Assembly: GCA_027314515.1 (NCBI GenBank)
Contig: DAHVAR010000025.1
Span: forward strand, 1 to 51,130
DNA length: 51,130 nucleotides
Source of the DNA: Actinomycetota bacterium
GTDB taxonomy: Bacteria > Actinomycetota > Actinomycetes > Streptosporangiales > Streptosporangiaceae
Reading direction: 5' to 3'
Shown here: positions 1-51,130 of the stretch, piece by piece
How positions within the stretch are numbered: the first letter of the stretch is position 1
Layout: every line of letters begins with the position of its first letter
The notes under the pieces: model-generated
What the model was told of the DNA's origin: nothing
Database searches by the model: none
The model's input: the letters and a program-made list of their open reading frames with translations, nothing else
Program-made: the position numbers and the translations under genes

Positions 1-1627
1 GGAGATCTTCGAGGCTGGCGAGACGGCGCGGGCCCGGCTGGATGACGTGTCTGGCCTGGTCCAGGAGCTGACGGATGTCGCGGATGCGCTTGTTGATCGT
101 CTCTGGCCGGACGCTGAACAAGGCGGCGATGGCGACCTGCGGCAGCGCTAGGCGCTGGTGGAGGGTGGTGGCCAGGAGCCGGTCGGCCAGGGTCAGGACG
201 GGGCGGCGGCCGGTGCCGGGGGCGGCCAGCCGGGGGCGGTGGCCGCGGCGCTTGTCCAGGCTTGTCTCCCGCTGCTGGTCGTGCAGGCTCATCAGCTGGT
301 CGATCAGGGTGTCCCACTCGCGGGCCTGCAGGCCGGTCAGCGCCGGGTGGCACAGCCAGGTCAGGTCGGGGCTGGGCTGGTCGAAGGGGTCCGGCGCAGT
401 AGTGACCCGGGCGTCGTATGCCTCGGGCCGCATGGTGTAGTTCCAGTCGCCGTGCCAGTCGTGCCGTGCGAGCGGCAGGGCGCTCATCTGTGCGTCGCTA
501 ATCTTGATTCCGGTGTCGTAGGTGCTGTCGTCCAGTTCGGCGCGTACCCGCAGCCCGGTCCGGGTGGTGGTCGCGGCGATGGTCTGCACGACGACCTCGT
601 GGCTGGTCAGCGGCCGTCCTCGCCAGTTCATCGTGATGTGGGAGAACAGCCGGTGCTCCACCTTGTTCCACTTCGACGTCCCGGGCGGGAAATGGCAGCA
701 GGTGATCTCCAGCCCGGTCTCCACGGCCAGCGCTGCAAGCTCGGCCTTCCACGCCCGGGTGCGGTAGCCGTTGGAGCCGCCCGCGTCAGCGGTGATCAGC
801 AGCCGCCGGGCGGCCGGGTACTGACCGCTGCCCGCTGCCTTCCACCAGCGGCGGATCGACTCGACGGCGAACGCGGCGGTGTCATGGTCAGTGCCAACCG
901 ACACCCAGCCGGCGTTCGCGGCCAGGTCATAGACACCGTAGGGCACTGCCTTGCCTGCGCTGTCCCCGGGGAAGTCATGGGTGCGGGTGGCTTCCGGCTC
1001 GCCCTTGGGCCGCCATTCCCGGCCCGCGTTCTTGAACTCGCCGACGAGCTCTTTCTTCTTGGTGTCCACGCTGATCACCGGATCGGCGGTGTTCTGGTGC
1101 GCTTTGGCCTGCTCGTTGATATACCGGAACTGCGCGTCCCGGTCCGGGTGCCGCTGGCCCTCGATGGTCTTGGCATTGCCCTGCAGGCTGAACCCCTCCG
1201 CGCGCAGCAGGTCCCCGACGGTATCAGCGCCGACCCGGTGCCCCTGACGGGTCAGCTCGTCCGCCAGGTTGCGGGTCGACCTGGTCGTCCATCGCAGCGG
1301 CGACATCGGATCGCCCCGCTCCTGCGGTTCCACCAGGGCCAGCAGCGCCGGGCGCAGCCCCGCATCCAGGTCAGCGGCCCGCTTGCGTCCCCCGCCCGGC
1401 CGGCGTGCCCGGCCCAGCGGCTCCGCCCCGGCGTCCAGCTCATCCACGCCCAGCGACACCGTGGCCTCGCGAACCCCGGCAGCCCGCGCTACCAGCCGGA
1501 TCCCGCCGTGGCCCAGCGACCGCGCCTCGGCGCCCATCAGCAGCCGCCGCTGCCGCTCATCCAGATGCGGGAAGATCACCGCGAACTTTACCGCCAGGAC
1601 CTGCACTGCTTCCTCATTGACGCCCAT
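1..1627 (-). CDS. ISAzo13-type DDE transposase, 3' end beyond the window
   Basis: Reading the minus strand from an ATG at 1627 gives one uninterrupted frame that is still open at base 1, so at least 540 residues are present and the C-terminus lies outside the window. The transposase cuts and joins the element's ends. Visible family marks are an early segment reading FPHLDERQRRLL, an aspartate in VISVDTKKKELVG, a second aspartate in LITADAGGSNGY, and the hallmark block HFPPGTSKWNKVEHRLFS followed by MNWRGRPL, which supplies the glutamate of the DDE triad. These motifs are characteristic of the ISAzo13 family (Rhodopirellula-type DDE transposase). The C-terminal part contains an HTH-like stretch (LPQVAIAALFSVRPETINKR). 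No frameshift or internal stop was found, so the copy may be intact. Confidence 0.85.
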   Translation of the reverse strand, partial: MGVNEEAVQVLAVKFAVIFPHLDERQRRLLMGAEARSLGHGGIRLVARAAGVREATVSLGVDELDAGAEPLGRARRPGGGRKRAADLDAGLRPALLALVEPQERGDPMSPLRWTTRSTRNLADELTRQGHRVGADTVGDLLRAEGFSLQGNAKTIEGQRHPDRDAQFRYINEQAKAHQNTADPVISVDTKKKELVGEFKNAGREWRPKGEPEATRTHDFPGDSAGKAVPYGVYDLAANAGWVSVGTDHDTAAFAVESIRRWWKAAGSGQYPAARRLLITADAGGSNGYRTRAWKAELAALAVETGLEITCCHFPPGTSKWNKVEHRLFSHITMNWRGRPLTSHEVVVQTIAATTTRTGLRVRAELDDSTYDTGIKISDAQMSALPLARHDWHGDWNYTMRPEAYDARVTTAPDPFDQPSPDLTWLCHPALTGLQAREWDTLIDQLMSLHDQQRETSLDKRRGHRPRLAAPGTGRRPVLTLADRLLATTLHQRLALPQVAIAALFSVRPETINKRIRDIRQLLDQARHVIQPGPRRLASLEDL

Positions 1628-1660
1628 ACCACATCAGGATGCCGTATTACAGGAAGCTAC

Positions 1661-1688
1661 GGGTTATTTTTCGGCAGGCTCTTAACTC
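1661..1688 (-). repeat. probable terminal inverted repeat of the insertion sequence
   Basis: On the minus strand this 28-base stretch begins GAGTTAAGAGCCTGCC and runs into an A-rich block and AACCC. It lies 34 to 61 bases upstream of the transposase start, where the end of an ISAzo13-type element is expected. The matching end is off the window, so this is inferred from position and composition. Confidence 0.5.
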
Positions 1689-2031
1689 CCCGGCATTGAG
1701 CCTAGGTGCGCTGATCGCGGATGACGGGACCTGATGCTGGCGCGCCACCGGAGGCTGGCCGACGGGCCCGGCACCGGATGCGGGCAGCCGGGCGACCGGA
1801 CTGGGCGTAAGGATCTTGATGCGATGACCATCGAGCAGGACCTGGCCTTGGTCCAGCCTGTCCCGCAGATTCATTGTGCGCCCAGGGCAGTGATGGTTTG
1901 AGCCAGACCTGCTGCACGGCCACCCGCAGATTCCCGGCCAGTCTTGAGCTTTGATCTTCCCCGCCAGGATCCTGGCGCCTACCAGGAGGACGTCGGAGAG
2001 TCGAAACGGGGAGCTGCGGGATACTCGCCGG
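1689..2031. other. non-coding flank of the insertion sequence
   Basis: About 340 bases between the IS end and the next recognisable coding sequence. Frames on both strands are short and show no motif I recognise. The IS may have landed in already decayed DNA. Confidence 0.4.
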
Positions 2032-2700
2032 GTGAGCTTCGATCCTTATGCCCCGTACGGTGCGGTGACCACGTCGACGGTCCGCGTGGTGACCTGGAAT
2101 GTCTGGGGACGGTACGGCCCGAGGCACGAGAGAAGGCGGGCTGGCCTGGAAGACATCCTGGCCGAAGCCCGCCGGACATTGTCTGCCTTGTCGAGGCCTG
2201 GCGTAACGGCGGATCAGGCCAGCCCGAACGGATAGCAAAGCGGCTGGGACTGCCGCACCACTGTTTTGCTGGTGACTGGCAGCAGGAAGACTGGGCGTCA
2301 GGGATCGGCCCTGTCTGCCGGTGGCCGATGTCTGCGCTGCAGCGGCGCTCGCTACGTGCTGAAGACGGCACGGGCGACGGCCAGATGCTGCACGTCACGA
2401 TCGCTGGCGGGCGCGGACCTATCCAGCTATTCGCGGTCATGCTTGACTATCCGCTCGATGCCAGTGCCACCCGCCAGGACCAGGTGCGACAGCTGGTCCG
2501 CTTCGTCAGCGAGGTCGTCTCCCGCCGCGATCTGGCTATCGTCTGCGGTGACTTCAACGCAGGCCCGGATTCCGACGAGATTAGGATGCTCACCGGCCGT
2601 GCAGCCACGGCAGTTCCCCACCTCGTGTTCTACGACAGCTGGGAAGTGACAGGCGACGGTTCTCCGGGCTATACCTGGTCCAACCGGAATCCGCTCGCGG
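2032..2700 (+). pseudogene. endonuclease/exonuclease/phosphatase (EEP) family protein, frameshifted and truncated
   Basis: EEP proteins are metal-dependent phosphodiesterases acting on DNA, phospholipids or phosphates. The N-terminal motif VRVVTWNVWGRYGP (WN motif) lies in the frame beginning at a GTG at 2032. Near 2165-2175 the family sequence jumps to another frame, where PDIVCLVEAWR (catalytic E) and later VVCGDFNAGPDSDE-type residues (IVCGDFNAGPDSDE) and GYTWSNRNP are read. A change of one base modulo three therefore separates the halves. The C-terminal catalytic SDH-type block expected after TWSN is missing; the frame ends in unrelated residues just before the next gene. Both lesions make the gene non-functional. 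Confidence 0.75.
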
Positions 2701-2764
2701 CCATGCGGGCCGCCAAAGGGTGCAGCGCGCGGTGCCCGCAGGTGCCAGGAGGATGAGGAGCGTC

Positions 2765-3349
2765 GTGTTCGCCGGTCAGCTCGACACGCCCGAACCATCC
2801 GTCCGCCTGGTGCGGCCTGTCGTTGAGCGTGATGCGTCACTGAGCCTTCAATGGCTTGGCGGCGAGCACGGCCGGACCACCATGCTCATGATGGGCGTGC
2901 CCGCCGACCTGATTGAGGCGCCAACCCTCGACCACGAGAAGTCGCGGATCAGCAGCTTTATCAATCGGGATGACCAGTACAACTGGATGATCGAGCGTGA
3001 CTCCAGTGTGATCGGATCGATCTGGGTCGACTGCCGCGCATCCGCAGTCCTCGGCGCGCCAGCGGTGTCCTGCATGATTGGCGACCCGGCAGCGCGAGGC
3101 CGCGGAACGGCCCGTCACGCACTAATGGCCGTCGTGCAGTTCCTCTTCGGCCGCGAGGCCAGCGAGGTCTTCGCCCGGGCGCTCGTCTGCAACTACATAA
3201 GCGCCGGCCTGCTGACAATTGCCGGCTTCGCCCGTCTCAACGAGCCATACGCTGACCCCGACGACGGACTGCGGTGGCAGAACTTCGTGATCCGTCACCC
3301 GCAACGACGCGGAACCCCGGCCAGCAACCCCGCCAAGCCAGCTAGCTAA
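2765..3349 (+). CDS. GNAT family N-acetyltransferase
   Basis: A protein of about 194 residues resembling GCN5-related acyltransferases, which move acetyl from acetyl-CoA to an amine. The acetyl-CoA binding loop appears as DPAARGRGTARHAL, followed by the helix and the NYISAGLLTIAGF segment that corresponds to motif B. I place the start at GTG 2765, because GAGGAG lies 4 bases before it; an ATG at 2753 sits directly on an AGGAGG and is too close. The gene begins immediately after the dead EEP gene, whose missing 3' end it may have replaced. The substrate cannot be read from sequence. Confidence 0.72.
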   Translation: MFAGQLDTPEPSVRLVRPVVERDASLSLQWLGGEHGRTTMLMMGVPADLIEAPTLDHEKSRISSFINRDDQYNWMIERDSSVIGSIWVDCRASAVLGAPAVSCMIGDPAARGRGTARHALMAVVQFLFGREASEVFARALVCNYISAGLLTIAGFARLNEPYADPDDGLRWQNFVIRHPQRRGTPASNPAKPAS

Positions 3350-3729
3350 CCCATGCTGCTGACTGTGGCCCTCTGCGCCCTGGGGTCGGCTTGCCCGGCA
3401 GCGGTAGGCCGCCGAAGTCGGTGCCGAGTCCTGGCGGGGCCGCGTCCGGGCCGTCCATGTTCGCACCCGTCATGGATCTGCTGGCAGAACTCGATCGGGC
3501 AGGCCCTGCGCGCGCAGATCTCCCAATCAAGCGCGACGCTCACGAGCTGGCGACTGAGCGCGGCGGGCGCTCAGAACGGCGGTTAGCGAGCAGCGTGGTG
3601 GTCATGCTTGCCGCCGGTGATCGGCCTGGTCCGAGTGACACTGGGTGGCGACGCTACAGGTGACATGCCCGTCTGAGGAGGCGCGGAGCCGCTTCGGTGA
3701 CACGGACTACGGCGATAGCCGATCCTTGG
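3350..3729. other. no recognisable gene
   Basis: About 380 bases between the GNAT gene and the next relic. Short frames exist on both strands, for example a plus-strand frame to 3663, but none shows a recognisable domain or a convincing ribosome binding site. The composition matches the surroundings. Confidence 0.35.
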
Positions 3730-4138
3730 TCACGGGGGTAGGAGTTCTTGCCGACGCTTGATCTGGGAGAGCCCGGCCGGGTTGATCACCACGGTCCAGC
3801 CTTCGCCGCGGCGCTCTAGGTATGCCAGTACCGCGTCCGGTCGCACAGTCGGCTCATAGGACCAGGTACGCCCGTATCGCGTATGGCGCGCCGAGTTCCA
3901 CAGCCATGTTCCGGTCCGCCGTCCATGACATCCTCTGCCGGCGCTCGCTGCCGAGCCTCGGTAAACCGTGAGTGGTGACGCGGGGCGCCCGGTGCTGACC
4001 GGAGGATAGGAGAAGAAACCGGCACGCTCGAAGACCTCGATTCACGACGCCTCGCTGACGCCAGAGGTCGGCGAGTCGTCGCGCGTCCAGGCAAAGGCCC
4101 GAGCCGCAATCAGATCCCAGCAGATGCCAGCCACTCAC
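3730..4138 (-). pseudogene. multiply frameshifted relic of a small actinobacterial protein
   Basis: Reading the minus strand and moving between frames gives continuous, protein-like sequence. The N-terminal part, from ATG 4138, ends in DARRLADLWRQRG. After a first shift, near 4045, comes IEVFERAGFFSYPPVSTGRP and LTVYRG. A second frame supplies RMSWTADRNMAVELG. A third shift restores YGRTWSYEPTVRPDAVLAYL and EGWTVVINPAGL, ending at TGA 3730-3732. The order of a VYRG segment, a MSWT..DR segment and a V.PDAVLA..ERGEG..VV.NP segment recalls small uncharacterised actinobacterial and phage proteins, possibly ADP-ribosyltransferase-like; this likeness is from memory. At least three frame changes are needed, so the gene is dead. 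Confidence 0.6.
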
Positions 4139-4209
4139 AGCTTGGCCACGTGGTCGCTGAACTGCGAGCGCCGCAGCAACGTCTGACTTGCGATACTACG
4201 CAACCCCTG

Positions 4210-4239
4210 TATATCGTGCCGATACATCAACACGATATA
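4210..4239. promoter_or_regulatory. inverted repeat, candidate operator before the methyltransferase gene
   Basis: TATATCGTG at 4210-4218 is mirrored exactly by CACGATATA at 4231-4239, with a 12-base spacer. Arm centres are 21 bases apart, about two helical turns, as expected for a dimeric regulator. The site is AT-rich in a GC-rich region and lies 50 bases before the methyltransferase start. PadR-type operators often have ATATCG-like arms, so that family is one guess. No regulator gene is adjacent. Confidence 0.5.
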
Positions 4240-4289
4240 TCACTGGCTGGACCGCGTCATCCGGCGCCGACAGCCAGAGAGGCAGCGAC

Positions 4290-5036
4290 ATGGCCGGCGC
4301 GCAGCTGTATGACACCATCGGAGCCACCTACACCGTGACGCGGCGCACCGAGCCGCGGATCGCCGCGCAGGTCTGGGCCGCGCTCGGCGACGCGCGGACG
4401 GTGCTGAACGTCGGCGCTGGCACCGGGTCCTACGAACCGCCCGGCCGCGACGTGACAGCGGTGGAACCGTCGGCGGTCATGCGGGCGCAGCGTCCGGTCG
4501 GCGCGCCGCCGTGCGTCGATGCCTCCGCGGAGAGCCTCCCGTTCGAGGACCAGTCATTCGACGCCGCGATGGCGATCGCGACGATCCATCACTGGCCGGA
4601 CCCGGTCGCCGGGCTGCGCGAGATGCGGCGCGTCGCCCGCCGCGTGGTGGTGTTCACGCATGACACCACAACCGCGGGGTGGCTGGCCAAATTCTGGCTG
4701 ACGCGTGACTACCTGCCCGAGTTCGCCGAGCTTGTCGCAGGGCGCCCCACGGTCGGCGAGCTGGCCGGCGCGATCGGAGCACGGATCGAGCCGGTGCTCA
4801 TTCCCTGGGACTGCGCGGACGGTTTCTTCGAGGCCTACTGGCGCCGGCCCGAGGCATACCTGGACGAGAACGTCCGCCGCGGCATCTCCGGCTGGGCCAG
4901 GGTCGGGCCCCAAGCCGAGCAGCGGGCAGTGCGAAGCCTGCGTGCCGACCTTGTCTCTGGCCGGTGGACAGAGCGCAACAACGACCTCGTCAATCTCGAC
5001 GCTGCAGAGCTCGGCCTCCGCCTACTCATCGCCTGA
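4290..5036 (+). CDS. class I SAM-dependent methyltransferase
   Basis: A protein of 248 residues with the Rossmann-type methyltransferase fold. Motif I is VLNVGAGTGSYEP near residues 34-46, an acidic residue follows in TAVEPS, and the Methyltransf_11 core continues with SAESLPFEDQSFDAAM and HHWPDPVAGLREMRRV. I choose ATG 4290 because AGAGGCAG lies just upstream and the family begins near YD.IG..Y; the frame is open further upstream but lacks a better start. The substrate is unknown. The gene sits directly upstream of the inositol-phosphate-synthase-like gene, with only 28 bases between them, so the two are probably co-transcribed from the promoter at the inverted repeat. Confidence 0.82.
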   Translation: MAGAQLYDTIGATYTVTRRTEPRIAAQVWAALGDARTVLNVGAGTGSYEPPGRDVTAVEPSAVMRAQRPVGAPPCVDASAESLPFEDQSFDAAMAIATIHHWPDPVAGLREMRRVARRVVVFTHDTTTAGWLAKFWLTRDYLPEFAELVAGRPTVGELAGAIGARIEPVLIPWDCADGFFEAYWRRPEAYLDENVRRGISGWARVGPQAEQRAVRSLRADLVSGRWTERNNDLVNLDAAELGLRLLIA

Positions 5037-5064
5037 GCCCGTGACCTCCGGCAAGCAGGGCCAC

Positions 5065-6021
5065 ATGAGCGAGGCAGTCAAAGTTGCTGTTATCGGAACG
5101 GGCAATAACATTTCAGCGCTCGTGCAGGGAATAGCGCTGTACCGCGCCACCGGCAGCCTGGTCGGAATCCGCACGCCGGTGCTCGACGGACTGGGCGTCG
5201 GCGACATCGAGTTCATGGCGGCTTTCGCCATCTCCCCGGAGAAGATCGGGCGGGATCTGACCGAGGCCATCTTCCTGCCGCCAAACAACTTTCCCCGGCT
5301 CGCTGCCGGGCTGCCGCTTTCCGGGGTCACGGTGCGCCGCGGTCTCACCGATGCCACTGGGGCCGAACGCGTAGCCCAAGAGCTTGCCGGGGCTGAGGTC
5401 GTGCTCTATGCGGCGCCCAGCGGCCGGCCAGAGACGGCGCGTTCCTATGCCGAGGCGGCGCTGCGGGCGGGGGCGGCGTTCATCAACACCACCTCCGACC
5501 CGGTGGCCCGCGAACGGCTTTGCCTGGATCGGTTCGTCACGGCCGGCCTGCCGCTGCTAGGAGACGACCTGGCCAGCCAGTTCGGCACCTCAGTCGTGCA
5601 TTCCGCCCTGCTGCGGCTGCTGGCAGAGCGGGGACTCACCCTGACCAGCTCGTACCAGGTGAACCTGGGAGGCACCGAGGACTTCAGGAACCTGGTCGAG
5701 CACGGCAACACCAAGCTGCAGTCCAAACTCAACGCCCTCGCCGCCGATGCAGCCGCAGCGGGCCGAGTGCAGCTAGCCCCGCTCGGGTACCTGCCGCACC
5801 TGAAGTCGCACAAGGTGGCGCACATCAGCATCGAGGCGCAGGCCTGGGACGGTACCCCAGTGAGCCTGGATGTGAAGCTCAAAGTGCACGACCCTAGCGA
5901 TGCCGCCGGAGTGACCATCGACCTGATCCGGATGGCGGCGAGCGCGCTGCGGCAACGGCGCGCCGGCTATCCCGCCGAGGCAACGGCGCTACTCAAATCC
6001 CCGCCAGGGACACCGGCTTGA
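5065..6021 (+). CDS. inositol-3-phosphate synthase-like protein
   Basis: Family members convert glucose 6-phosphate to inositol 1-phosphate with NAD. The glycine-rich NAD site is VAVIGTGNNISALVQG at the N-terminus. Later blocks match the family: GDDLASQFGTSVVHSALL, QVNLGGTEDFRNL, and SLDVKLKVHDPSDAAGVTID. The length, 318 residues, is shorter than the roughly 360 usual for actinobacterial enzymes, so this may be a divergent paralogue. ATG 5065 follows AGCAGGG; a GTG at 5041 is in the same frame. It follows the methyltransferase gene closely, which suggests a shared role, perhaps modification of an inositol or cyclitol product; that is inference. Confidence 0.75.
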   Translation: MSEAVKVAVIGTGNNISALVQGIALYRATGSLVGIRTPVLDGLGVGDIEFMAAFAISPEKIGRDLTEAIFLPPNNFPRLAAGLPLSGVTVRRGLTDATGAERVAQELAGAEVVLYAAPSGRPETARSYAEAALRAGAAFINTTSDPVARERLCLDRFVTAGLPLLGDDLASQFGTSVVHSALLRLLAERGLTLTSSYQVNLGGTEDFRNLVEHGNTKLQSKLNALAADAAAAGRVQLAPLGYLPHLKSHKVAHISIEAQAWDGTPVSLDVKLKVHDPSDAAGVTIDLIRMAASALRQRRAGYPAEATALLKSPPGTPA

Positions 6022-6240
6022 CTGGCGGCCGACGGCGCGGTGACCGTCTGCGAAGACGGCGACGGTGACCAGGACCATGTCGCCGTCAACCGCGATTTCC
6101 TGCTGCAAGCTCTGGCCGCCGGAGCCCGGGACCAGCTGATGCTGGAGTTCGGCGCCCCTACCGCGCCCCTGGCAATCCGCCGGACCGACACCGACAAGCC
6201 CTTTCCCTACTGGTGCCAGTCCGCCTGGACAACTAACCCG
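6022..6240 (+). pseudogene. fragment resembling the C-terminus of a DNA polymerase III beta-like domain
   Basis: The translation from 6022 contains HVAVNRDFLLQALAAG, RDQLMLEFGAPTAPLAIR and DTDKPF. This is the layout of the last domain of sliding-clamp-like proteins (VAFN..FL..AL, then E...P..P..IR). In actinobacteria such domains occur attached to MerR-type regulators. No N-terminal part exists upstream, because the inositol-phosphate-synthase-like gene ends at 6021 in the same frame, and the final MPVR-like strand is missing. I read this as a truncated remnant. Confidence 0.5.
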
Positions 6241-6317
6241 CGCCGACTACGGCGGCCTTCACCCGTTTGATCATGCCCGCAGGCAGGCCCAGTGGCGCGC
6301 AGTGCTTGGATGGGCGC

Positions 6318-6782
6318 ATGAGCGCCGAGCAGGAAACGCCGCGGGTGGTTAGCGTCACCGGTGAGATCGCGGCCGAGCCAGAGCAGATCTTCGAGCTGAT
6401 TGCCGACCCCGCTGCGCAGCCGCGCTGGGACGGCAACGACAACCTGGCCCAGGCCGCGCCGGGGCAGCGGGTCCGGCGCGCTGGTGATGTGTTCACTATG
6501 ACGCTGACCACCGGCGTCACCCGGGAGAACCACGTGGTGGAGTTCGACGAGGGCCGCCGGATTGCCTGGATGCCGGCCGAGCCGGGGCAGGCGCCGCCGG
6601 GGCATCTGTGGAGGTGGGAACTGGACCAGGCCGGCCCGGCACGCACCCGGGTCACCTGCACCTACGACTGGACCCAGCTGACCAATGAGAACGAGAACCG
6701 CATCAAACGGGCACGGGCAACCACGGCCGACCGGCTGCAGGCCTCGCTGGATCGGCTTGCGGCCCTCGCTGAGGGGGACTGA
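6318..6782 (+). CDS. SRPBCC family protein (START/polyketide-cyclase-like)
   Basis: A protein of 154 residues with the SRPBCC pattern: an opening strand and helix VSVTGEIAAEPEQIFELIAD, then DP..QPRWDG, a central FTMTLTTG..RENHVVEF and a closing TRVTCTYDWTQL with a long C-terminal helix. Such proteins bind small hydrophobic ligands and act in polyketide aromatisation, lipid transfer or stress. I chose ATG 6318 because the conserved domain starts about 9 residues later; the ribosome binding site is weak and an upstream start at 6267 is possible. No ligand can be named. Confidence 0.72.
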   Translation: MSAEQETPRVVSVTGEIAAEPEQIFELIADPAAQPRWDGNDNLAQAAPGQRVRRAGDVFTMTLTTGVTRENHVVEFDEGRRIAWMPAEPGQAPPGHLWRWELDQAGPARTRVTCTYDWTQLTNENENRIKRARATTADRLQASLDRLAALAEGD

Positions 6783-6876
6783 CTGCTCCCGCCCGGCGGC
6801 GCTGCAGACGCGCCCGCTGGTGCAGGCGGCGTGAAATTCTGGTGCCGCCTGGTGCGCCGGAGGCTAGCGTACGCGG

Positions 6877-7788
6877 ATGAGCGCTACTCCCGTCGCCGGC
6901 CTGAGCCTGCAGTTCTGCACCGATCCGGCAGAGTTCCTTGCCGCGGCGGGCGGCTACCTGGCCGCCGATCCGGTAGTCAGCACCGTCGTCACCACGGTCG
7001 CGCACCGACTGTTGTCGCAGCAGGCTGACCGGAGCGCGCAGCCCGACCGCACGTGGTGGCTGGTCGTCAGGGACGCATCCGGCGCCGTGGCCGGCGCCGG
7101 AATGCGGACAGCGCCATTTGCGCCTTACCCGCCCTTCCTGCTGCCGATGCCAGGCCAGGCAGCCGTGGCGCTGGCCGGCGCGTTGCACGAGCGCGGGGAG
7201 GAGGTGCTGGCGGTCAACGGGGCGCTTCCTGCCGTTCAGCTGTGTGCTGCCGAGCTGGCTCGGCTGTGCGGCGGTCACGTACAGGTCAGCCAGCACACGC
7301 GACTGCACGAACTCGGCGAGCTGATGCTTCCCGCGGCAGTGCCCGGCGGCCTGCAGGCGGCCACCGAGGACGACGTGGACCTGGTGACAGAGTGGTTCGC
7401 TGCCTTCGCCGGCGACGCCGACGAACAGGCTGGCCGTCCGCGCGGCAGCAGCGCGCACGAGGTACCCGACCGCGCTGAGCTGCTGCGCCGGCTCCGCGCC
7501 GGCCGACTGTGGTTCTGGGACGACCAGACCGGGCAGCGGGTGCACCTCACCGGGGTCAACCCGCCCTCGTTCGGGGTGGCCCGCATAGGACCGGTGTATA
7601 CGCCGCCGGCGGAGCGCGGGCGTGGCTGGGCAAGCAACGCTGTCGCCGAGATCTCCCGGCGGATCCGGGCCGAAGGCACACGGGTTTGCCTGTTCACCGA
7701 CCAGGCAAACCCGACCTCGAACAAGATCTACGCGGCCCTCGGCTACCAGCCAGTCGTTGACATGGCCAACCTTGTCATTGTCCGCTGA
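6877..7788 (+). CDS. GNAT family N-acetyltransferase, two-lobed
   Basis: A 303-residue protein. The N-terminal half (about 1-150) looks like a degenerate GNAT lobe. The C-terminal half carries the acetyl-CoA loop as GPVYTPPAERGRGWASNAV and motif B as CLFTDQANPTSNKIYAALGYQPV, where the N...Y...GF/Y pattern is intact. This domain order is common among actinobacterial GNAT proteins of this length. It is a single gene, 39 bases before the MBL hydrolase in the same direction. The acceptor substrate is unknown. Confidence 0.82.
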   Translation: MSATPVAGLSLQFCTDPAEFLAAAGGYLAADPVVSTVVTTVAHRLLSQQADRSAQPDRTWWLVVRDASGAVAGAGMRTAPFAPYPPFLLPMPGQAAVALAGALHERGEEVLAVNGALPAVQLCAAELARLCGGHVQVSQHTRLHELGELMLPAAVPGGLQAATEDDVDLVTEWFAAFAGDADEQAGRPRGSSAHEVPDRAELLRRLRAGRLWFWDDQTGQRVHLTGVNPPSFGVARIGPVYTPPAERGRGWASNAVAEISRRIRAEGTRVCLFTDQANPTSNKIYAALGYQPVVDMANLVIVR

Positions 7789-7827
7789 TCTCGCCGGTCC
7801 ACGCGGCCAGCTTATGGCAGGAGATGC

Positions 7828-8586
7828 ATGATGCAGTTGTACGTACTGCCGCTGGGCGGCTGTTGCTGTAACTACGAGGTCATTGCGCCGGGCATCGCGG
7901 ACGGGAAGCGCATCCACATCCCGGTGCCGTCGTTCTTGGTTCGCCTCGATGATGACTCGCTTGCGCTCGTCGACACCGGGATGAGCCGCCTGCACATAGC
8001 TGATCCGGAGCTCACCTGGTGTGGCACGCCCTTCGCCGAGTTGCTGGTTCCGGACATGCGGCGCGAGGACAGCCTGCTGTGGCGACTGGCGGAACTGGAC
8101 ATCGCGCCCGCCGACATCACGTACGTGATCAACACGCATCTGCATTTTGATCACGCGGGCAACAACGACCTGCTGACGGACGCGACCTTCTTCGTGCAGC
8201 GCGAGCATTACCAGTACGCCAAGGACAATCCCGCCTTCCCCAACCAGTACTGGAACCTGCCGGCCCTGAGCTACGAACTGATCGACGGCGAGACCACGCT
8301 GTTCCCGGGCGTCGACGTGATCCCGACACCTGGTCACGCACCAGGCCACCAGTCGGTGCTGCTGCGGCTGCCCGAAAGCGGCAACATGATCATCTGCGGA
8401 GACGCCGTCTACTGTCAGGAGAACTACGACCACGACGCCTGGGATGGCCAGGCGGACCCGACGACGGCACGCGTCAGTGCCCTCGCCCTGCGTGACCGGG
8501 CGGCACCCGAGAGCGCCTCGATGATCTACGGCCACGACCGAAACCAGGCCAGGACCCTGCGCTTTTCAACGGAGTCCTACCAGTAG
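7828..8586 (+). CDS. MBL-fold hydrolase, N-acyl-homoserine-lactonase-like
   Basis: A 252-residue metallo-beta-lactamase-fold enzyme. The metal motif NTHLHFDHAGN is at about residues 102-112 (H104, H106, D108, H109), a third histidine is in TPGHAPGHQS, and the metal-bridging aspartate is in IICGDAVY. The spacing and the SFLVR..D....LVDTGM opening match AiiA-type lactonases, which open the lactone ring of quorum signals; other lactones or esters are equally possible. Two ATGs stand in tandem at 7828 and 7831 behind AGGAG. A stem-loop follows directly. Confidence 0.8.
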   Translation: MMQLYVLPLGGCCCNYEVIAPGIADGKRIHIPVPSFLVRLDDDSLALVDTGMSRLHIADPELTWCGTPFAELLVPDMRREDSLLWRLAELDIAPADITYVINTHLHFDHAGNNDLLTDATFFVQREHYQYAKDNPAFPNQYWNLPALSYELIDGETTLFPGVDVIPTPGHAPGHQSVLLRLPESGNMIICGDAVYCQENYDHDAWDGQADPTTARVSALALRDRAAPESASMIYGHDRNQARTLRFSTESYQ

Positions 8587-8610
8587 CCCTCTCGTTTCCA
8601 GGCGAGGGCT
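8585..8610. terminator. stem-loop between convergent genes
   Basis: AGCCCTC at 8585-8591 pairs with GAGGGCT at 8604-8610 around a 12-base loop. It overlaps the stop codon of the MBL hydrolase gene and lies 4 bases beyond the stop of the convergent uspA-like gene. It could terminate transcription from both sides. Confidence 0.6.
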
Positions 8611-8614
8611 CCGG

Positions 8615-9031
8615 TCAGGTGGTCTGAGCGATCAGCACCGAGCACGGGGCACGGTGCGCGACGGAATTCGGCACGCTGCCGAGCACCCGGCGGACCCCGG
8701 CCATCCCCTTGTTGCCGACCACGATGAGGTCGGCGCTGATCTCCTCGGCCACCTCGCAGATCGCGTCGGCCGCCGCCCCGCTCCGCGCGTGCGTCTCCGC
8801 GCTCACGCCGGCTGCCCGCGCCCGCGACGCGTGGTCGGCCAGCACCGACTCCGCCACGTCGCCGGTCGCCAGGCCCGAATCGTCGGCACCTGAGGCACTG
8901 AGGTGCTGCGGCCGGTAGGCAGACACGATGTGCAGCCGACCGCCAGTGAGTTTCACCAGCTCGATCGCCTGCCGGACCGCCTCGGCTGCCGTGTCGGAGG
9001 CATCCGCTCCCACCACTACCGTCTCGAACAC
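8615..9031 (-). CDS. universal stress protein, UspA family
   Basis: A single-domain Usp protein of 138 residues, reading from GTG 9031. The N-terminal strand ETVVVGADASDTAAEAV and the ATP-binding motif G.KGM...RRVLGSVPNSVAH near the C-terminus (GNKGMAGVRRVLGS) are both intact, so it belongs to the ATP-binding class. Such proteins respond to starvation, hypoxia or oxidative stress. The repeated sequence at 9122-9155 lies about 90-125 bases upstream of its start and could regulate it. Confidence 0.9.
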   Translation of the reverse strand: MFETVVVGADASDTAAEAVRQAIELVKLTGGRLHIVSAYRPQHLSASGADDSGLATGDVAESVLADHASRARAAGVSAETHARSGAAADAICEVAEEISADLIVVGNKGMAGVRRVLGSVPNSVAHRAPCSVLIAQTT

Positions 9032-9121
9032 TTAGACTCCATCCTCACGCCATCCGGGTCCGTGGCCTGCGCCGCACTATAGCCCGTTTGTCCGCCAAGA
9101 TCTCGGCGCTGAGGTACCACC

Positions 9122-9155
9122 TTGATCGCGAATTGATCGCGAAATCGATTGCGAA
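9122..9155. repeat. three short direct repeats upstream of the uspA-like gene
   Basis: TTGATCGCGAA occurs at 9122-9132 and again, with no gap, at 9133-9143. A third, degenerate copy (GATTGCGAA) ends at 9155. The spacing is 11 then 12 bases, about one helical turn, which would place bound proteins on one DNA face. The tract is AT-richer than its flanks. Confidence 0.55.
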
Positions 9156-9235
9156 TCGCTGCGGCCGCCCCGCGACGGCACCCGGAAGCCGGATGCGACT
9201 ACGACGCGGCACCCGCCATCGCAGCCGTAACGGCA

Positions 9236-9934
9236 TTAGCGAGGGTGCGCCTGGCTCCCCGTCCGGCGCTGAATGTGCGGCGGAGCGATCAGGCCGGCGG
9301 GCAACGCCGGGTCGGCTACCGGCTCTCGCCAGCGGGTGTCCAGCGGCAACTCCCCCGCCCACAAGCCGAGGCGGGCATCAGGGCTGTCCGCGTCGCCCGG
9401 CGGGCCGGACCGCACCTTCACCGACGCCTCAGCCAGGGACAGTGCAAGCAGCCTGGTCGCCGCCAGTTCCTTGCGGCTGGGCTGGCGGGCATAGTCCCAC
9501 TGGCCGGCCGCGAGGTGCTCGGAGACCAGCCGCAGCCCGGCTAGCTTCTCCGCCGGGTCGTCGACGACGCGCAGCCGTGCGTAGATCATCGCGCTGCGGT
9601 AATTGACTGCGTGCTCGAAGACCGAGCGGGCCAGGACCAGTCCGTCAACGACCGTCACGGTCAGGCACGCTTCGGCCTCCGCCGCGAGACTCCTGCTCGC
9701 CACGGAGCCATGCACGTACGCGTGCTGGTCGTCGAAGCCGTAAATCGTCGGTATGACCATCAGCCCCTGGTCCGTGGGCACGCCAAGGTGCCCCACAAGC
9801 CCGGCATGCAATACCGCGAACAACTCGGCCCGGTCAGCGCGGCCTTGCTCGTGCAGCCTCCGGTGAGTGGTGCGCGAGGTGGCGGACAACGGTCCGGCCA
9901 CACCACGTACGCTGCTGGATCCGGTATCCGCCAC
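9236..9934 (-). CDS. pyridoxamine 5'-phosphate oxidase-like flavin-binding protein
   Basis: A protein of 232 residues in the split-barrel FMN-binding superfamily, close to the PF12900 (NimA-like) group. Visible blocks are RRLHEQGRADRAELFAVLHAG, a strand HLGVPTDQGLMVIPTIYGF, YVHGSVASRSL and TVVDGLVLARSVFEHAVNYRSAMIY. These match the group's order of cofactor-contacting strands. GTG 9934 has AAGGCGG six bases ahead. The stop codon of the ECF sigma gene is 93 bases upstream in the same direction, so the two may form an operon. A redox role is likely; the substrate is unknown. Confidence 0.78.
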   Translation of the reverse strand: MADTGSSSVRGVAGPLSATSRTTHRRLHEQGRADRAELFAVLHAGLVGHLGVPTDQGLMVIPTIYGFDDQHAYVHGSVASRSLAAEAEACLTVTVVDGLVLARSVFEHAVNYRSAMIYARLRVVDDPAEKLAGLRLVSEHLAAGQWDYARQPSRKELAATRLLALSLAEASVKVRSGPPGDADSPDARLGLWAGELPLDTRWREPVADPALPAGLIAPPHIQRRTGSQAHPR

Positions 9935-10026
9935 TAGCAACCGCCTTAAGAACGGAATGAGTTGCCACTACTCTAATCAGCAACTGATTCAGTACTCAAC
10001 TCGGTCCTCGTGCGTGATCGTCGCGG

Positions 10027-10590
10027 TCAGGCGTACGCGGCCAGCCGCTTCCTGAGCAGCAGGCGGGCCCGGTGCAACCGGGACATCACCGTGCCGATCG
10101 GCACGCCGAGCATCTCGGCAATCTCGCGGTAGGGGTACCCTTCCACGTCTGCCAGGTAAATGGTGGCGCGGAAGCAATCCGGCAACTCCCGGAGCGCCTC
10201 TCGCACTTCTGAGTTGCCGAACTGGCTGAGCACTGCGTCTTCGGCCGAGGGCTCGCTCCGGGCCGGGCTTGTCGCCGACCAGCCCGGGGCCGACGACACC
10301 AGGGCCTCGAACTCCGGGCTCAGCACCTGCACGGGCTCGCGCTGGCGCTTGCGGTAGCCGCTGACAAAGGTGTTCGCGAGGATGCGGAACAGCCATGCCC
10401 TGCCGTTCGTGCCCGGCGTGAAGTGCCGGAGCCCGGCGTAGGCGCGGGTCATGCTCTCCTGCACCAGATCCTCTGCGTCGCTCGGGTTGCGCGTCATCCG
10501 GAGCGCCGCGGGATACAGGTCCCGCTGGTGCCCGGCCAGTTCCTGCTCGTAAATGAGATGGTCGTCAGATGCGCGGGCGCTCATTGCCAT
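10027..10590 (-). CDS. ECF-type RNA polymerase sigma factor, SigR/SigH-like
   Basis: A sigma-70 family factor of 187 residues. Region 2 covers about residues 20-85 ([20 protein letters not shown], then [18 protein letters not shown]). Region 4 covers about 128-180, with [20 protein letters not shown] and an HTH of [21 protein letters not shown]. The wording is typical of the SigR/SigH (ECF12) group that controls thiol-oxidative stress. AGGAGG lies 11 bases before ATG 10590; a second ATG at 10584 is also usable. The expected partner, a zinc-binding anti-sigma RsrA, is not encoded next to it, which is unusual for this group. Confidence 0.88.
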
Positions 10591-10894
10591 GAGTGCTATC
10601 GCCTCCTGTGCAGGAGACGGTCAGCGCCGTCCCAGCACTCATCGGGCCGCGCCCAGGTCACGGGCGCGGCACGGGTGCCCCACTTGCGTCATTACAAGCC
10701 CGGCGGCGCGGTTACGGGGGGTCAGCGCGCCGCCGCCAGTTAGCTTGAACTGGATGTATTTAAGCCGCTACTTAACGTCATGTCAAAAGCAGCGCTCACG
10801 TCACGTTTCACACCGCAACTGAATCCGCAGCACGCTGGTGCGGGGTGACCGGCACAGAGCGTAGCCGGGCACCGAAGGGTAACGGGGGCCGTCG
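10591..10894. other. intergenic region upstream of the sigma gene
   Basis: About 300 bases between two minus-strand genes. It contains the perfect hairpin at 10646-10670 and AT-richer DNA around 10745-10815 with related words AACGTCATGTC and CACGTCACGTT. No coding sequence is apparent. The sigma gene promoter should lie here. Confidence 0.5.
10646..10670. repeat. perfect 9-bp hairpin upstream of the sigma gene
   Basis: GCCGCGCCC (10646-10654) pairs with GGGCGCGGC (10662-10670) around a 7-base loop. It lies 56 bases upstream of the sigma factor start and 225 bases beyond the stop of the large regulator gene. It may be a terminator for the latter or part of the sigma leader. Confidence 0.45.
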
Positions 10895-13708
10895 CTAGCG
10901 CAAGGCCAGCTCGACCGCCTGCTGCCGGGACAGCGCCGCACCCTGCTGGTAGGTCTCGGCGAACTGTGCCGCGCCCAGCTGCTCGCGCAGCCCGCCCTGC
11001 TCGGCCACGCGCAGTCGCTCCTCGACGGGCGCCCAGGTGATGCTGCCGTCGGCCAGGGCGTAGCCCTGCCGGACGTCGGCGGCGCCGTGCAGCATGGCGG
11101 CTTTCAGCTTATCTCCCTGCCATGCCGCGCAGCAGGCGGAGCTGAACAGCACCTCGCTCACGTCCAGCCGGATGCCGCTGCGCCGCGCGACCTGCAGGCA
11201 ACGCCGGACCAGCGGCACCGCGTCGGCCGGCTTGCCTTCGATCAGCAGCAGGATCGCCAGGTCCCCGCGGAAGAAGTACAAGTACATCTCGTCCCCGAGC
11301 CGCTCGGCGGCCGCGATCGCCGCCTGCAGGTGCGACCGTGCCGGGCCGAGTGCGCCCTGCGCGACGTCCAGCGCGTACAACCGGTGCAGCTCGTTAGCCG
11401 CGAGCAGCTCGTCGCCGGACTGCCGGAAGCAGTCCAGGGCCTCCGCCCGCAGCCGGCGGTTCTCCTCGGCGGAAGTCTCCGCCGCCGCCAGGCATTTGAG
11501 CATCTCGCCCAGCAGCTGGCGGTCGCCGGTGGTGCGTGCGATGGCCACCGCCCTGGCGGCCAGTTCTTTCACTCGGTCCAGGTCACCGTCAGCGAAGATC
11601 AGATCGCTGAGCAGCCCGAGGGCACGCGCATGCAAGACAGGATCGGCGAGGATCTCCGCCATCGCCAGGCCCCGCTCGGCGTAGCCCCTGGCCCCGGCCC
11701 GCGCGCTCGGATCGGCCTGGCGCAGCATCGACAGCAGCGCGGAGGTCGCGAGCTGCGCGCTCGCGGCGAGCACGGTCACGCCCGAGTCGTCGCGGTCGGC
11801 AGCCGCCCGCAGGAAGTTCAGCACTTCTGGCTGGGCGCGGCTGACGGAGAACCGCTGCAGCGCGACGCCGAGGCGGAGCAGGTCGGTTGTCCTGCCCTCG
11901 GCGGCCAGGTAGCCGAAGACCGCACGGAGGTTGTCCCAGTCGGCATCAAGGCGCCGGAGCCAGTATCCCTGCCGCCGGCCAGTCAGGGCCGGGCCGGCCT
12001 CGGCGGCGATGCGCAGGTAGAACGCGGCGTGCCGGTCCCTGATAGCGGTGAGCTCGGCTTCGCCGGCCGACTTGAACAGCTCCCTGGCCGCGTACTGGCG
12101 GACCGTCTCGAGAAGCCGGTAGCGGACCGTCTCGCCACCCGGCTCGCCCGGCCGGCTGTCGGCGGCCCCCCGCTCGGCAAGCACGAGGCTCTTGTCGACC
12201 AGCGAGCCGAGCAGATCCATCACGTCGATGACGTCGATCTCATCGGCCGCGCAGATCGCCTCGGCGGCCTCGAGCTCGAACCCGCCGGCGAACACCGACA
12301 GCCGCCGCATCGCCTCCCGCTCGGCCGGGCTGAGCAGGTCGAAGGACCAGTCGACGGTCGCCTGCAAGGTCTGCTGCCGCGGGAGCGCGTTGCGACTGCC
12401 GCCGGTCAGCAGCCGGAAGCGCTGGTCCAGCCGCTCGCTCAGGTGCCGGAGCGACATCGACGACAGCCGCGCCGCGGCGAGCTCCAGCGCGAGCGGGATG
12501 CCGTCCAGGCGCCGGCAGATGGTAGCCACCAGCGGCGCCGCCGCGTCGTCGAGCACAAACTGCGGCTCGTGCGACCTCGCCCGCTCGACGAACAACTTCA
12601 CCGAGTCGAAGCCCGCAAGGTCGGCCGCGCTGATCGCGTCCCGCGGCGGCATCGACATCGAGGGAACGCGGTAGACCCGCTCGCCCTCTATCCCGAGCGG
12701 CTCGCGTGACGTGGCCAGGAACCGGACGCGCGGGCAGTACCGGATTACCTGCTCACAGAACCGGGCGGCATCGTCGACCACGTGCTCGCAGTTGTCCAGC
12801 ACGATGACCACGTCCTGGCTGTTGAGCACCTCAAGGACGGACGCAAGCACGGCCGGGCCGGAATGGTCGGGCAGCTGGAGGGCGGCTGCGACCGCTCCCG
12901 GTACCAGCTCACCATCGCTCACCGGGGCCAGCTCGGCGAGCCAGACGCCATCCAGCGCCGAGCCCAGCAACTCCACCGCGGTCTGCAGGGCAAGCCTGGT
13001 CTTACCGCTGCCACCCGATCCGGTCAGCGTGACCAGCCGCGCGGCTGCGGCCAGCGAGCGGACCTCGGCCAGTTCCTGCTCGCGGCCGATGAAGGCGCTG
13101 AGCTGGCCGGGCAGGTTGTTCGGCAGGTCCGGGTTGTCCAGGGAGGTCAGCGGCGGGAAATCGGCGGGCAGGAAGGCCGCCGCCAGCTGCAGCACCTGCT
13201 CCGGCCGGCCGAGATCCCGCAGCCGGTGCGCACCGAGGTCGAGTAGCTTCACGCCGTCCGGCAGCGCCTCGGACACCAGTTCCGCGGTCGCGCCGGACAG
13301 CAGCACCTGGCCGCCGTGGGCGACTGACTCCAGCCGCGCCACCCGGTTAACCGCCGGGCCGAAGTAGTCGTTGTCGCGCTCGTCGCAGGCGCCGGTGTGC
13401 AGGGCCATCCGCACGCCGATCGGCTGCTTGGTCGGCCACTGCTGGCCGGCCAGCGCCCGCTGCGCGGCCACGGCGGCGGCTACCGCTGCTTCCGCGGTGG
13501 AAAACGCCGCGCAGAACGCGTCTCCCACGGTCTTGAAGACGTAGCCGCCTGCCTGCTCGATCGCGGCACGGAGGATCTCGTCGTGCCGTCGCAGCGCCAG
13601 CGTCATGGCCTCCGGCTCGGCCTCCCACATCCGGGTCGATCCCTCAATGTCAGTGAACAGCAGGGTCACCGTGCCGGTGGGGATCTGGGCCGGATTGTGC
13701 ACGTGCAT
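10895..13708 (-). CDS. adenylate cyclase domain fused to a STAND/NB-ARC-type ATPase with TPR-like tail
   Basis: A 937-residue regulator-like protein. The class III cyclase domain occupies about residues 8-170: LLFTDIEGSTRMWEA gives the first metal aspartate, FKTVGDAFCAAF the second plus an adenine-selecting lysine, and VNRVARLES the transition-state Asn/Arg pair. An ATPase follows (about 205-530) with Walker A LTGSGGSGKTRLAL, Walker B VVIVLDNCEHV and LDGIPLALELAAARL. The last 380 residues are helical and TPR-like. No LuxR HTH follows, so it is probably a signalling ATPase, not a DNA binder. I place the start at ATG 13708, 7 residues before the domain; the frame is open upstream. It likely makes cAMP under control of its ATPase/TPR part. 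Confidence 0.88.
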   Translation of the reverse strand: MHVHNPAQIPTGTVTLLFTDIEGSTRMWEAEPEAMTLALRRHDEILRAAIEQAGGYVFKTVGDAFCAAFSTAEAAVAAAVAAQRALAGQQWPTKQPIGVRMALHTGACDERDNDYFGPAVNRVARLESVAHGGQVLLSGATAELVSEALPDGVKLLDLGAHRLRDLGRPEQVLQLAAAFLPADFPPLTSLDNPDLPNNLPGQLSAFIGREQELAEVRSLAAAARLVTLTGSGGSGKTRLALQTAVELLGSALDGVWLAELAPVSDGELVPGAVAAALQLPDHSGPAVLASVLEVLNSQDVVIVLDNCEHVVDDAARFCEQVIRYCPRVRFLATSREPLGIEGERVYRVPSMSMPPRDAISAADLAGFDSVKLFVERARSHEPQFVLDDAAAPLVATICRRLDGIPLALELAAARLSSMSLRHLSERLDQRFRLLTGGSRNALPRQQTLQATVDWSFDLLSPAEREAMRRLSVFAGGFELEAAEAICAADEIDVIDVMDLLGSLVDKSLVLAERGAADSRPGEPGGETVRYRLLETVRQYAARELFKSAGEAELTAIRDRHAAFYLRIAAEAGPALTGRRQGYWLRRLDADWDNLRAVFGYLAAEGRTTDLLRLGVALQRFSVSRAQPEVLNFLRAAADRDDSGVTVLAASAQLATSALLSMLRQADPSARAGARGYAERGLAMAEILADPVLHARALGLLSDLIFADGDLDRVKELAARAVAIARTTGDRQLLGEMLKCLAAAETSAEENRRLRAEALDCFRQSGDELLAANELHRLYALDVAQGALGPARSHLQAAIAAAERLGDEMYLYFFRGDLAILLLIEGKPADAVPLVRRCLQVARRSGIRLDVSEVLFSSACCAAWQGDKLKAAMLHGAADVRQGYALADGSITWAPVEERLRVAEQGGLREQLGAAQFAETYQQGAALSRQQAVELALR

Positions 13709-13740
13709 ACGATACGCGGCGCCAGCGACCCGGCGGCTCG

Positions 13741-13800
13741 ACCACAGCGGTATGGCTACTGCAGTGGCTAGCTCAGCAGCACTGGTCCTACTGCTGTGGT
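13741..13800. terminator. nested inverted repeat between DUF3145 and cyclase genes
   Basis: ACCACAGC (13741-13748) pairs with GCTGTGGT (13793-13800), and inside it CAGTG (13762-13766) pairs with CACTG (13780-13784). It begins 7 bases past the stop of the DUF3145 gene, so it may end that transcript; it also lies 33-92 bases before the cyclase start and could be a leader structure. Confidence 0.5.
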
Positions 13801-13806
13801 TGCGCG

Positions 13807-14370
13807 TCAGCCGGTCGCGTTCAGCCAGCGAACCGGGGCACCGTCCCCTGCCCGGCGGAAGGGCTCGAGCTCGGCGTCCCACGGCTCGCCGAGCAGCAGG
13901 CTGATCTCCGCCTCAAGCGACCCGCCGAGCGCGGGGTGCCGCGGCCCGTGCACATCGCGCAGGCTGCCGAGCTTGCCGTCGGCGCGGCCGCTCGCCGCGG
14001 ATGCCGCCAGGGCCATCGCCGCGCGCAGCCGGTTCTCCGGGATCATGACATCCCCGTTCGCGGCGATCACCGCGCAGAACGTGCCAAGGGCAGGCGTATG
14101 GCAGTAGCGGACCGCGTCACAGCCGGGGCTCGCTTCCTCGCTGATCTCGAACCGCACCAGATTCCAGCTCGCGAGCGCTGAGGTGATGGCCCCGGCCGCG
14201 CCGCGATGGCCGGCCCACTCCAGCTCACCGCGCATCGCCCCGGGCGAAGCGGGCTGGTCCACCCACGGCATGCTGACGGGCACACCAAGTACCCCGGCCA
14301 CTGCCCACTCGATATGCGGGCACAGCGCCGGGGGCGCACAATGCACGTGCAGCACGCCACGTACGGACAC
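13807..14370 (-). CDS. DUF3145 family protein
   Basis: A 187-residue protein conserved across Actinobacteria. Recognisable features are the start SVRGVLHVHCAPPALCPHIEW, the VLGVPVSMPWVDQPASPGAMR segment, FEISEEASPGCDAVRYCHTP and the end EPWDAELEPFRRAGDG. GTG 14370 has GGGAGG six bases ahead and the family begins exactly there; the frame is open much further upstream but that is not coding. The biochemical role is not established. The gene is divergent from the three-gene module starting at 14552. Confidence 0.88.
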   Translation of the reverse strand: MSVRGVLHVHCAPPALCPHIEWAVAGVLGVPVSMPWVDQPASPGAMRGELEWAGHRGAAGAITSALASWNLVRFEISEEASPGCDAVRYCHTPALGTFCAVIAANGDVMIPENRLRAAMALAASAASGRADGKLGSLRDVHGPRHPALGGSLEAEISLLLGEPWDAELEPFRRAGDGAPVRWLNATG

Positions 14371-14551
14371 CGAGGACCTCCCTGCAGCAGACGAGGATGC
14401 GTCTTCCCCTACGACCTCGCCCGCCCGGAAGCCGGGCACCGTGCTGATGGTGAGCGTGCTGGCGATCTTCCGCGACTCATTGTGCCCTACCGCCGGAATA
14501 TGCACCAGCACTGCTCGTGCCTTGTCCGGCGCGCCGTGTTGTGATGGAGGG

Positions 14552-15295
14552 GTGACTAACGCAGCCGGCCGGGACGCTGCCGGGCTGTCTTTCGTCGCCG
14601 AAATGTACGGACTGCAGCTCGACCAGCTCACCGAGTTACTGGGCGGCACAGCCCGGCAGGCCAGGGCGCTGGCCGCCCGCTGGGTCAGCAGCGGCCTGGC
14701 TGAGTCGGCTGTGCTCAGCCAGGGCCCGCCGTGGGTCTGGCTGACCCGAAGCGGACTGCGAGCGTGCGGCCTGAAGTACCCCGCCGCGCCGCCCGCGCTC
14801 GCCCGGCTCGAGCACATCCGCGCGGTCACCGCCGTCCGGCTGGCGCTGCAGGCCGTTCCCGACTACCGCGACGGCGGCGCGCACTGGCGCAGCGAGCGCC
14901 ACCTGCGGGCACGGCTTGGCAGCCAGCGCGCCATCCGTGACCACCTGCCGGACGCCGAGGTGCACTGGCCGGACATGCCCGCCTCCGGGACGCCGCCAGA
15001 CTGGGCCGGCGAGTGCTGGGCCATCGAAGCCGAGCGGACGCCGAAGACGGTTGCCCGCACCATCGCGATCATGCGTGAACTGCTCGCCCGCACCGGGGAC
15101 TACGGCTGCCCGGCAGCGGAAGCTCGAGTCGCCGGGTTACCGCCACGGCATGCCAGGGCCGTCTATCTCTGCAGTCCGGCGGCAGCCGGGACGGTATTGC
15201 GGGCCAAGCTGGCCCTCGGCAGCAGTCTCGGCGCGCGGATCGAGGTGCGCGGCCTGCCGGCCGCCGGCTACCTGCCTGCCAGGACCCCGGCATGA
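14552..15295 (+). CDS. replication-relaxation (Replic_Relax)-like protein
   Basis: A protein of 247 residues. Residues 10-70 form a winged-helix-like region ending WVWLTRSGLRACGL. The following part contains SERHLRARLG, then HLPDAEVHWPDM (D134) and GECWAIEAERTPKTVART (E159, E161, K165). The order PD, then ExE, then K resembles both the Replic_Relax family (PF13814) and a PD-(D/E)xK nuclease core, so a nuclease or a degenerate nuclease fold is possible. The GTG start has TGGAGGG just before it. The stop overlaps the start of the next gene in an ATGA, so the three genes at 14552-17699 are one transcription unit. Related proteins usually lie on conjugative plasmids or integrative elements. Confidence 0.72.
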   Translation: MTNAAGRDAAGLSFVAEMYGLQLDQLTELLGGTARQARALAARWVSSGLAESAVLSQGPPWVWLTRSGLRACGLKYPAAPPALARLEHIRAVTAVRLALQAVPDYRDGGAHWRSERHLRARLGSQRAIRDHLPDAEVHWPDMPASGTPPDWAGECWAIEAERTPKTVARTIAIMRELLARTGDYGCPAAEARVAGLPPRHARAVYLCSPAAAGTVLRAKLALGSSLGARIEVRGLPAAGYLPARTPA

Positions 15296-17145
15296 CCGCA
15301 CGGCCCGCCGCGCGCGTACTCGCCGCGATCGCCGTCGCGCTGCTCGCGGCCGCGTTACTGCCGGTCACCCTCGTCGCAGCGGCAGGCCTAGCGGCTGCCT
15401 GGCGCGGTGGCTGGCAGCCTGGCCGGCTGTACCGGGCCGCGGCCTGGTGCCTGCCGATGGTCGTCGTCTGGCTGGCCGCTAGCGCAATCGGCCGGCAATC
15501 GCTCGGCCCGGACTCGCCGCTGCTCGCCTGGCTCGCCCTGAGGCATGGCCGCTACCTGACGGCCGGGGTGCTGATCGCGCCGCCAGCGGTGCCTGCCGGG
15601 CTGCTGGCCGGTGGCCTGGCCTGGTCTGCCCGGCAGGCATCGATGGCCGCACAGGCAGCAGGCCGGTCCCCGGCTGCGGCGGTCAGCTTCGATGACCGAC
15701 AGTGGCGGCACCAGGTCCGGGCCGCCCGGGCACTGATTGCCGCTCCCGGCTCCGTCCCGCTGCTGACCGCTCGCGGCGACTTCGCCGTGGGCGCCGTCAT
15801 CCGCGCCATCGGCCATCCGGCCCGCCGGTTAGCCCAGCTGCCGGCCAGCCGGCTCCGCTCGCATCAGATCGTGATCGGCAGCACCGGGAGCGGCAAGAGC
15901 ACGCTGCTGCTCCGGCTCTGGGCCGGTTACCTGGCCGCTGCCCGGCAGCGGCACGCGGCGGGGCTGGCCGGCCCGCCGCTGATCGTGGTGCTGGACTGCA
16001 AGGGCGGCGGTGACGCCCGGCGCATCGCCGACCGGGCGCGCCGCGTCCTGCGGGAAGCCGGCGCCCGGAACGTGGCGGTCTGGCCCGATGAAGCCTCCCT
16101 GTCGCTGTGGACACTGCCGCCCCGGCAGCTGATCAGCACACTGGTCGACCTGATCGAGCACGGCACTGGCGGGGCCGCCTACTACACCGACGTGATGGAA
16201 GCCATCGTCACGCTGGCGGTCGATGCGCCCGGTGGCCCGCCGGCCAGCACCGCGGACTTCCTGTCGAGGCTGGATGCCGGCTGGCTCAGCCGCGCCTACG
16301 GCGGCGGAGGATACGACGGCCAGCTAGCCATGGCCAGGTCCGCGGCGGGCCAGGTGCCGGATATCGGGTTGCGGTTCCGCACGCTGTTCCGCCGTCTCGG
16401 GCCCGGGCTCGACGGCCCTGGCAGCCTCGCTGATGCGGACGTCTGGTACTGCATCCTCGAGGGCACCGCCGAGGTCGCCGTCGCCGAAGCCCAGTCCCGC
16501 GCCCTGGCCGACCTGCTGGCGGGTTTCGTGACGCGGCCGGCTGACATGAGCCCGGCCGGCCAGCAGCCGCACCAGGTCCTGCTCGCGGTCGACGAGTTCA
16601 GCGCGGTGGCGCGGCGGCTGCCCATCTGGCAGTTGTACGAACGCGCTCGCTCGCTCGGGCTCTCGGTGCAAGTGTCCGCGCAGTCCTGGCACGGCCTGGC
16701 TGCCCGCCAGGACGACCGCTACCGGCTCGCCGCCACCGCTGACGGCGGCATCTGGCTGCTGGCTACCCCGCATCCGGACCCGGTGACCGCGCTCGCCGGC
16801 CAGCGCGCGTCCCTCGACACCAGCCGCCAGCTGGCCGGGCGACTGCACTGGACCAGGCACGGCAGCTCACGGCTGAGCGAGCGGCCGGTCGCTGACCCGA
16901 ACCGCATCCGCGCCCTTGAGCCCGGTCAGGCCGCCTACATCCACCACGGCGGAGTGACCTTCATCCAGGTCAAGCGACTGGTGGCCGGCCCCGCCGCGCT
17001 GCTGTCCGGGCCCGCCGTCCAGGCCGGCGGACGGCAGCGGGGCGACCGCCAGCCAGTGCCGGCCGGACCGGCCGTCCCGGTGCTGCCAGATGTATCCAGG
17101 CTGCTCGATGCGGCGTTCGGTCCGGCTGTCGGACCAGGCCGATGA
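15292..17145 (+). CDS. membrane-anchored HerA/VirD4 (TraG)-like ATPase
   Basis: A 617-residue protein. The N-terminal 115 residues hold several membrane segments (about 8-35, 50-66 and 90-112). Walker A is IGSTGSGKSTLLL (196-204 core) and Walker B is VLLAVDEFSAVARR (D434, E435); SAQSWHGLA (462-470) matches the conserved glutamine motif of conjugative coupling ATPases. Such proteins are hexameric pumps that drive DNA through a membrane channel. No relaxase, VirB4 or pilus gene is nearby. The start overlaps the previous stop and the end overlaps the next start by four bases, so the three products probably act together. The extreme C-terminus is a proline/glycine-rich tail. Confidence 0.82.
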   Translation: MTARPAARVLAAIAVALLAAALLPVTLVAAAGLAAAWRGGWQPGRLYRAAAWCLPMVVVWLAASAIGRQSLGPDSPLLAWLALRHGRYLTAGVLIAPPAVPAGLLAGGLAWSARQASMAAQAAGRSPAAAVSFDDRQWRHQVRAARALIAAPGSVPLLTARGDFAVGAVIRAIGHPARRLAQLPASRLRSHQIVIGSTGSGKSTLLLRLWAGYLAAARQRHAAGLAGPPLIVVLDCKGGGDARRIADRARRVLREAGARNVAVWPDEASLSLWTLPPRQLISTLVDLIEHGTGGAAYYTDVMEAIVTLAVDAPGGPPASTADFLSRLDAGWLSRAYGGGGYDGQLAMARSAAGQVPDIGLRFRTLFRRLGPGLDGPGSLADADVWYCILEGTAEVAVAEAQSRALADLLAGFVTRPADMSPAGQQPHQVLLAVDEFSAVARRLPIWQLYERARSLGLSVQVSAQSWHGLAARQDDRYRLAATADGGIWLLATPHPDPVTALAGQRASLDTSRQLAGRLHWTRHGSSRLSERPVADPNRIRALEPGQAAYIHHGGVTFIQVKRLVAGPAALLSGPAVQAGGRQRGDRQPVPAGPAVPVLPDVSRLLDAAFGPAVGPGR

Positions 17146-17699
17146 CGCCGTTCGACGCACTCGGCCTGCCGGCCAGCAGCCAGCTCACCAACGACGATGT
17201 CCGGTCAGCCTGGCGGCGGGTCGCGGCGGCCAGCCACCCGGACCGGGCCGACGGCGGCGATCCCGCCGCGTTCGCCCTGGCGGCAGCGGCCTACTCAGCA
17301 CTGCGGACTGCGGCCGGCCGCGGCGAGGCATTAGCCGATATCCGCGACCGTGACGGCTGCTGTGCGGCGGATTACCCCGTTCCCGCCCGGAAGGGCCTGT
17401 TGTCGGGCCGCGCCTATGTCGCCGTGCTGCGGATGCGGCACGGGCGGCCGTCCCGGCTCGCCTTGCGGCTGCTGGCAGTCGCGGCGGCTGGGGCCCTGGC
17501 GATCACCGGAGCGGGCTGGCAGCCGGCCAGCATGGCGGTCCTGACCGGCGCGCTGACCTGGCTCTTTTGCACCGGCAGGCGTGACCTGGCCGGGGATCGG
17601 CGTAACTGGGGCCATCGCCGGGGATGCCAGGGTGGTGCTGATCGCAATCGTGACGGCGCTCGGCGCGGCCCTGGTGTTCGGCATCTCATCGGTCGCTGA
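17142..17699 (+). CDS. membrane-associated J-domain protein
   Basis: A protein of about 185 residues. Residues 3-60 form a J domain: FDALGLP, then SAWRRVAAASHPDRADGG with the HPD motif at 32-34, and FALAAAAYSALR. J domains stimulate Hsp70 ATPase. Residues 105-150 contain two hydrophobic segments (LALRLLAVAAAGALAITGAG and the following PASMAVLTGALTWLFC), so the protein should sit in the membrane with its J domain in the cytoplasm. The last 35 residues are basic and overlap the start of the DMT transporter gene. ATGA overlap with the ATPase gene suggests it assists that ATPase. Confidence 0.72.
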   Translation: MTPFDALGLPASSQLTNDDVRSAWRRVAAASHPDRADGGDPAAFALAAAAYSALRTAAGRGEALADIRDRDGCCAADYPVPARKGLLSGRAYVAVLRMRHGRPSRLALRLLAVAAAGALAITGAGWQPASMAVLTGALTWLFCTGRRDLAGDRRNWGHRRGCQGGADRNRDGARRGPGVRHLIGR

Positions 17700-18531
17700 G
17701 CAGCGCAGCGCCAAGCGCGTCCAGACCCGGCGGGCGCTGTCCCCGCGCATCTTGCTGGACCTGGTGCGGCAGCCGCTGTGGGTGGCGGCGATCGGCGGCA
17801 CGCTGCTGGGCTTTACTCTCCAGGTCGTCGCGCTCGGGTTCGGCCCGCTTGCGCTGGTTCAGCCGATCTTGGTGTTCGACCTGATATTCGCGGTGCTCAT
17901 CAACGCCTACCTGCGCGGCCGGTGGGATCCGCAGATCCTGCTCGGTGTCGTCGCCTGCGCCGCCGGGATCGGCGGATTCCTGGCTGTTGCCCGGCCGTCC
18001 GGAGGTCGCACGGATGTGAGCTTCGACGTCATTCTGCCGCTGGCGGCCGGCCTGGCGGGCGGCGTGGCCGGCTGCCTCGCGGTAGCCAAGCGGAGCGAGA
18101 CGCTGCGGCCGCTAGCGCTGGCACTGGCAACCGGGATCAATTACGGCGTTGCTGCCTTCCTGGTGAAGATGGTGGTCGGGCGGGGCTTTCCGGCCCTGCT
18201 CACCGACTGGCCGATCTACGCCCTGGCGATAGTAGGCCCGGTTGGCTTCATCCTGAACCAGGACGCCTTCCAGCAGGGCACGCTGATCGCCCCGGTGCTC
18301 GCGATCATCACCGCTTGCGACCCGATCATCTCGATCGCCCTGGCCACCGTCTGGCTGGCCGAGAAGCTCAATGACAGCCCGATCGGAATCGCCGGCGAAG
18401 TCATCGCACTGGTGCTGATGGTGACCGGGATCGTGGTCATCGCGCACCGGGCCCCGCAAGTCGCGGGTTCGCGCCCAACGCCGGCCCCGCGCGAGTCCGC
18501 CGGCGGCCAGCGGGCAAGCTGGACAGGATAG
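17632..18531 (+). CDS. DMT superfamily transporter (EamA-like)
   Basis: An inner-membrane protein of roughly 299 residues with about nine or ten hydrophobic segments and the drug/metabolite transporter pattern: LWVAAIGGTLLGFTLQVVALG, LALVQPILVFDLIFAVLINA, and LAPVLAIITACDPIISIALA-type blocks in the second half (IAPVLAIITACDPIISIALA). Tandem GTG codons at 17632 and 17635 are plausible starts; GTG 17581 would extend the protein by 17 residues and overlap the J-domain gene further. The exported substrate is unknown. Confidence 0.78.
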   Translation: MVLIAIVTALGAALVFGISSVAEQRSAKRVQTRRALSPRILLDLVRQPLWVAAIGGTLLGFTLQVVALGFGPLALVQPILVFDLIFAVLINAYLRGRWDPQILLGVVACAAGIGGFLAVARPSGGRTDVSFDVILPLAAGLAGGVAGCLAVAKRSETLRPLALALATGINYGVAAFLVKMVVGRGFPALLTDWPIYALAIVGPVGFILNQDAFQQGTLIAPVLAIITACDPIISIALATVWLAEKLNDSPIGIAGEVIALVLMVTGIVVIAHRAPQVAGSRPTPAPRESAGGQRASWTG

Positions 18532-18579
18532 GGCTGATAGCGCGACCGGAACGACAGCGCGATCGGAAGGAGGCGCGGC

Positions 18580-19083
18580 ATGCCCGACGAGACCAGGCAC
18601 GAATCTGCCGATCTTGACGACTACGAGGTCCTGGACGCCTCCGACACGCTCGACGCGGAGCCGGGCGTCGATCCGCTGGACCGGGGGGTTGCCCCGCCGG
18701 GGCGGTGGACCGCCGGCATCCGTTATGGCACTACCGAGTCTGAGCAGGAGCGAGGCGAGTCACTCGATCAGCTGCTCGCCAAGGAGGAGCCGGATGTCGG
18801 CGACGGCCCGCAAGCCTCCGAACCCGGCAACGAGGAGCTAGCCAGGCTGGTCCGCCGGTCCAAGGGCGAGAATTTTGCCGACCAGGACCTCGACGGCCTG
18901 CTGCTCGACGACGGCGCCGATCCCAGGGCCGGCCGGCTGGTAGCGCGGGACGAGGGAGCCCATCCACCAGCCGAGCCCGACCTGGTCGCCCGCGACGCCG
19001 GTATCGACGGCGGCGCGGCGAGTGCCGAGGAAGCTGCAATGCACGTCGTTACCGACGACGACACCGACGTCCGCTCGGAGTAG
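18580..19083 (+). CDS. DUF5709 family protein
   Basis: A very acidic protein of 167 residues, rich in D, E and G and probably disordered. Family marks include YEVLDASDTLDA, DPLDRGVAPPGRW, GESLDQLLAKEEPD and a late DLVARDAGIDGGAASAEEAA-MH stretch. It begins at ATG 18580 behind GAAGGAGG. The family is restricted to actinobacteria and has no known function. A strong stem-loop follows. Confidence 0.85.
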   Translation: MPDETRHESADLDDYEVLDASDTLDAEPGVDPLDRGVAPPGRWTAGIRYGTTESEQERGESLDQLLAKEEPDVGDGPQASEPGNEELARLVRRSKGENFADQDLDGLLLDDGADPRAGRLVARDEGAHPPAEPDLVARDAGIDGGAASAEEAAMHVVTDDDTDVRSE

Positions 19084-19085
19084 CG

Positions 19086-19110
19086 CGGCAGGCGGCCTTA
19101 CGGCCTGCCG
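19086..19110. terminator. stem-loop after the DUF5709 gene
   Basis: CGGCAGGC (19086-19093) pairs with GCCTGCCG (19103-19110) around a 9-base loop, starting 3 bases past the stop. The convergent sulfurtransferase gene ends at 19185, so it probably serves the DUF5709 transcript. Confidence 0.65.
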
Positions 19111-19184
19111 GCACGGCGGCCAGCGCCGCGGTAGGCGGGCCATCATCGTTGGTGCCGGGGACGCCGCTGACCGGCCGCCCTGGC

Positions 19185-20120
19185 TCAGCCGGGCTGCGGG
19201 CCAGTGGCAACTGGCCGGTCCGGGTCGGCGACCCAGTCCGACCACGAGCCGACGTAGAGCGCCGCCGCGATGCCAGCCAGGTTCAGGGCCAGCAGTTCGT
19301 GCGCTGCGGTCACGCCTGAGCCGCAGTAGACGCCTACCTGCTGGGCGGCGGCTGGATCCGGGGCCCGGCAGGCTGCGGCTTCGACGCCCAGGTCGGCGAA
19401 CCTCGCCCGCAGGTCGGCGGGCGGGCGGAACCGCCCGTCCGCTGTGACGTTCTCCGCGGTGGGCGCGCTCACCGCACCGGGGATGTGCCCGGCGACGCGG
19501 TCAACGGGCTCGGCTTGCCCGCGGTAGCGCGCCGGGGCCCTGGCATCGAGCAGGATGCCGGAGCGTGCCAGGTTCGCCGCGCTGGCCGCGTCGAGCACCG
19601 GCAGCTGGCCGGGGTTCGCGGTGAAGTCACCCGGCGCCGGAGCGGCATCGTCCGTGCTCACCGGCAGGCCAGCGGCGGCCCAGGCGCGGAAGCCACCGTC
19701 CAGCACCCGCACCCGCTCGTGGCCGTGATACCGCAGCATCCACCAGGCCCTGGCGGCGATCGTCGAGTCCGCCTCGTCGCAGACCACCACGTCCCGGTCG
19801 CGGCGCACGCCTGCGGTCCGCATCGCGGCCTCGAAGTGCCCGGCCGGCGGCAGCGGATGCCGGCCGCCATCGCCCGGCGGCCCCGCGAGCTGCGTATCGA
19901 GGTCGACATAGGCAGCGCCGGGCAGGTGGCCGGCCCGGTAGCTGTCGAGTCCTGGCGGACCGCCGAGCCGCCAGCGGACGTCGATGACGGCGGGCGGTTC
20001 GTGGCCGGCGAGCGCCTCGGCGAGCTCCGCCGGGCTGATCAGCAGGCTGCTGGCGACGGCAGCCGGACCCGGTTCACCATCGTCAGCGGCGGAGCTGGCA
20101 GAGGCGGAGCTGGCAGACAT
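19185..20120 (-). CDS. sseA: thiosulfate/3-mercaptopyruvate sulfurtransferase (tandem rhodanese)
   Basis: A two-domain rhodanese of 311 residues that moves a sulfane sulfur from thiosulfate or 3-mercaptopyruvate to an acceptor such as cyanide or thioredoxin. The inactive N-terminal domain carries VIDVRW, GHLPGAAYVDLD and VVVCDEADSTIAARAWWMLR. The active C-terminal domain carries LLDARAP.RY, GHIPGAVSAPT and the catalytic loop VYCGSGVTA with C266; CGSG(V/T)TA is the form often seen in mercaptopyruvate-type enzymes. ATG 20120 is the only good start. Three DnaA-box-like words lie in the 120 bases upstream. Confidence 0.88.
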   Translation of the reverse strand: MSASSASASSAADDGEPGPAAVASSLLISPAELAEALAGHEPPAVIDVRWRLGGPPGLDSYRAGHLPGAAYVDLDTQLAGPPGDGGRHPLPPAGHFEAAMRTAGVRRDRDVVVCDEADSTIAARAWWMLRYHGHERVRVLDGGFRAWAAAGLPVSTDDAAPAPGDFTANPGQLPVLDAASAANLARSGILLDARAPARYRGQAEPVDRVAGHIPGAVSAPTAENVTADGRFRPPADLRARFADLGVEAAACRAPDPAAAQQVGVYCGSGVTAAHELLALNLAGIAAALYVGSWSDWVADPDRPVATGPQPG

Positions 20121-20160
20121 GAGTACGGATCACCGGGCCTTCCTGTGGGTTACTCGAACC

Positions 20161-20233
20161 TGTTGATAACTCCTGCAAATCTGTGCATAACTGGCCCAAG
20201 AGCGGTGCGATTCCCTCTCGCGCCTGTGGATAA
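20161..20233 (+). promoter_or_regulatory. cluster of DnaA-box-like sites
   Basis: TGTGGATAA at 20225-20233 is an exact complement of the classical DnaA box TTATCCACA. TGTGCATAA at 20182-20190 and TGTTGATAA at 20161-20169 each differ by one base, and TGTGGGTTA at 20144-20152 by two. All point the same way, within 90 bases, in the short gap between two minus-strand genes. dnaA and dnaN are not here, so this is not a standard oriC; it could be a DnaA titration or regulatory site affecting the sulfurtransferase gene. Confidence 0.5.
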
Positions 20234-20241
20234 ACCTGACA

Positions 20242-21399
20242 TCACGCTACGAGAGACAGCAGCGGCACCCGCTGGTCAGCCGCCGTGAGCGAACCGTGCA
20301 TCCCGACGAGCGCCGACTCCCGCGGCTCGGCCACCGTCGCGACCACGGCCGACAGGCCGCGAGCGGCGGCAACGACATCGCCGATGCGGTCCGCGAGGCG
20401 CGCGTCCACCGGCCCGAACCAGCCCGCCCCGATCGCCTCGGCACGGCTGGCGACCCACGCCCGGTCGCCAAGAGTCTCCTGCCACGCCGCGAGGACGTCA
20501 CCGGCGGCACCGGGCCTGGCGTACACGTGCCGGGCCCGCGGCTCGCCGCCAAGCAGCGCCACCCCGTGCCGCAGCGCTGGCATCGCATCGGCGTCGATCC
20601 GGCCGTCCTGCGGCACGTCCACCATGCCGTGATCGGCGATGATGTACAGCGCGGTGCCGACCGGAATCGCCGCGGCGAGCTGCTCGGCGAACAGGTCCAC
20701 GTGCCGGAGCTGATGCCGCCACGCAGCCGCCGTGCAGCCCAGCGCATGCCCGGTAGCATCCAGGTCACCGGTGTACACCATTGCCAGCGCTCGCGGCTGT
20801 TCTGCCAGCGCCATCGCGGTGCGGGCGACCAGTGCGCCCAGCGTCTCCGCCGGCCGGTAGTCGGCTCCCCGCATGGCCGCCACCGACAGGCCCGATTCGC
20901 GGAACGCCCCGCTGGCGATCCTGAAGGCGCCTATTCCGGCGGCCGCCGTTCGCTCGAAGATCGTCGCGTGCGGCTGCCATCGCCGGGGATCTACCGACTT
21001 GTCCCAGCGCAGGGCATTCAGCAGATGGCCAGTCGATGGCACCCGGACCTGGTAACCGAGCAGCCCGTGCTGGCCCGGCGGCCGGGCGGTGCCGAGCGAA
21101 CCGAGGCTGGTGACCGTCGTGGCCGGGAACCCGGCGGTGAGCCAGCAGCCGGTCTCGGCCAGCCGGGTCAGGAACGGCGCCCCGCCCTGGTGGGCGCGCA
21201 GCTGATCCCAGCCGAGCCCGTCGACGACCAGGAGGCAGGCACGGCCGGCCGCAGCCAGCCCGAGCGGGTTCGCGGCACCCGGCACGGCGAGGGATGCGAG
21301 CAGCGACTCGCTGAAGTCAGCCAGCGTGCTCCGCCCGTATCCGGGCAGCACCGGCGAGTCCGCCTGCTCCCCTGAGGTCACCGCCCCCGCCGTAGTCAC
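20242..21399 (-). CDS. alkaline phosphatase superfamily protein (nucleotide pyrophosphatase/phosphodiesterase-like)
   Basis: A protein of 385 residues. The first metal-binding strand is CLLVVDGLGWDQL, the nucleophile loop is GFPATTVTSLGSLGTA (Thr nucleophile in ATTVTS), then GQHGLLGYQV, MVYTGDLDATGHALG (metal aspartates and histidine) and YIIADHGMVDVP (D-H pair), with GMHGSLT near the end supplying the last histidine. This is the typical set for the type I phosphodiesterase/nucleotide pyrophosphatase family. The start overlaps the end of the upstream DUF5998 gene by 4 bases, so they form an operon. The physiological phosphate ester is unknown. Confidence 0.85.
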   Translation of the reverse strand: MTTAGAVTSGEQADSPVLPGYGRSTLADFSESLLASLAVPGAANPLGLAAAGRACLLVVDGLGWDQLRAHQGGAPFLTRLAETGCWLTAGFPATTVTSLGSLGTARPPGQHGLLGYQVRVPSTGHLLNALRWDKSVDPRRWQPHATIFERTAAAGIGAFRIASGAFRESGLSVAAMRGADYRPAETLGALVARTAMALAEQPRALAMVYTGDLDATGHALGCTAAAWRHQLRHVDLFAEQLAAAIPVGTALYIIADHGMVDVPQDGRIDADAMPALRHGVALLGGEPRARHVYARPGAAGDVLAAWQETLGDRAWVASRAEAIGAGWFGPVDARLADRIGDVVAAARGLSAVVATVAEPRESALVGMHGSLTAADQRVPLLSLVA

Positions 21400-21989
21400 G
21401 GACGGCTGGTCGCCTCTGTCAGCGCCTGGGCGAAGGAAACGACCTGCTGAACTGCCTCCGGCCCGTCGGCGGCCTCGCTGACCCGGACCGTCAGGTCGTC
21501 AGCGGTCATCGTGCCGGTGTAGCCATGATCGGCGTCACAGTTCTCGTCGCCGCAGTGCGCGGGCTCGATCTCGATGTGCGAGAGCACGTTCCAGCCGATG
21601 GTGAGCACAACCTCACTCGGCGCCGTGGCGCCCGGCACGTAGGACGCGGGATCAGGGATGACCCTGGTCAGCGCGACGGACGAGATGCGCGCGTGCCGGA
21701 CCGCCTCCGTGCTGGTCTCGGCCTGCGGCCGGGACTGCGGATTGGCCTCGTCCGCCGGGTACTCGTCGGTGTGCGAGTAGACCAGGCGCGTCGGCGTCAG
21801 CGCCATCACTGTCATGTGGCGGCGCACCTCCATGCCCGGATCGAAGTGAGCGTCGTGCACCACGACGAAGGACACCACAAGTTCACTGCCGACGGCCGAG
21901 GACACCGCGTCGTAGACCAGGCCGGGGTAATAGCCGCTTCGCTCGATCGCGGCCTGCAATCCGCCATAAGCCGCCTTCGTTTCGCTCAT
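21396..21989 (-). CDS. DUF5998 family protein
   Basis: A protein of 197 residues. Recognisable stretches are RSGYYPGLVYDAVSSAVG, SFVVVHDAHFDPGMEVRRH, TPTRLVYSHTDEYPADE and HCGDENCDADHGYTGTM. The family is actinobacterial and is typically encoded directly upstream of the phosphodiesterase-like gene, as here with an ATGA overlap. The CGDENC.ADHG segment has spaced Cys/His residues that could bind metal. I choose ATG 21989, where the family starts; an upstream GTG at 22025 is in frame. Function unknown. Confidence 0.8.
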   Translation of the reverse strand: MSETKAAYGGLQAAIERSGYYPGLVYDAVSSAVGSELVVSFVVVHDAHFDPGMEVRRHMTVMALTPTRLVYSHTDEYPADEANPQSRPQAETSTEAVRHARISSVALTRVIPDPASYVPGATAPSEVVLTIGWNVLSHIEIEPAHCGDENCDADHGYTGTMTADDLTVRVSEAADGPEAVQQVVSFAQALTEATSRP

Positions 21990-22378
21990 TCCCCCATCCT
22001 GCACCGTCTGGGACCGCTCCTTCACCAGGTGGGGCAGACTTCTCTGGCAGCGCTGCCCGGATCAGCCAGTTCGGGCAGGTAGCGCAGGTAGCGCAGCACG
22101 GCCATGTCCCCGGCCGCCCGTGCTCGCCGGCACCCGCGTCCCGGTCAGCGTGATCCCCAGTACCGCGAACGCCGAGCTGCCCGGCCGACAGCAGCTGATC
22201 GGCGCGGGCCGCAGGTCCGCGAGCGGGGCTGCGCAGCCGTGCAGAACTCGGCGTTCTGCGCGCGAAAGCCTGCCGGATGTACGCACGCCTTCGATGCCAG
22301 CAGATCAGCCGGCTGCTCTGGCAGATCAGCCGACTGCTCTGGCCAGCGGCGTCACGGGCGGACGCAGGGCGTTATCCG
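21990..22378. other. non-coding region with a tandem repeat
   Basis: About 390 bases between the DUF5998 start and the cold-shock gene end. A minus-strand frame at 22062-22286 shows no recognisable domain. The only clear structure is the tandem repeat at 22301-22342. Promoter elements for the DUF5998 operon should lie near its left end. Confidence 0.45.
22301..22342. repeat. two tandem copies of a 21-base unit
   Basis: The unit CAGATCAGCCGGCTGCTCTG plus G is repeated immediately with one change (G to A at unit position 12). Each copy contains the near-palindromes AGCCGGCT and AGCAG/CTGCT. The tract lies 37 bases downstream of the cold-shock stop codon. Confidence 0.75.
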
Positions 22379-22582
22379 TCAGAGTGGACGGACGTTCTCC
22401 GCCTGCGGTCCCTTCTGCCCCTGGGTCGTGTCGAACTCGACCTTCTGGTTCTCATTCAGTGACCTGTAGCCGGAGCTCGCGATCGCGGAGAAGTGGACGA
22501 ACACGTCCGCCGTCCCGTCATCGGGGGCGATGAAACCAAAGCCCTTGTCGGCGTTGAACCACTTCACCGTTCCTGTTGCCAT
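22379..22582 (-). CDS. cold-shock protein, CspA family
   Basis: A 67-residue OB-fold RNA chaperone. [20 protein letters not shown] holds RNP1, VFVHFSAI holds RNP2, and the protein ends [14 protein letters not shown]. The start is ATG 22582 behind GAGGGA. The frame is open far upstream but that is not coding. A perfect 14-base palindrome lies 75-88 bases upstream and could act in its control. Confidence 0.93.
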
Positions 22583-22656
22583 CAGTTCAAATCCCTCATT
22601 CGCCATGCCCACGACGCGGCCCAGCCGCGCCGACCACGAGCCTACCGGTCCCGGTC

Positions 22657-22670
22657 CCGGTTCCGGAACC
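22657..22670. promoter_or_regulatory. perfect 14-base palindrome upstream of the cold-shock gene
   Basis: CGGTTCCGGAACCG is a complete palindrome flanked by further CCGGTC words. It lies 75-88 bases ahead of the cold-shock ATG, in the leader or promoter. It could be an operator or a structural element of the transcript. Confidence 0.45.
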
Positions 22671-22835
22671 GAACCCCTAGACCCGGTCATGGCCTTTTGC
22701 CGCACCAGCCCGGCACCTCCCGCGCCCGCGCCCGCGCCCTGCGCCGTCACCCCGAGCAGTCGCCGGCCCTGGCACAGCAGGGCAGTGAATGGAGGCGGCG
22801 CACGTAGCCCGCGAGTCAGCCGGACGAGCCGCGGT

Positions 22836-23561
22836 TCACCTGGCCGCAGACGCCTCCTGCTCACCCAGAGCCCGCTCAGTGAGCAGATAGCGGAGTAGAA
22901 CGACGTCGCCTATCGGGCGTGCTTCAGCAAGCGTCATGCGGTGGCCGGCGTGCCACGGGAAGGGTGCGGCGCCGACAAATCGCGGAGCACCAGGATCGCC
23001 GACGAAGAGCGGAGCGACCACAAGCTGCAACTCGTCTGCGAGGCCTGCGGCGAGGAACCGTGTGTGGCTATTCTGGCCGCCTTCCACCATCAGCCGCCGG
23101 ATGCCCCGGGCTGCCAGATCGGCCAGCACGGTGACCAGGTCGAGCGGACTGCCCGCGTCGACGACCGACGTCGATGGCGCCACGCACAGCTTGTCCTGGG
23201 CGGCCGCGACCGCTGAGCTGGCGCAATAGACGAGCTTGCAGACCTCGGCGCCCCCTGCGGTGAAGAAGCTGGCTTGAGGGTCGAGATCGCCCGACCCCGT
23301 GATCGTCACCTTGGTAGGGCTGACAGGCAAGCCGCGTTCCTGCCGGGCGGATCGGCGAGCCGGGGAGCGGACAAGGAGTCTCGGGTTGTCGCGGCGGATG
23401 GTGGTCGCGCCAACCAGAACCGCATCGGCCCAGGCCCGCAGACCATCAACCCGGTCAAAGTCAGCATCGTTGGAAAGCAAGAGCCGATTCGGGCTGGTGT
23501 CGTCGATGTACCCGTCGGCCGACATCGCGGCCGACAGCAGCACGTAGGGCCGCTCGGTCAT
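22836..23561 (-). CDS. RibD C-terminal/dihydrofolate-reductase-like oxidoreductase
   Basis: A protein of 241 residues of the RibD_C family, which reduces pteridine- or pyrimidine-type substrates with NADPH. Key blocks: [40 protein letters not shown] (NADPH and substrate contacts), [30 protein letters not shown] and [18 protein letters not shown] 23561 has GGAGGAGG upstream. It is a free-standing gene with no riboflavin genes beside it, so it may be a paralogue of the riboflavin enzyme. Confidence 0.85.
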
Positions 23562-23604
23562 TCGTGCCTCCTCCGTCATCGCCCTCGCTCATCGCCGTTG
23601 CCGT

Positions 23605-24018
23605 TCAGCCCAGCGCCGCTCTCAGCCGGCTCGCGTACTCACCGGCTTCCGCCTCACTGTCATAACGGCCGCGCGGCCAGAAGAAGCCGCGCAGCCCGTC
23701 ACCCTTCGTCCGTGGCACGACGTGAACATGCAGGTGCGGCACGCTCTGGCTCACCACGTTGTTCGCGGCGACGAAGGTGCCCTGACAGCCGAGCGCGGCC
23801 GGCATCACCGCGCTGACCCGCTGGACTCGCAGGAAGAACGGCCCGATCTCCGCCGCCGGCAGGTCCGCCAGGGTCGGCGCGTGCTCGCGCGGCACAACGA
23901 GCACATGCCCTTTGAACACCGGGCGGCGGTCAAGGAATGCCACCGCGACATCGTCGGCGAGCACCACCTGGGCTGGCACGGCCCCGGCTGTCACATCGCA
24001 GAAGGCGCACTCGCTGAT
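23605..24018 (-). CDS. HIT-family nucleotide hydrolase, possible ATC start
   Basis: A protein of about 137 residues in the histidine-triad family, which hydrolyse or transfer nucleoside monophosphates. CAFCDVTAGAVPAQVV opens the domain, FKGHVLVVPREHAPTL follows, and the triad is in SQSVPHLHVHVVPR. The end GLRGFFWPRGRYDSEAEA is typical of actinobacterial members. No ATG, GTG or TTG lies near the domain start. GGGAGGG stands 7 bases before an ATC at 24018 that would read as the usual M-S-E-C opening. The nearest standard codon is GTG 24090, adding 24 unusual residues with a poor binding site. Confidence 0.85.
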   Translation of the reverse strand: MSECAFCDVTAGAVPAQVVLADDVAVAFLDRRPVFKGHVLVVPREHAPTLADLPAAEIGPFFLRVQRVSAVMPAALGCQGTFVAANNVVSQSVPHLHVHVVPRTKGDGLRGFFWPRGRYDSEAEAGEYASRLRAALG

Positions 24019-24411
24019 CGCACTGCCCTCCCGCCATCCGGCCGTCGGGCCGCGGCAGAGCCGGCCCGGTGGCCAACGCGGCCACTGCACGGACGATAGC
24101 CTGCCGCCATGGCGGCTGACGGGCGACAGGACGTGCTGGCGATCGGCGGGCTGGCCGCGCCGCGGGAGCCGGACGCGAGGTTGCCGGGTACCTGCGGATC
24201 TGCTCAATGCTCGCGCAGCACGGTGCCAGGCCATTTCGCCTGCAGCCGTTCCCGATGCCGAACGTCGCAGACCCGGCGGACCTGCTGCCGGCCCGCCGGC
24301 CCGCCTACCGGGCGCTGGTGGCCGGCCCGGCAAGGATGTCCATCCTGAGTCTGACCACAACCCGCCCGGAGGCTGACGGCGCGCCGCCGCAGGCGGCATA
24401 CTCTGGACCTC

Positions 24412-25665
24412 GTGTCTGCCCTGTACGCCTGGCTGCGCCGCCACCGGCTGCTCGTCGACGGCGTGCTGGCGGCCGCGCTGGGCTTGCTCAGCCTCCAGGC
24501 GCTGGTGCGTGGTCCCTGGACCCAGTTGCCTGCCTGCGCTCTCCTCGTCGTCGCAGTCGCGTTGCGGCGCAGGATCGCCGTGACGGCGTTCTGCATCGGC
24601 GCACTCGGCGGCGCCGTGCAGCTCAGCGGCGGGGCGCTGCTGCGGGCTACCCCGATGCCGACCGATCTCGGGGTGCTGGTGCTGCTGTACTCTGTCGCCG
24701 CTTACCGGCCGCGGCGAGCCTCCGTCCCCGCGCTGGCGATCTGCCTGGCAGGCTCGACGGCCGCAGTGATCGTCTGGATGCCACCCGGCGGTGCCGACCA
24801 CCTGGGGCGACTCGCCTACGCGACCGCGCTCTTCAGCGGCTGTGCCCTGCTTGCCTGGGTGCTTGGTGACTCGATGCGCTACCGGCGCGGCTACTACGCC
24901 GGGCTTGAGGACAAGGCAGCCCGGCTGGAGGCGGAGAAGCACGCCCAGGCCAAGATCGCGGCCGCGGCCGAGCGCGCCAGGATCGCCCGTGAGCTGCACG
25001 ACATCGTCGCCCACCACGTGAGCGTCATGGTGGTGCAGGCCGATGGCGCCAGGTACGCACTGCGGACCGAGCCGGGCCGGGCGGAGACCGCCCTGACGGC
25101 GATCTCCGTGACCGGCCGCCAGGCGCTCACCGAGATGCGCAGGCTGCTCGGCGTGCTTCGGTCGGCGGATGAGCAGCCCGGCCTGACGCCCGTGCCCGGC
25201 CTCGGCGAGCTGAGGGAGCTGCTCGACCAGGCCAGGTCCGCCGGGCTCGAGGTCAGCTACACTCTCACCGGCGCCCCGCGAGAGCTGCCCGAGGGCGCCG
25301 AGCTGGCCGCCTACCGGGTGGTGCAGGAGTCACTCACCAACACCCGCAAGCACGCTGGCCTGGCCGCCACCGCCGCTGTCACGCTGCGTTACGAACAGGA
25401 CGGGCTGACCGTCGAGGTGACCGACGATGGCATGGCAAGCCCGGTTAGTGAGCCGGCCGGGCACGGCCTGGCCGGTATGCGCGAGCGGATCGCCATGTAC
25501 GGCGGCACGGTGCAGGCCGGACCGCTGCCTGGCGGCGGGTTCGGCGTCACGGCCCGGCTGCCCTGCCCGGCCGAGCGGCAGGAAGACCACCAGTCGGATC
25601 GTACCGGGAACGGGCTCAGCCTTGGCTGGTCCGGATCCTCCGGCCTGTCCGGCGCGACTCGATGA
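24412..25665 (+). CDS. two-component sensor histidine kinase, NarL/DesK type
   Basis: A protein of 417 residues from GTG 24412. Residues 12-150 contain several membrane segments with short loops, so it probably senses the membrane or a small ligand within it. HisKA_3 begins near 180 with ERARIARELHDIVAHHVSVM; H196 is the phosphoacceptor. The ATPase part has the N box VVQESLTNTRKHA and the G box GHGLAGMRERIAMYGG. The stop overlaps the regulator start by 4 bases, so they are one operon. The last 35 residues are an unrelated tail. Confidence 0.9.
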   Translation: MSALYAWLRRHRLLVDGVLAAALGLLSLQALVRGPWTQLPACALLVVAVALRRRIAVTAFCIGALGGAVQLSGGALLRATPMPTDLGVLVLLYSVAAYRPRRASVPALAICLAGSTAAVIVWMPPGGADHLGRLAYATALFSGCALLAWVLGDSMRYRRGYYAGLEDKAARLEAEKHAQAKIAAAAERARIARELHDIVAHHVSVMVVQADGARYALRTEPGRAETALTAISVTGRQALTEMRRLLGVLRSADEQPGLTPVPGLGELRELLDQARSAGLEVSYTLTGAPRELPEGAELAAYRVVQESLTNTRKHAGLAATAAVTLRYEQDGLTVEVTDDGMASPVSEPAGHGLAGMRERIAMYGGTVQAGPLPGGGFGVTARLPCPAERQEDHQSDRTGNGLSLGWSGSSGLSGATR

Positions 25666-26366
25666 AGACCGCCGAGCCGGGCGGCGCCTCGGACAGCGCG
25701 CTGATCAGGATCATCCTCGTGGATGATCAGGAACTCGTCCGGGCCGGGTTCCGGATGGTGCTGGATGCCCAGCCGGATATGCGGGTGGTCGGTGAGGCCG
25801 CGGACGGCGCGGCGGCAATCGACCTGGCCTTGCGGGTGCATTCGGACGTGATGATCATGGACGCGCGGATGCCGCGGATGGACGGGGTCGACGCGACGCG
25901 GCAGCTCAGGCAGGCCCGTGACCTGCCGCGCGTGCTGATGCTCACCACGTTCGACCTGGATGAGTACGCGTTCGCCGCGTTGAAGGCCGGCGCCAGCGGA
26001 TTCCTGCTCAAGGATGTCCCGCCGGAAGAGCTGCTGTTCGCGATCCGGGCCGTGCACTCGGGCGACTCGGTCGTCGCGCCGTCCACGACGCGCCGGCTCA
26101 TCGACCAGTTCGCGGCACTGCTGCCGAGCGGCGAGGCAGCCGTCCCGAGCGAGCTTGCCGATCTCACCGACCGTGAGCGCGAGGTGCTCACGCTCGTCGC
26201 GCAGGGCCTTTCGAACGCCGAGGTCGCGCGGCACCTGTTCGTCTCGGAAGCGACTGTCAAGACGCATGTCGGCCGGGTACTGGCGAAGCTGGGCTTGCGC
26301 GACCGGGTACAGGCGGTGGTCTACGCCTACGAGCACGGCCTCGTGCGGGCCGGCCAGCGCCCGTAG
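25662..26366 (+). CDS. LuxR/NarL-family response regulator
   Basis: A protein of 234 residues. The receiver domain (about 15-130) has the acidic pair in IILVDDQELVRAGF, the phosphoacceptor D67 in VMIMDARMPRMDG, and the lysine in GFLLKD. The LuxR-type HTH (about 165-225) reads LTDREREVLTLVAQGLSNAEV and LFVSEATVKTHVGRVLAKLG. It is the partner of the overlapping kinase gene. The next gene, an alpha/beta hydrolase in the same direction 142 bases on, is a possible target. Confidence 0.92.
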   Translation: MKTAEPGGASDSALIRIILVDDQELVRAGFRMVLDAQPDMRVVGEAADGAAAIDLALRVHSDVMIMDARMPRMDGVDATRQLRQARDLPRVLMLTTFDLDEYAFAALKAGASGFLLKDVPPEELLFAIRAVHSGDSVVAPSTTRRLIDQFAALLPSGEAAVPSELADLTDREREVLTLVAQGLSNAEVARHLFVSEATVKTHVGRVLAKLGLRDRVQAVVYAYEHGLVRAGQRP

Positions 26367-26508
26367 CGAACGTGCCAGCGCTGCGGATACGCACCGGCAA
26401 CGCGAGCCGGGCAAACTGGTCGCTTGCGCCCGGCACTTCGGGACAAAACCGGAGCTGACCTGCACCGGACTGGCGCAGCGAGGTGAGCGGGAGCGGCTGG
26501 CGGGGCAT

Positions 26509-27600
26509 ATGTTTTGCATGGGGCTGGCCTATGAACGGCTAGGCGCCGGACCACCGCTGGTTCTCTTGCACGGTATCGGGCATCGGCGGCAGGCCTGGGA
26601 CGCTGTGTTGGATCGCCTGGCACCGTACCGGGAACTGATCGTCGCCGACTTGCCTGGCCATGGCGAGTCCCCGCCCCTGGAAACCGCCGGACGGTCGGTG
26701 GCCCACGCCCTGGTTGCCGAAACCATCGGACTCCTGGACGAGCTTGGACTGGAGCGCGCGCACTTCGCCGGCAGCTCGCTCGGCGGCCGCCTGGCGCTCG
26801 AAGCCGCGGTAGCCGGCCGGGCTGCCAGCGTCACGGCACTGTCGCCGGCCGGGTTCTGGAAGAGCGCGCGCGAGCTCACGTATGCGCGCGTCGTGTCCAG
26901 GGCCATGCAGGTCACCGGGCGGCTTGCCCGGCAATTCGGCCCTGCGCTAGCCCGCACCACGGCGGGCCGGGCGCTGATCTACGCGGAGATCGTCAGCAAG
27001 CCCTCGAATGTCACGCCGGCGCAGGCCCTGGGTGACCTGAGGGCCTTCCTGGCGGCCACGCAGACCACGAACGCGATCCTGGCGGCGGCCACGCCGTTCA
27101 CCGGCACGGTCCCGGCCGGGATTCCGGTGACGATCGCCTGGGGCACGAATGACCGGCTGCTCTCGCCCCGGCAGGCTCTGGTTGCAAAGGCCCGCATCCC
27201 ACGGGCCCAGCTGATCCCGCTGCCCGGCTGCGGGCACGTACCGATGACCGACAACCCCCGGCTGGTAGCCGATGTCCTGCTCCGCGGCAGCCAGGTGACC
27301 CGGCAGATAAGCGGGCAGAGCGCGGCCGGCTTAACGCTGGCAGCCGTTTCCTTAACGCCAGCCTGGCGTTGCCGGCAAAAGGCCGGGGCGTTCGATAGCC
27401 AAGACAATGCTGTCTGGCCTAACTTGTTAAATGACGACCCCGGCCGGGCGCACCGGCACCAGCACGTGTCGCGGCGCTCGCAGCGGGAAGGCAACGTAGC
27501 AGGGCGTCTTTACCGCGCCTGGGCCACGTTACGGGGAATGCAACGCATGATGCGCCGCAGACGGGTGGGAGGTGCGGTATGTCCTCATCGGGGGAGGTAG
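26509..27600 (+). CDS. alpha/beta-fold hydrolase with an abnormal C-terminal extension
   Basis: The first 265 residues are a standard alpha/beta hydrolase: oxyanion motif LVLLHGIGHRRQAWD, nucleophile elbow FAGSSLGGR, acid in IAWGTNDRLLSP and histidine in LPGCGHVPMTDNP. The family normally ends about 15 residues after this. Here the frame runs on for some 95 residues (from about 27310) of arginine-rich sequence with no domain character, overlapping an inverted repeat and the start of the next gene. The natural stop was probably lost by a small indel. The start is ATG 26509 or 26518. The substrate is unknown. Confidence 0.72.
   Translation: MFCMGLAYERLGAGPPLVLLHGIGHRRQAWDAVLDRLAPYRELIVADLPGHGESPPLETAGRSVAHALVAETIGLLDELGLERAHFAGSSLGGRLALEAAVAGRAASVTALSPAGFWKSARELTYARVVSRAMQVTGRLARQFGPALARTTAGRALIYAEIVSKPSNVTPAQALGDLRAFLAATQTTNAILAAATPFTGTVPAGIPVTIAWGTNDRLLSPRQALVAKARIPRAQLIPLPGCGHVPMTDNPRLVADVLLRGSQVTRQISGQSAAGLTLAAVSLTPAWRCRQKAGAFDSQDNAVWPNLLNDDPGRAHRHQHVSRRSQREGNVAGRLYRAWATLRGMQRMMRRRRVGGAVCPHRGR
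27354..27370. repeat. inverted repeat inside the hydrolase extension
   Basis: AACGCCA (27354-27360) pairs with TGGCGTT (27364-27370) around 3 bases; CCGGC and GGCCGG words follow. It sits where the intergenic region would be if the hydrolase ended normally, so it is a candidate terminator or operator now inside an open frame. Confidence 0.4.
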
Positions 27601-28193
27601 CGCACACCGGACTGGGGCGCGTCCAGTGGCGGCGGTTCGCCGCGATCATGCTCCCGGCGATCGTGGTGGCCGGGGTGCTCATCGTGCTGACGGCCCAGAG
27701 TGTGCTGGCGGTCTCGTTCAGTATTTCCGGAACGCCGTTCACGGTCAGTGCCGCCTCCCTGAAGGGCCGGGGCTTCGAGCAATTGACGGTCCTGGACAGG
27801 TCAGTCATTAGCGATCTGCCCGGCAATAGCAATCAGATCGTGCTGGAAGACGACGCGATTCGTTCTGCGACCATCAGTCACCTGTGCCTGAGCGTGACAG
27901 TTGCGGGGGTGAACATGGTCATCACCGCGGGTGACGGCAGCATGCCGGCCACCGGCTCGGATCTCCAGGTAGATGCCAACCGGCTGGCTGGCAATGCCGC
28001 GTTCAGCCACATCAACATCGGCCAGGACGCCAGCACGCTGACGGAGGTTCCCGGAGTCACCGGAGCGGCGGGTAGCTTCGCGATGCAAGCTGACACTGTC
28101 ACCATCAATAATCTGCGCGAGCACGCCTATGCCACTACTGCCGGGACCTTCTCACTGCCCGGATTCGGCCTCCATTTCGGCGGTTCGTGCTAG
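27579..28193 (+). CDS. DUF6230 family protein
   Basis: A protein of 204 residues with a short cytoplasmic start (VQWRRFAAIMLPA), one membrane or signal segment (about 22-44) and a beta-rich extracytoplasmic part including FSISGTPFTVSAASLKGRGFEQ, SATISHLCLSVTVAG and MQADTVTINNL. These match DUF6230, an actinobacterial family of surface-directed proteins. It is paired with a DUF6114 gene, the usual arrangement. Function is not established. Confidence 0.85.
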   Translation: MSSSGEVAHTGLGRVQWRRFAAIMLPAIVVAGVLIVLTAQSVLAVSFSISGTPFTVSAASLKGRGFEQLTVLDRSVISDLPGNSNQIVLEDDAIRSATISHLCLSVTVAGVNMVITAGDGSMPATGSDLQVDANRLAGNAAFSHINIGQDASTLTEVPGVTGAAGSFAMQADTVTINNLREHAYATTAGTFSLPGFGLHFGGSC

Positions 28194-28930
28194 CCGTGAC
28201 GCAATCACCAGGTGATGCTCACGGCGGCCAGCCCGGCCGGCGCCCGGCTGGCGGCGAGCCAGTGACCGGGGTCGATCAGGACGCTTTCGGCGCCTGGTAC
28301 AGGTGGCGCCACAGCAGGCCGTTCTGGGGCGGGCTGCTCGTTCTGCTCGGCGGCGCGGAGATCCTGCTGACCGAGCGAGCACCACTGCCGGTGGTCATCC
28401 ACGTCGGGATGCAGGGGCTGGCCGGTTACCTGGTACCGGCGATAATGCTGCTCTGCGGGCTGATGCTGTGGTTCTACCCAATGCAGCGGACGTTCTACTC
28501 GATTCTCGCGGTACTGCTGGCCCTTGGCTCGTGGATAACCTCCAACCTGGGCGGCTTCCTCGTCGGCATGGCGCTCGGGGTGGTGGGCGGCGCGCTGGCC
28601 TTCGCCTGGACTCGCGGCAGTGGCAGCCGGCCACCTGCCCGGCTGAATCCTCCGCCGCCGCGACCGGAGCCATCCGGCGGGCTCAATGTCATCCTCCGCC
28701 CTCCGGCGGACGACTCCGCGCCTGTCCGGCCGCCGGCCAGCGGCCGGTCCTCACCAGGGGACGACACCGCGCCGCTGCCGGAAGATCCCGGGCTGGGTCA
28801 TGAGGCGAGGGATGCCAGCAAGACTGGCAGAATGGCGCCGTGCCCGCGAGTCGCCCTGCTGGCCGGGGCACGTCCGGACCCCGGCCTACTCTGCTCGATC
28901 ACCATTCCGTGCCAGCTCACGCCGAGCTGA
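28187..28930 (+). CDS. DUF6114 family membrane protein
   Basis: A protein of 247 residues with three or four membrane segments between about 43 and 140: FWGGLLVLLGGAEILLTERA, GYLVPAIMLLCGLMLWFYP, FYSILAVLLALGSWITSNLG and FLVGMALGVVGGALAFAW. A proline-rich cytoplasmic tail follows. DUF6114 genes are normally found directly after DUF6230 genes. The start may be GTG 28187, overlapping the previous stop, or GTG 28196; neither has a clear binding site. The last 40 residues overlap the ChrB-like gene start region and may be longer than in relatives. Confidence 0.8.
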   Translation: MLAVTQSPGDAHGGQPGRRPAGGEPVTGVDQDAFGAWYRWRHSRPFWGGLLVLLGGAEILLTERAPLPVVIHVGMQGLAGYLVPAIMLLCGLMLWFYPMQRTFYSILAVLLALGSWITSNLGGFLVGMALGVVGGALAFAWTRGSGSRPPARLNPPPPRPEPSGGLNVILRPPADDSAPVRPPASGRSSPGDDTAPLPEDPGLGHEARDASKTGRMAPCPRVALLAGARPDPGLLCSITIPCQLTPS

Positions 28931-29481
28931 AGCCGGCCGACGGCCTGCCGCCAGGCCGCTGGTTGCTGCTGATCTACCGAGTGCCGTCGGAGCCGAGCAG
29001 GCTACGGGCCGCCGTATGGCGCAGGATCAAGAGCCTTGGCGCTATCTACCTGCAGAACTCCGCGGCGGCATTGCCCGCCGGCGTCGGGGCCGAACGGGCG
29101 CTGCGCAAGCTGCGGAGCGAGATCCTGGACATGTCGGGCACCGCGGTCCTGCTGTCCTGCGAAGTCCTGGCCGGGGAGGCCGACGTCCGTGCCGCGTTCC
29201 AGGCCGCGCGCGATGACGAGTACGAGGAGATCGTCGACAAGTGCCTCGACTTCATCGCCGGCGTCAACAAGGAGTACGCGGAGAACCACTTCAGTTACGC
29301 CGAACTTGAAGAGAACGAAGTCGATCTGGTCAAGCTGCGCACCTGGCTCGCACGAGTCCGGGAGCGGGACGCCTTCGGGGCCGCCGGGCTCGCGCAGGCG
29401 CTCAGTTCGCTGGCGGAGTGCGAGGAGAAGCTGGAGGCATATGCTGCCCGGGTGTACGCCGAGGAAGGAGAGGGACACTGA
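28909..29481 (+). CDS. ChrB-type chromate resistance protein
   Basis: A protein of 190 residues matching the ChrB N-terminal domain family: WLLLIYRVPSEPSRLRAAVW and RRIKSLGAIYLQNSAAALP at the start, then VLLSCEVLAGEADV and FAGVNKEYAENHFSYAELEE-like sequence (IAGVNKEYAENHFSYAELEE). ChrB proteins sense chromate and control the ChrA efflux pump, but no chrA is present here. The GTG start at 28909 lies inside the end of the DUF6114 frame. Relatives without chrA have uncertain roles. Confidence 0.8.
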   Translation: MPAHAELKPADGLPPGRWLLLIYRVPSEPSRLRAAVWRRIKSLGAIYLQNSAAALPAGVGAERALRKLRSEILDMSGTAVLLSCEVLAGEADVRAAFQAARDDEYEEIVDKCLDFIAGVNKEYAENHFSYAELEENEVDLVKLRTWLARVRERDAFGAAGLAQALSSLAECEEKLEAYAARVYAEEGEGH

Positions 29482-29668
29482 CAGCCCGCCGCAAGCTCAG
29501 CGGCAGCAGGATCACCAGCAGCAGCGGCAGCAGCCACCAGGCCGGCACGCCCGCCTTGCCCAGGCCGTAGGTCCCGGCGAGGCCGACCACGATGCCGGCG
29601 GCGACCAGCCAGTCGTCGCCGATCACGAAGTCATACCAGAACGCGCCAAATGCTCTCAGCTTCGACAT
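29402..29668 (-). CDS. small membrane protein next to COG4280
   Basis: A protein of 88 residues starting KLRAFGAFWYDFVIGDDWLV, followed by two hydrophobic segments (about 21-38 and 41-59) separated by GKAGVP. It begins 22 bases after the stop of the COG4280 gene and is co-directional, so it is probably in its operon; similar small proteins with a FGxFxYDFIxGDD opening occur in that position in other actinomycetes. Its last 25 codons overlap the end of the convergent chrB-like gene, which is unusual but tolerable. Confidence 0.65.
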   Translation of the reverse strand: MSKLRAFGAFWYDFVIGDDWLVAAGIVVGLAGTYGLGKAGVPAWWLLPLLLVILLPLSLRRAVSVPLLPRRTPGQHMPPASPRTPPAN

Positions 29669-29690
29669 CGGCCTGTGCCCCCTTCAGTGC

Positions 29691-30476
29691 TCAGTGCGCG
29701 CCGTGGCCAGCGGGCGCTGGCAGTTCCGCGACGCCGCCAGGTACCTCGCGGGCCCGCCGCAGCAAGGCGGTCAGCCCGATCCCGAGCAGCGCGATCGCGG
29801 GAATGATCACCAGCAGCGCGGCATCGGAGCCAGGCCAGTTCGCCCCTGCCCCCTCGCCGCCCCAGAACACTCCGAAGCTGGTCAGCATGATCCCGACGGC
29901 GAACTTCATGGTGTTCTCCGGTACTCGCGCCAGCGGTGCCCGGACGGCGAATCCCGCCGCGGCAACTCCGGCAACCGCACAGCCGGCCGCGATCGCCGCC
30001 AGCCCGACGTTCTTGTCGTTGGCGCCGAACGTCAGCACGATGAAGACGACCTCGAGGCCCTCCAGCAGCACGCCCTTGAACGCCAGCGTGAAGCCGTACG
30101 CATCCGGCGCCATCATGACGCGCCGGCGCTGCTGTGCCGCGGCCTCGCTGATGTGCTCGGCGAACAGCTTGCCCTCGTCGTGCAGGGCCTTGTGCCCGCT
30201 GGCCCGCAGGATTGCCTTACGCAGCCACTGCAGCCCGAAAACTAGCAGTAGCGCGCCGACGACGACGCGCAGCCCGCGCAGTGGGATGGCTGACACAGCC
30301 GGTCCGAGTGCGGCCACGATAATGGCAAGCACCGCCAGTGCCGTCGCCGTGCCGATGCCGGCCGAGCGCCAGTCGCGGGCCGTCCCGGCGGCCAGCACGA
30401 TCGTGGTGGCTTCGACTGCCTCAACCACGCAAGCCAGGAATACCGCGATGAACAACGCAGCGGCACTCGCTCCCAC
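29691..30476 (-). CDS. COG4280 predicted membrane protein, transporter-like
   Basis: A protein of 261 residues with about seven membrane segments. Two acidic repeats inside membrane segments, FLACVVEAVEATTIVLAAG and FKGVLLEGLEVVFIVLTFG, resemble the E-x-x-E repeats of cation exchangers and FTR1-type permeases, so metal ion transport is a fair inference. A central hydrophilic loop separates two halves with the same topology. The GTG start has AGGAGG six bases ahead. It is divergent from the aminopeptidase gene. Confidence 0.78.
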   Translation of the reverse strand: MGASAAALFIAVFLACVVEAVEATTIVLAAGTARDWRSAGIGTATALAVLAIIVAALGPAVSAIPLRGLRVVVGALLLVFGLQWLRKAILRASGHKALHDEGKLFAEHISEAAAQQRRRVMMAPDAYGFTLAFKGVLLEGLEVVFIVLTFGANDKNVGLAAIAAGCAVAGVAAAGFAVRAPLARVPENTMKFAVGIMLTSFGVFWGGEGAGANWPGSDAALLVIIPAIALLGIGLTALLRRAREVPGGVAELPAPAGHGAH

Positions 30477-30621
30477 CAGCGGCCTCCTGTTCGCCTCAAA
30501 CCGGGTGACCTAGTCAGCATAACAGCTGTCACGTTGCCAGGCTGACGACTGTTAGCAACAACGATCCCGCGGCGACTGCCCGCGGAGATGATGGCAGGCC
30601 GGCAGGCACTAGGCTCAGATC

Positions 30622-32163
30622 GTGACGACGAACCCGCTGAGAATCGCCCGGGACTTGCCGCGTTCCACCGCAGCCGACGCACTCATTATCGGAGTGGCGC
30701 AAGGCCAGGCCGGCCCGGTCCCCGCAGCCGGAGCTGAGGATGTCGACGCCGCGCTCGGCAATACGCTCACGGACACCCTGGCTGCCCTCGGTGCCACCGG
30801 AGAGCAGGACGAACTGACCAAGATCGCATCAGCCGGCAGCACGGCCGCGCCAGTGATCGTCGCGGTCGGCCTCGGCCCGGCGGGCGAGGGCGGCGACCGC
30901 GGCAGGCTCGAGTCGCTGCGGCGCGCCGCGGGCTCGGCCGTCCGAGCGCTGACCGGAAGCAAGACCGGGCCGACCGGGAACAAGACTCAGTCGATCGCCC
31001 TGGCATTGCCGGCCAGCGACGCTGCGGAGACCGAAGCCGTGGCGCTAGGTGCCCTGCTCGGCGGCTACCGGTTCACCCGGCATCGCGGCGCCGGCTCGGA
31101 CGGTGCCACCGCGGCAGCCGAGCCGTTGCTGACCGTGCTGAGCGGCGCCGCAGGCGCCGATGAAGCAGGCCGGCGCGCGCAGGCGCTCGCCGATGCCATG
31201 ACCATGGTCCGCGATCTGGTCAACACCAGTCCTTCGCACCTGTACCCGGAAACCTTCGCAGCGCAGGCGGCACGGGTCGCCGATCATGCCGGGCTGACGA
31301 TAGAAGTCCTCGACGACCAGGCGCTAGCCGCCGGCGGCTACGGCGGCCTGACCGGGGTGGGCCAGGGCTCGGCGCATCCGCCCCGGCTGGTGCGGCTTGC
31401 CTACCAGCACCCGGACGCGAGCAAGACCGTCGTGTTCGCCGGGAAGGGCATCACATTCGACTCGGGCGGCCTGTCGCTGAAGCCGTCCAAGGCGATGGAG
31501 GCGATGAAGTCCGATATGAGCGGCGCCGCGGCCGTGCTCGGCGCGCTGCAGGCCATCGCGGTACTGAAGCCCACGGTCAACGTCATCGGCTACCTGCCGA
31601 TGGCGGAGAACATGCCCGGTGGCCGGGCTCAGCGGCCATCCGACGTCATCACCATCTTCGGCGGGAAGACTGTCGAGGTCCTGAACACCGACGCCGAGGG
31701 GCGGCTAGTGCTGGCCGACGCGCTGGCCAGGTCGGCGCAGGACGCACCAGACCTGATCATCGACGTGGCGACACTGACCGGTGCCCAGCTGGTCGCGCTC
31801 GGCCCGCGCATTGCCGGCGTGATGAGCAGCGATGACGAACTGGCGGCCGCCGTGGCCGATACGGCCCGGCAGGCAGGCGAGCAGGCATGGCCGATGCCGC
31901 TGCCGCCGGACTTGCGCAAGGGCCTGGACTCCGCAGTCGCTGACGTCGCGAACGTGGCCGGCGAGCGATACGGCGGAATGCTGGTGGCCGGGCTGTTCCT
32001 GAAGGAATTTGTGCCCGACGGCGTGCGCTGGGCACATGTGGACATCGCCGGGCCCGCCTTCCACGAAGGCGAGGCCTACGGCTACACCCCCAAGGGCGGG
32101 ACCGGTGCAGCAGTGCGGATGCTCGTCCAGGTCGCGGCGGACGTCGCCGATGGCCGCCTGTGA
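30622..32163 (+). CDS. pepA: leucyl aminopeptidase, M17 family
   Basis: A cytosolic metalloexopeptidase of 513 residues, usually a hexamer with two divalent metals. The variable N-terminal domain covers about 1-180. The catalytic domain holds VFAGKGITFDSGGLSLKPS (metal and catalytic Lys), AMKSDMSGAAAVLGA (metal Asp) and the family signature NTDAEGRLVLADAL. LFLKEFV and a C-terminal GTGAAVRML segment complete the fold. The start is GTG 30622. It lies upstream of lpdA in the same direction, with 70 bases between them, a conserved order in actinobacteria. Confidence 0.95.
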   Translation: MTTNPLRIARDLPRSTAADALIIGVAQGQAGPVPAAGAEDVDAALGNTLTDTLAALGATGEQDELTKIASAGSTAAPVIVAVGLGPAGEGGDRGRLESLRRAAGSAVRALTGSKTGPTGNKTQSIALALPASDAAETEAVALGALLGGYRFTRHRGAGSDGATAAAEPLLTVLSGAAGADEAGRRAQALADAMTMVRDLVNTSPSHLYPETFAAQAARVADHAGLTIEVLDDQALAAGGYGGLTGVGQGSAHPPRLVRLAYQHPDASKTVVFAGKGITFDSGGLSLKPSKAMEAMKSDMSGAAAVLGALQAIAVLKPTVNVIGYLPMAENMPGGRAQRPSDVITIFGGKTVEVLNTDAEGRLVLADALARSAQDAPDLIIDVATLTGAQLVALGPRIAGVMSSDDELAAAVADTARQAGEQAWPMPLPPDLRKGLDSAVADVANVAGERYGGMLVAGLFLKEFVPDGVRWAHVDIAGPAFHEGEAYGYTPKGGTGAAVRMLVQVAADVADGRL

Positions 32164-32233
32164 GGGGCAGCGGGCTTACGACGCGGGCGAGCAACGGCGC
32201 TTGCCCCCGACTCTTCGCTAAGGAGCACAGAAC

Positions 32234-33625
32234 GTGAGCGACAGTAGCGCCAGCCAGGCGGCCTACGACATCGTCATTCTTGGCGGCGGCAGCGGCGGCT
32301 ATGCCTGCGCGCTGCGCGCGGCCGAACTGGGCAAGCGGGTCGCGCTCATCGAGAAGGACAAGGTCGGCGGTACCTGTCTGCACCGGGGCTGCATTCCTAC
32401 CAAGGCGCTGCTGCATGCGGCCGAGGTCGCCGACCTGGCCAGCGAGGGCCCGGCGCTCGGTGTGCGCAGCAGCTTCGACGGCATCGATATGAACGGCGTG
32501 AACGGCTACAAGGACAAGGTCGTGAGCCGGCTCTGGAAGGGCCTGACCGGCCTGGTCGCCAGCCGCAGGATCGAGGTCATCGAGGGCACCGGCAGGCTGG
32601 TCTCGCCCACCGCGGTGCAGGTCGGCGACCGGATCGTCGAAGGCGCGCACGTCGTGCTGGCCAGCGGGTCGCAGACGCGGAGCCTGCCCGGCCTGGAGAT
32701 CGACGGCCGCCGCGTCATCAGCAGCGAGCACGCGCTTGCGCTCGACCACGTCCCGTCCTCGGTGGTCATTCTCGGCGGCGGCGTGATCGGCGTCGAGTTC
32801 GCCAGCGTCTGGCGCTCGTTCGGCGCCGAAGTCACGATCGTCGAGATGCTGCCGCACTTGCTGCCGACCGAGGAAGAGTCGAGCTCGAAGCTGCTGGAAC
32901 GGGCATTCCGCCGCCGGGGCATCGGCTTCAGGCTAGGCACCAGGTTCGAGAGCGTGAAGGACACCGGCGCCGGCGTCACCGTCACGCTGGAGGGCGGTGC
33001 GACCATTGACGCCGAGTTGATGCTCGTCGCGGTCGGCCGCGGCCCGGTCTCGGCCGGACTCGGTTATGACGAGGTTGGCGTGGCGATGGACCGCGGCTTC
33101 GTGCTTGTCGACGAGTACTGCCAGACCAACATCCCGACCATCGCCGCGGTCGGCGACCTGCGGCCGGGGCTGCAACTGGCGCACGTCGGCTTCGCAGAGG
33201 GGATCATGGTTGCCGAACGGCTGGCCGGCCTGCCAGTGATCCCGATCGACTATGACGGCGTGCCGCGAGTCACCTACTGCAATCCCGAGGTCGCCTCGGT
33301 CGGCATCACGTCCGCGACCGCCGCGGCGCGCGGCATCGAGTTCACCGAGTTCACCTATGACCTGGCCGGCAACGGCAGGAGCCAGATCCTGCAGACCTCG
33401 GGTGCGGCGAAGGTCATCGTGACCGCCGGAGGCGGGCCGACGCTCGGCATCCACCTGGTCGGAGCGCGGGTCGGCGACCTGATAGCCGAAGCCCAGCTGA
33501 TCGTCAACTGGGAAGCGGTGCCCGCCGATGTTGCCCAGCTGATCCACCCCCACCCGACTCAGTCGGAGGCGATCGGCGAGGCGTTCCTGGCCCTGGCCGG
33601 CAAGCCGCTGCACAACCACGGGTAA
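32234..33625 (+). CDS. lpdA: dihydrolipoyl dehydrogenase (E3)
   Basis: A 463-residue FAD flavoprotein that reoxidises dihydrolipoyl groups of 2-oxoacid dehydrogenases with NAD. The FAD site is IVILGGGSGGYACALRAAELG, the redox disulfide is GGTCLHRGCIPTKALL, the NAD site is VVILGGGVIGVEFASVW, and the second FAD site ends in AAVGDL. The catalytic His-Glu pair is in LIHPHPTQSEAIGEAF. GTG 32234 has AAGGAG upstream. The next gene encodes the E2 subunit whose lipoyl arm it serves. Confidence 0.96.
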   Translation: MSDSSASQAAYDIVILGGGSGGYACALRAAELGKRVALIEKDKVGGTCLHRGCIPTKALLHAAEVADLASEGPALGVRSSFDGIDMNGVNGYKDKVVSRLWKGLTGLVASRRIEVIEGTGRLVSPTAVQVGDRIVEGAHVVLASGSQTRSLPGLEIDGRRVISSEHALALDHVPSSVVILGGGVIGVEFASVWRSFGAEVTIVEMLPHLLPTEEESSSKLLERAFRRRGIGFRLGTRFESVKDTGAGVTVTLEGGATIDAELMLVAVGRGPVSAGLGYDEVGVAMDRGFVLVDEYCQTNIPTIAAVGDLRPGLQLAHVGFAEGIMVAERLAGLPVIPIDYDGVPRVTYCNPEVASVGITSATAAARGIEFTEFTYDLAGNGRSQILQTSGAAKVIVTAGGGPTLGIHLVGARVGDLIAEAQLIVNWEAVPADVAQLIHPHPTQSEAIGEAFLALAGKPLHNHG

Positions 33626-33682
33626 CCGCTGAGCTGCGCGCGCTACAGTCGAAAACACACGAAGAAGGAGTTACTGCGAGCC

Positions 33683-35290
33683 ATGTCGGTCTCCGTATCG
33701 ATGCCACAACTCGGAGAGAGTGTCACCGAGGGCACAGTCACCCGCTGGCTTAAGCGGGAGGGCGAGCACGTTCAGGCGGATGAGCCGCTGCTGGAGGTCT
33801 CGACCGACAAGGTCGACACCGAGATCCCGTCGCCGGTGTCCGGCGTGCTGCGCGGCATCACGGTCGCCGAGGACGAGACTGTGGCGGTCGGCGCGGAGCT
33901 AGCCATCATCGACGAGGACGGCGCCGCCGCTCAGGTGACTCCCCCGGCTGCCGCGCCTGCTGAACCAGCGGCCGGGCAGGTTCCCGCCGCACCGCAGGAT
34001 CAGGCCGAGCAGCCGCAGGTACCGCCCGCGGCCGCCGAGTACGCTCCGCCCGTCCAGGTCGCACCGCAGGCCCAGCCTGCCGCGCCGCCCGCCTACGCGC
34101 CCCCCGCAGTCCAGCAGCCGCCCGCCCTGCCCTACCAGCCGCCCGCCCTGCCCTACCAGCCGCCCCCGCCGTACCAGCCAGCCGCCGCATATCAGCCGGG
34201 CTACGACGAACTGGGCAACGGGCAGGCCGCCGCGCCGGCGCAGTTCACGCCGGACGTCGCCGACGGCCCTTATGTCACTCCGCTGGTCCGCAAGCTGGCC
34301 GCCGAGCATGGCATTGACCTCGGCGCCGTAGCCGGTACCGGAGTTGGCGGGCGGATCCGCAAGCAGGACATACTCGACGCGGCCCGGCTGCACGGCGCCG
34401 CGAGCCAGGCCGTCCAGCCGGTGCCGCCGGCAGCCGCCGCGGCCTATCAGGCCGCTGCCCCGGCCGCAGCGCCAGCGGCCGGGCCCGGCCTGCCGGTACA
34501 GCCGTCCTTCGCGGCGCCAGCCGAGAGCGAACTGTCCCGGCCGCGGTCGGCCATCGTGCCGTCCAGCCTGCGCGGCACCACCGAGCGCATGTCACGGGCA
34601 CGGCAGGTGATCGCGCAGCGCATGGTCGAGTCGCTGCACACCTCGGCCCAGCTGACAACGGTCGTCGAAGCGGATGTCACCGCGATCGCAAGGCTGCGCG
34701 AGCGAGCGAAGGCGGCATTCGAGGCCAGGGAAGGCGTCAAACTGTCCTTCCTGCCGTTCTTCGCGCTCGCGGCCGTCGAGGCGCTCAAGGTGCATCCGAA
34801 GCTCAACGCGGTCATCGACACCGCGTCCGGCCAGGTGACCTACCATGACGCCGAACACCTGGGCATTGCCGTGGACACCGAGCGCGGGCTGATGGTGCCG
34901 GTGATCAAGAATGCCGGCGACCTGAACATCGGCGGCCTGGCTCGCAAGATCGCTGACTTGGCGGGCCGCACGAGGGCGGGCCAGGTCAGCCCGGACGACC
35001 TGTCCGGCGGCACCTTCACGCTGACTAACACCGGCAGCCGGGGCGCGCTGTTCGACACGCCGATCATCAATCAGCCGCAGGTCGGCATTCTCGGCACCGG
35101 CACGGTGGTCAAGCGCGCCGTCGTGGTCGAGGATCCGGCACTCGGCGAGGTGATCACCGTGCGGTCGATGGTTTACCTGGCGCTCACCTACGATCACCGG
35201 CTGGTCGACGGCGCAGACGCCGCTCGGTTCCTGCTTACGATCTCCGGCCGCCTCGAGGAAGGCACCTTCGAGGCCGAACTCGGCATCTGA
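33683..35290 (+). CDS. sucB: 2-oxoglutarate dehydrogenase E2, dihydrolipoamide succinyltransferase
   Basis: A 535-residue acyltransferase core of a 2-oxoacid dehydrogenase complex. Residues 1-77 form a single lipoyl domain with the modified lysine in [18 protein letters not shown] long Ala/Pro/Gln linker (about 85-190) contains repeated PYQPPAL units. The subunit-binding domain (about 193-230) reads [20 protein letters not shown] and GRIRKQDIL. The catalytic domain ends in [19 protein letters not shown] with the HxxxDG motif. AAGGAG precedes the ATG. Many actinobacterial homologues have two lipoyl domains; this one has one. Use by pyruvate dehydrogenase, as in mycobacteria, is possible. Confidence 0.93.
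34121..34162. repeat. tandem 21-base repeat in the sucB linker
   Basis: Two exact copies of a 21-base unit beginning CCCGCCCTGCCCTACCAGCC encode repeats of the PALPYQP motif. The tract can change length by replication slippage without breaking the frame. Confidence 0.85.
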
Positions 35291-35373
35291 TCGCCCGGTC
35301 TGGCGCTCCGCGATCCCACGAGCCCTCAGCGGGGAAGAACGTCTAGTCAGGACACCCGAAGGAGGCTGCCGAC

Positions 35374-36285
35374 GTGCGTGTTGCCATTACCGGTTCGACC
35401 GGGCTCATCGGTGCCGCGCTGGCCAGGGACCTGCGTGCCAGCGGAGCTGACCTCATTCGCCTGGTCCGGCGCGATCCGGCCGGCGATGAGGAGCTGCACT
35501 GGGACCCGGCTGCGGCTGACGCCGGGCTCAGCCCCGCAGCGCTTGACGGCGTCGACGTGGTCGTGCACCTGTCCGGCGCGCCGGTCGCGGCCGGCCGGTG
35601 GACGCCGGCCCGGAAGCAGGAACTCCGCGCGAGCAGGATCGGCAGTACCGGTGCCATCATCCGCGCCATGCTCGCCGCGCCGACGCCGCCGCCGGTGCTC
35701 ATCGCTGCTTCCGCCATCGGCTGGTACGGCGACACCGGTGACCGGATGGTCGACGAGACAACGCCGCATGGCAGCGGTTTCCTGGCCGAGCTGGTCACGG
35801 ACTGGGAGGCGGCGACCGCTCCGGCGAGCGCCGCGGGCGTCCGGGTCACGAGCCTGCGGTCCGGCATCGTGCTGTCCAGCCGCGGCGGAATGCTGCCGCG
35901 GATGCTGCTGCCCTTCCGGCTGGGCCTTGGCACCAAGTTCGGCGATGGCAGGCAGTACGTCAGCTGGATCACCCTCACCGACCACATCCGCGCCGTCCGG
36001 TTCCTGTTCGACAGGCCGGACCTCAGCGGTCCGGTCAACCTGACGGCGCCGGAACCGGTCACGAACGCCGAGCTGACCAGGGCACTGGCCGCCTGTCTGC
36101 ACCGGCCTGCCGTGCTGACCCTGCCGTCGGCCGCGTTGCGGCTGGCACTCGGGGAGGTCTCCACCGAGCTGCTCGGAAGCTGCCGGGTCCGGCCGGCCCG
36201 GCTTGAGCAAGCCGGCTTCAGCTTCCGTCACCCGGCTATCGGGCCCGCCCTAGCAGCCGCCGCCGTGGACAGCACCCCCGGCTGA
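35374..36285 (+). CDS. TIGR01777 family epimerase-like protein
   Basis: An extended short-chain dehydrogenase-like protein of 303 residues. The nucleotide site is VAITGSTGLIGAALARDL; VVVHLSGAPVAAGRW follows, then the family segment IAASAIGWYGDTGDRMVDE and SLRSGIVLSSRGGMLPRML. The C-terminal DUF1731 part includes LPSAALRLALGE and AGFSFRHP. GTG 35374 has AAGGAGG upstream. The gene normally lies between sucB and lipB in actinobacteria, as here. The reaction is unknown. Confidence 0.92.
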   Translation: MRVAITGSTGLIGAALARDLRASGADLIRLVRRDPAGDEELHWDPAAADAGLSPAALDGVDVVVHLSGAPVAAGRWTPARKQELRASRIGSTGAIIRAMLAAPTPPPVLIAASAIGWYGDTGDRMVDETTPHGSGFLAELVTDWEAATAPASAAGVRVTSLRSGIVLSSRGGMLPRMLLPFRLGLGTKFGDGRQYVSWITLTDHIRAVRFLFDRPDLSGPVNLTAPEPVTNAELTRALAACLHRPAVLTLPSAALRLALGEVSTELLGSCRVRPARLEQAGFSFRHPAIGPALAAAAVDSTPG

Positions 36286-36306
36286 CGCACCTGGCTGGCT
36301 CAGCCG
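36279..36306. terminator. stem-loop containing two opposed stop codons
   Basis: CGGCTGA (36279-36285) pairs with TCAGCCG (36300-36306). The TGA of the TIGR01777 gene and the TGA of the convergent membrane-protein gene both lie in the stem, so one structure may end both transcripts. Confidence 0.6.
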
Positions 36307-36962
36307 CGGCGCTGTCCAGGCTCCGCGCGTCCGGCCATCACCTCGGCATGCTCGGTCATCAGCTCACCGGAGGAGGCCAGCATGTCGCTGAGCGGGCGGC
36401 TTGGATGAATGCCGACCAGCGGTATTTTCCTCAGCCCCGGTACCGGGCCGCACACGCCCTGGCTGCGCAGCAGCACGGCGTTCGTCGTCCGCAGCAGCCG
36501 CCGCGCGAGCCAGATTGCAGCCGCTGCCAGCGGAAGCTCGACCAGCACCGCCGACAGGAGGCTGAGCAGGAACCCTTTGGTGCGGGCGTCCAGCACGACG
36601 TCGAACCAGGCGTCGCAGCACAGCAGGGTGGCCAGCACGACGAGGCAGATGATCAGGATTTGGCGGCGCCGCCATGCGGCCCAGCCAGTTGCCGCGAACG
36701 CGATGAGTTCGGCAAGGTCGAACCCGACCCACGCGCCACGCCAGCCGCCGGCCCGGTAATAGCGCGGCAGCGTCGTGGCCAGTACCCCGATCCAGACCGC
36801 CAGGCCGACGCAGCAGACGATGATGGCCGCGAGCAAGATTTTTCGGCGCTTATCCCCCGCGCCGCTGGCAGCGCGATCCTGGTCCTCGAGCGCGGTCAGC
36901 GACTGCCTCAGGCGAAGCCGCTCCTGCGGGCTCATCTCGCGCAGTTCTTGCTCACCGAGCAT
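36300..36962 (-). CDS. uncharacterised four-segment membrane protein
   Basis: A protein of 220 residues that I do not recognise. A charged cytoplasmic start (EMSPQERLRLRQSLTALEDQ) could form a helix. Membrane segments lie at about 41-66, 78-96, 103-125 and 130-152. A cytoplasmic tail of about 65 residues contains GIHPSRPLSDMLASSGELMT. AGGAGG stands 8 bases before ATG 36962; an ATG three codons upstream is too close to it. It is convergent with the TIGR01777 gene. Confidence 0.7.
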   Translation of the reverse strand: MLGEQELREMSPQERLRLRQSLTALEDQDRAASGAGDKRRKILLAAIIVCCVGLAVWIGVLATTLPRYYRAGGWRGAWVGFDLAELIAFAATGWAAWRRRQILIICLVVLATLLCCDAWFDVVLDARTKGFLLSLLSAVLVELPLAAAAIWLARRLLRTTNAVLLRSQGVCGPVPGLRKIPLVGIHPSRPLSDMLASSGELMTEHAEVMAGRAEPGQRRG

Positions 36963-37069
36963 GGCATGCACCTCCTGCTGACCCTAGCCGCGCACGGCGG
37001 TCGCGCATTCCCGTGATTCCTGCCCGCCGGCCGGGCAGGGAACACTCTGGCGCAACGTATGCGCAATCG

Positions 37070-37222
37070 TCAGGCAACGGTCACCGGCAGCACGTCGAAG
37101 CCGCGGAGCAGGAACGTCTCCCGCCGGATCGGCTGGCCAGCGGCCGCGATCTTCGGGAACCGCGTCAGCAGGCGCGGGAAGGCGACTGTCCCCGCACCGT
37201 CATCACCGAGTCGCCCTCGCTC
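37070..37222 (-). pseudogene. remnant of a cytochrome P450 C-terminus
   Basis: The last 36 codons of a minus-strand frame read FPRLLTRFPKIAAAGQPIRR and then TFLLRGFDVLPVTVA before a stop. This is the typical end of bacterial P450s (LL.RFP.L..AG.P.RR..F.LRG...LPV). The heme-binding cysteine loop that should lie about 50 residues upstream is absent, and upstream the frame has no P450 character. It lies in the promoter region of lipB. Confidence 0.5.
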
Positions 37223-37282
37223 ACCGCCACGCCGCGCAGCGCGGGCGCGGGACGCGGCGCCATGCCCGGCTAAGCTGGCGGC

Positions 37283-37984
37283 ATGCATGATGAACTGGTG
37301 TTCGCTCGCCTGAATGTGGGCGTGACCACGATCGGCTATGCCGACGCGTGGGAGCTGCAACGGCAGGTGCACCAGCAGCGGGTCGCCGGCGCCATCCCCG
37401 ACACCTGCCTGCTGCTCGAGCACGAGGCGGTGTACACGGCCGGCAAGCGAACGACGCCGCCGGACCGGCCGGCCGGTGACCCGGGCGCCCTGGTCATCGA
37501 CGTCGATCGCGGGGGCAATATCACCTGGCATGGTCCCGGGCAGCTCGTCGGCTATCCGATCGTCGCCCTCGACCAACCTATCGACGTGGTCGCTTACGTC
37601 CACGGCATTGAGGAGGCGCTGATCCGCGTGTGCCGGGAGTTCGGCGTGCCAGCGGGCCGCGTCGAGGGCCGCCGGGGCGTCTGGGTCGCCGGCGACAGCC
37701 GGGACAGGAAGGTCGCCGCCATCGGCGTCCGCGTTGCCAGGGGCGTCACCATGCACGGCTTCGCGCTCAACTGCGACTGTGATCTGTCGTGGTACGACCG
37801 CATCGTGCCCTGCGGCATCTCCGATGCCTCGGTCACGTCACTGTCCGTCGAGGCTGGCCACCGCATCCGCGTCACCGACGTGCTGCCCGCTGTGGAGCGT
37901 CACATCGCCGCCGCGTTCGCGGCCACCAGCGTCCGGACCGTCAACGGGGTTCAGTCGCTGGCTGGCGCCAGCCTGGCTGGCTGA
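37283..37984 (+). CDS. lipB: octanoyl-ACP:protein octanoyltransferase
   Basis: A 233-residue enzyme that transfers octanoyl from acyl carrier protein to lipoyl domains, the first step of lipoate synthesis. The family blocks are [36 protein letters not shown], the catalytic lysine in [10 protein letters not shown] and the catalytic cysteine in [13 protein letters not shown]. The C-terminal part is normal in length. Its product feeds LipA, encoded about 4.8 kb further on, and SucB is a target. Confidence 0.95.
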
Positions 37985-37996
37985 CGGCCGGCTCGG

Positions 37997-38515
37997 TCAC
38001 TGCCCGTTCCCCGCGGCATGGTCGCCGTCGGTCAGCGGCACGTACCTGACGCAGCCCGAGGCCCGCGCGGCCAGGGCCGCGTGGACTCGCGGGAGCGCGA
38101 ACGACGGCAGCAAGTCGGCCAGTGCCTCCGGCGGCACGAACGCGCAGTCATCGAGTTCGGCTGCCTGGAGCGCGATGCCAGTCGAGCCGCGCAACGTGCC
38201 GCAGTCGAAGATGAAGTACACCGCCGGGCGCGCGCCCGGCCCGTAGGCCGGCTGCGGCAGCTGCCAGTCAACGCTGAGCAGCCGGCCCACCGGCAGGCGC
38301 AGGCCGATCTCCTCGGTTACCTCGCGCGCGCACGCGGCGTGCGGAGCCTCGCCGAATTCGCAGATCCCGCCGGGCAGGGTCCAGTAATCCCGGTAGTTCG
38401 GCTTGACGACCAGCAGGTTCGCGGCGGCGTCGTGAATCAGCGCGCCGGCGGTCGCGACCACGCCGGGCAGGCTGGCATGCCAGCGGGCCGGCTCCACGAA
38501 CGTCTCACCCGCCAC
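37997..38515 (-). CDS. NUDIX hydrolase
   Basis: A protein of 172 residues. The Nudix box is intact: GGICEFGEAPHAACAREVTEEIGL fits G-x5-E-x7-REU-x-EE-x-GU. The start VVATAGALIHDAAANLLVVK and WTLPGG are typical. Such enzymes cleave nucleoside diphosphates linked to another group; the substrate is not predictable. The GTG start directly follows the hisS stop codon, so the two genes are translationally coupled. The gene converges on lipB with 12 bases between stops. Confidence 0.9.
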   Translation of the reverse strand: MAGETFVEPARWHASLPGVVATAGALIHDAAANLLVVKPNYRDYWTLPGGICEFGEAPHAACAREVTEEIGLRLPVGRLLSVDWQLPQPAYGPGARPAVYFIFDCGTLRGSTGIALQAAELDDCAFVPPEALADLLPSFALPRVHAALAARASGCVRYVPLTDGDHAAGNGQ

Positions 38516-39832
38516 TCAGCTCGCCCCGTGGGCAGCGGCGGTGAAGTAGGCCCGGACGCCGGCCGCGGGCACCTGAACCTGCTCGCCCGATGCCATGTCC
38601 CTGACCGTCACCGTGCCGGCCGCGTGTTCCTGGTCACCGTAGATCACGCACCAGCGCGCGGCGCTGTCGCTGGCCCACTTGAGCTGCCTGCCGAGCTTGG
38701 CCGATGAACCGAGGTAGACACTCGCGCGCAGGCCCGCCGACCGGGCCTGCGCGGCGAACGCGAACGACTGCGCGGCCAGGTCACCGCGCATCACCGTGAC
38801 CGCCACGTCGAGCCGTCCCGGCGCAGCTTCCCCGCGGCCGGGCAGCAGCGGGAGTATCCGCTCGATCCCGATGGACGAGCCGGTGGCCGGCCGGTCGGGA
38901 CCGCCAAGCTGCTGGATCAGGTGGTCGTAGCGGCCGCCGGAGCCGATCGAGCCGGCCACTCCCGGCGCAGTGACTTCCCAGATCGGGCCGGTGTAGTAGC
39001 TGAGCCCGCGCACCATCCGCGGGGTGAACACCAGGCGGCCGGCCGGGATCTGGCCGGCCAGCAGGGCCATGACCGTGTCGACCTCGTCCAGGCCCGCCGT
39101 GCCCTCCTCCGACTTGCTCAGCGCGACCCGGAGCCGGTCGGCCGAGTCCGCCCCGGTCAGTGCGGCGACCAGTTCGTCAGCCTGATCGGGGGCCAGGCCC
39201 CGGCCCGCCAGTTCGCCGGCCACTTCCGCCGGCGCGAGCCTGTCGAGCTTGTCGAGCGAGATCAGCACGCCTGCGCCGATCTCCGGAGGGACGCTGAAGG
39301 ACTCAAGCAGGCCTTTCAGGACACGGCGCGAGTTCAGCAGGATCGTGAAGGCCGGGAGGCCGAGCTCGGCGTAAACGTCATGCTGGGCACTCAGCGCCTC
39401 CGCGTCGGCCAGCAGCGACGCAGAGCCGAGGGTGTCGAGGTCGCACTGGGTGAACTCGCGATAGCGGTCCCTGCCGGGCCGGTCAGCGCGCCAGACCGGG
39501 CCCAGCGCGTACCTCTTGTAGGGCGCCGGCAGCTGGCTGCCGTACGCCGCCGCTACTCTGGCCAGCGGCACCGTATGGTCGTAGCGCAAGGCCAGGTCAG
39601 CCTCGCCCGACGCCTCGTGCTCGCCTCGCCGGAGGATCTTGAAGACAAGCTTGTCGCCCTCCTCGCCGTACTTGCCAAGCAGCACGTCGAGTCGCTCGAA
39701 GGCGGGCGTCTGCAACGGCTCGAAGCCGTAGCGGGAGAAGACCGAGCGGATGACGGCGAACGCGTGCTCGCGCCGCTCCACCTCGGCAGCGAGGAAGTCG
39801 CGCGTTCCTGACGGCGGATCGAACTGGCCGGG
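38516..39832 (-). CDS. hisS: histidine--tRNA ligase
   Basis: A class II aminoacyl-tRNA synthetase of about 438 residues that charges tRNA-His. Motif 1 lies in the region FEPLQTPAFERLDVLLG, motif 2 is GPVWRADRPGRDRYREFTQCD, the histidine-binding loop is MVRGLSYYTGPIWEV, and motif 3 is TGSSIGIERIL. The C-terminal anticodon-binding domain begins near LDVAVTVMRGD. The loop has S where most enzymes have D (RGLDYYTG), and the opening QFDPPSGTRDFL differs from the common actinobacterial HisS, so this may be a second copy. The start is ATG 39832; an upstream GTG at 39871 is in frame. Coupled with the NUDIX gene. Confidence 0.85.
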   Translation of the reverse strand, partial: PGQFDPPSGTRDFLAAEVERREHAFAVIRSVFSRYGFEPLQTPAFERLDVLLGKYGEEGDKLVFKILRRGEHEASGEADLALRYDHTVPLARVAAAYGSQLPAPYKRYALGPVWRADRPGRDRYREFTQCDLDTLGSASLLADAEALSAQHDVYAELGLPAFTILLNSRRVLKGLLESFSVPPEIGAGVLISLDKLDRLAPAEVAGELAGRGLAPDQADELVAALTGADSADRLRVALSKSEEGTAGLDEVDTVMALLAGQIPAGRLVFTPRMVRGLSYYTGPIWEVTAPGVAGSIGSGGRYDHLIQQLGGPDRPATGSSIGIERILPLLPGRGEAAPGRLDVAVTVMRGDLAAQSFAFAAQARSAGLRASVYLGSSAKLGRQLKWASDSAARWCVIYGDQEHAAGTVTVRDMASGEQVQVPAAGVRAYFTAAAHGAS

Positions 39833-39977
39833 CATGAGCCTATCGTTGCCGATACCGGGCGCCGCCGTCACATCGGGACGGCCGCAGCCCGCTGAGCAGG
39901 CCAGACTTGGCAGCGCCCCACCCGCCCCGGCAGAGCCCGGGCCGACAGCAACGTCTTCTGTTCCCGCCGTCGCCGCG

Positions 39978-41110
39978 TTAAGCGGGCGTCCAGGCGGTGA
40001 GCAGGTCCTCTGGTGTCAGGACGTGGACGTCGGCGGTCGCTCCGCTGCGGGACACTGCCAGCAGTTGCGTCTTGTCGTCAGCACCGGGGAGCTGGCCGCG
40101 GTGGACGATGAGGTCGGCGAGGTCGGCGAGGTCGCGAGAGTCGAAGGGCTTGTTCTCGTGCCATTTAATCGACCCCGCGAGGGTGATCTTCTTGGCGCTG
40201 GGGAAGCGGTCGGCCCCGACCAGGTCGATTTCCGGGTCGTTGGTGCGGGTCCAGTAGCCGCCGATGGCGTCGGTTCCATCGGGCAGCACGCCTGCAGGGA
40301 GCCGGAGCAGGCCTTGCCTGATGACGGGCTCGATCGCGCGGCCGCGCCACGAATTCCACTGCTTCCTGATCGCGGCGAGGACTTGGTCCCCGCGTCCGCG
40401 CTCGATGACCGGCATGTTCGGGCCGATGAACGCCAGCCAGAAGCGCAGGTGCGGGTGACGTAGTAGCGAGTGTCTTTGGACGGCTGTGTCGACAGCGGCA
40501 GGCGCGCCTCGACGAGTCGCTTGCTGACGAGGATGTCGAGTGACCGGCTCAGTGCCCCTGGGTTGAGGCCGCCTGCGGCCCGGCCGATGAGCGTGAAGGT
40601 GCGCTCACCGTTGCCGATCGCGCCGAGCACGGTGCGTGCCGGCGACCTCGGGCGGGTTGAGCGGCGGGACGACCATCTCGGTGCCGCGCTGGTAGAAGGG
40701 GCGGCCGTAGGTGATGAGCGCCTCCATCATGGCCAGGTCCGAGCCGATGAGGACCAAGAGCACGGGCAGCCGCGACAGGGTCCGGTCGAAGGCCTTCTGG
40801 AGCGTGCCCTCGAAGCCGTGGTCGTCCCTGGCCAGGTAGGGCATCTCATCGAACACGACCATGCTCGGCTGGCCGGCGGGAAGGATTCCTGCCAGCAGCG
40901 TCAGCGCGGCATCCGGGTCGCCGTGAAGAATACGTGCGGCAGCCCGGACCGCTGGGCGAACTCCTCGACCAGACGCGACTTGCCGACCCGGCGGCGACCG
41001 CGGACCAGCACGGCCCGGCCTGGCCGCCCGGTCCTCCCGCCAGTACGAACCTGGTCGAGCAGCCCGTTCAGTTGGGCTAGCTCGCGTTGCCGCCCTGGCC
41101 GAGGTGCAGT
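39978..41110 (-). pseudogene. DUF234-type AAA+ ATPase, broken into several frames
   Basis: Minus-strand pieces spell one ATP-binding protein. From about 41110 come GRQRELAQLNGLLDQV, then a P-loop RGRRRVGKSRLVEEFAQRSG, ending at an internal stop after about 40 residues. A second frame (40862 to 40605) gives MVVFDEMPYLARDD (Walker B) and LVLIGSDLAMMEAL. A third (40630 downward) gives GGLNPGALSRSLDILVSKRL. A fourth (40415 to 39978) gives the DUF234 nuclease-like end with WTRTNDPEIDLVGAD and SIKWHEN. At least three frame changes and some deleted sequence separate them, so the gene is dead. It lies between hisS and the protease gene. Confidence 0.8.
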
Positions 41111-41275
41111 GCGACGGGCACCCTGCGCCGGGCCATCGCCTACGACGTGCCGAGTGGCCGGGTGTCGGCCCTCGTTTCCATTCCGGACGCGGCGGGGCAG
41201 CGCGTGCCGGTCATCCTCTGCCTCCGGGATGATCCGGGTCTTGGGCGGCTTCCGGCAGCCACGCTGCCGCGAAGG
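41111..41275. other. intergenic region, nothing recognised
   Basis: About 165 bases between the dead ATPase and the end of the protease gene. A plus-strand frame passes through it but has no recognisable domain. Confidence 0.35.
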
Positions 41276-42592
41276 TCAGCCGGTCGGGCCCGAGGTCAGC
41301 GTCACGATGGCTGTCTGCGTCTGGCCGAACTGGCTCGACCACTCGATCCTGACCTTGTCGCCCGGATGATATTCCGCGATGACCGTCTGCAGGTCGGAGT
41401 TCGAGGTGAGCTGATGGCCGCCCAGCGCGATGATCGTGTCGCCCGCTGACAGGCCGGCTCTCGCTGCTGCCGTACCCGGCACGACGCCAGCGATCGTGAC
41501 GCCGTTACTCGCCTGGCCAATGCCGGCCCCCGCGGAGGCAGAGCTGGCCGGGTAGACCGCGACACCGAGGAACGCCGTCGCCCCGATGTGCACGGTGGCC
41601 GACGACTTGCCCGTCTCGATCTGGTTGGCAATCGCGATAGCCCGGTTAATCGGTATCGAGAAGGCTTGCGTCGTCTGCGCGGCCGTCGTGCCGTAACCAG
41701 CCGAGTTGCTGTTGGACGCCGCCGTGTCCATGCCGACGACCTGCCCGGACGAGTTGACGAGCGGGCCGCCGGAGTCGCCCGGCTGAATGGCCGCGTTGGT
41801 CTGGATCATCCCGGCCAGGTGCTCGACGGTGCCGTCACCGCTGTCCACCGCGCTGATGGCAGTGCCGGTGCTGGTCACCGTGCCGGTCACGACGGCCGGA
41901 TAGCCGCCCCTGCCCTCGGCGTTCCCGAGAGCCACCATGTGCTGGCCGGCCGCCACTGTGCTCGAATTGCCGATCGAGACGGTCGAGAGGCCGGATGCTC
42001 CGATCAACTTCAGCACCGCGACGTCGTTACGCTCGCTGTACCCGACGACCCTCGCGCTGTAGGTGCGGCCATTGCCGATGTCCCGGACCTTGATGGACGT
42101 GGCGCCCGCTACCACGTGGTTATTGGTCAGCACCTCACCCGTCGAGGTCAGCACCATTCCGGTACCCGCCGCGTTGGCACGCTGGTAGCCGAGCGTGGTC
42201 ATCACGTCCACCAGGCCCGGAGCTGTCCGGCTGGCGATCGCCGAGGTGCTCAGTGCAACCGCCGGCGAGCCAGCTGTCGCCCAGGCCGTGCCGCCCGCGA
42301 CCAGGGCGGCGGCCGTGACGCCCGAAGCCACGATCAGCGCCCTGCGCCGTCCACGGCGCGGTGGTGCCATGTGGTGGCCGCCGCCCGGCGCGGCACTGTG
42401 ACTGAGCCAGTTCGGTGGTGGTGGCGGTGGTGGCGGCACGGCTCCGTAAGCCCCGTAGCCGGCCGGGCTCCCATAGCCGGCCGGGCGATCGCCCTGCGGC
42501 ATCTGCCCGCCCGGTTCCTCGGGAACCCGGCCGCCGTCCGTGTTCTGCGCGTCGTCCCGGTCATGCTGGTCGAAGGAGCCATACATGCTGTT
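41276..42592 (-). CDS. membrane-anchored HtrA-like serine protease with PDZ domain
   Basis: A protein of about 438 residues. The cytoplasmic start is polar and Gly/Pro/Tyr-rich with a run of prolines. A single membrane segment (IVASGVTAAALVAGGTAWA) is preceded by RRGRRR. The trypsin-like domain shows the triad: H in VLTNNHVVAGA, D in SERNDVAVLKL and S in AIQPGDSGGPLV. One PDZ domain follows, including GVTIAGVVPGTAAARAGLSA and GDTIIALGGH. The enzyme should act outside the membrane on damaged or regulatory proteins. I chose ATG 42592; ATG 42583 is also possible. It is divergent from lipA. Confidence 0.9.
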   Translation of the reverse strand, partial: NSMYGSFDQHDRDDAQNTDGGRVPEEPGGQMPQGDRPAGYGSPAGYGAYGAVPPPPPPPPNWLSHSAAPGGGHHMAPPRRGRRRALIVASGVTAAALVAGGTAWATAGSPAVALSTSAIASRTAPGLVDVMTTLGYQRANAAGTGMVLTSTGEVLTNNHVVAGATSIKVRDIGNGRTYSARVVGYSERNDVAVLKLIGASGLSTVSIGNSSTVAAGQHMVALGNAEGRGGYPAVVTGTVTSTGTAISAVDSGDGTVEHLAGMIQTNAAIQPGDSGGPLVNSSGQVVGMDTAASNSNSAGYGTTAAQTTQAFSIPINRAIAIANQIETGKSSATVHIGATAFLGVAVYPASSASAGAGIGQASNGVTIAGVVPGTAAARAGLSAGDTIIALGGHQLTSNSDLQTVIAEYHPGDKVRIEWSSQFGQTQTAIVTLTSGPTG

Positions 42593-42832
42593 CATCGCAC
42601 ATCCGTTCCCATCGCAGGCCGTCACTGCCTCGTCCGCCGCTTCGTCGTGGCGCCCGATTGCCCTTGTCGGGCGGCCCCTGCACCTTTGATAGTCGGCTCC
42701 TACGCTTAGGCCGGCCTCGCAAAAGCCTGACGGTCACCTCCCGATCGGTTGAACAGATCCTGAGTGCCATCTCTGTCAGCTCAGGGACCTGTCCGTGCCG
42801 CGCCTGCGTCACCCCGTAATAGGCTGAAAGGC

Positions 42833-43780
42833 GTGGTACTAGCACCTGACGGCCGCCGCATGCTCCGCCTCGAGGCTCGCAACAGCCAGGTTCCGATCGA
42901 GCGCAAGCCACCGTGGATCAAGACCCGGCTCCGCACTGGCCCTGAGTACACCGAGCTCAAGCAGCTGGTCAGGCGCGAGGGCCTGCACACGGTGTGCGAG
43001 GAAGCCGGCTGCCCGAACATCTTCGAGTGCTGGGAAGACCGTGAGGCCACCTTCCTGATCGGCGGTGACCAGTGCACCCGTCGGTGTGACTTCTGCCAGA
43101 TCGCCACCGGCAAGCCCGGCCCGCTTGACGCCGACGAGCCGCGACGGGTCGCCGAGTCGGTGGCAGCCATGGGCCTTCGGTACGCGACGGTGACCGGCGT
43201 CGCTCGCGACGACCTGGCGGACGGCGGCTCCTGGCTGTACGCACAGACCTGCCGCGAGATCCACCAGGCCGTCCCCGGCTGCGGCGTCGAGCTGCTGATT
43301 CCCGACTTCAACGCCGATCCGGCGGAGCTGTCCGAGGTCTTCTCGGCCCGGCCTGAAGTGCTCGCCCACAACGTGGAGACGGTGCCGAGGATCTTCCGCC
43401 GGATCCGGCCGGGCTTCCGGTACGAACGGTCGCTGCGCGTGCTTGAGCTCGCCCGGGCGGACGGCCTGGTCACCAAGTCCAACCTGATCCTCGGCATGGG
43501 CGAGCGGCGGGAGGAAATCAGCCAGGCCATGGCCGATCTGCGGGCCGCAGGCTGCGAGCTGATCACCATCACCCAGTACCTGCGGCCGTCGGTCCGCCAC
43601 CACCCGGTCGACCGCTGGGTCCCGCCCGCGGAGTTCGACGAGCTGGCCGGGGAGGCCACCGAGCTCGGCTTCGCAGGCGTCCAGTCCGGACCGCTGGTCC
43701 GCTCGTCATACCGAGCGGGCCGGCTTTACCGCCAGGCCATGCAACGTCGTTCCGGCCCGGTATCCTCGCCGTCATGGTGA
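42833..43780 (+). CDS. lipA: lipoyl synthase, radical SAM
   Basis: A 315-residue enzyme that inserts two sulfur atoms into protein-bound octanoyl groups. The auxiliary cluster cysteines are in [12 protein letters not shown], the radical SAM cluster in CTRRCDFC, and the serine ligand of the auxiliary cluster is in the closing [14 protein letters not shown] and HPVDRWV are also typical. GTG 42833 has AAAGG upstream. It works after LipB and serves SucB and other lipoyl enzymes. The stop region overlaps the DUF4191 start by 7 bases. Confidence 0.96.
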
Positions 43781-44484
43781 AAAAGTCCGGCGCCGATGCG
43801 CCGAACCCGGCCGATCCCACATCGATGGGGCGGATTAAGCAGATACGCATGATCGCGGGCATTATCCGCAAGCAGAACCCGCGCGCGCTTCCGCTCGTTG
43901 CGCTGGCCGGCGTCGGCGTGGCGGCCGTCGTCATCGTCATCGGCTACTTTACCGGCCTGATCTGGGGCTTCATTCCGATCGGGATCCTGGCAGGCGGTCT
44001 CGGTGCGATGGTGCTTTTCGGCCGGTTCGCCACTTCGGCGCAGTACAAGGCCATCGAGGGCCAGCCGGCTGCCGCCGCGGCGGTGCTGCAGAGCTTGCGC
44101 GGCGGCTTCACCACCACCCCGGCTATCGCCGCCAACCGGAACATGGACGTGGTGCACCGCACGGTCGGCAAGCCCGGCGTCATCCTGGTCGGCGAGGGCT
44201 CCGCCACCCGGCTGCCGAGCCTGCTGGCCGCCGAGAAGAAGCGGATCTCGCGGATCGCCAGCCAGGTGCCGATCTACGACTTCCAGGTCGGCGACGGCGA
44301 GGGCCAGGTCCCGATCCGGGAGCTGAACAAGAAGATCATGAAGCTGCCCCGCAACATGACCGGCCAGGCTGTCGCCGACCTCAACTACCGGCTGAACGCG
44401 CTGCCAGCGCAGTTGCAGATGCCGAAGGGGCCGATGCCGAGGAGCGCTCGGCTGCCCAAGGCGCCGCGGCCGAAGATGCGGTAG
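43774..44484 (+). CDS. DUF4191 family membrane protein
   Basis: A protein of 236 residues with two membrane segments (about 37-60 and 62-85), a basic start ([21 protein letters not shown]-like) and a cytoplasmic part containing [15 protein letters not shown] and [20 protein letters not shown]. The family is actinobacterial and is almost always encoded just after lipA, as here with overlapping ends. Function unknown. Confidence 0.9.
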
Positions 44485-44542
44485 CCGCACCGGCGGGGCG
44501 CAGCAGCACGGCACCAGGCACAATCCGACCGGGAACGCGGAA

Positions 44543-45019
44543 TCAGGCGCGAATCACTACGGTCCTTCCGGCTTTGTCCTGAAGGCCGCGCAAGTCCCTG
44601 TCCATCATCATGGCTGGCACCACCAGCATGAGCAGCAGGGTACGAGCGAACGCTCTCAGCAGCCCGACCGGCTGCCCGTCCAGTCGCACGACCCGCAGTC
44701 CGACCAGCCGCTTGCCGATGGTGAACCCGGTCAACGCCGTCAGCAGCCAGTCCTCGACGCCGAAGACCGCCGGAGTCCACAGCCTCGGCTGAACAAGCAC
44801 GCTGGCAGCGTGGCCGGCCTGCGGGTGATAGAAGAACGCCAGGGCGATCAGGCTGCAGGCGATCCAGTCGATCAGCAGCGCTGCGAACCGCCTGCTCCAG
44901 CCGGCCACCGAGCCGCGGCCCGACTCCGGGAGCCCGAAGTCCTGGCCCGGATAGAATGTGTCATCGGCAGCGGGCTGCTGGCTGCCCGTGCGCTGGCTGG
45001 TCGCGTGCTGATTGCTCAC
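44543..45019 (-). CDS. RDD family membrane protein
   Basis: A protein of 158 residues. Typical blocks are GWSRRFAALLIDWIACSLIA (R and D of the first segment), TGFTIGKRLVGLRVVRLDG and LLRAFARTLLLMLVVP. The family name comes from these Arg-Asp-Asp positions. The gene is divergent from glnA; its start is about 50 bases from the GlnR-type box, so it could share that control. Function unknown; some RDD proteins affect ion transport. Confidence 0.88.
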   Translation of the reverse strand: MSNQHATSQRTGSQQPAADDTFYPGQDFGLPESGRGSVAGWSRRFAALLIDWIACSLIALAFFYHPQAGHAASVLVQPRLWTPAVFGVEDWLLTALTGFTIGKRLVGLRVVRLDGQPVGLLRAFARTLLLMLVVPAMMMDRDLRGLQDKAGRTVVIRA

Positions 45020-45068
45020 AGGCCAACGGTAGCCGCTTCACCCGGCTTGCGAGCCAGCGCCCGTGAGC

Positions 45069-45084
45069 GTAACACCAGCGAAAC
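45069..45084 (+). promoter_or_regulatory. GlnR-type binding site upstream of glnA
   Basis: GTAAC at 45069-45073, six bases (ACCAGC), then GAAAC at 45080-45084 is an exact fit to the actinobacterial GlnR box GTnAC-n6-GaAAC. It lies about 160 bases upstream of the glnA start in the divergent region with the RDD gene. GlnR activates glnA under nitrogen limitation in relatives. Confidence 0.75.
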
Positions 45085-45244
45085 ATAGGGGACACGGCCA
45101 GGAAACTGATCGCCGCTAGCGTCCTAATCGCCCCCGGATGGCGGCGCAGGTCCTGCTGCGCAGGCTGGTGCCGGGCGGCAGCAAACCGGGAGGCGGCAGC
45201 AATTGCGCCAGCGGCATTCACCGGCCGGCGCGTAAGGAGAGCTG

Positions 45245-46669
45245 ATGTTCACAAGCGGCGACGAGGTACTGCGGTTCATCGAGGCCGAGGGGGTGCAGTT
45301 CATCGACGTGCGCTTCTGCGACCTCCTCGGTACGATGCAGCACTTCACCGTGCCTGCCGAGTCATTCGACGAGAGCGTCTTCACCGAAGGGCGGATGTTC
45401 GACGGCTCATCGATCCGGGGCTTCCAGCAGATCCACGAGTCGGACATGCTCCTGATGCCCGACCCGGCCACCGCGGTCATCGACCCGTTCCGGACGCACA
45501 AGACGCTGAACCTGACGTTCTTCGTGCACGACCCGCTCACCGGGGAGCCGTACAGCCGCGACCCGCGCAACATCGCCCGCAAGGCGGAGGACTACCTGCG
45601 CGGCAGCGGCATCGCTGACACGATCTACGTCGGCCCGGAGGCCGAGTTCTACATCTTCGACTCGGCGCGCTACGAGACCAGCCCGAACGAGGGCTACTAC
45701 CACATCGACTCGATCGAGGGTGCCTGGAACACCGGCCGGGATGAGCCGGGCGGCAACCTCGGCGCCAAGCCCCGGTACAAGGGCGGCTACTTCCCGGTGC
45801 CGCCGATGGACCACTACACCGACCTGCGCTCGGAGATGGTGCGCAAGCTGATCGAGGTCGGCATCACCGTCGAGATGCAGCACCATGAGGTCGGCACCGC
45901 CGGCCAGGCCGAGATCGACATCAAGTTCGACACGCTACTGACCATGGCCGACAACCTGATGCTGTACAAGTACGTCGTCAAGAGCGTGGCCAGGGCGGCC
46001 GGCAAGACGGTGACCTTCATGCCGAAGCCGCTGTTCGGCGACAACGGCTCGGGCATGCACTGCCATCAGAGCCTGTGGAAGGACGGCGCCCCGCTGTTCT
46101 ACGACGAGGTCGGCTACGCCGGGCTCTCCGACATCGGCCGGTACTATGTCGGCGGCCTGCTCAAGCACGCACCATCGCTGCTGGCCTTCACCAACCCGAC
46201 GATGAACTCCTACCACCGGCTGGTTCCCGGCTACGAGGCCCCGGTGAACCTGGTCTACAGCCAGCGCAACCGGTCTGCCTGCATCCGGGTCCCGATCACC
46301 GGGCCGAACCCGAAGGCCAAGCGGCTGGAGTTCCGCGTCCCGGACCCGTCAGCCAACCCGTACCTGGCCTTCGCCGCGATGCTGATGGCGGGCGTCGACG
46401 GCATCAGGAACAAGATCGAGCCGCCCGAGCCGGTGGACAAGGACCTGTACGAGCTGCCGCCCGATGAGGCCAAGTCGATCCCGCAGGTGCCGGGCTCGCT
46501 GGAGGCGGTGCTCAACAACCTCGAAGCCGACCACGACTACCTGCTCGAGGGCGGCGTGTTCACGCCGGACCTGATCGAGACCTGGCTGGACTACAAGCGG
46601 TCCAACGAGATCGACGCGATCCGGCTTCGCCCGCACCCGCACGAGTTCGAGCTCTACTACGACGTTTAA
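45245..46669 (+). CDS. glnA: glutamine synthetase, type I
   Basis: A 474-residue enzyme that makes glutamine from glutamate, ammonia and ATP; a dodecamer. Family blocks: [60 protein letters not shown] and [20 protein letters not shown]. The regulatory tyrosine is in [18 protein letters not shown], so adenylylation control is possible. AAGGAGAG precedes ATG 45245. The GlnR-type box upstream predicts nitrogen control. Full family length. Confidence 0.97.
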
Positions 46670-46711
46670 AGATCATCATGGCTCTGACCAGCCATAGCTC
46701 TAGCTGATCTT
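46669..46711. terminator. compound stem-loop after glnA
   Basis: An outer pair AAGATCA (46669-46675) / TGATCTT (46705-46711) encloses an inner pair ATGGCT (46678-46683) / AGCCAT (46690-46695). It overlaps the last base of the glnA stop codon and the stop of an integrase fragment from the other strand at 46700. It may end both transcripts, or be a trace of a recombination site. Confidence 0.5.
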
Positions 46712-47052
46712 GTCCCGTGTTCCGTCTCTGTTCCGGCCGGGTCCGTCCCGAAAACTTGCCTTCAGGACTGTTCTCGTGGACTCATCCCGGTCGGGCCAGA
46801 GATAGCCGTAGGGGTCGAGCGTCGTCTTCGCTGAAGCGTGCCGCAGCCGTGCCTGCACGAGCTTCACGTCAGCGCCGTGGGCGATCAGGAAGCTCGCGAG
46901 ATAGTGCCGCAGGTCGCGCTAGCGCAAGCCCTCGGGCAGTTCCGGCACCTTTTTGCGCGCTGACCGGATAGCCCGCAGCCCGCACGCCTCGGCGCTGCGC
47001 AGGCCGGCCATCGAGCCGAGGAGCATGGACACCTGGGGGTAGGGCGGCATGG
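46700..47052 (-). pseudogene. C-terminal fragments of a phage-type tyrosine recombinase
   Basis: From about 47052, MLLGSMAGLRSAEACGLRAI carries the first catalytic arginine. An in-frame TAG follows near 46920, where family sequence is also missing. The rest reads RDLRHYLASFLIAHGADVKL, VQARLRHASAKTTLDPYGYL and WPDRDESTRTVL, with the HxxR and tyrosine motifs of pSAM2-type integrases. It ends at 46700, 30 bases after glnA. The internal stop and deletion make it inactive. Confidence 0.75.
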
Positions 47053-47450
47053 CGGCGCGGACGCACATGGCCGCCCGCGGCTACTCCCCGGCGACCATCC
47101 GGTCCGGTCGGCATGCCGCCGCCCAGCTGGCGACTGGCTGGCCGACCGCGGGATCACCCGGCCCGCGGAGGTCACACGCGAGGTCCTGGAACGCTACCGG
47201 CGGCACGTGTCCTACTAACCGGCAGCCCGGCGGGCAGCCGCTGCTGGCCGCCTCCCAGGCCCAGCGGCTGCAGGCCATCCGCCCCTTCTTCACCTGGTCC
47301 GCCTCCCGCAGGCTGATCATCACCGACCCGGCCGCCGTGCTGGAGCTGCCCGTCCGCCCCGCCGGCTGCCGCGGTCCTCGCTGACCGCGGCCGAGGCCGA
47401 GCAGGTCCTCGCCGTCCCCGACCTCGGCTCGCCGCTCGGGCAGACCCGTG
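47049..47450 (+). pseudogene. N-terminal fragment of a XerC/D-type tyrosine recombinase
   Basis: On the plus strand, HMAARGYSPATIRSG, then (other frame) ITRPAEVTREVLERYRRHVSY before a stop, then QRLQAIRPFFTWSASRRLII and DPAAVLELP, and finally LTAAEAEQVLAVPDLGSPLG. This is the core-binding (SAM-like) domain of a tyrosine recombinase, with at least two frame changes and one stop. The catalytic domain is absent. The fragment abuts, head to head, the C-terminal fragment on the other strand. Confidence 0.7.
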
Positions 47451-47473
47451 CGGCTCCGGACCGCAGGGGGGGG

Positions 47474-47620
47474 CGTCGGTCACGAAGAAGTGCCTTCTTT
47501 CCGCACTCAGTGTGTTCGGTCTTACTCGTGTGGCGATTGACATGGCATTCATCCTTCGATGTTGGCGGTGACTTTCGTGGTGGCCGGTGTTGCGTTTTCG
47601 TGTTGGGAGTGTGACCGACG
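47474..47620. repeat. low-GC patch bounded by 10-base inverted repeats
   Basis: CGTCGGTCAC at 47474-47483 is mirrored exactly by GTGACCGACG at 47611-47620. The DNA between is clearly poorer in GC than its surroundings and contains a hairpin AAGAAG-TGC-CTTCTT (47485-47499). No coding sequence is evident in the 260 bases from 47451 to 47711. It may be a small non-autonomous element or an end of a vanished insertion. Confidence 0.4.
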
Positions 47621-47711
47621 TCACCGCTCAGTGGGCGGTGCCGGCGTTGCTGGCCGATGGCGTCGGCTGATCAGGGGGGCCTGGTGTCGAGTGCCGGTTT
47701 AGCGTGGGCGT

Positions 47712-48275
47712 ATGAGCGATGGGGTCCCGGCATGGGCGTATGAGAAGGCGGAGGTTCTTCCGCATGATCCGCGGCTCGCTGAGCGGGCGCGGGCTGAGCG
47801 CGGCAGGCTGGCCGGGCTGCTGGCACCGTGGCTGGTGGACGGGGTCGAGCACGTCGGTTCGACGGCCGTTCCCGGGCTTGCCGCCAAGCCGGTCATCGAC
47901 CTGATGGCATCGGTGGCCGATCCTGACGCCGTGGTCGCGCAGGCGGGAGAACCGCTCGCCGCGGACGGCTGGTGTTATGTGCCGCCGGAGCTGGACTCGG
48001 GAGGAGCGTGGCGGCGGTTTTTCGTCAAGCCGGATGCCTCCGGCCAGCGGCGGGTGGCGCACCTGCACGTGATCCGGGCTGGTCACCCGCGGTGGGCGGA
48101 GCAGCTCGCGTTCCGGGACGCGCTGCGGCGCGATGACCGGCTGGCCGTGAGTTATGAGGAGCTGAAGCACCGGCTGGCGGCGCAGCATGCGGGCGACCGG
48201 GAGGCCTATACCGACGCTAAGGCTGAGTTCGTCGCGGATGCGCTCCGGCGGGCGGCCGGTCCGGGTGCCATCTGA
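47712..48275 (+). CDS. GrpB family protein (UPF0157, nucleotidyltransferase-like)
   Basis: A protein of 187 residues. The family core is VEHVGSTAVPGLAAKPVIDLM, where GSTAVPG and the following D resemble a nucleotidyltransferase active site. HLHVIRAGHPRWAEQLAFRD and YTDAKAEFV at the end are also typical. GrpB members include a glutamate-related nucleotidyltransferase-like group; no reaction is established here. The gene is intact although both sides are decayed. Confidence 0.88.
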   Translation: MSDGVPAWAYEKAEVLPHDPRLAERARAERGRLAGLLAPWLVDGVEHVGSTAVPGLAAKPVIDLMASVADPDAVVAQAGEPLAADGWCYVPPELDSGGAWRRFFVKPDASGQRRVAHLHVIRAGHPRWAEQLAFRDALRRDDRLAVSYEELKHRLAAQHAGDREAYTDAKAEFVADALRRAAGPGAI

Positions 48276-48399
48276 CGGTCTCGCGGCGGGGAAATCGACG
48301 CTCATGACGGCGCTCCCGCGCGGGCGGCGGGTGTCGTGTCGGCGTGCCCGGGCTGTGGCAGGCTGCGGATGTTGCCGCGGGTGCCGGACGGCCAAGCTC

Positions 48400-48594
48400 G
48401 CGGGGGCGCCTTTCGAATTCTTCGCGCAGGTGGGCGTAGGGGCGGCTGCCGTAGAAGGCGGTGCGGTCGACGCATGCCTCGCGGGCGAGTGTCTTGACGT
48501 CGCACCGGCCGCCCGGCGGGATGTCGCCGCGCAGGAGCCGGTCGGTGGCGGCGCGGATGCGGTCCTCGTTGGCGGCGCGCTGGTCAGGTGTGAT
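48400..48594 (-). pseudogene. remnant of a DUF6262/TnpC-like accessory gene
   Basis: Downstream of the integrase fragment, the minus strand reads TPDQRAANEDRIRAATDRLL and then VKTLAREACVDRTAFYGS and HLREEFERR before protein-like sequence ends. This is the helix-turn-helix-like start of the small TnpC/DUF6262 protein encoded third in Tn554-type elements. The expected start position holds ATC (48592-48594), and the coiled-coil C-terminus is lost. It overlaps the integrase stop by a few bases. Confidence 0.55.
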
Positions 48595-49360
48595 CCGCGT
48601 GCTGCTCCTGATGGTCGGTGTCCGGGCTGGCCGCGTCGATGGCGTCCAAGACGCGCAGCGCCCGGTCGTGGTCGGCTCGCAGTCGTGCCTTCTCGGTCTT
48701 GCGGGCCGGGCCGAGCTGGCCGAGGAACCTCCGGGTGTTCGCGGCGTGTTCTGCCCAGACGGGCCGGTGGCAAGGGTGGTGGGTAGCTTGCGGGCGGCGG
48801 GCGGAGTCGCACATTCCGATGAGGGGCTTGTCCGCGGCGGGGGTTCCGGCGAGCCGGAGGCAGAGCGCCCGGGACGGGTCGGTGAACCAGCAGTAGTTCG
48901 CGGTGCCGAGGTGGAGCGTCCGGGCTCGCTTGGTCATGAGGTTGAGCACGTCGCGGTCGCTGGCCTGGGCCTTGGGTGCTCCGGGGGCGTCGGCAGCGAG
49001 CTTGCCGTCGACGTGGGCGAAGAACTCGGTGAGCTCGCGGGCGCCGGGCCCGGCGGGCATGATGCCTTGCTGGTAGTTGCGAAACTCGGCCCAGACCAGT
49101 TCCAGGTTGTGCTCGGCCTCGTGCTTGTTCACCTCGGCGAGCAGTTCGGCCTGCGCTCCGCCCGGCCGGGATGCATAGCCTTCCGTGGTTGCCACGGCGA
49201 TATGTTTCAGGTGCAGTTTCGCGGCGAGGACGCCGCCGGGCCGGCAAGCGAGCTCGATCGCCAGGGTCCTGCGCAGGGCGCGCAGGCTGACCGGGCCGTC
49301 CGGGACGGGAGCTAGCCCGAGCCGCTGGCCGGATGGGCCGTTGACCCAGCTCCGGAACCA
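48584..49360 (-). pseudogene. C-terminal half of a Tn554-type tyrosine integrase
   Basis: The open frame runs from just after a TAG at 49361 to the stop at 48584. It holds VSLRALRRTLAIELACRPGG and HLKHIAVATTEGYASRPGG, which contain the catalytic R and the nucleophile Y (EGY). The long tail has TLHLGTANYCWFTDPSRALC, AGTPAADKPLIGMCDSARRP and HPCHRPVWA, a cysteine/histidine-rich end that is typical of these large integrases. The N-terminal domains are not continuous with it: they are found inverted or on the far side of an inverted block (see 49364-50002). Confidence 0.72.
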
Positions 49361-49363
49361 CTA

Positions 49364-49728
49364 GTAGCGGACGTCGAGCGCGAACCGCCCCAGGAGCGGA
49401 TTTCCCGGCTGCGGGTCGTCGTGGAGGCGTTCGAGGAGCTGTGCCGCCTGGTACGCGGGCTCGATGACGACCCACTCGTCAGGTGCCGCCTTGCCGAGCT
49501 GACCCGCTTCCTGAACTGGCTGGGCGCCCAGGGCACCGCCCGCCTCGCCGACATCGACGCGGGCCGCTGCGAGGCATACCTGGCCCACCGGCGCTACCTG
49601 CTCGACGACAGCGGCCGCTGCCGCTGGCCGCTGAGCATGTCATACGGGACCGGCTGGAATCCGGCTGGTCACCCGATGACCCGCTGGCCCGGCTCTCCCC
49701 AGGCCTGCTGGCCCGGCAGGCCGGATGA
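49364..49728 (+). pseudogene. inverted middle segment of a Tn554-type integrase
   Basis: On the plus strand, ERISRLRVVVEAFEELCRLV and RCRLAELTRFLNWLGAQGTA, then RLADIDAGRCEAYLAHRRYLL form the core-binding domain of a large integrase. A frame change near 49620 leads to RLESGWSPDDPLARLSPGLL. The neighbouring N- and C-terminal parts of such an integrase lie on the minus strand on both sides, so this block is inverted relative to them. Confidence 0.68.
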
Positions 49729-49729
49729 T

Positions 49730-50002
49730 CACGGCTTCGTGCCGGGGAGCAATCATGGCCATGATCTGCTCCTTGGCGACCAGCCGCCAGTCGTCGCGGG
49801 AGACCGCGGCGAAGTCGAACCGGCGGCTGACCTTGGCCATCTGGTTGGGCAGGCCGATGACGTCGGCGAAGTCCCACAGGTCGTCATCGAATGCCGGGCG
49901 TGCCGTGCCGTCGGGCAGGGTGAGCCCGGCCGCGCGGCAGACGTCGGCGCCGGCGAACGGCGAACGGCGCGGACTGGCGGCGTCGGCCAGTGCGGTTGTC
50001 AT
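49730..50002 (-). pseudogene. N-terminus of a Tn554-type integrase
   Basis: From ATG 50002, behind GAGGAG, 91 codons read normally: SPFAGADVCRAAGLTLPDGT, ARPAFDDDLWDFADVIGLPN and RRFDFAAVSRDDWRLVAKEQ, ending IAPRHEAV. This is the start of a large actinobacterial site-specific integrase. After residue 91, at about 49730, sequence identity with the family stops, exactly where the inverted block begins. The ATG overlaps the TGA of the upstream minus-strand frame (ACGAGATGA), as in tnpA-tnpB pairs. Confidence 0.7.
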
Positions 50003-50100
50003 CTCGTGAGCTCCTCGGGGCGCAGGGGGATCTCGTCGTCGCGGTCGCCGACGCTGGCGGCGGCCCGGTTGACGGTCGTCACGCTGATCTCCGGCACCGA
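49999..50100 (-). pseudogene. tail of an upstream integrase-type gene
   Basis: About 33 codons on the minus strand end in DDEIPLRPEELTR and a TGA that overlaps the start of the next integrase fragment. The coupling resembles the first two genes of Tn554-type elements, so this is probably the end of the first integrase. It is too short to identify by itself. Confidence 0.3.
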
Positions 50101-50393
50101 CGATGACGGAGTCCCCGGCCCAGTCGATCTCGCCGGTTACCAGGTCGTCGTCGAGGCGCTCGCGTCCGGCGCCGGCTGGGACACCGAGTACCTCCGGGAC
50201 ATCTGGCGGCTCTGCAACCTGGGCATCGACAAGCCCGAGGCCACCTTCAGCTTCACGGGAATCCCCCAGGCCTGGCTGCGGGACCTGGCCAAGAGATACA
50301 CCCGCTGGCAGCTGTCCACCGGCCTGTCCGTCAGCACGGCCGGGAACGGGGTCCGGGCCGTGACCCGGTTCGCCCCTGCAGGCGGAAATGGGC
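50101..50393 (+). pseudogene. inverted N-terminal fragment of a second Tn554-type integrase
   Basis: The plus strand reads YLRDIWRLCNLGID, then ATFSFTGIPQAWLRDLAKRY and TRWQLSTGLSVSTAGNGVRA before the sequence loses character near 50393. The FTGI.Q.WLR..AKR..RWQLSTG..... pattern is the N-terminal region of large actinobacterial integrases of the Tn554 type. No catalytic part follows on this strand. Confidence 0.6.
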
Positions 50394-50689
50394 GGCCAGG
50401 TGCGCCATACCCACGTCGGCGGGCTGAGCGGCTGCCGGGCCCGGGCTTTGAAACGGTCATGCATGGTGATTAGCCGCATCTCCGGCTTGGGTGCAAGAGG
50501 TGTCTCGTCGGAAGCCCTCAGATTTCGGGGCGCGGCCGGGTGAGGGCTGGCGTCGGCCGGTCAGTGACGGCTGCCGTTCATGGCAGGGCCGCGAGAGGCG
50601 TGCCGGGGCTGGCGCTGCTGGCGGGCCTGCTTGCGGGCGGTCAGGCACTTCTGGGCGGGTTTCCCGGTCCGGGGGCCTACCCTGGTGTC
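50394..50689. other. junction region without a recognised gene
   Basis: About 300 bases between the integrase fragment and the antitoxin gene. Frames here are short or unconvincing. The promoter of the VapBC-like pair should lie near its right end. Confidence 0.35.
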
Positions 50690-50944
50690 ATGGCGATGAC
50701 CGTGCACCTTCCTGACAGCCTCGCGGCCGTGCTGGAGGCCGAGGCGGCCCGCCGCGGCCAGACCCCGGACCAGGTCGCCGCGGAACTGCTCGCCGAGCGG
50801 CTCCCGCACGCAGGGGCACCCCGGCGGCGGCTGGCGTTCGCCGGGATCGGCGCGTCGTCCTCAGGCCGCTCGGCGGCTGACGCCGACGAGATGCTGGCCG
50901 AGGGATTCGGCCGCGACACCGACACCGACGCCAGCGCTGGCTGA
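50690..50944 (+). CDS. VapB-like antitoxin
   Basis: A protein of 84 residues. MTVHLPDSLAAVLEAEAARR and GQTPDQVAAELLAERL form a ribbon-helix-helix DNA-binding domain that usually binds the pair's own promoter. The C-terminal half (RRRLAFAGIGASSSGRSAAD, then ADEMLAEGFGRD) is the toxin-neutralising tail typical of actinobacterial VapB proteins. ATG 50690 is chosen where the domain starts; the frame extends upstream. The toxin gene begins 6 bases after the stop. Confidence 0.78.
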   Translation: MAMTVHLPDSLAAVLEAEAARRGQTPDQVAAELLAERLPHAGAPRRRLAFAGIGASSSGRSAADADEMLAEGFGRDTDTDASAG

Positions 50945-50949
50945 GCGGC

Positions 50950-51130
50950 GTGCTGGTCGTCGACACCGGGCCGCTGGTCGCGGCCGCGGACCGGTGCGTC
51001 ATTGAGAGAGCCCTGGCCAGCCTGGATGGCGACAGCTCGCTGGCGGCCCGCATGCTGCGCGGCGAGTTCACGAACCGGCTGAAGATGATGAGGGGTACGG
51101 AAGCAGAGTCCAACGTGTTCAACCGCCGGG
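50950..51130 (+). pseudogene. VapC-like PIN toxin, altered after the first 15 residues, runs off the window
   Basis: GTG 50950 opens with LVVDTGPLVAAADR, the first catalytic aspartate strand of PIN-domain ribonucleases, which cut RNA. After ADR the expected D/H-containing helix is replaced by CVIERALASLDGDSSLAARM and further residues that do not fit the family. The frame is still open at the edge. I suspect an insertion or recombination near 50994, so the toxin is probably inactive. If the frame is real protein, it would be a chimera. Confidence 0.5.

What the first reader, a model, noticed from the sequence alone, without database searches (positions are those of the whole stretch)
14552..17699. 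Three overlapping genes that look like a chromosomal DNA-pumping machine
A Replic_Relax-like protein with a PD...ExE...K arrangement, a membrane-anchored HerA/VirD4-like ATPase with intact Walker A and B motifs, and a membrane J-domain protein are joined by two ATGA overlaps. No relaxase, pilus or VirB gene is present, and the cluster sits beside core genes (DUF3145, DUF5709) with no integrase next to it. Seen: motifs, overlaps, membrane segments. Inferred: a resident system that moves or processes DNA at the membrane, with a J protein that recruits Hsp70. This combination is not one I recognise as a named system.
Basis: partly seen in the sequence, partly recalled or inferred. Interest (0 to 1): 0.65.

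Follow-up and report, generated by a model that had tools for sequence, protein, structure and literature searches.

The report
Chromosome-resident DNA-transfer gene trio
Three joined genes in an uncultured actinobacterium look like the DNA-cutting and DNA-pumping half of a mobile element's transfer machine, with an added chaperone helper, that has settled in the chromosome of one lineage and is still being preserved.

Summary
In detail: a 247-aa protein with winged helix and PD...ExE...K residues (RR), a 617-aa membrane P-loop ATPase and a 185-aa membrane J-domain protein form one unit with two ATGA overlaps. Its profile ranks the Replic_Relax ORF first among 42 ORFs of the MOBC plasmid pAM373, and the ATPase profile ranks that plasmid's coupling protein (T4CP) first; both matches are weak in absolute terms. 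The ATPase follows RR in 26 of 29 testable loci, J follows the ATPase in 15 of 22. RR occurs in 29 of 297 family genomes, often beside DUF3145, whose divergence it tracks. Catalytic residues are invariant in 26 of 26; dN/dS is 0.17-0.41: not a dead remnant. Relatives lie beside serine recombinases or integrases. Best reading: a MOBC-type relaxase with its own T4CP, as in CloDF13, plus a J protein, fixed on the chromosome; a channel would come from elsewhere (TcpE in 288 of 297 family genomes). Nicking, pumping and Hsp70 recruitment are inferred.

The parts
14552..15295 (+). RR: winged-helix protein with PD...ExE...K residues, of the Replic_Relax/MOBC relaxase kind (247 aa, GTG start)
15292..17145 (+). 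Membrane-anchored VirD4/TrwB-like coupling ATPase (617 aa); ATGA overlap with RR
17142..17699 (+). Membrane J-domain protein with HPD motif (185 aa); ATGA overlap with the ATPase
14359..14551 (.). Divergent intergenic region between DUF3145 and RR (left border approximate); block ATTGTGC exact in 11 of 13 aligned loci and a TG-rich block directly before the RR start (possible leaderless promoter, inferred); no direct repeats found in 14330-14700
13807..14358 (-). DUF3145 core gene (start approximate), divergent neighbour; found in the same fetched stretch as RR in 16 of 30 in-family loci
19185..20120 (-). Rhodanese-type sulfurtransferase, right-hand landmark; seen in 8 of 30 in-family loci, many of the others being cut by contig ends

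Best explanation
The trio is the DNA-processing half of a conjugation or mobilisation system that came from an actinobacterial integrative element and became fixed in the chromosome of one lineage. Step 1 (inferred from fold and invariant residues): RR binds a DNA site with its winged helix and nicks it with its PD...ExE...K centre, as TraX of pAD1 does, perhaps also without a covalent intermediate. Step 2 (inferred): the membrane ATPase, a TrwB/VirD4-type ring, takes the processed DNA from RR and pumps it at the membrane. Step 3 (inferred, weakest): the membrane J protein recruits DnaK to remodel or unfold the RR-DNA complex at the mouth of the pump. Shown here: family resemblance, invariant catalytic residues, conserved order, inheritance together with a core gene and purifying selection in the resident form, and relatives in mobile elements. 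Not shown: any activity, the DNA site, or the outer channel, which would have to come from elsewhere, for example the T4SS-like locus found on another contig.
For: RR model (pLDDT 90.6): winged helix plus a C-terminal domain; whole-length alignments include Can2, Cdn1 and EcoT38I, recalled as PD-(D/E)xK nucleases (Z 5.5-6.0, rmsd 4.4-5.7, 120-154 residues). P133, D134, E159, E161, K165 invariant in 26 of 26 RR rows from the window's family and G001. Profile comparison with a Replic_Relax set: probability 93.4, E 2.5e-7. Among 42 ORFs of MOBC plasmid pAM373, the RR profile ranks the Replic_Relax ORF first (28.1 against 19.8), its C-terminal half alone first (26.8 against 17.3), the winged helix alone only 11th; the ATPase profile ranks the T4CP first (50.0 against 33.9). 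Foldseek: first 32 rows for the ATPase are TrwB, best E 3.0e-9. ATPase directly after RR in 26 of 29 testable loci, J after the ATPase in 15 of 22. RR against DUF3145 distances: r 0.60, n 18, 0 of 2000 permutations. dN/dS 0.17-0.41. Relatives with serine recombinase or integrase.
Against: Sequence membership is weak: Pfam Replic_Relax is below cut-off for the window protein and found at E 0.1 in only 3 of 12 members scanned; the comparison with the pAM373 ORF alone has probability 10.9, E 0.0028, and its C-terminal-half match spans just 14 columns at the ExExTxK stretch. The Replic_Relax-set alignment ends before that stretch (columns 8-148) and that set contains the pAM373 protein. D134 is not invariant once the G475 copies are included. 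The PD-(D/E)xK structural matches have Z about 6, which the tool calls common. The ATPase model has moderate confidence (pLDDT 67.7); VIA-align puts DndH first at 22.3, with VirB4 21.1, TrwB 20.9 and HerA 20.6 behind. No direct repeats upstream of RR. J is missing in 3 of 18 in-family/G001 loci and in all 4 distant ones. Degraded copies or fragments exist in G507, G522, G505, G549 and G583.
Confidence: 0.55

Rival explanations
1. A slowly decaying remnant of an integrative element: the transfer module stayed behind after the recombinase was lost and has no present function.
For: No recombinase or oriT-like direct repeats found at the window; degraded copies in G507 and G522 and fragments elsewhere; J absent or displaced in some loci; genes lie between RR and the ATPase in G586.
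Against: Intact frames in the window, dN/dS 0.17-0.41, catalytic residues invariant in 26 of 26 and HPD in 16 of 16 N-terminal J segments, DUF3145 or rhodanese landmark in 20 of 30 in-family loci.
Confidence: 0.17
2. An anti-phage or anti-plasmid system: a nuclease fed by a HerA/DndH-like translocase, with a chaperone-type third protein.
For: DndH has the highest VIA-align Z (22.3), HerA 20.6; PADLOC mad8 matches the ATPase over residues 189-470 at E 4.3e-7 and HerA models at 6e-4 or weaker; nuclease plus HerA defence units are known (recalled; several HerA defence complexes appear).
Against: No PADLOC match for RR or J; Foldseek's first 32 rows are TrwB; RR and ATPase each find the relaxase and the T4CP of one plasmid first; relatives sit with recombinases; the resident form is inherited with a core gene.
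Confidence: 0.13
3. A TraB-like double-stranded DNA mover of mycelial actinobacteria, in which RR is only a site-binding protein and not a nuclease.
For: ICEs of mycelial actinobacteria such as pSAM2 move dsDNA with an FtsK-based pump and no relaxase (PMC3158045 passage); the RR-only loci L134 and L136 lie beside a separate Walker-A ATPase; RR begins with a MarR-like winged helix.
Against: Invariance of PD/E/E/K in the resident lineage argues for catalysis; TrwB, not FtsK, leads the ATPase's Foldseek list, and FtsK appears lower in VIA-align (Z 15.1-15.6).
Confidence: 0.13

Closest known systems
CloDF13 MobC relaxase + MobB coupling protein (MOBC1 mobilizable plasmids)
   Same: A MOBC relaxase encoded with its own T4CP on an element that borrows another system's channel (PMC7431656 and PMC11389934 passages).
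   Different: Plasmid-borne; no J protein mentioned in the passages read. No sequence comparison was made: the held CloDF13 record's gene table lists no mobB or mobC.
TraX-type MOBC relaxase and T4CP of pAD1/pAM373 plasmids of Enterococcus
   Same: Restriction-endonuclease-like relaxase with a winged helix (PMC12857230 passages); best pAM373 matches of both window profiles.
   Different: Plasmid with further transfer genes; T4CP gene first and about 0.9 kb from the relaxase gene; no J gene in the gene table.
Replic_Relax + TrwB-like gene pairs of actinobacteria (L144, L146)
   Same: Adjacent Replic_Relax and TrwB_AAD_bind genes.
   Different: Order reversed, ATPase of 456 aa; Replic_Relax well over cut-off.
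Thermus ICETh1 TdtA with a NurA-like nuclease and a restriction enzyme (transjugation)
   Same: A membrane-located hexameric ATPase acting with nucleases to donate chromosomal DNA (PMC5365140 abstract, outline and section 15).
   Different: Other nuclease families; carried on a self-excising element; no J protein mentioned in what I read.
Actinobacterial integrative elements
   Same: Divergent homologues of RR and the ATPase lie beside serine recombinase or integrase genes, some with XRE/DUF397 genes.
   Different: No recombinase was found at the window locus, which is inherited with its neighbour DUF3145.

Membership tests
MOBC (Replic_Relax) relaxase | N-terminal winged helix | tested here: met
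   Model pLDDT 90.6; MexR/MarR-type match Z 6.5, rmsd 1.1 over 67 residues
MOBC (Replic_Relax) relaxase | PD-(D/E)xK (restriction-endonuclease-like) fold of the catalytic domain | tested here: inconclusive
   Can2, Cdn1 and EcoT38I among whole-length alignments, but Z only 5.5-6.0
MOBC (Replic_Relax) relaxase | Conserved acidic/Lys catalytic residues | tested here: met
   P133 D134 E159 E161 K165 in 26 of 26; D134 varies in the distant G475 copies; ExExTxK lines up with FEIELTMK of the pAM373 protein
MOBC (Replic_Relax) relaxase | Sequence-profile membership | tested here: inconclusive
   Pfam 15.3 against 25.3 bits; hhalign to a Replic_Relax set E 2.5e-7; rank 1 of 42 in pAM373 but probability 10.9
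MOBC (Replic_Relax) relaxase | Site-specific nicking at an oriT | not testable with these tools
   needs biochemistry; no direct repeats found at 14330-14700
VirD4/TrwB type IV coupling protein | RecA-like nucleotide-binding domain with Walker A and B | tested here: met
VirD4/TrwB type IV coupling protein | N-terminal transmembrane anchor | tested here: met
   three hydrophobic segments within residues 3-110 by hydropathy
VirD4/TrwB type IV coupling protein | All-alpha domain inserted in the nucleotide-binding domain | tested here: inconclusive
   helical block 277-369 between strands 261-264 and 384-388 in a model of moderate confidence
VirD4/TrwB type IV coupling protein | Works with a relaxase encoded beside it | tested here: inconclusive
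   encoded directly after RR in 26 of 29 testable loci; RR is a relaxase candidate, and joint action was not tested
J-domain protein | J domain with HPD motif | tested here: met
   DnaJ 23.5 bits, E 6.2e-5, below the 27.8 cut-off; HPD at 32 and in 16 of 16 N-terminal J segments
J-domain protein | Stimulates Hsp70 | not testable with these tools
   needs biochemistry
Integrative conjugative/mobilizable element | Site-specific recombinase in the same element | tested here: not met
   none among the 14 other window proteins scanned; present beside divergent homologues
HerA-nuclease defence system | Known defence families matched by both nuclease and ATPase | tested here: not met
   PADLOC at E 1: mad8 and HerA models for the ATPase, none for RR or J

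The most novel reading that the evidence does not exclude
A split, chromosome-encoded gene-transfer machine: the lineage's resident relaxase-T4CP-J unit plugs into the family's near-universal T4SS-like locus (VirB4, TcpE, TrbL/VirB6, NlpC/P60, TcpC) and donates the cell's own chromosomal DNA, a domesticated counterpart of Thermus transjugation, with Hsp70-assisted loading through the J protein.
Probability: 0.14. Interest if true: 0.82.

Novelty: new variant of a known kind. Interest (0 to 1): 0.45.

Why it matters
A 2011 survey found many relaxases but few coupling proteins or secretion systems in actinobacteria and called the number of conjugative systems surprisingly low (PMC3158045 passages). 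Here a relaxase/T4CP-like pair sits below or at the standard family thresholds, so part of that gap may be detection. If the resident form works, a lineage has kept half of a mobile element's transfer machine as its own, and the J protein would offer a handle on how relaxase complexes are loaded.

Tried and rejected
Plasmid and phage protein searches with the ATPase and a plasmid search with RR gave no match. One viral-contig scan with the ATPase alignment gave none. PHROGs gave nothing for RR, weak matches for the ATPase and phrog_13942 (E 1.1e-5, function unknown) for J. The PDB sequence search of the ATPase gave one hit at E 0.97. The Foldseek list for RR mixes winged-helix proteins with long poor alignments to methyltransferases, one of which is the only row with E under 0.001 (TMq 0.21, rmsd 15.6); I rejected a methyltransferase reading because those superpositions fail and the shared part is the winged helix. 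The 'remnant' reading was lowered by selection and invariance. Class-level searches score few candidates per genome (at most 3, 7), so 3 and 6 of 394 are lower bounds. The family count (29 of 297) scores at most 9 per genome, includes fragments and rests partly on incomplete assemblies. Order counts use 35 loci; not entered were the degraded copies L035 and L139, L030, loci duplicating the same contigs (L004, L005, L008-L011) and unfetched fragments of G549 and G583. Dropped from the RR-ATPase count: L037 (fragment) and L036, L122, L124, L128 (under 240 bases after RR). L007 has RR cut by its contig end and enters the J count only (gap). L034 was left out of the J count (172 bases left), though the start of J is there. 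'Directly' means the same strand with a gap between profile matches of at most 760 bases. Some loci were first found through the ATPase. The CloDF13 record and four short Enterococcus stretches were fetched but not used. Francia et al. 2013 is not held; I rely on review passages. Literature searches for a J protein with relaxase terms: 0 papers and 1 listing, judged unrelated from its title. G128's weak match had no RR, ATPase or J profile hit. TcpE does not follow the trio: 24 of 29 RR-positive genomes have a hit against 264 of the other 268 (taking the two draws of 297 as the same genomes), so it shows that an apparatus is available, not a link.
Full report
What is there. The three frames are as described: RR GTG14552-15295, ATPase ATG15292-17145, J ATG17142-17699, each pair sharing ATGA. 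RR has no hydrophobic segment, the ATPase three near its N-terminus, J one. By Pfam alone the three proteins are sub-threshold: Replic_Relax 15.3 bits (cut-off 25.3), TraG-D_C 18.1 (22) and DnaJ 23.5 (27.8).

Are they genes in use? Against L004 (94% identical ATPase) and more distant loci, third codon positions change most often; dN/dS between the window and relatives is 0.17-0.40 for the ATPase (6 pairs), 0.26-0.37 for RR (4 pairs) and 0.34-0.41 for J (2 pairs), compared with 0.14-0.16 for two neighbouring genes. These are Nei-Gojobori estimates with high synonymous divergence in the distant pairs; only their lying well below 1 should be used.

Distribution. RR matches at E 1e-5 in 29 of 297 genomes and 13 of 68 genera of the family, in 6 of 9 genomes of the genus (one is a fragment, and G109 is missed because its contig ends inside RR), and in 6 of 394 class genomes, the own genome included each time. 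A plain protein search with the ATPase found 4 of 150 in the order, own genome included, one a weak match later set aside. It is a feature of one lineage, not a core actinobacterial system.

Order. I examined 35 loci: 34 with an RR match and one (L007) where RR is cut by the contig end. Of 29 with a usable RR and at least 440 bases after it, the ATPase follows directly in 26; in L127 it lies 4.2 kb on, in L134 and L136 it is absent. Of 22 loci with the ATPase and at least 280 bases after it, J follows in 15 (14 within 200 bases, L121 at 1.9 kb). The seven without J are L116, L132, L133, the three G475 copies and G334. Among in-family and G001 loci the figure is 15 of 18.

Place. Of the 30 in-family loci, DUF3145 is in the same stretch in 16: the window, 14 loci (at about 3 and 8 kb in L120 and L138) and G509 at about 8 kb. 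The rhodanese gene lies beyond J in 8 (window, L007, L117, L121, L123, L127, L130, L131). Together 20 of 30 have at least one landmark; several of the rest are cut by contig ends, but G507, G542, G544 and both G511 copies lie elsewhere in stretches of at least 12 kb. DUF3145 is found in 34 of 41 genomes searched, own included. In five relatives without the trio that I looked at (L074, L076, L077, L088, L089) the DUF3145-rhodanese interval holds other genes, read by eye as mostly a sigma factor and a large protein. Pairwise RR and DUF3145 distances correlate (r 0.60, n 18, 0 of 2000 permutations; r 0.43, n 17 without G001, also 0 of 2000), RR with ATPase at 0.83 (n 19). This fits inheritance of the unit with its neighbour.

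Mobile relatives. In G001 (another family) the trio lies 1 kb from a serine recombinase (Resolvase 6.8e-29, Recombinase 4.4e-17). In G511, RR in L136 sits beside a serine recombinase with GntR and HTH_17 genes, and in L137 a trio with a frame break in RR sits near XRE/DUF5753 and DUF397 genes; G542 (L135) carries a trio near XRE/DUF5753 and HATPase genes. No recombinase was identified in L135 or L137. The nearly finished genome G475 (two contigs) has three distant RR-ATPase pairs without J; two carry a Phage_integrase gene by Pfam (L027, L028; the third was not scanned), two lie by a tRNA gene (L026, L027), and the copies share pieces summing to about 7-8 kb at 80-91% identity. So the module, or relatives of it, occurs in integrative elements as well as in a resident form.

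What RR is. The model (pLDDT 90.6) has an N-terminal winged helix (MexR, Z 6.5, 67 residues) and a C-terminal domain for which Can2, Cdn1 and EcoT38I appear among whole-length alignments at Z 5.5-6.0. These values are modest, and that the three are PD-(D/E)xK nucleases is recalled. Invariant residues are the stronger sign: P133, D134, E159, E161, K165 in 26 of 26, though D134 varies when the G475 copies are added. An RR profile matches a Replic_Relax set at E 2.5e-7, over columns that end before ExExTxK, and the set includes the pAM373 protein. As a specificity control I compared the RR profile with all 42 ORFs of at least 100 aa in the fetched pAM373 sequence, a plasmid typed MOBC: the Replic_Relax ORF ranks first with the whole profile and with the C-terminal half, 11th with the winged helix alone, so the signal sits in the catalytic half, in 14 columns at ExExTxK. 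In absolute terms it is weak (probability 10.9). MOBC relaxases are related to PD-(D/E)xK restriction enzymes; TraX has a winged helix and no covalent intermediate was observed (PMC12857230 passages; PMC5714925 passages). PF13814 has been labelled MobC (PMC5357655 passage).

What the ATPase is. Foldseek's first 32 rows are TrwB (best E 3.0e-9), then Legionella's coupling complex, HerA and DndH. VIA-align puts DndH first (22.3), with VirB4 21.1, TrwB 20.9 and HerA 20.6 tied behind. The pAM373 T4CP ranks first of 42 for its profile, the plasmid's other large ATPase second. I read it as a coupling protein; HerA/DndH kinship is not excluded.

J protein. It carries HPD and, in the window, one hydrophobic segment. 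Its role is the least supported step; Hsp70-assisted handling of the relaxase complex at the pump is my inference. Two searches combining J-domain or DnaJ with relaxase terms found no such report.

The missing channel. The own genome has VirB4-like, TcpE, TrbL/VirB6, NlpC/P60 and TcpC genes on C155, and TcpE is over cut-off in 288 of 297 family genomes. Whether the trio uses that apparatus is unknown, and the apparatus is as common in genomes without the trio.

Conclusion. The trio most likely works like a MOBC relaxase with its own T4CP (the CloDF13 arrangement), with an added J protein, and is fixed on the chromosome. It does not meet the recombinase criterion of an integrative element at this locus, and its relaxase membership rests on profile, fold and residues, not on activity.

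Noticed in passing
G000:C155 (L114:9166-19959): A T4SS-like cluster (VirB4-type AAA_10, TcpE, TrbL/VirB6, NlpC/P60, TcpC); TcpE is present in 288 of 297 family genomes, one copy in nearly every listed row. What such a near-universal apparatus does is unexplained here.
   Followed up: partly
window 14359-14551: Block ATTGTGC exact in 11 of 13 aligned loci, a CCAGCAC block and a TG-rich block just before RR; possibly divergent promoters with a leaderless RR message. A 20-nt, 80% complementary inverted repeat lies at 14491-14531.
   Followed up: partly
L134:4314-6323, L136:10719-12818: Walker-A ATPases (AGTGGGKT) without a Pfam match at 0.001, beside RR genes that lack the usual ATPase, in element-like surroundings.
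   Followed up: no
window 39978-40862: Two neighbouring ORFs, one matching DUF234, look by eye like a broken AAA-type ATPase gene.
   Followed up: no
DUF3145-rhodanese interval in L074, L076, L077, L088, L089: The spot that holds the trio holds other genes in these relatives, read by eye as mostly a sigma factor plus a large protein: a variable interval between conserved genes.
   Followed up: partly
G507:C271 (L035), G522:C691 (L139): Degraded or partial second copies of RR in genomes that also hold a full-length RR.
   Followed up: no
window 17581-18531: A DMT-family transporter frame overlaps the end of J by up to 119 bases; seen with the trio only in the window and L007, where many contigs end earlier.
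   Followed up: no
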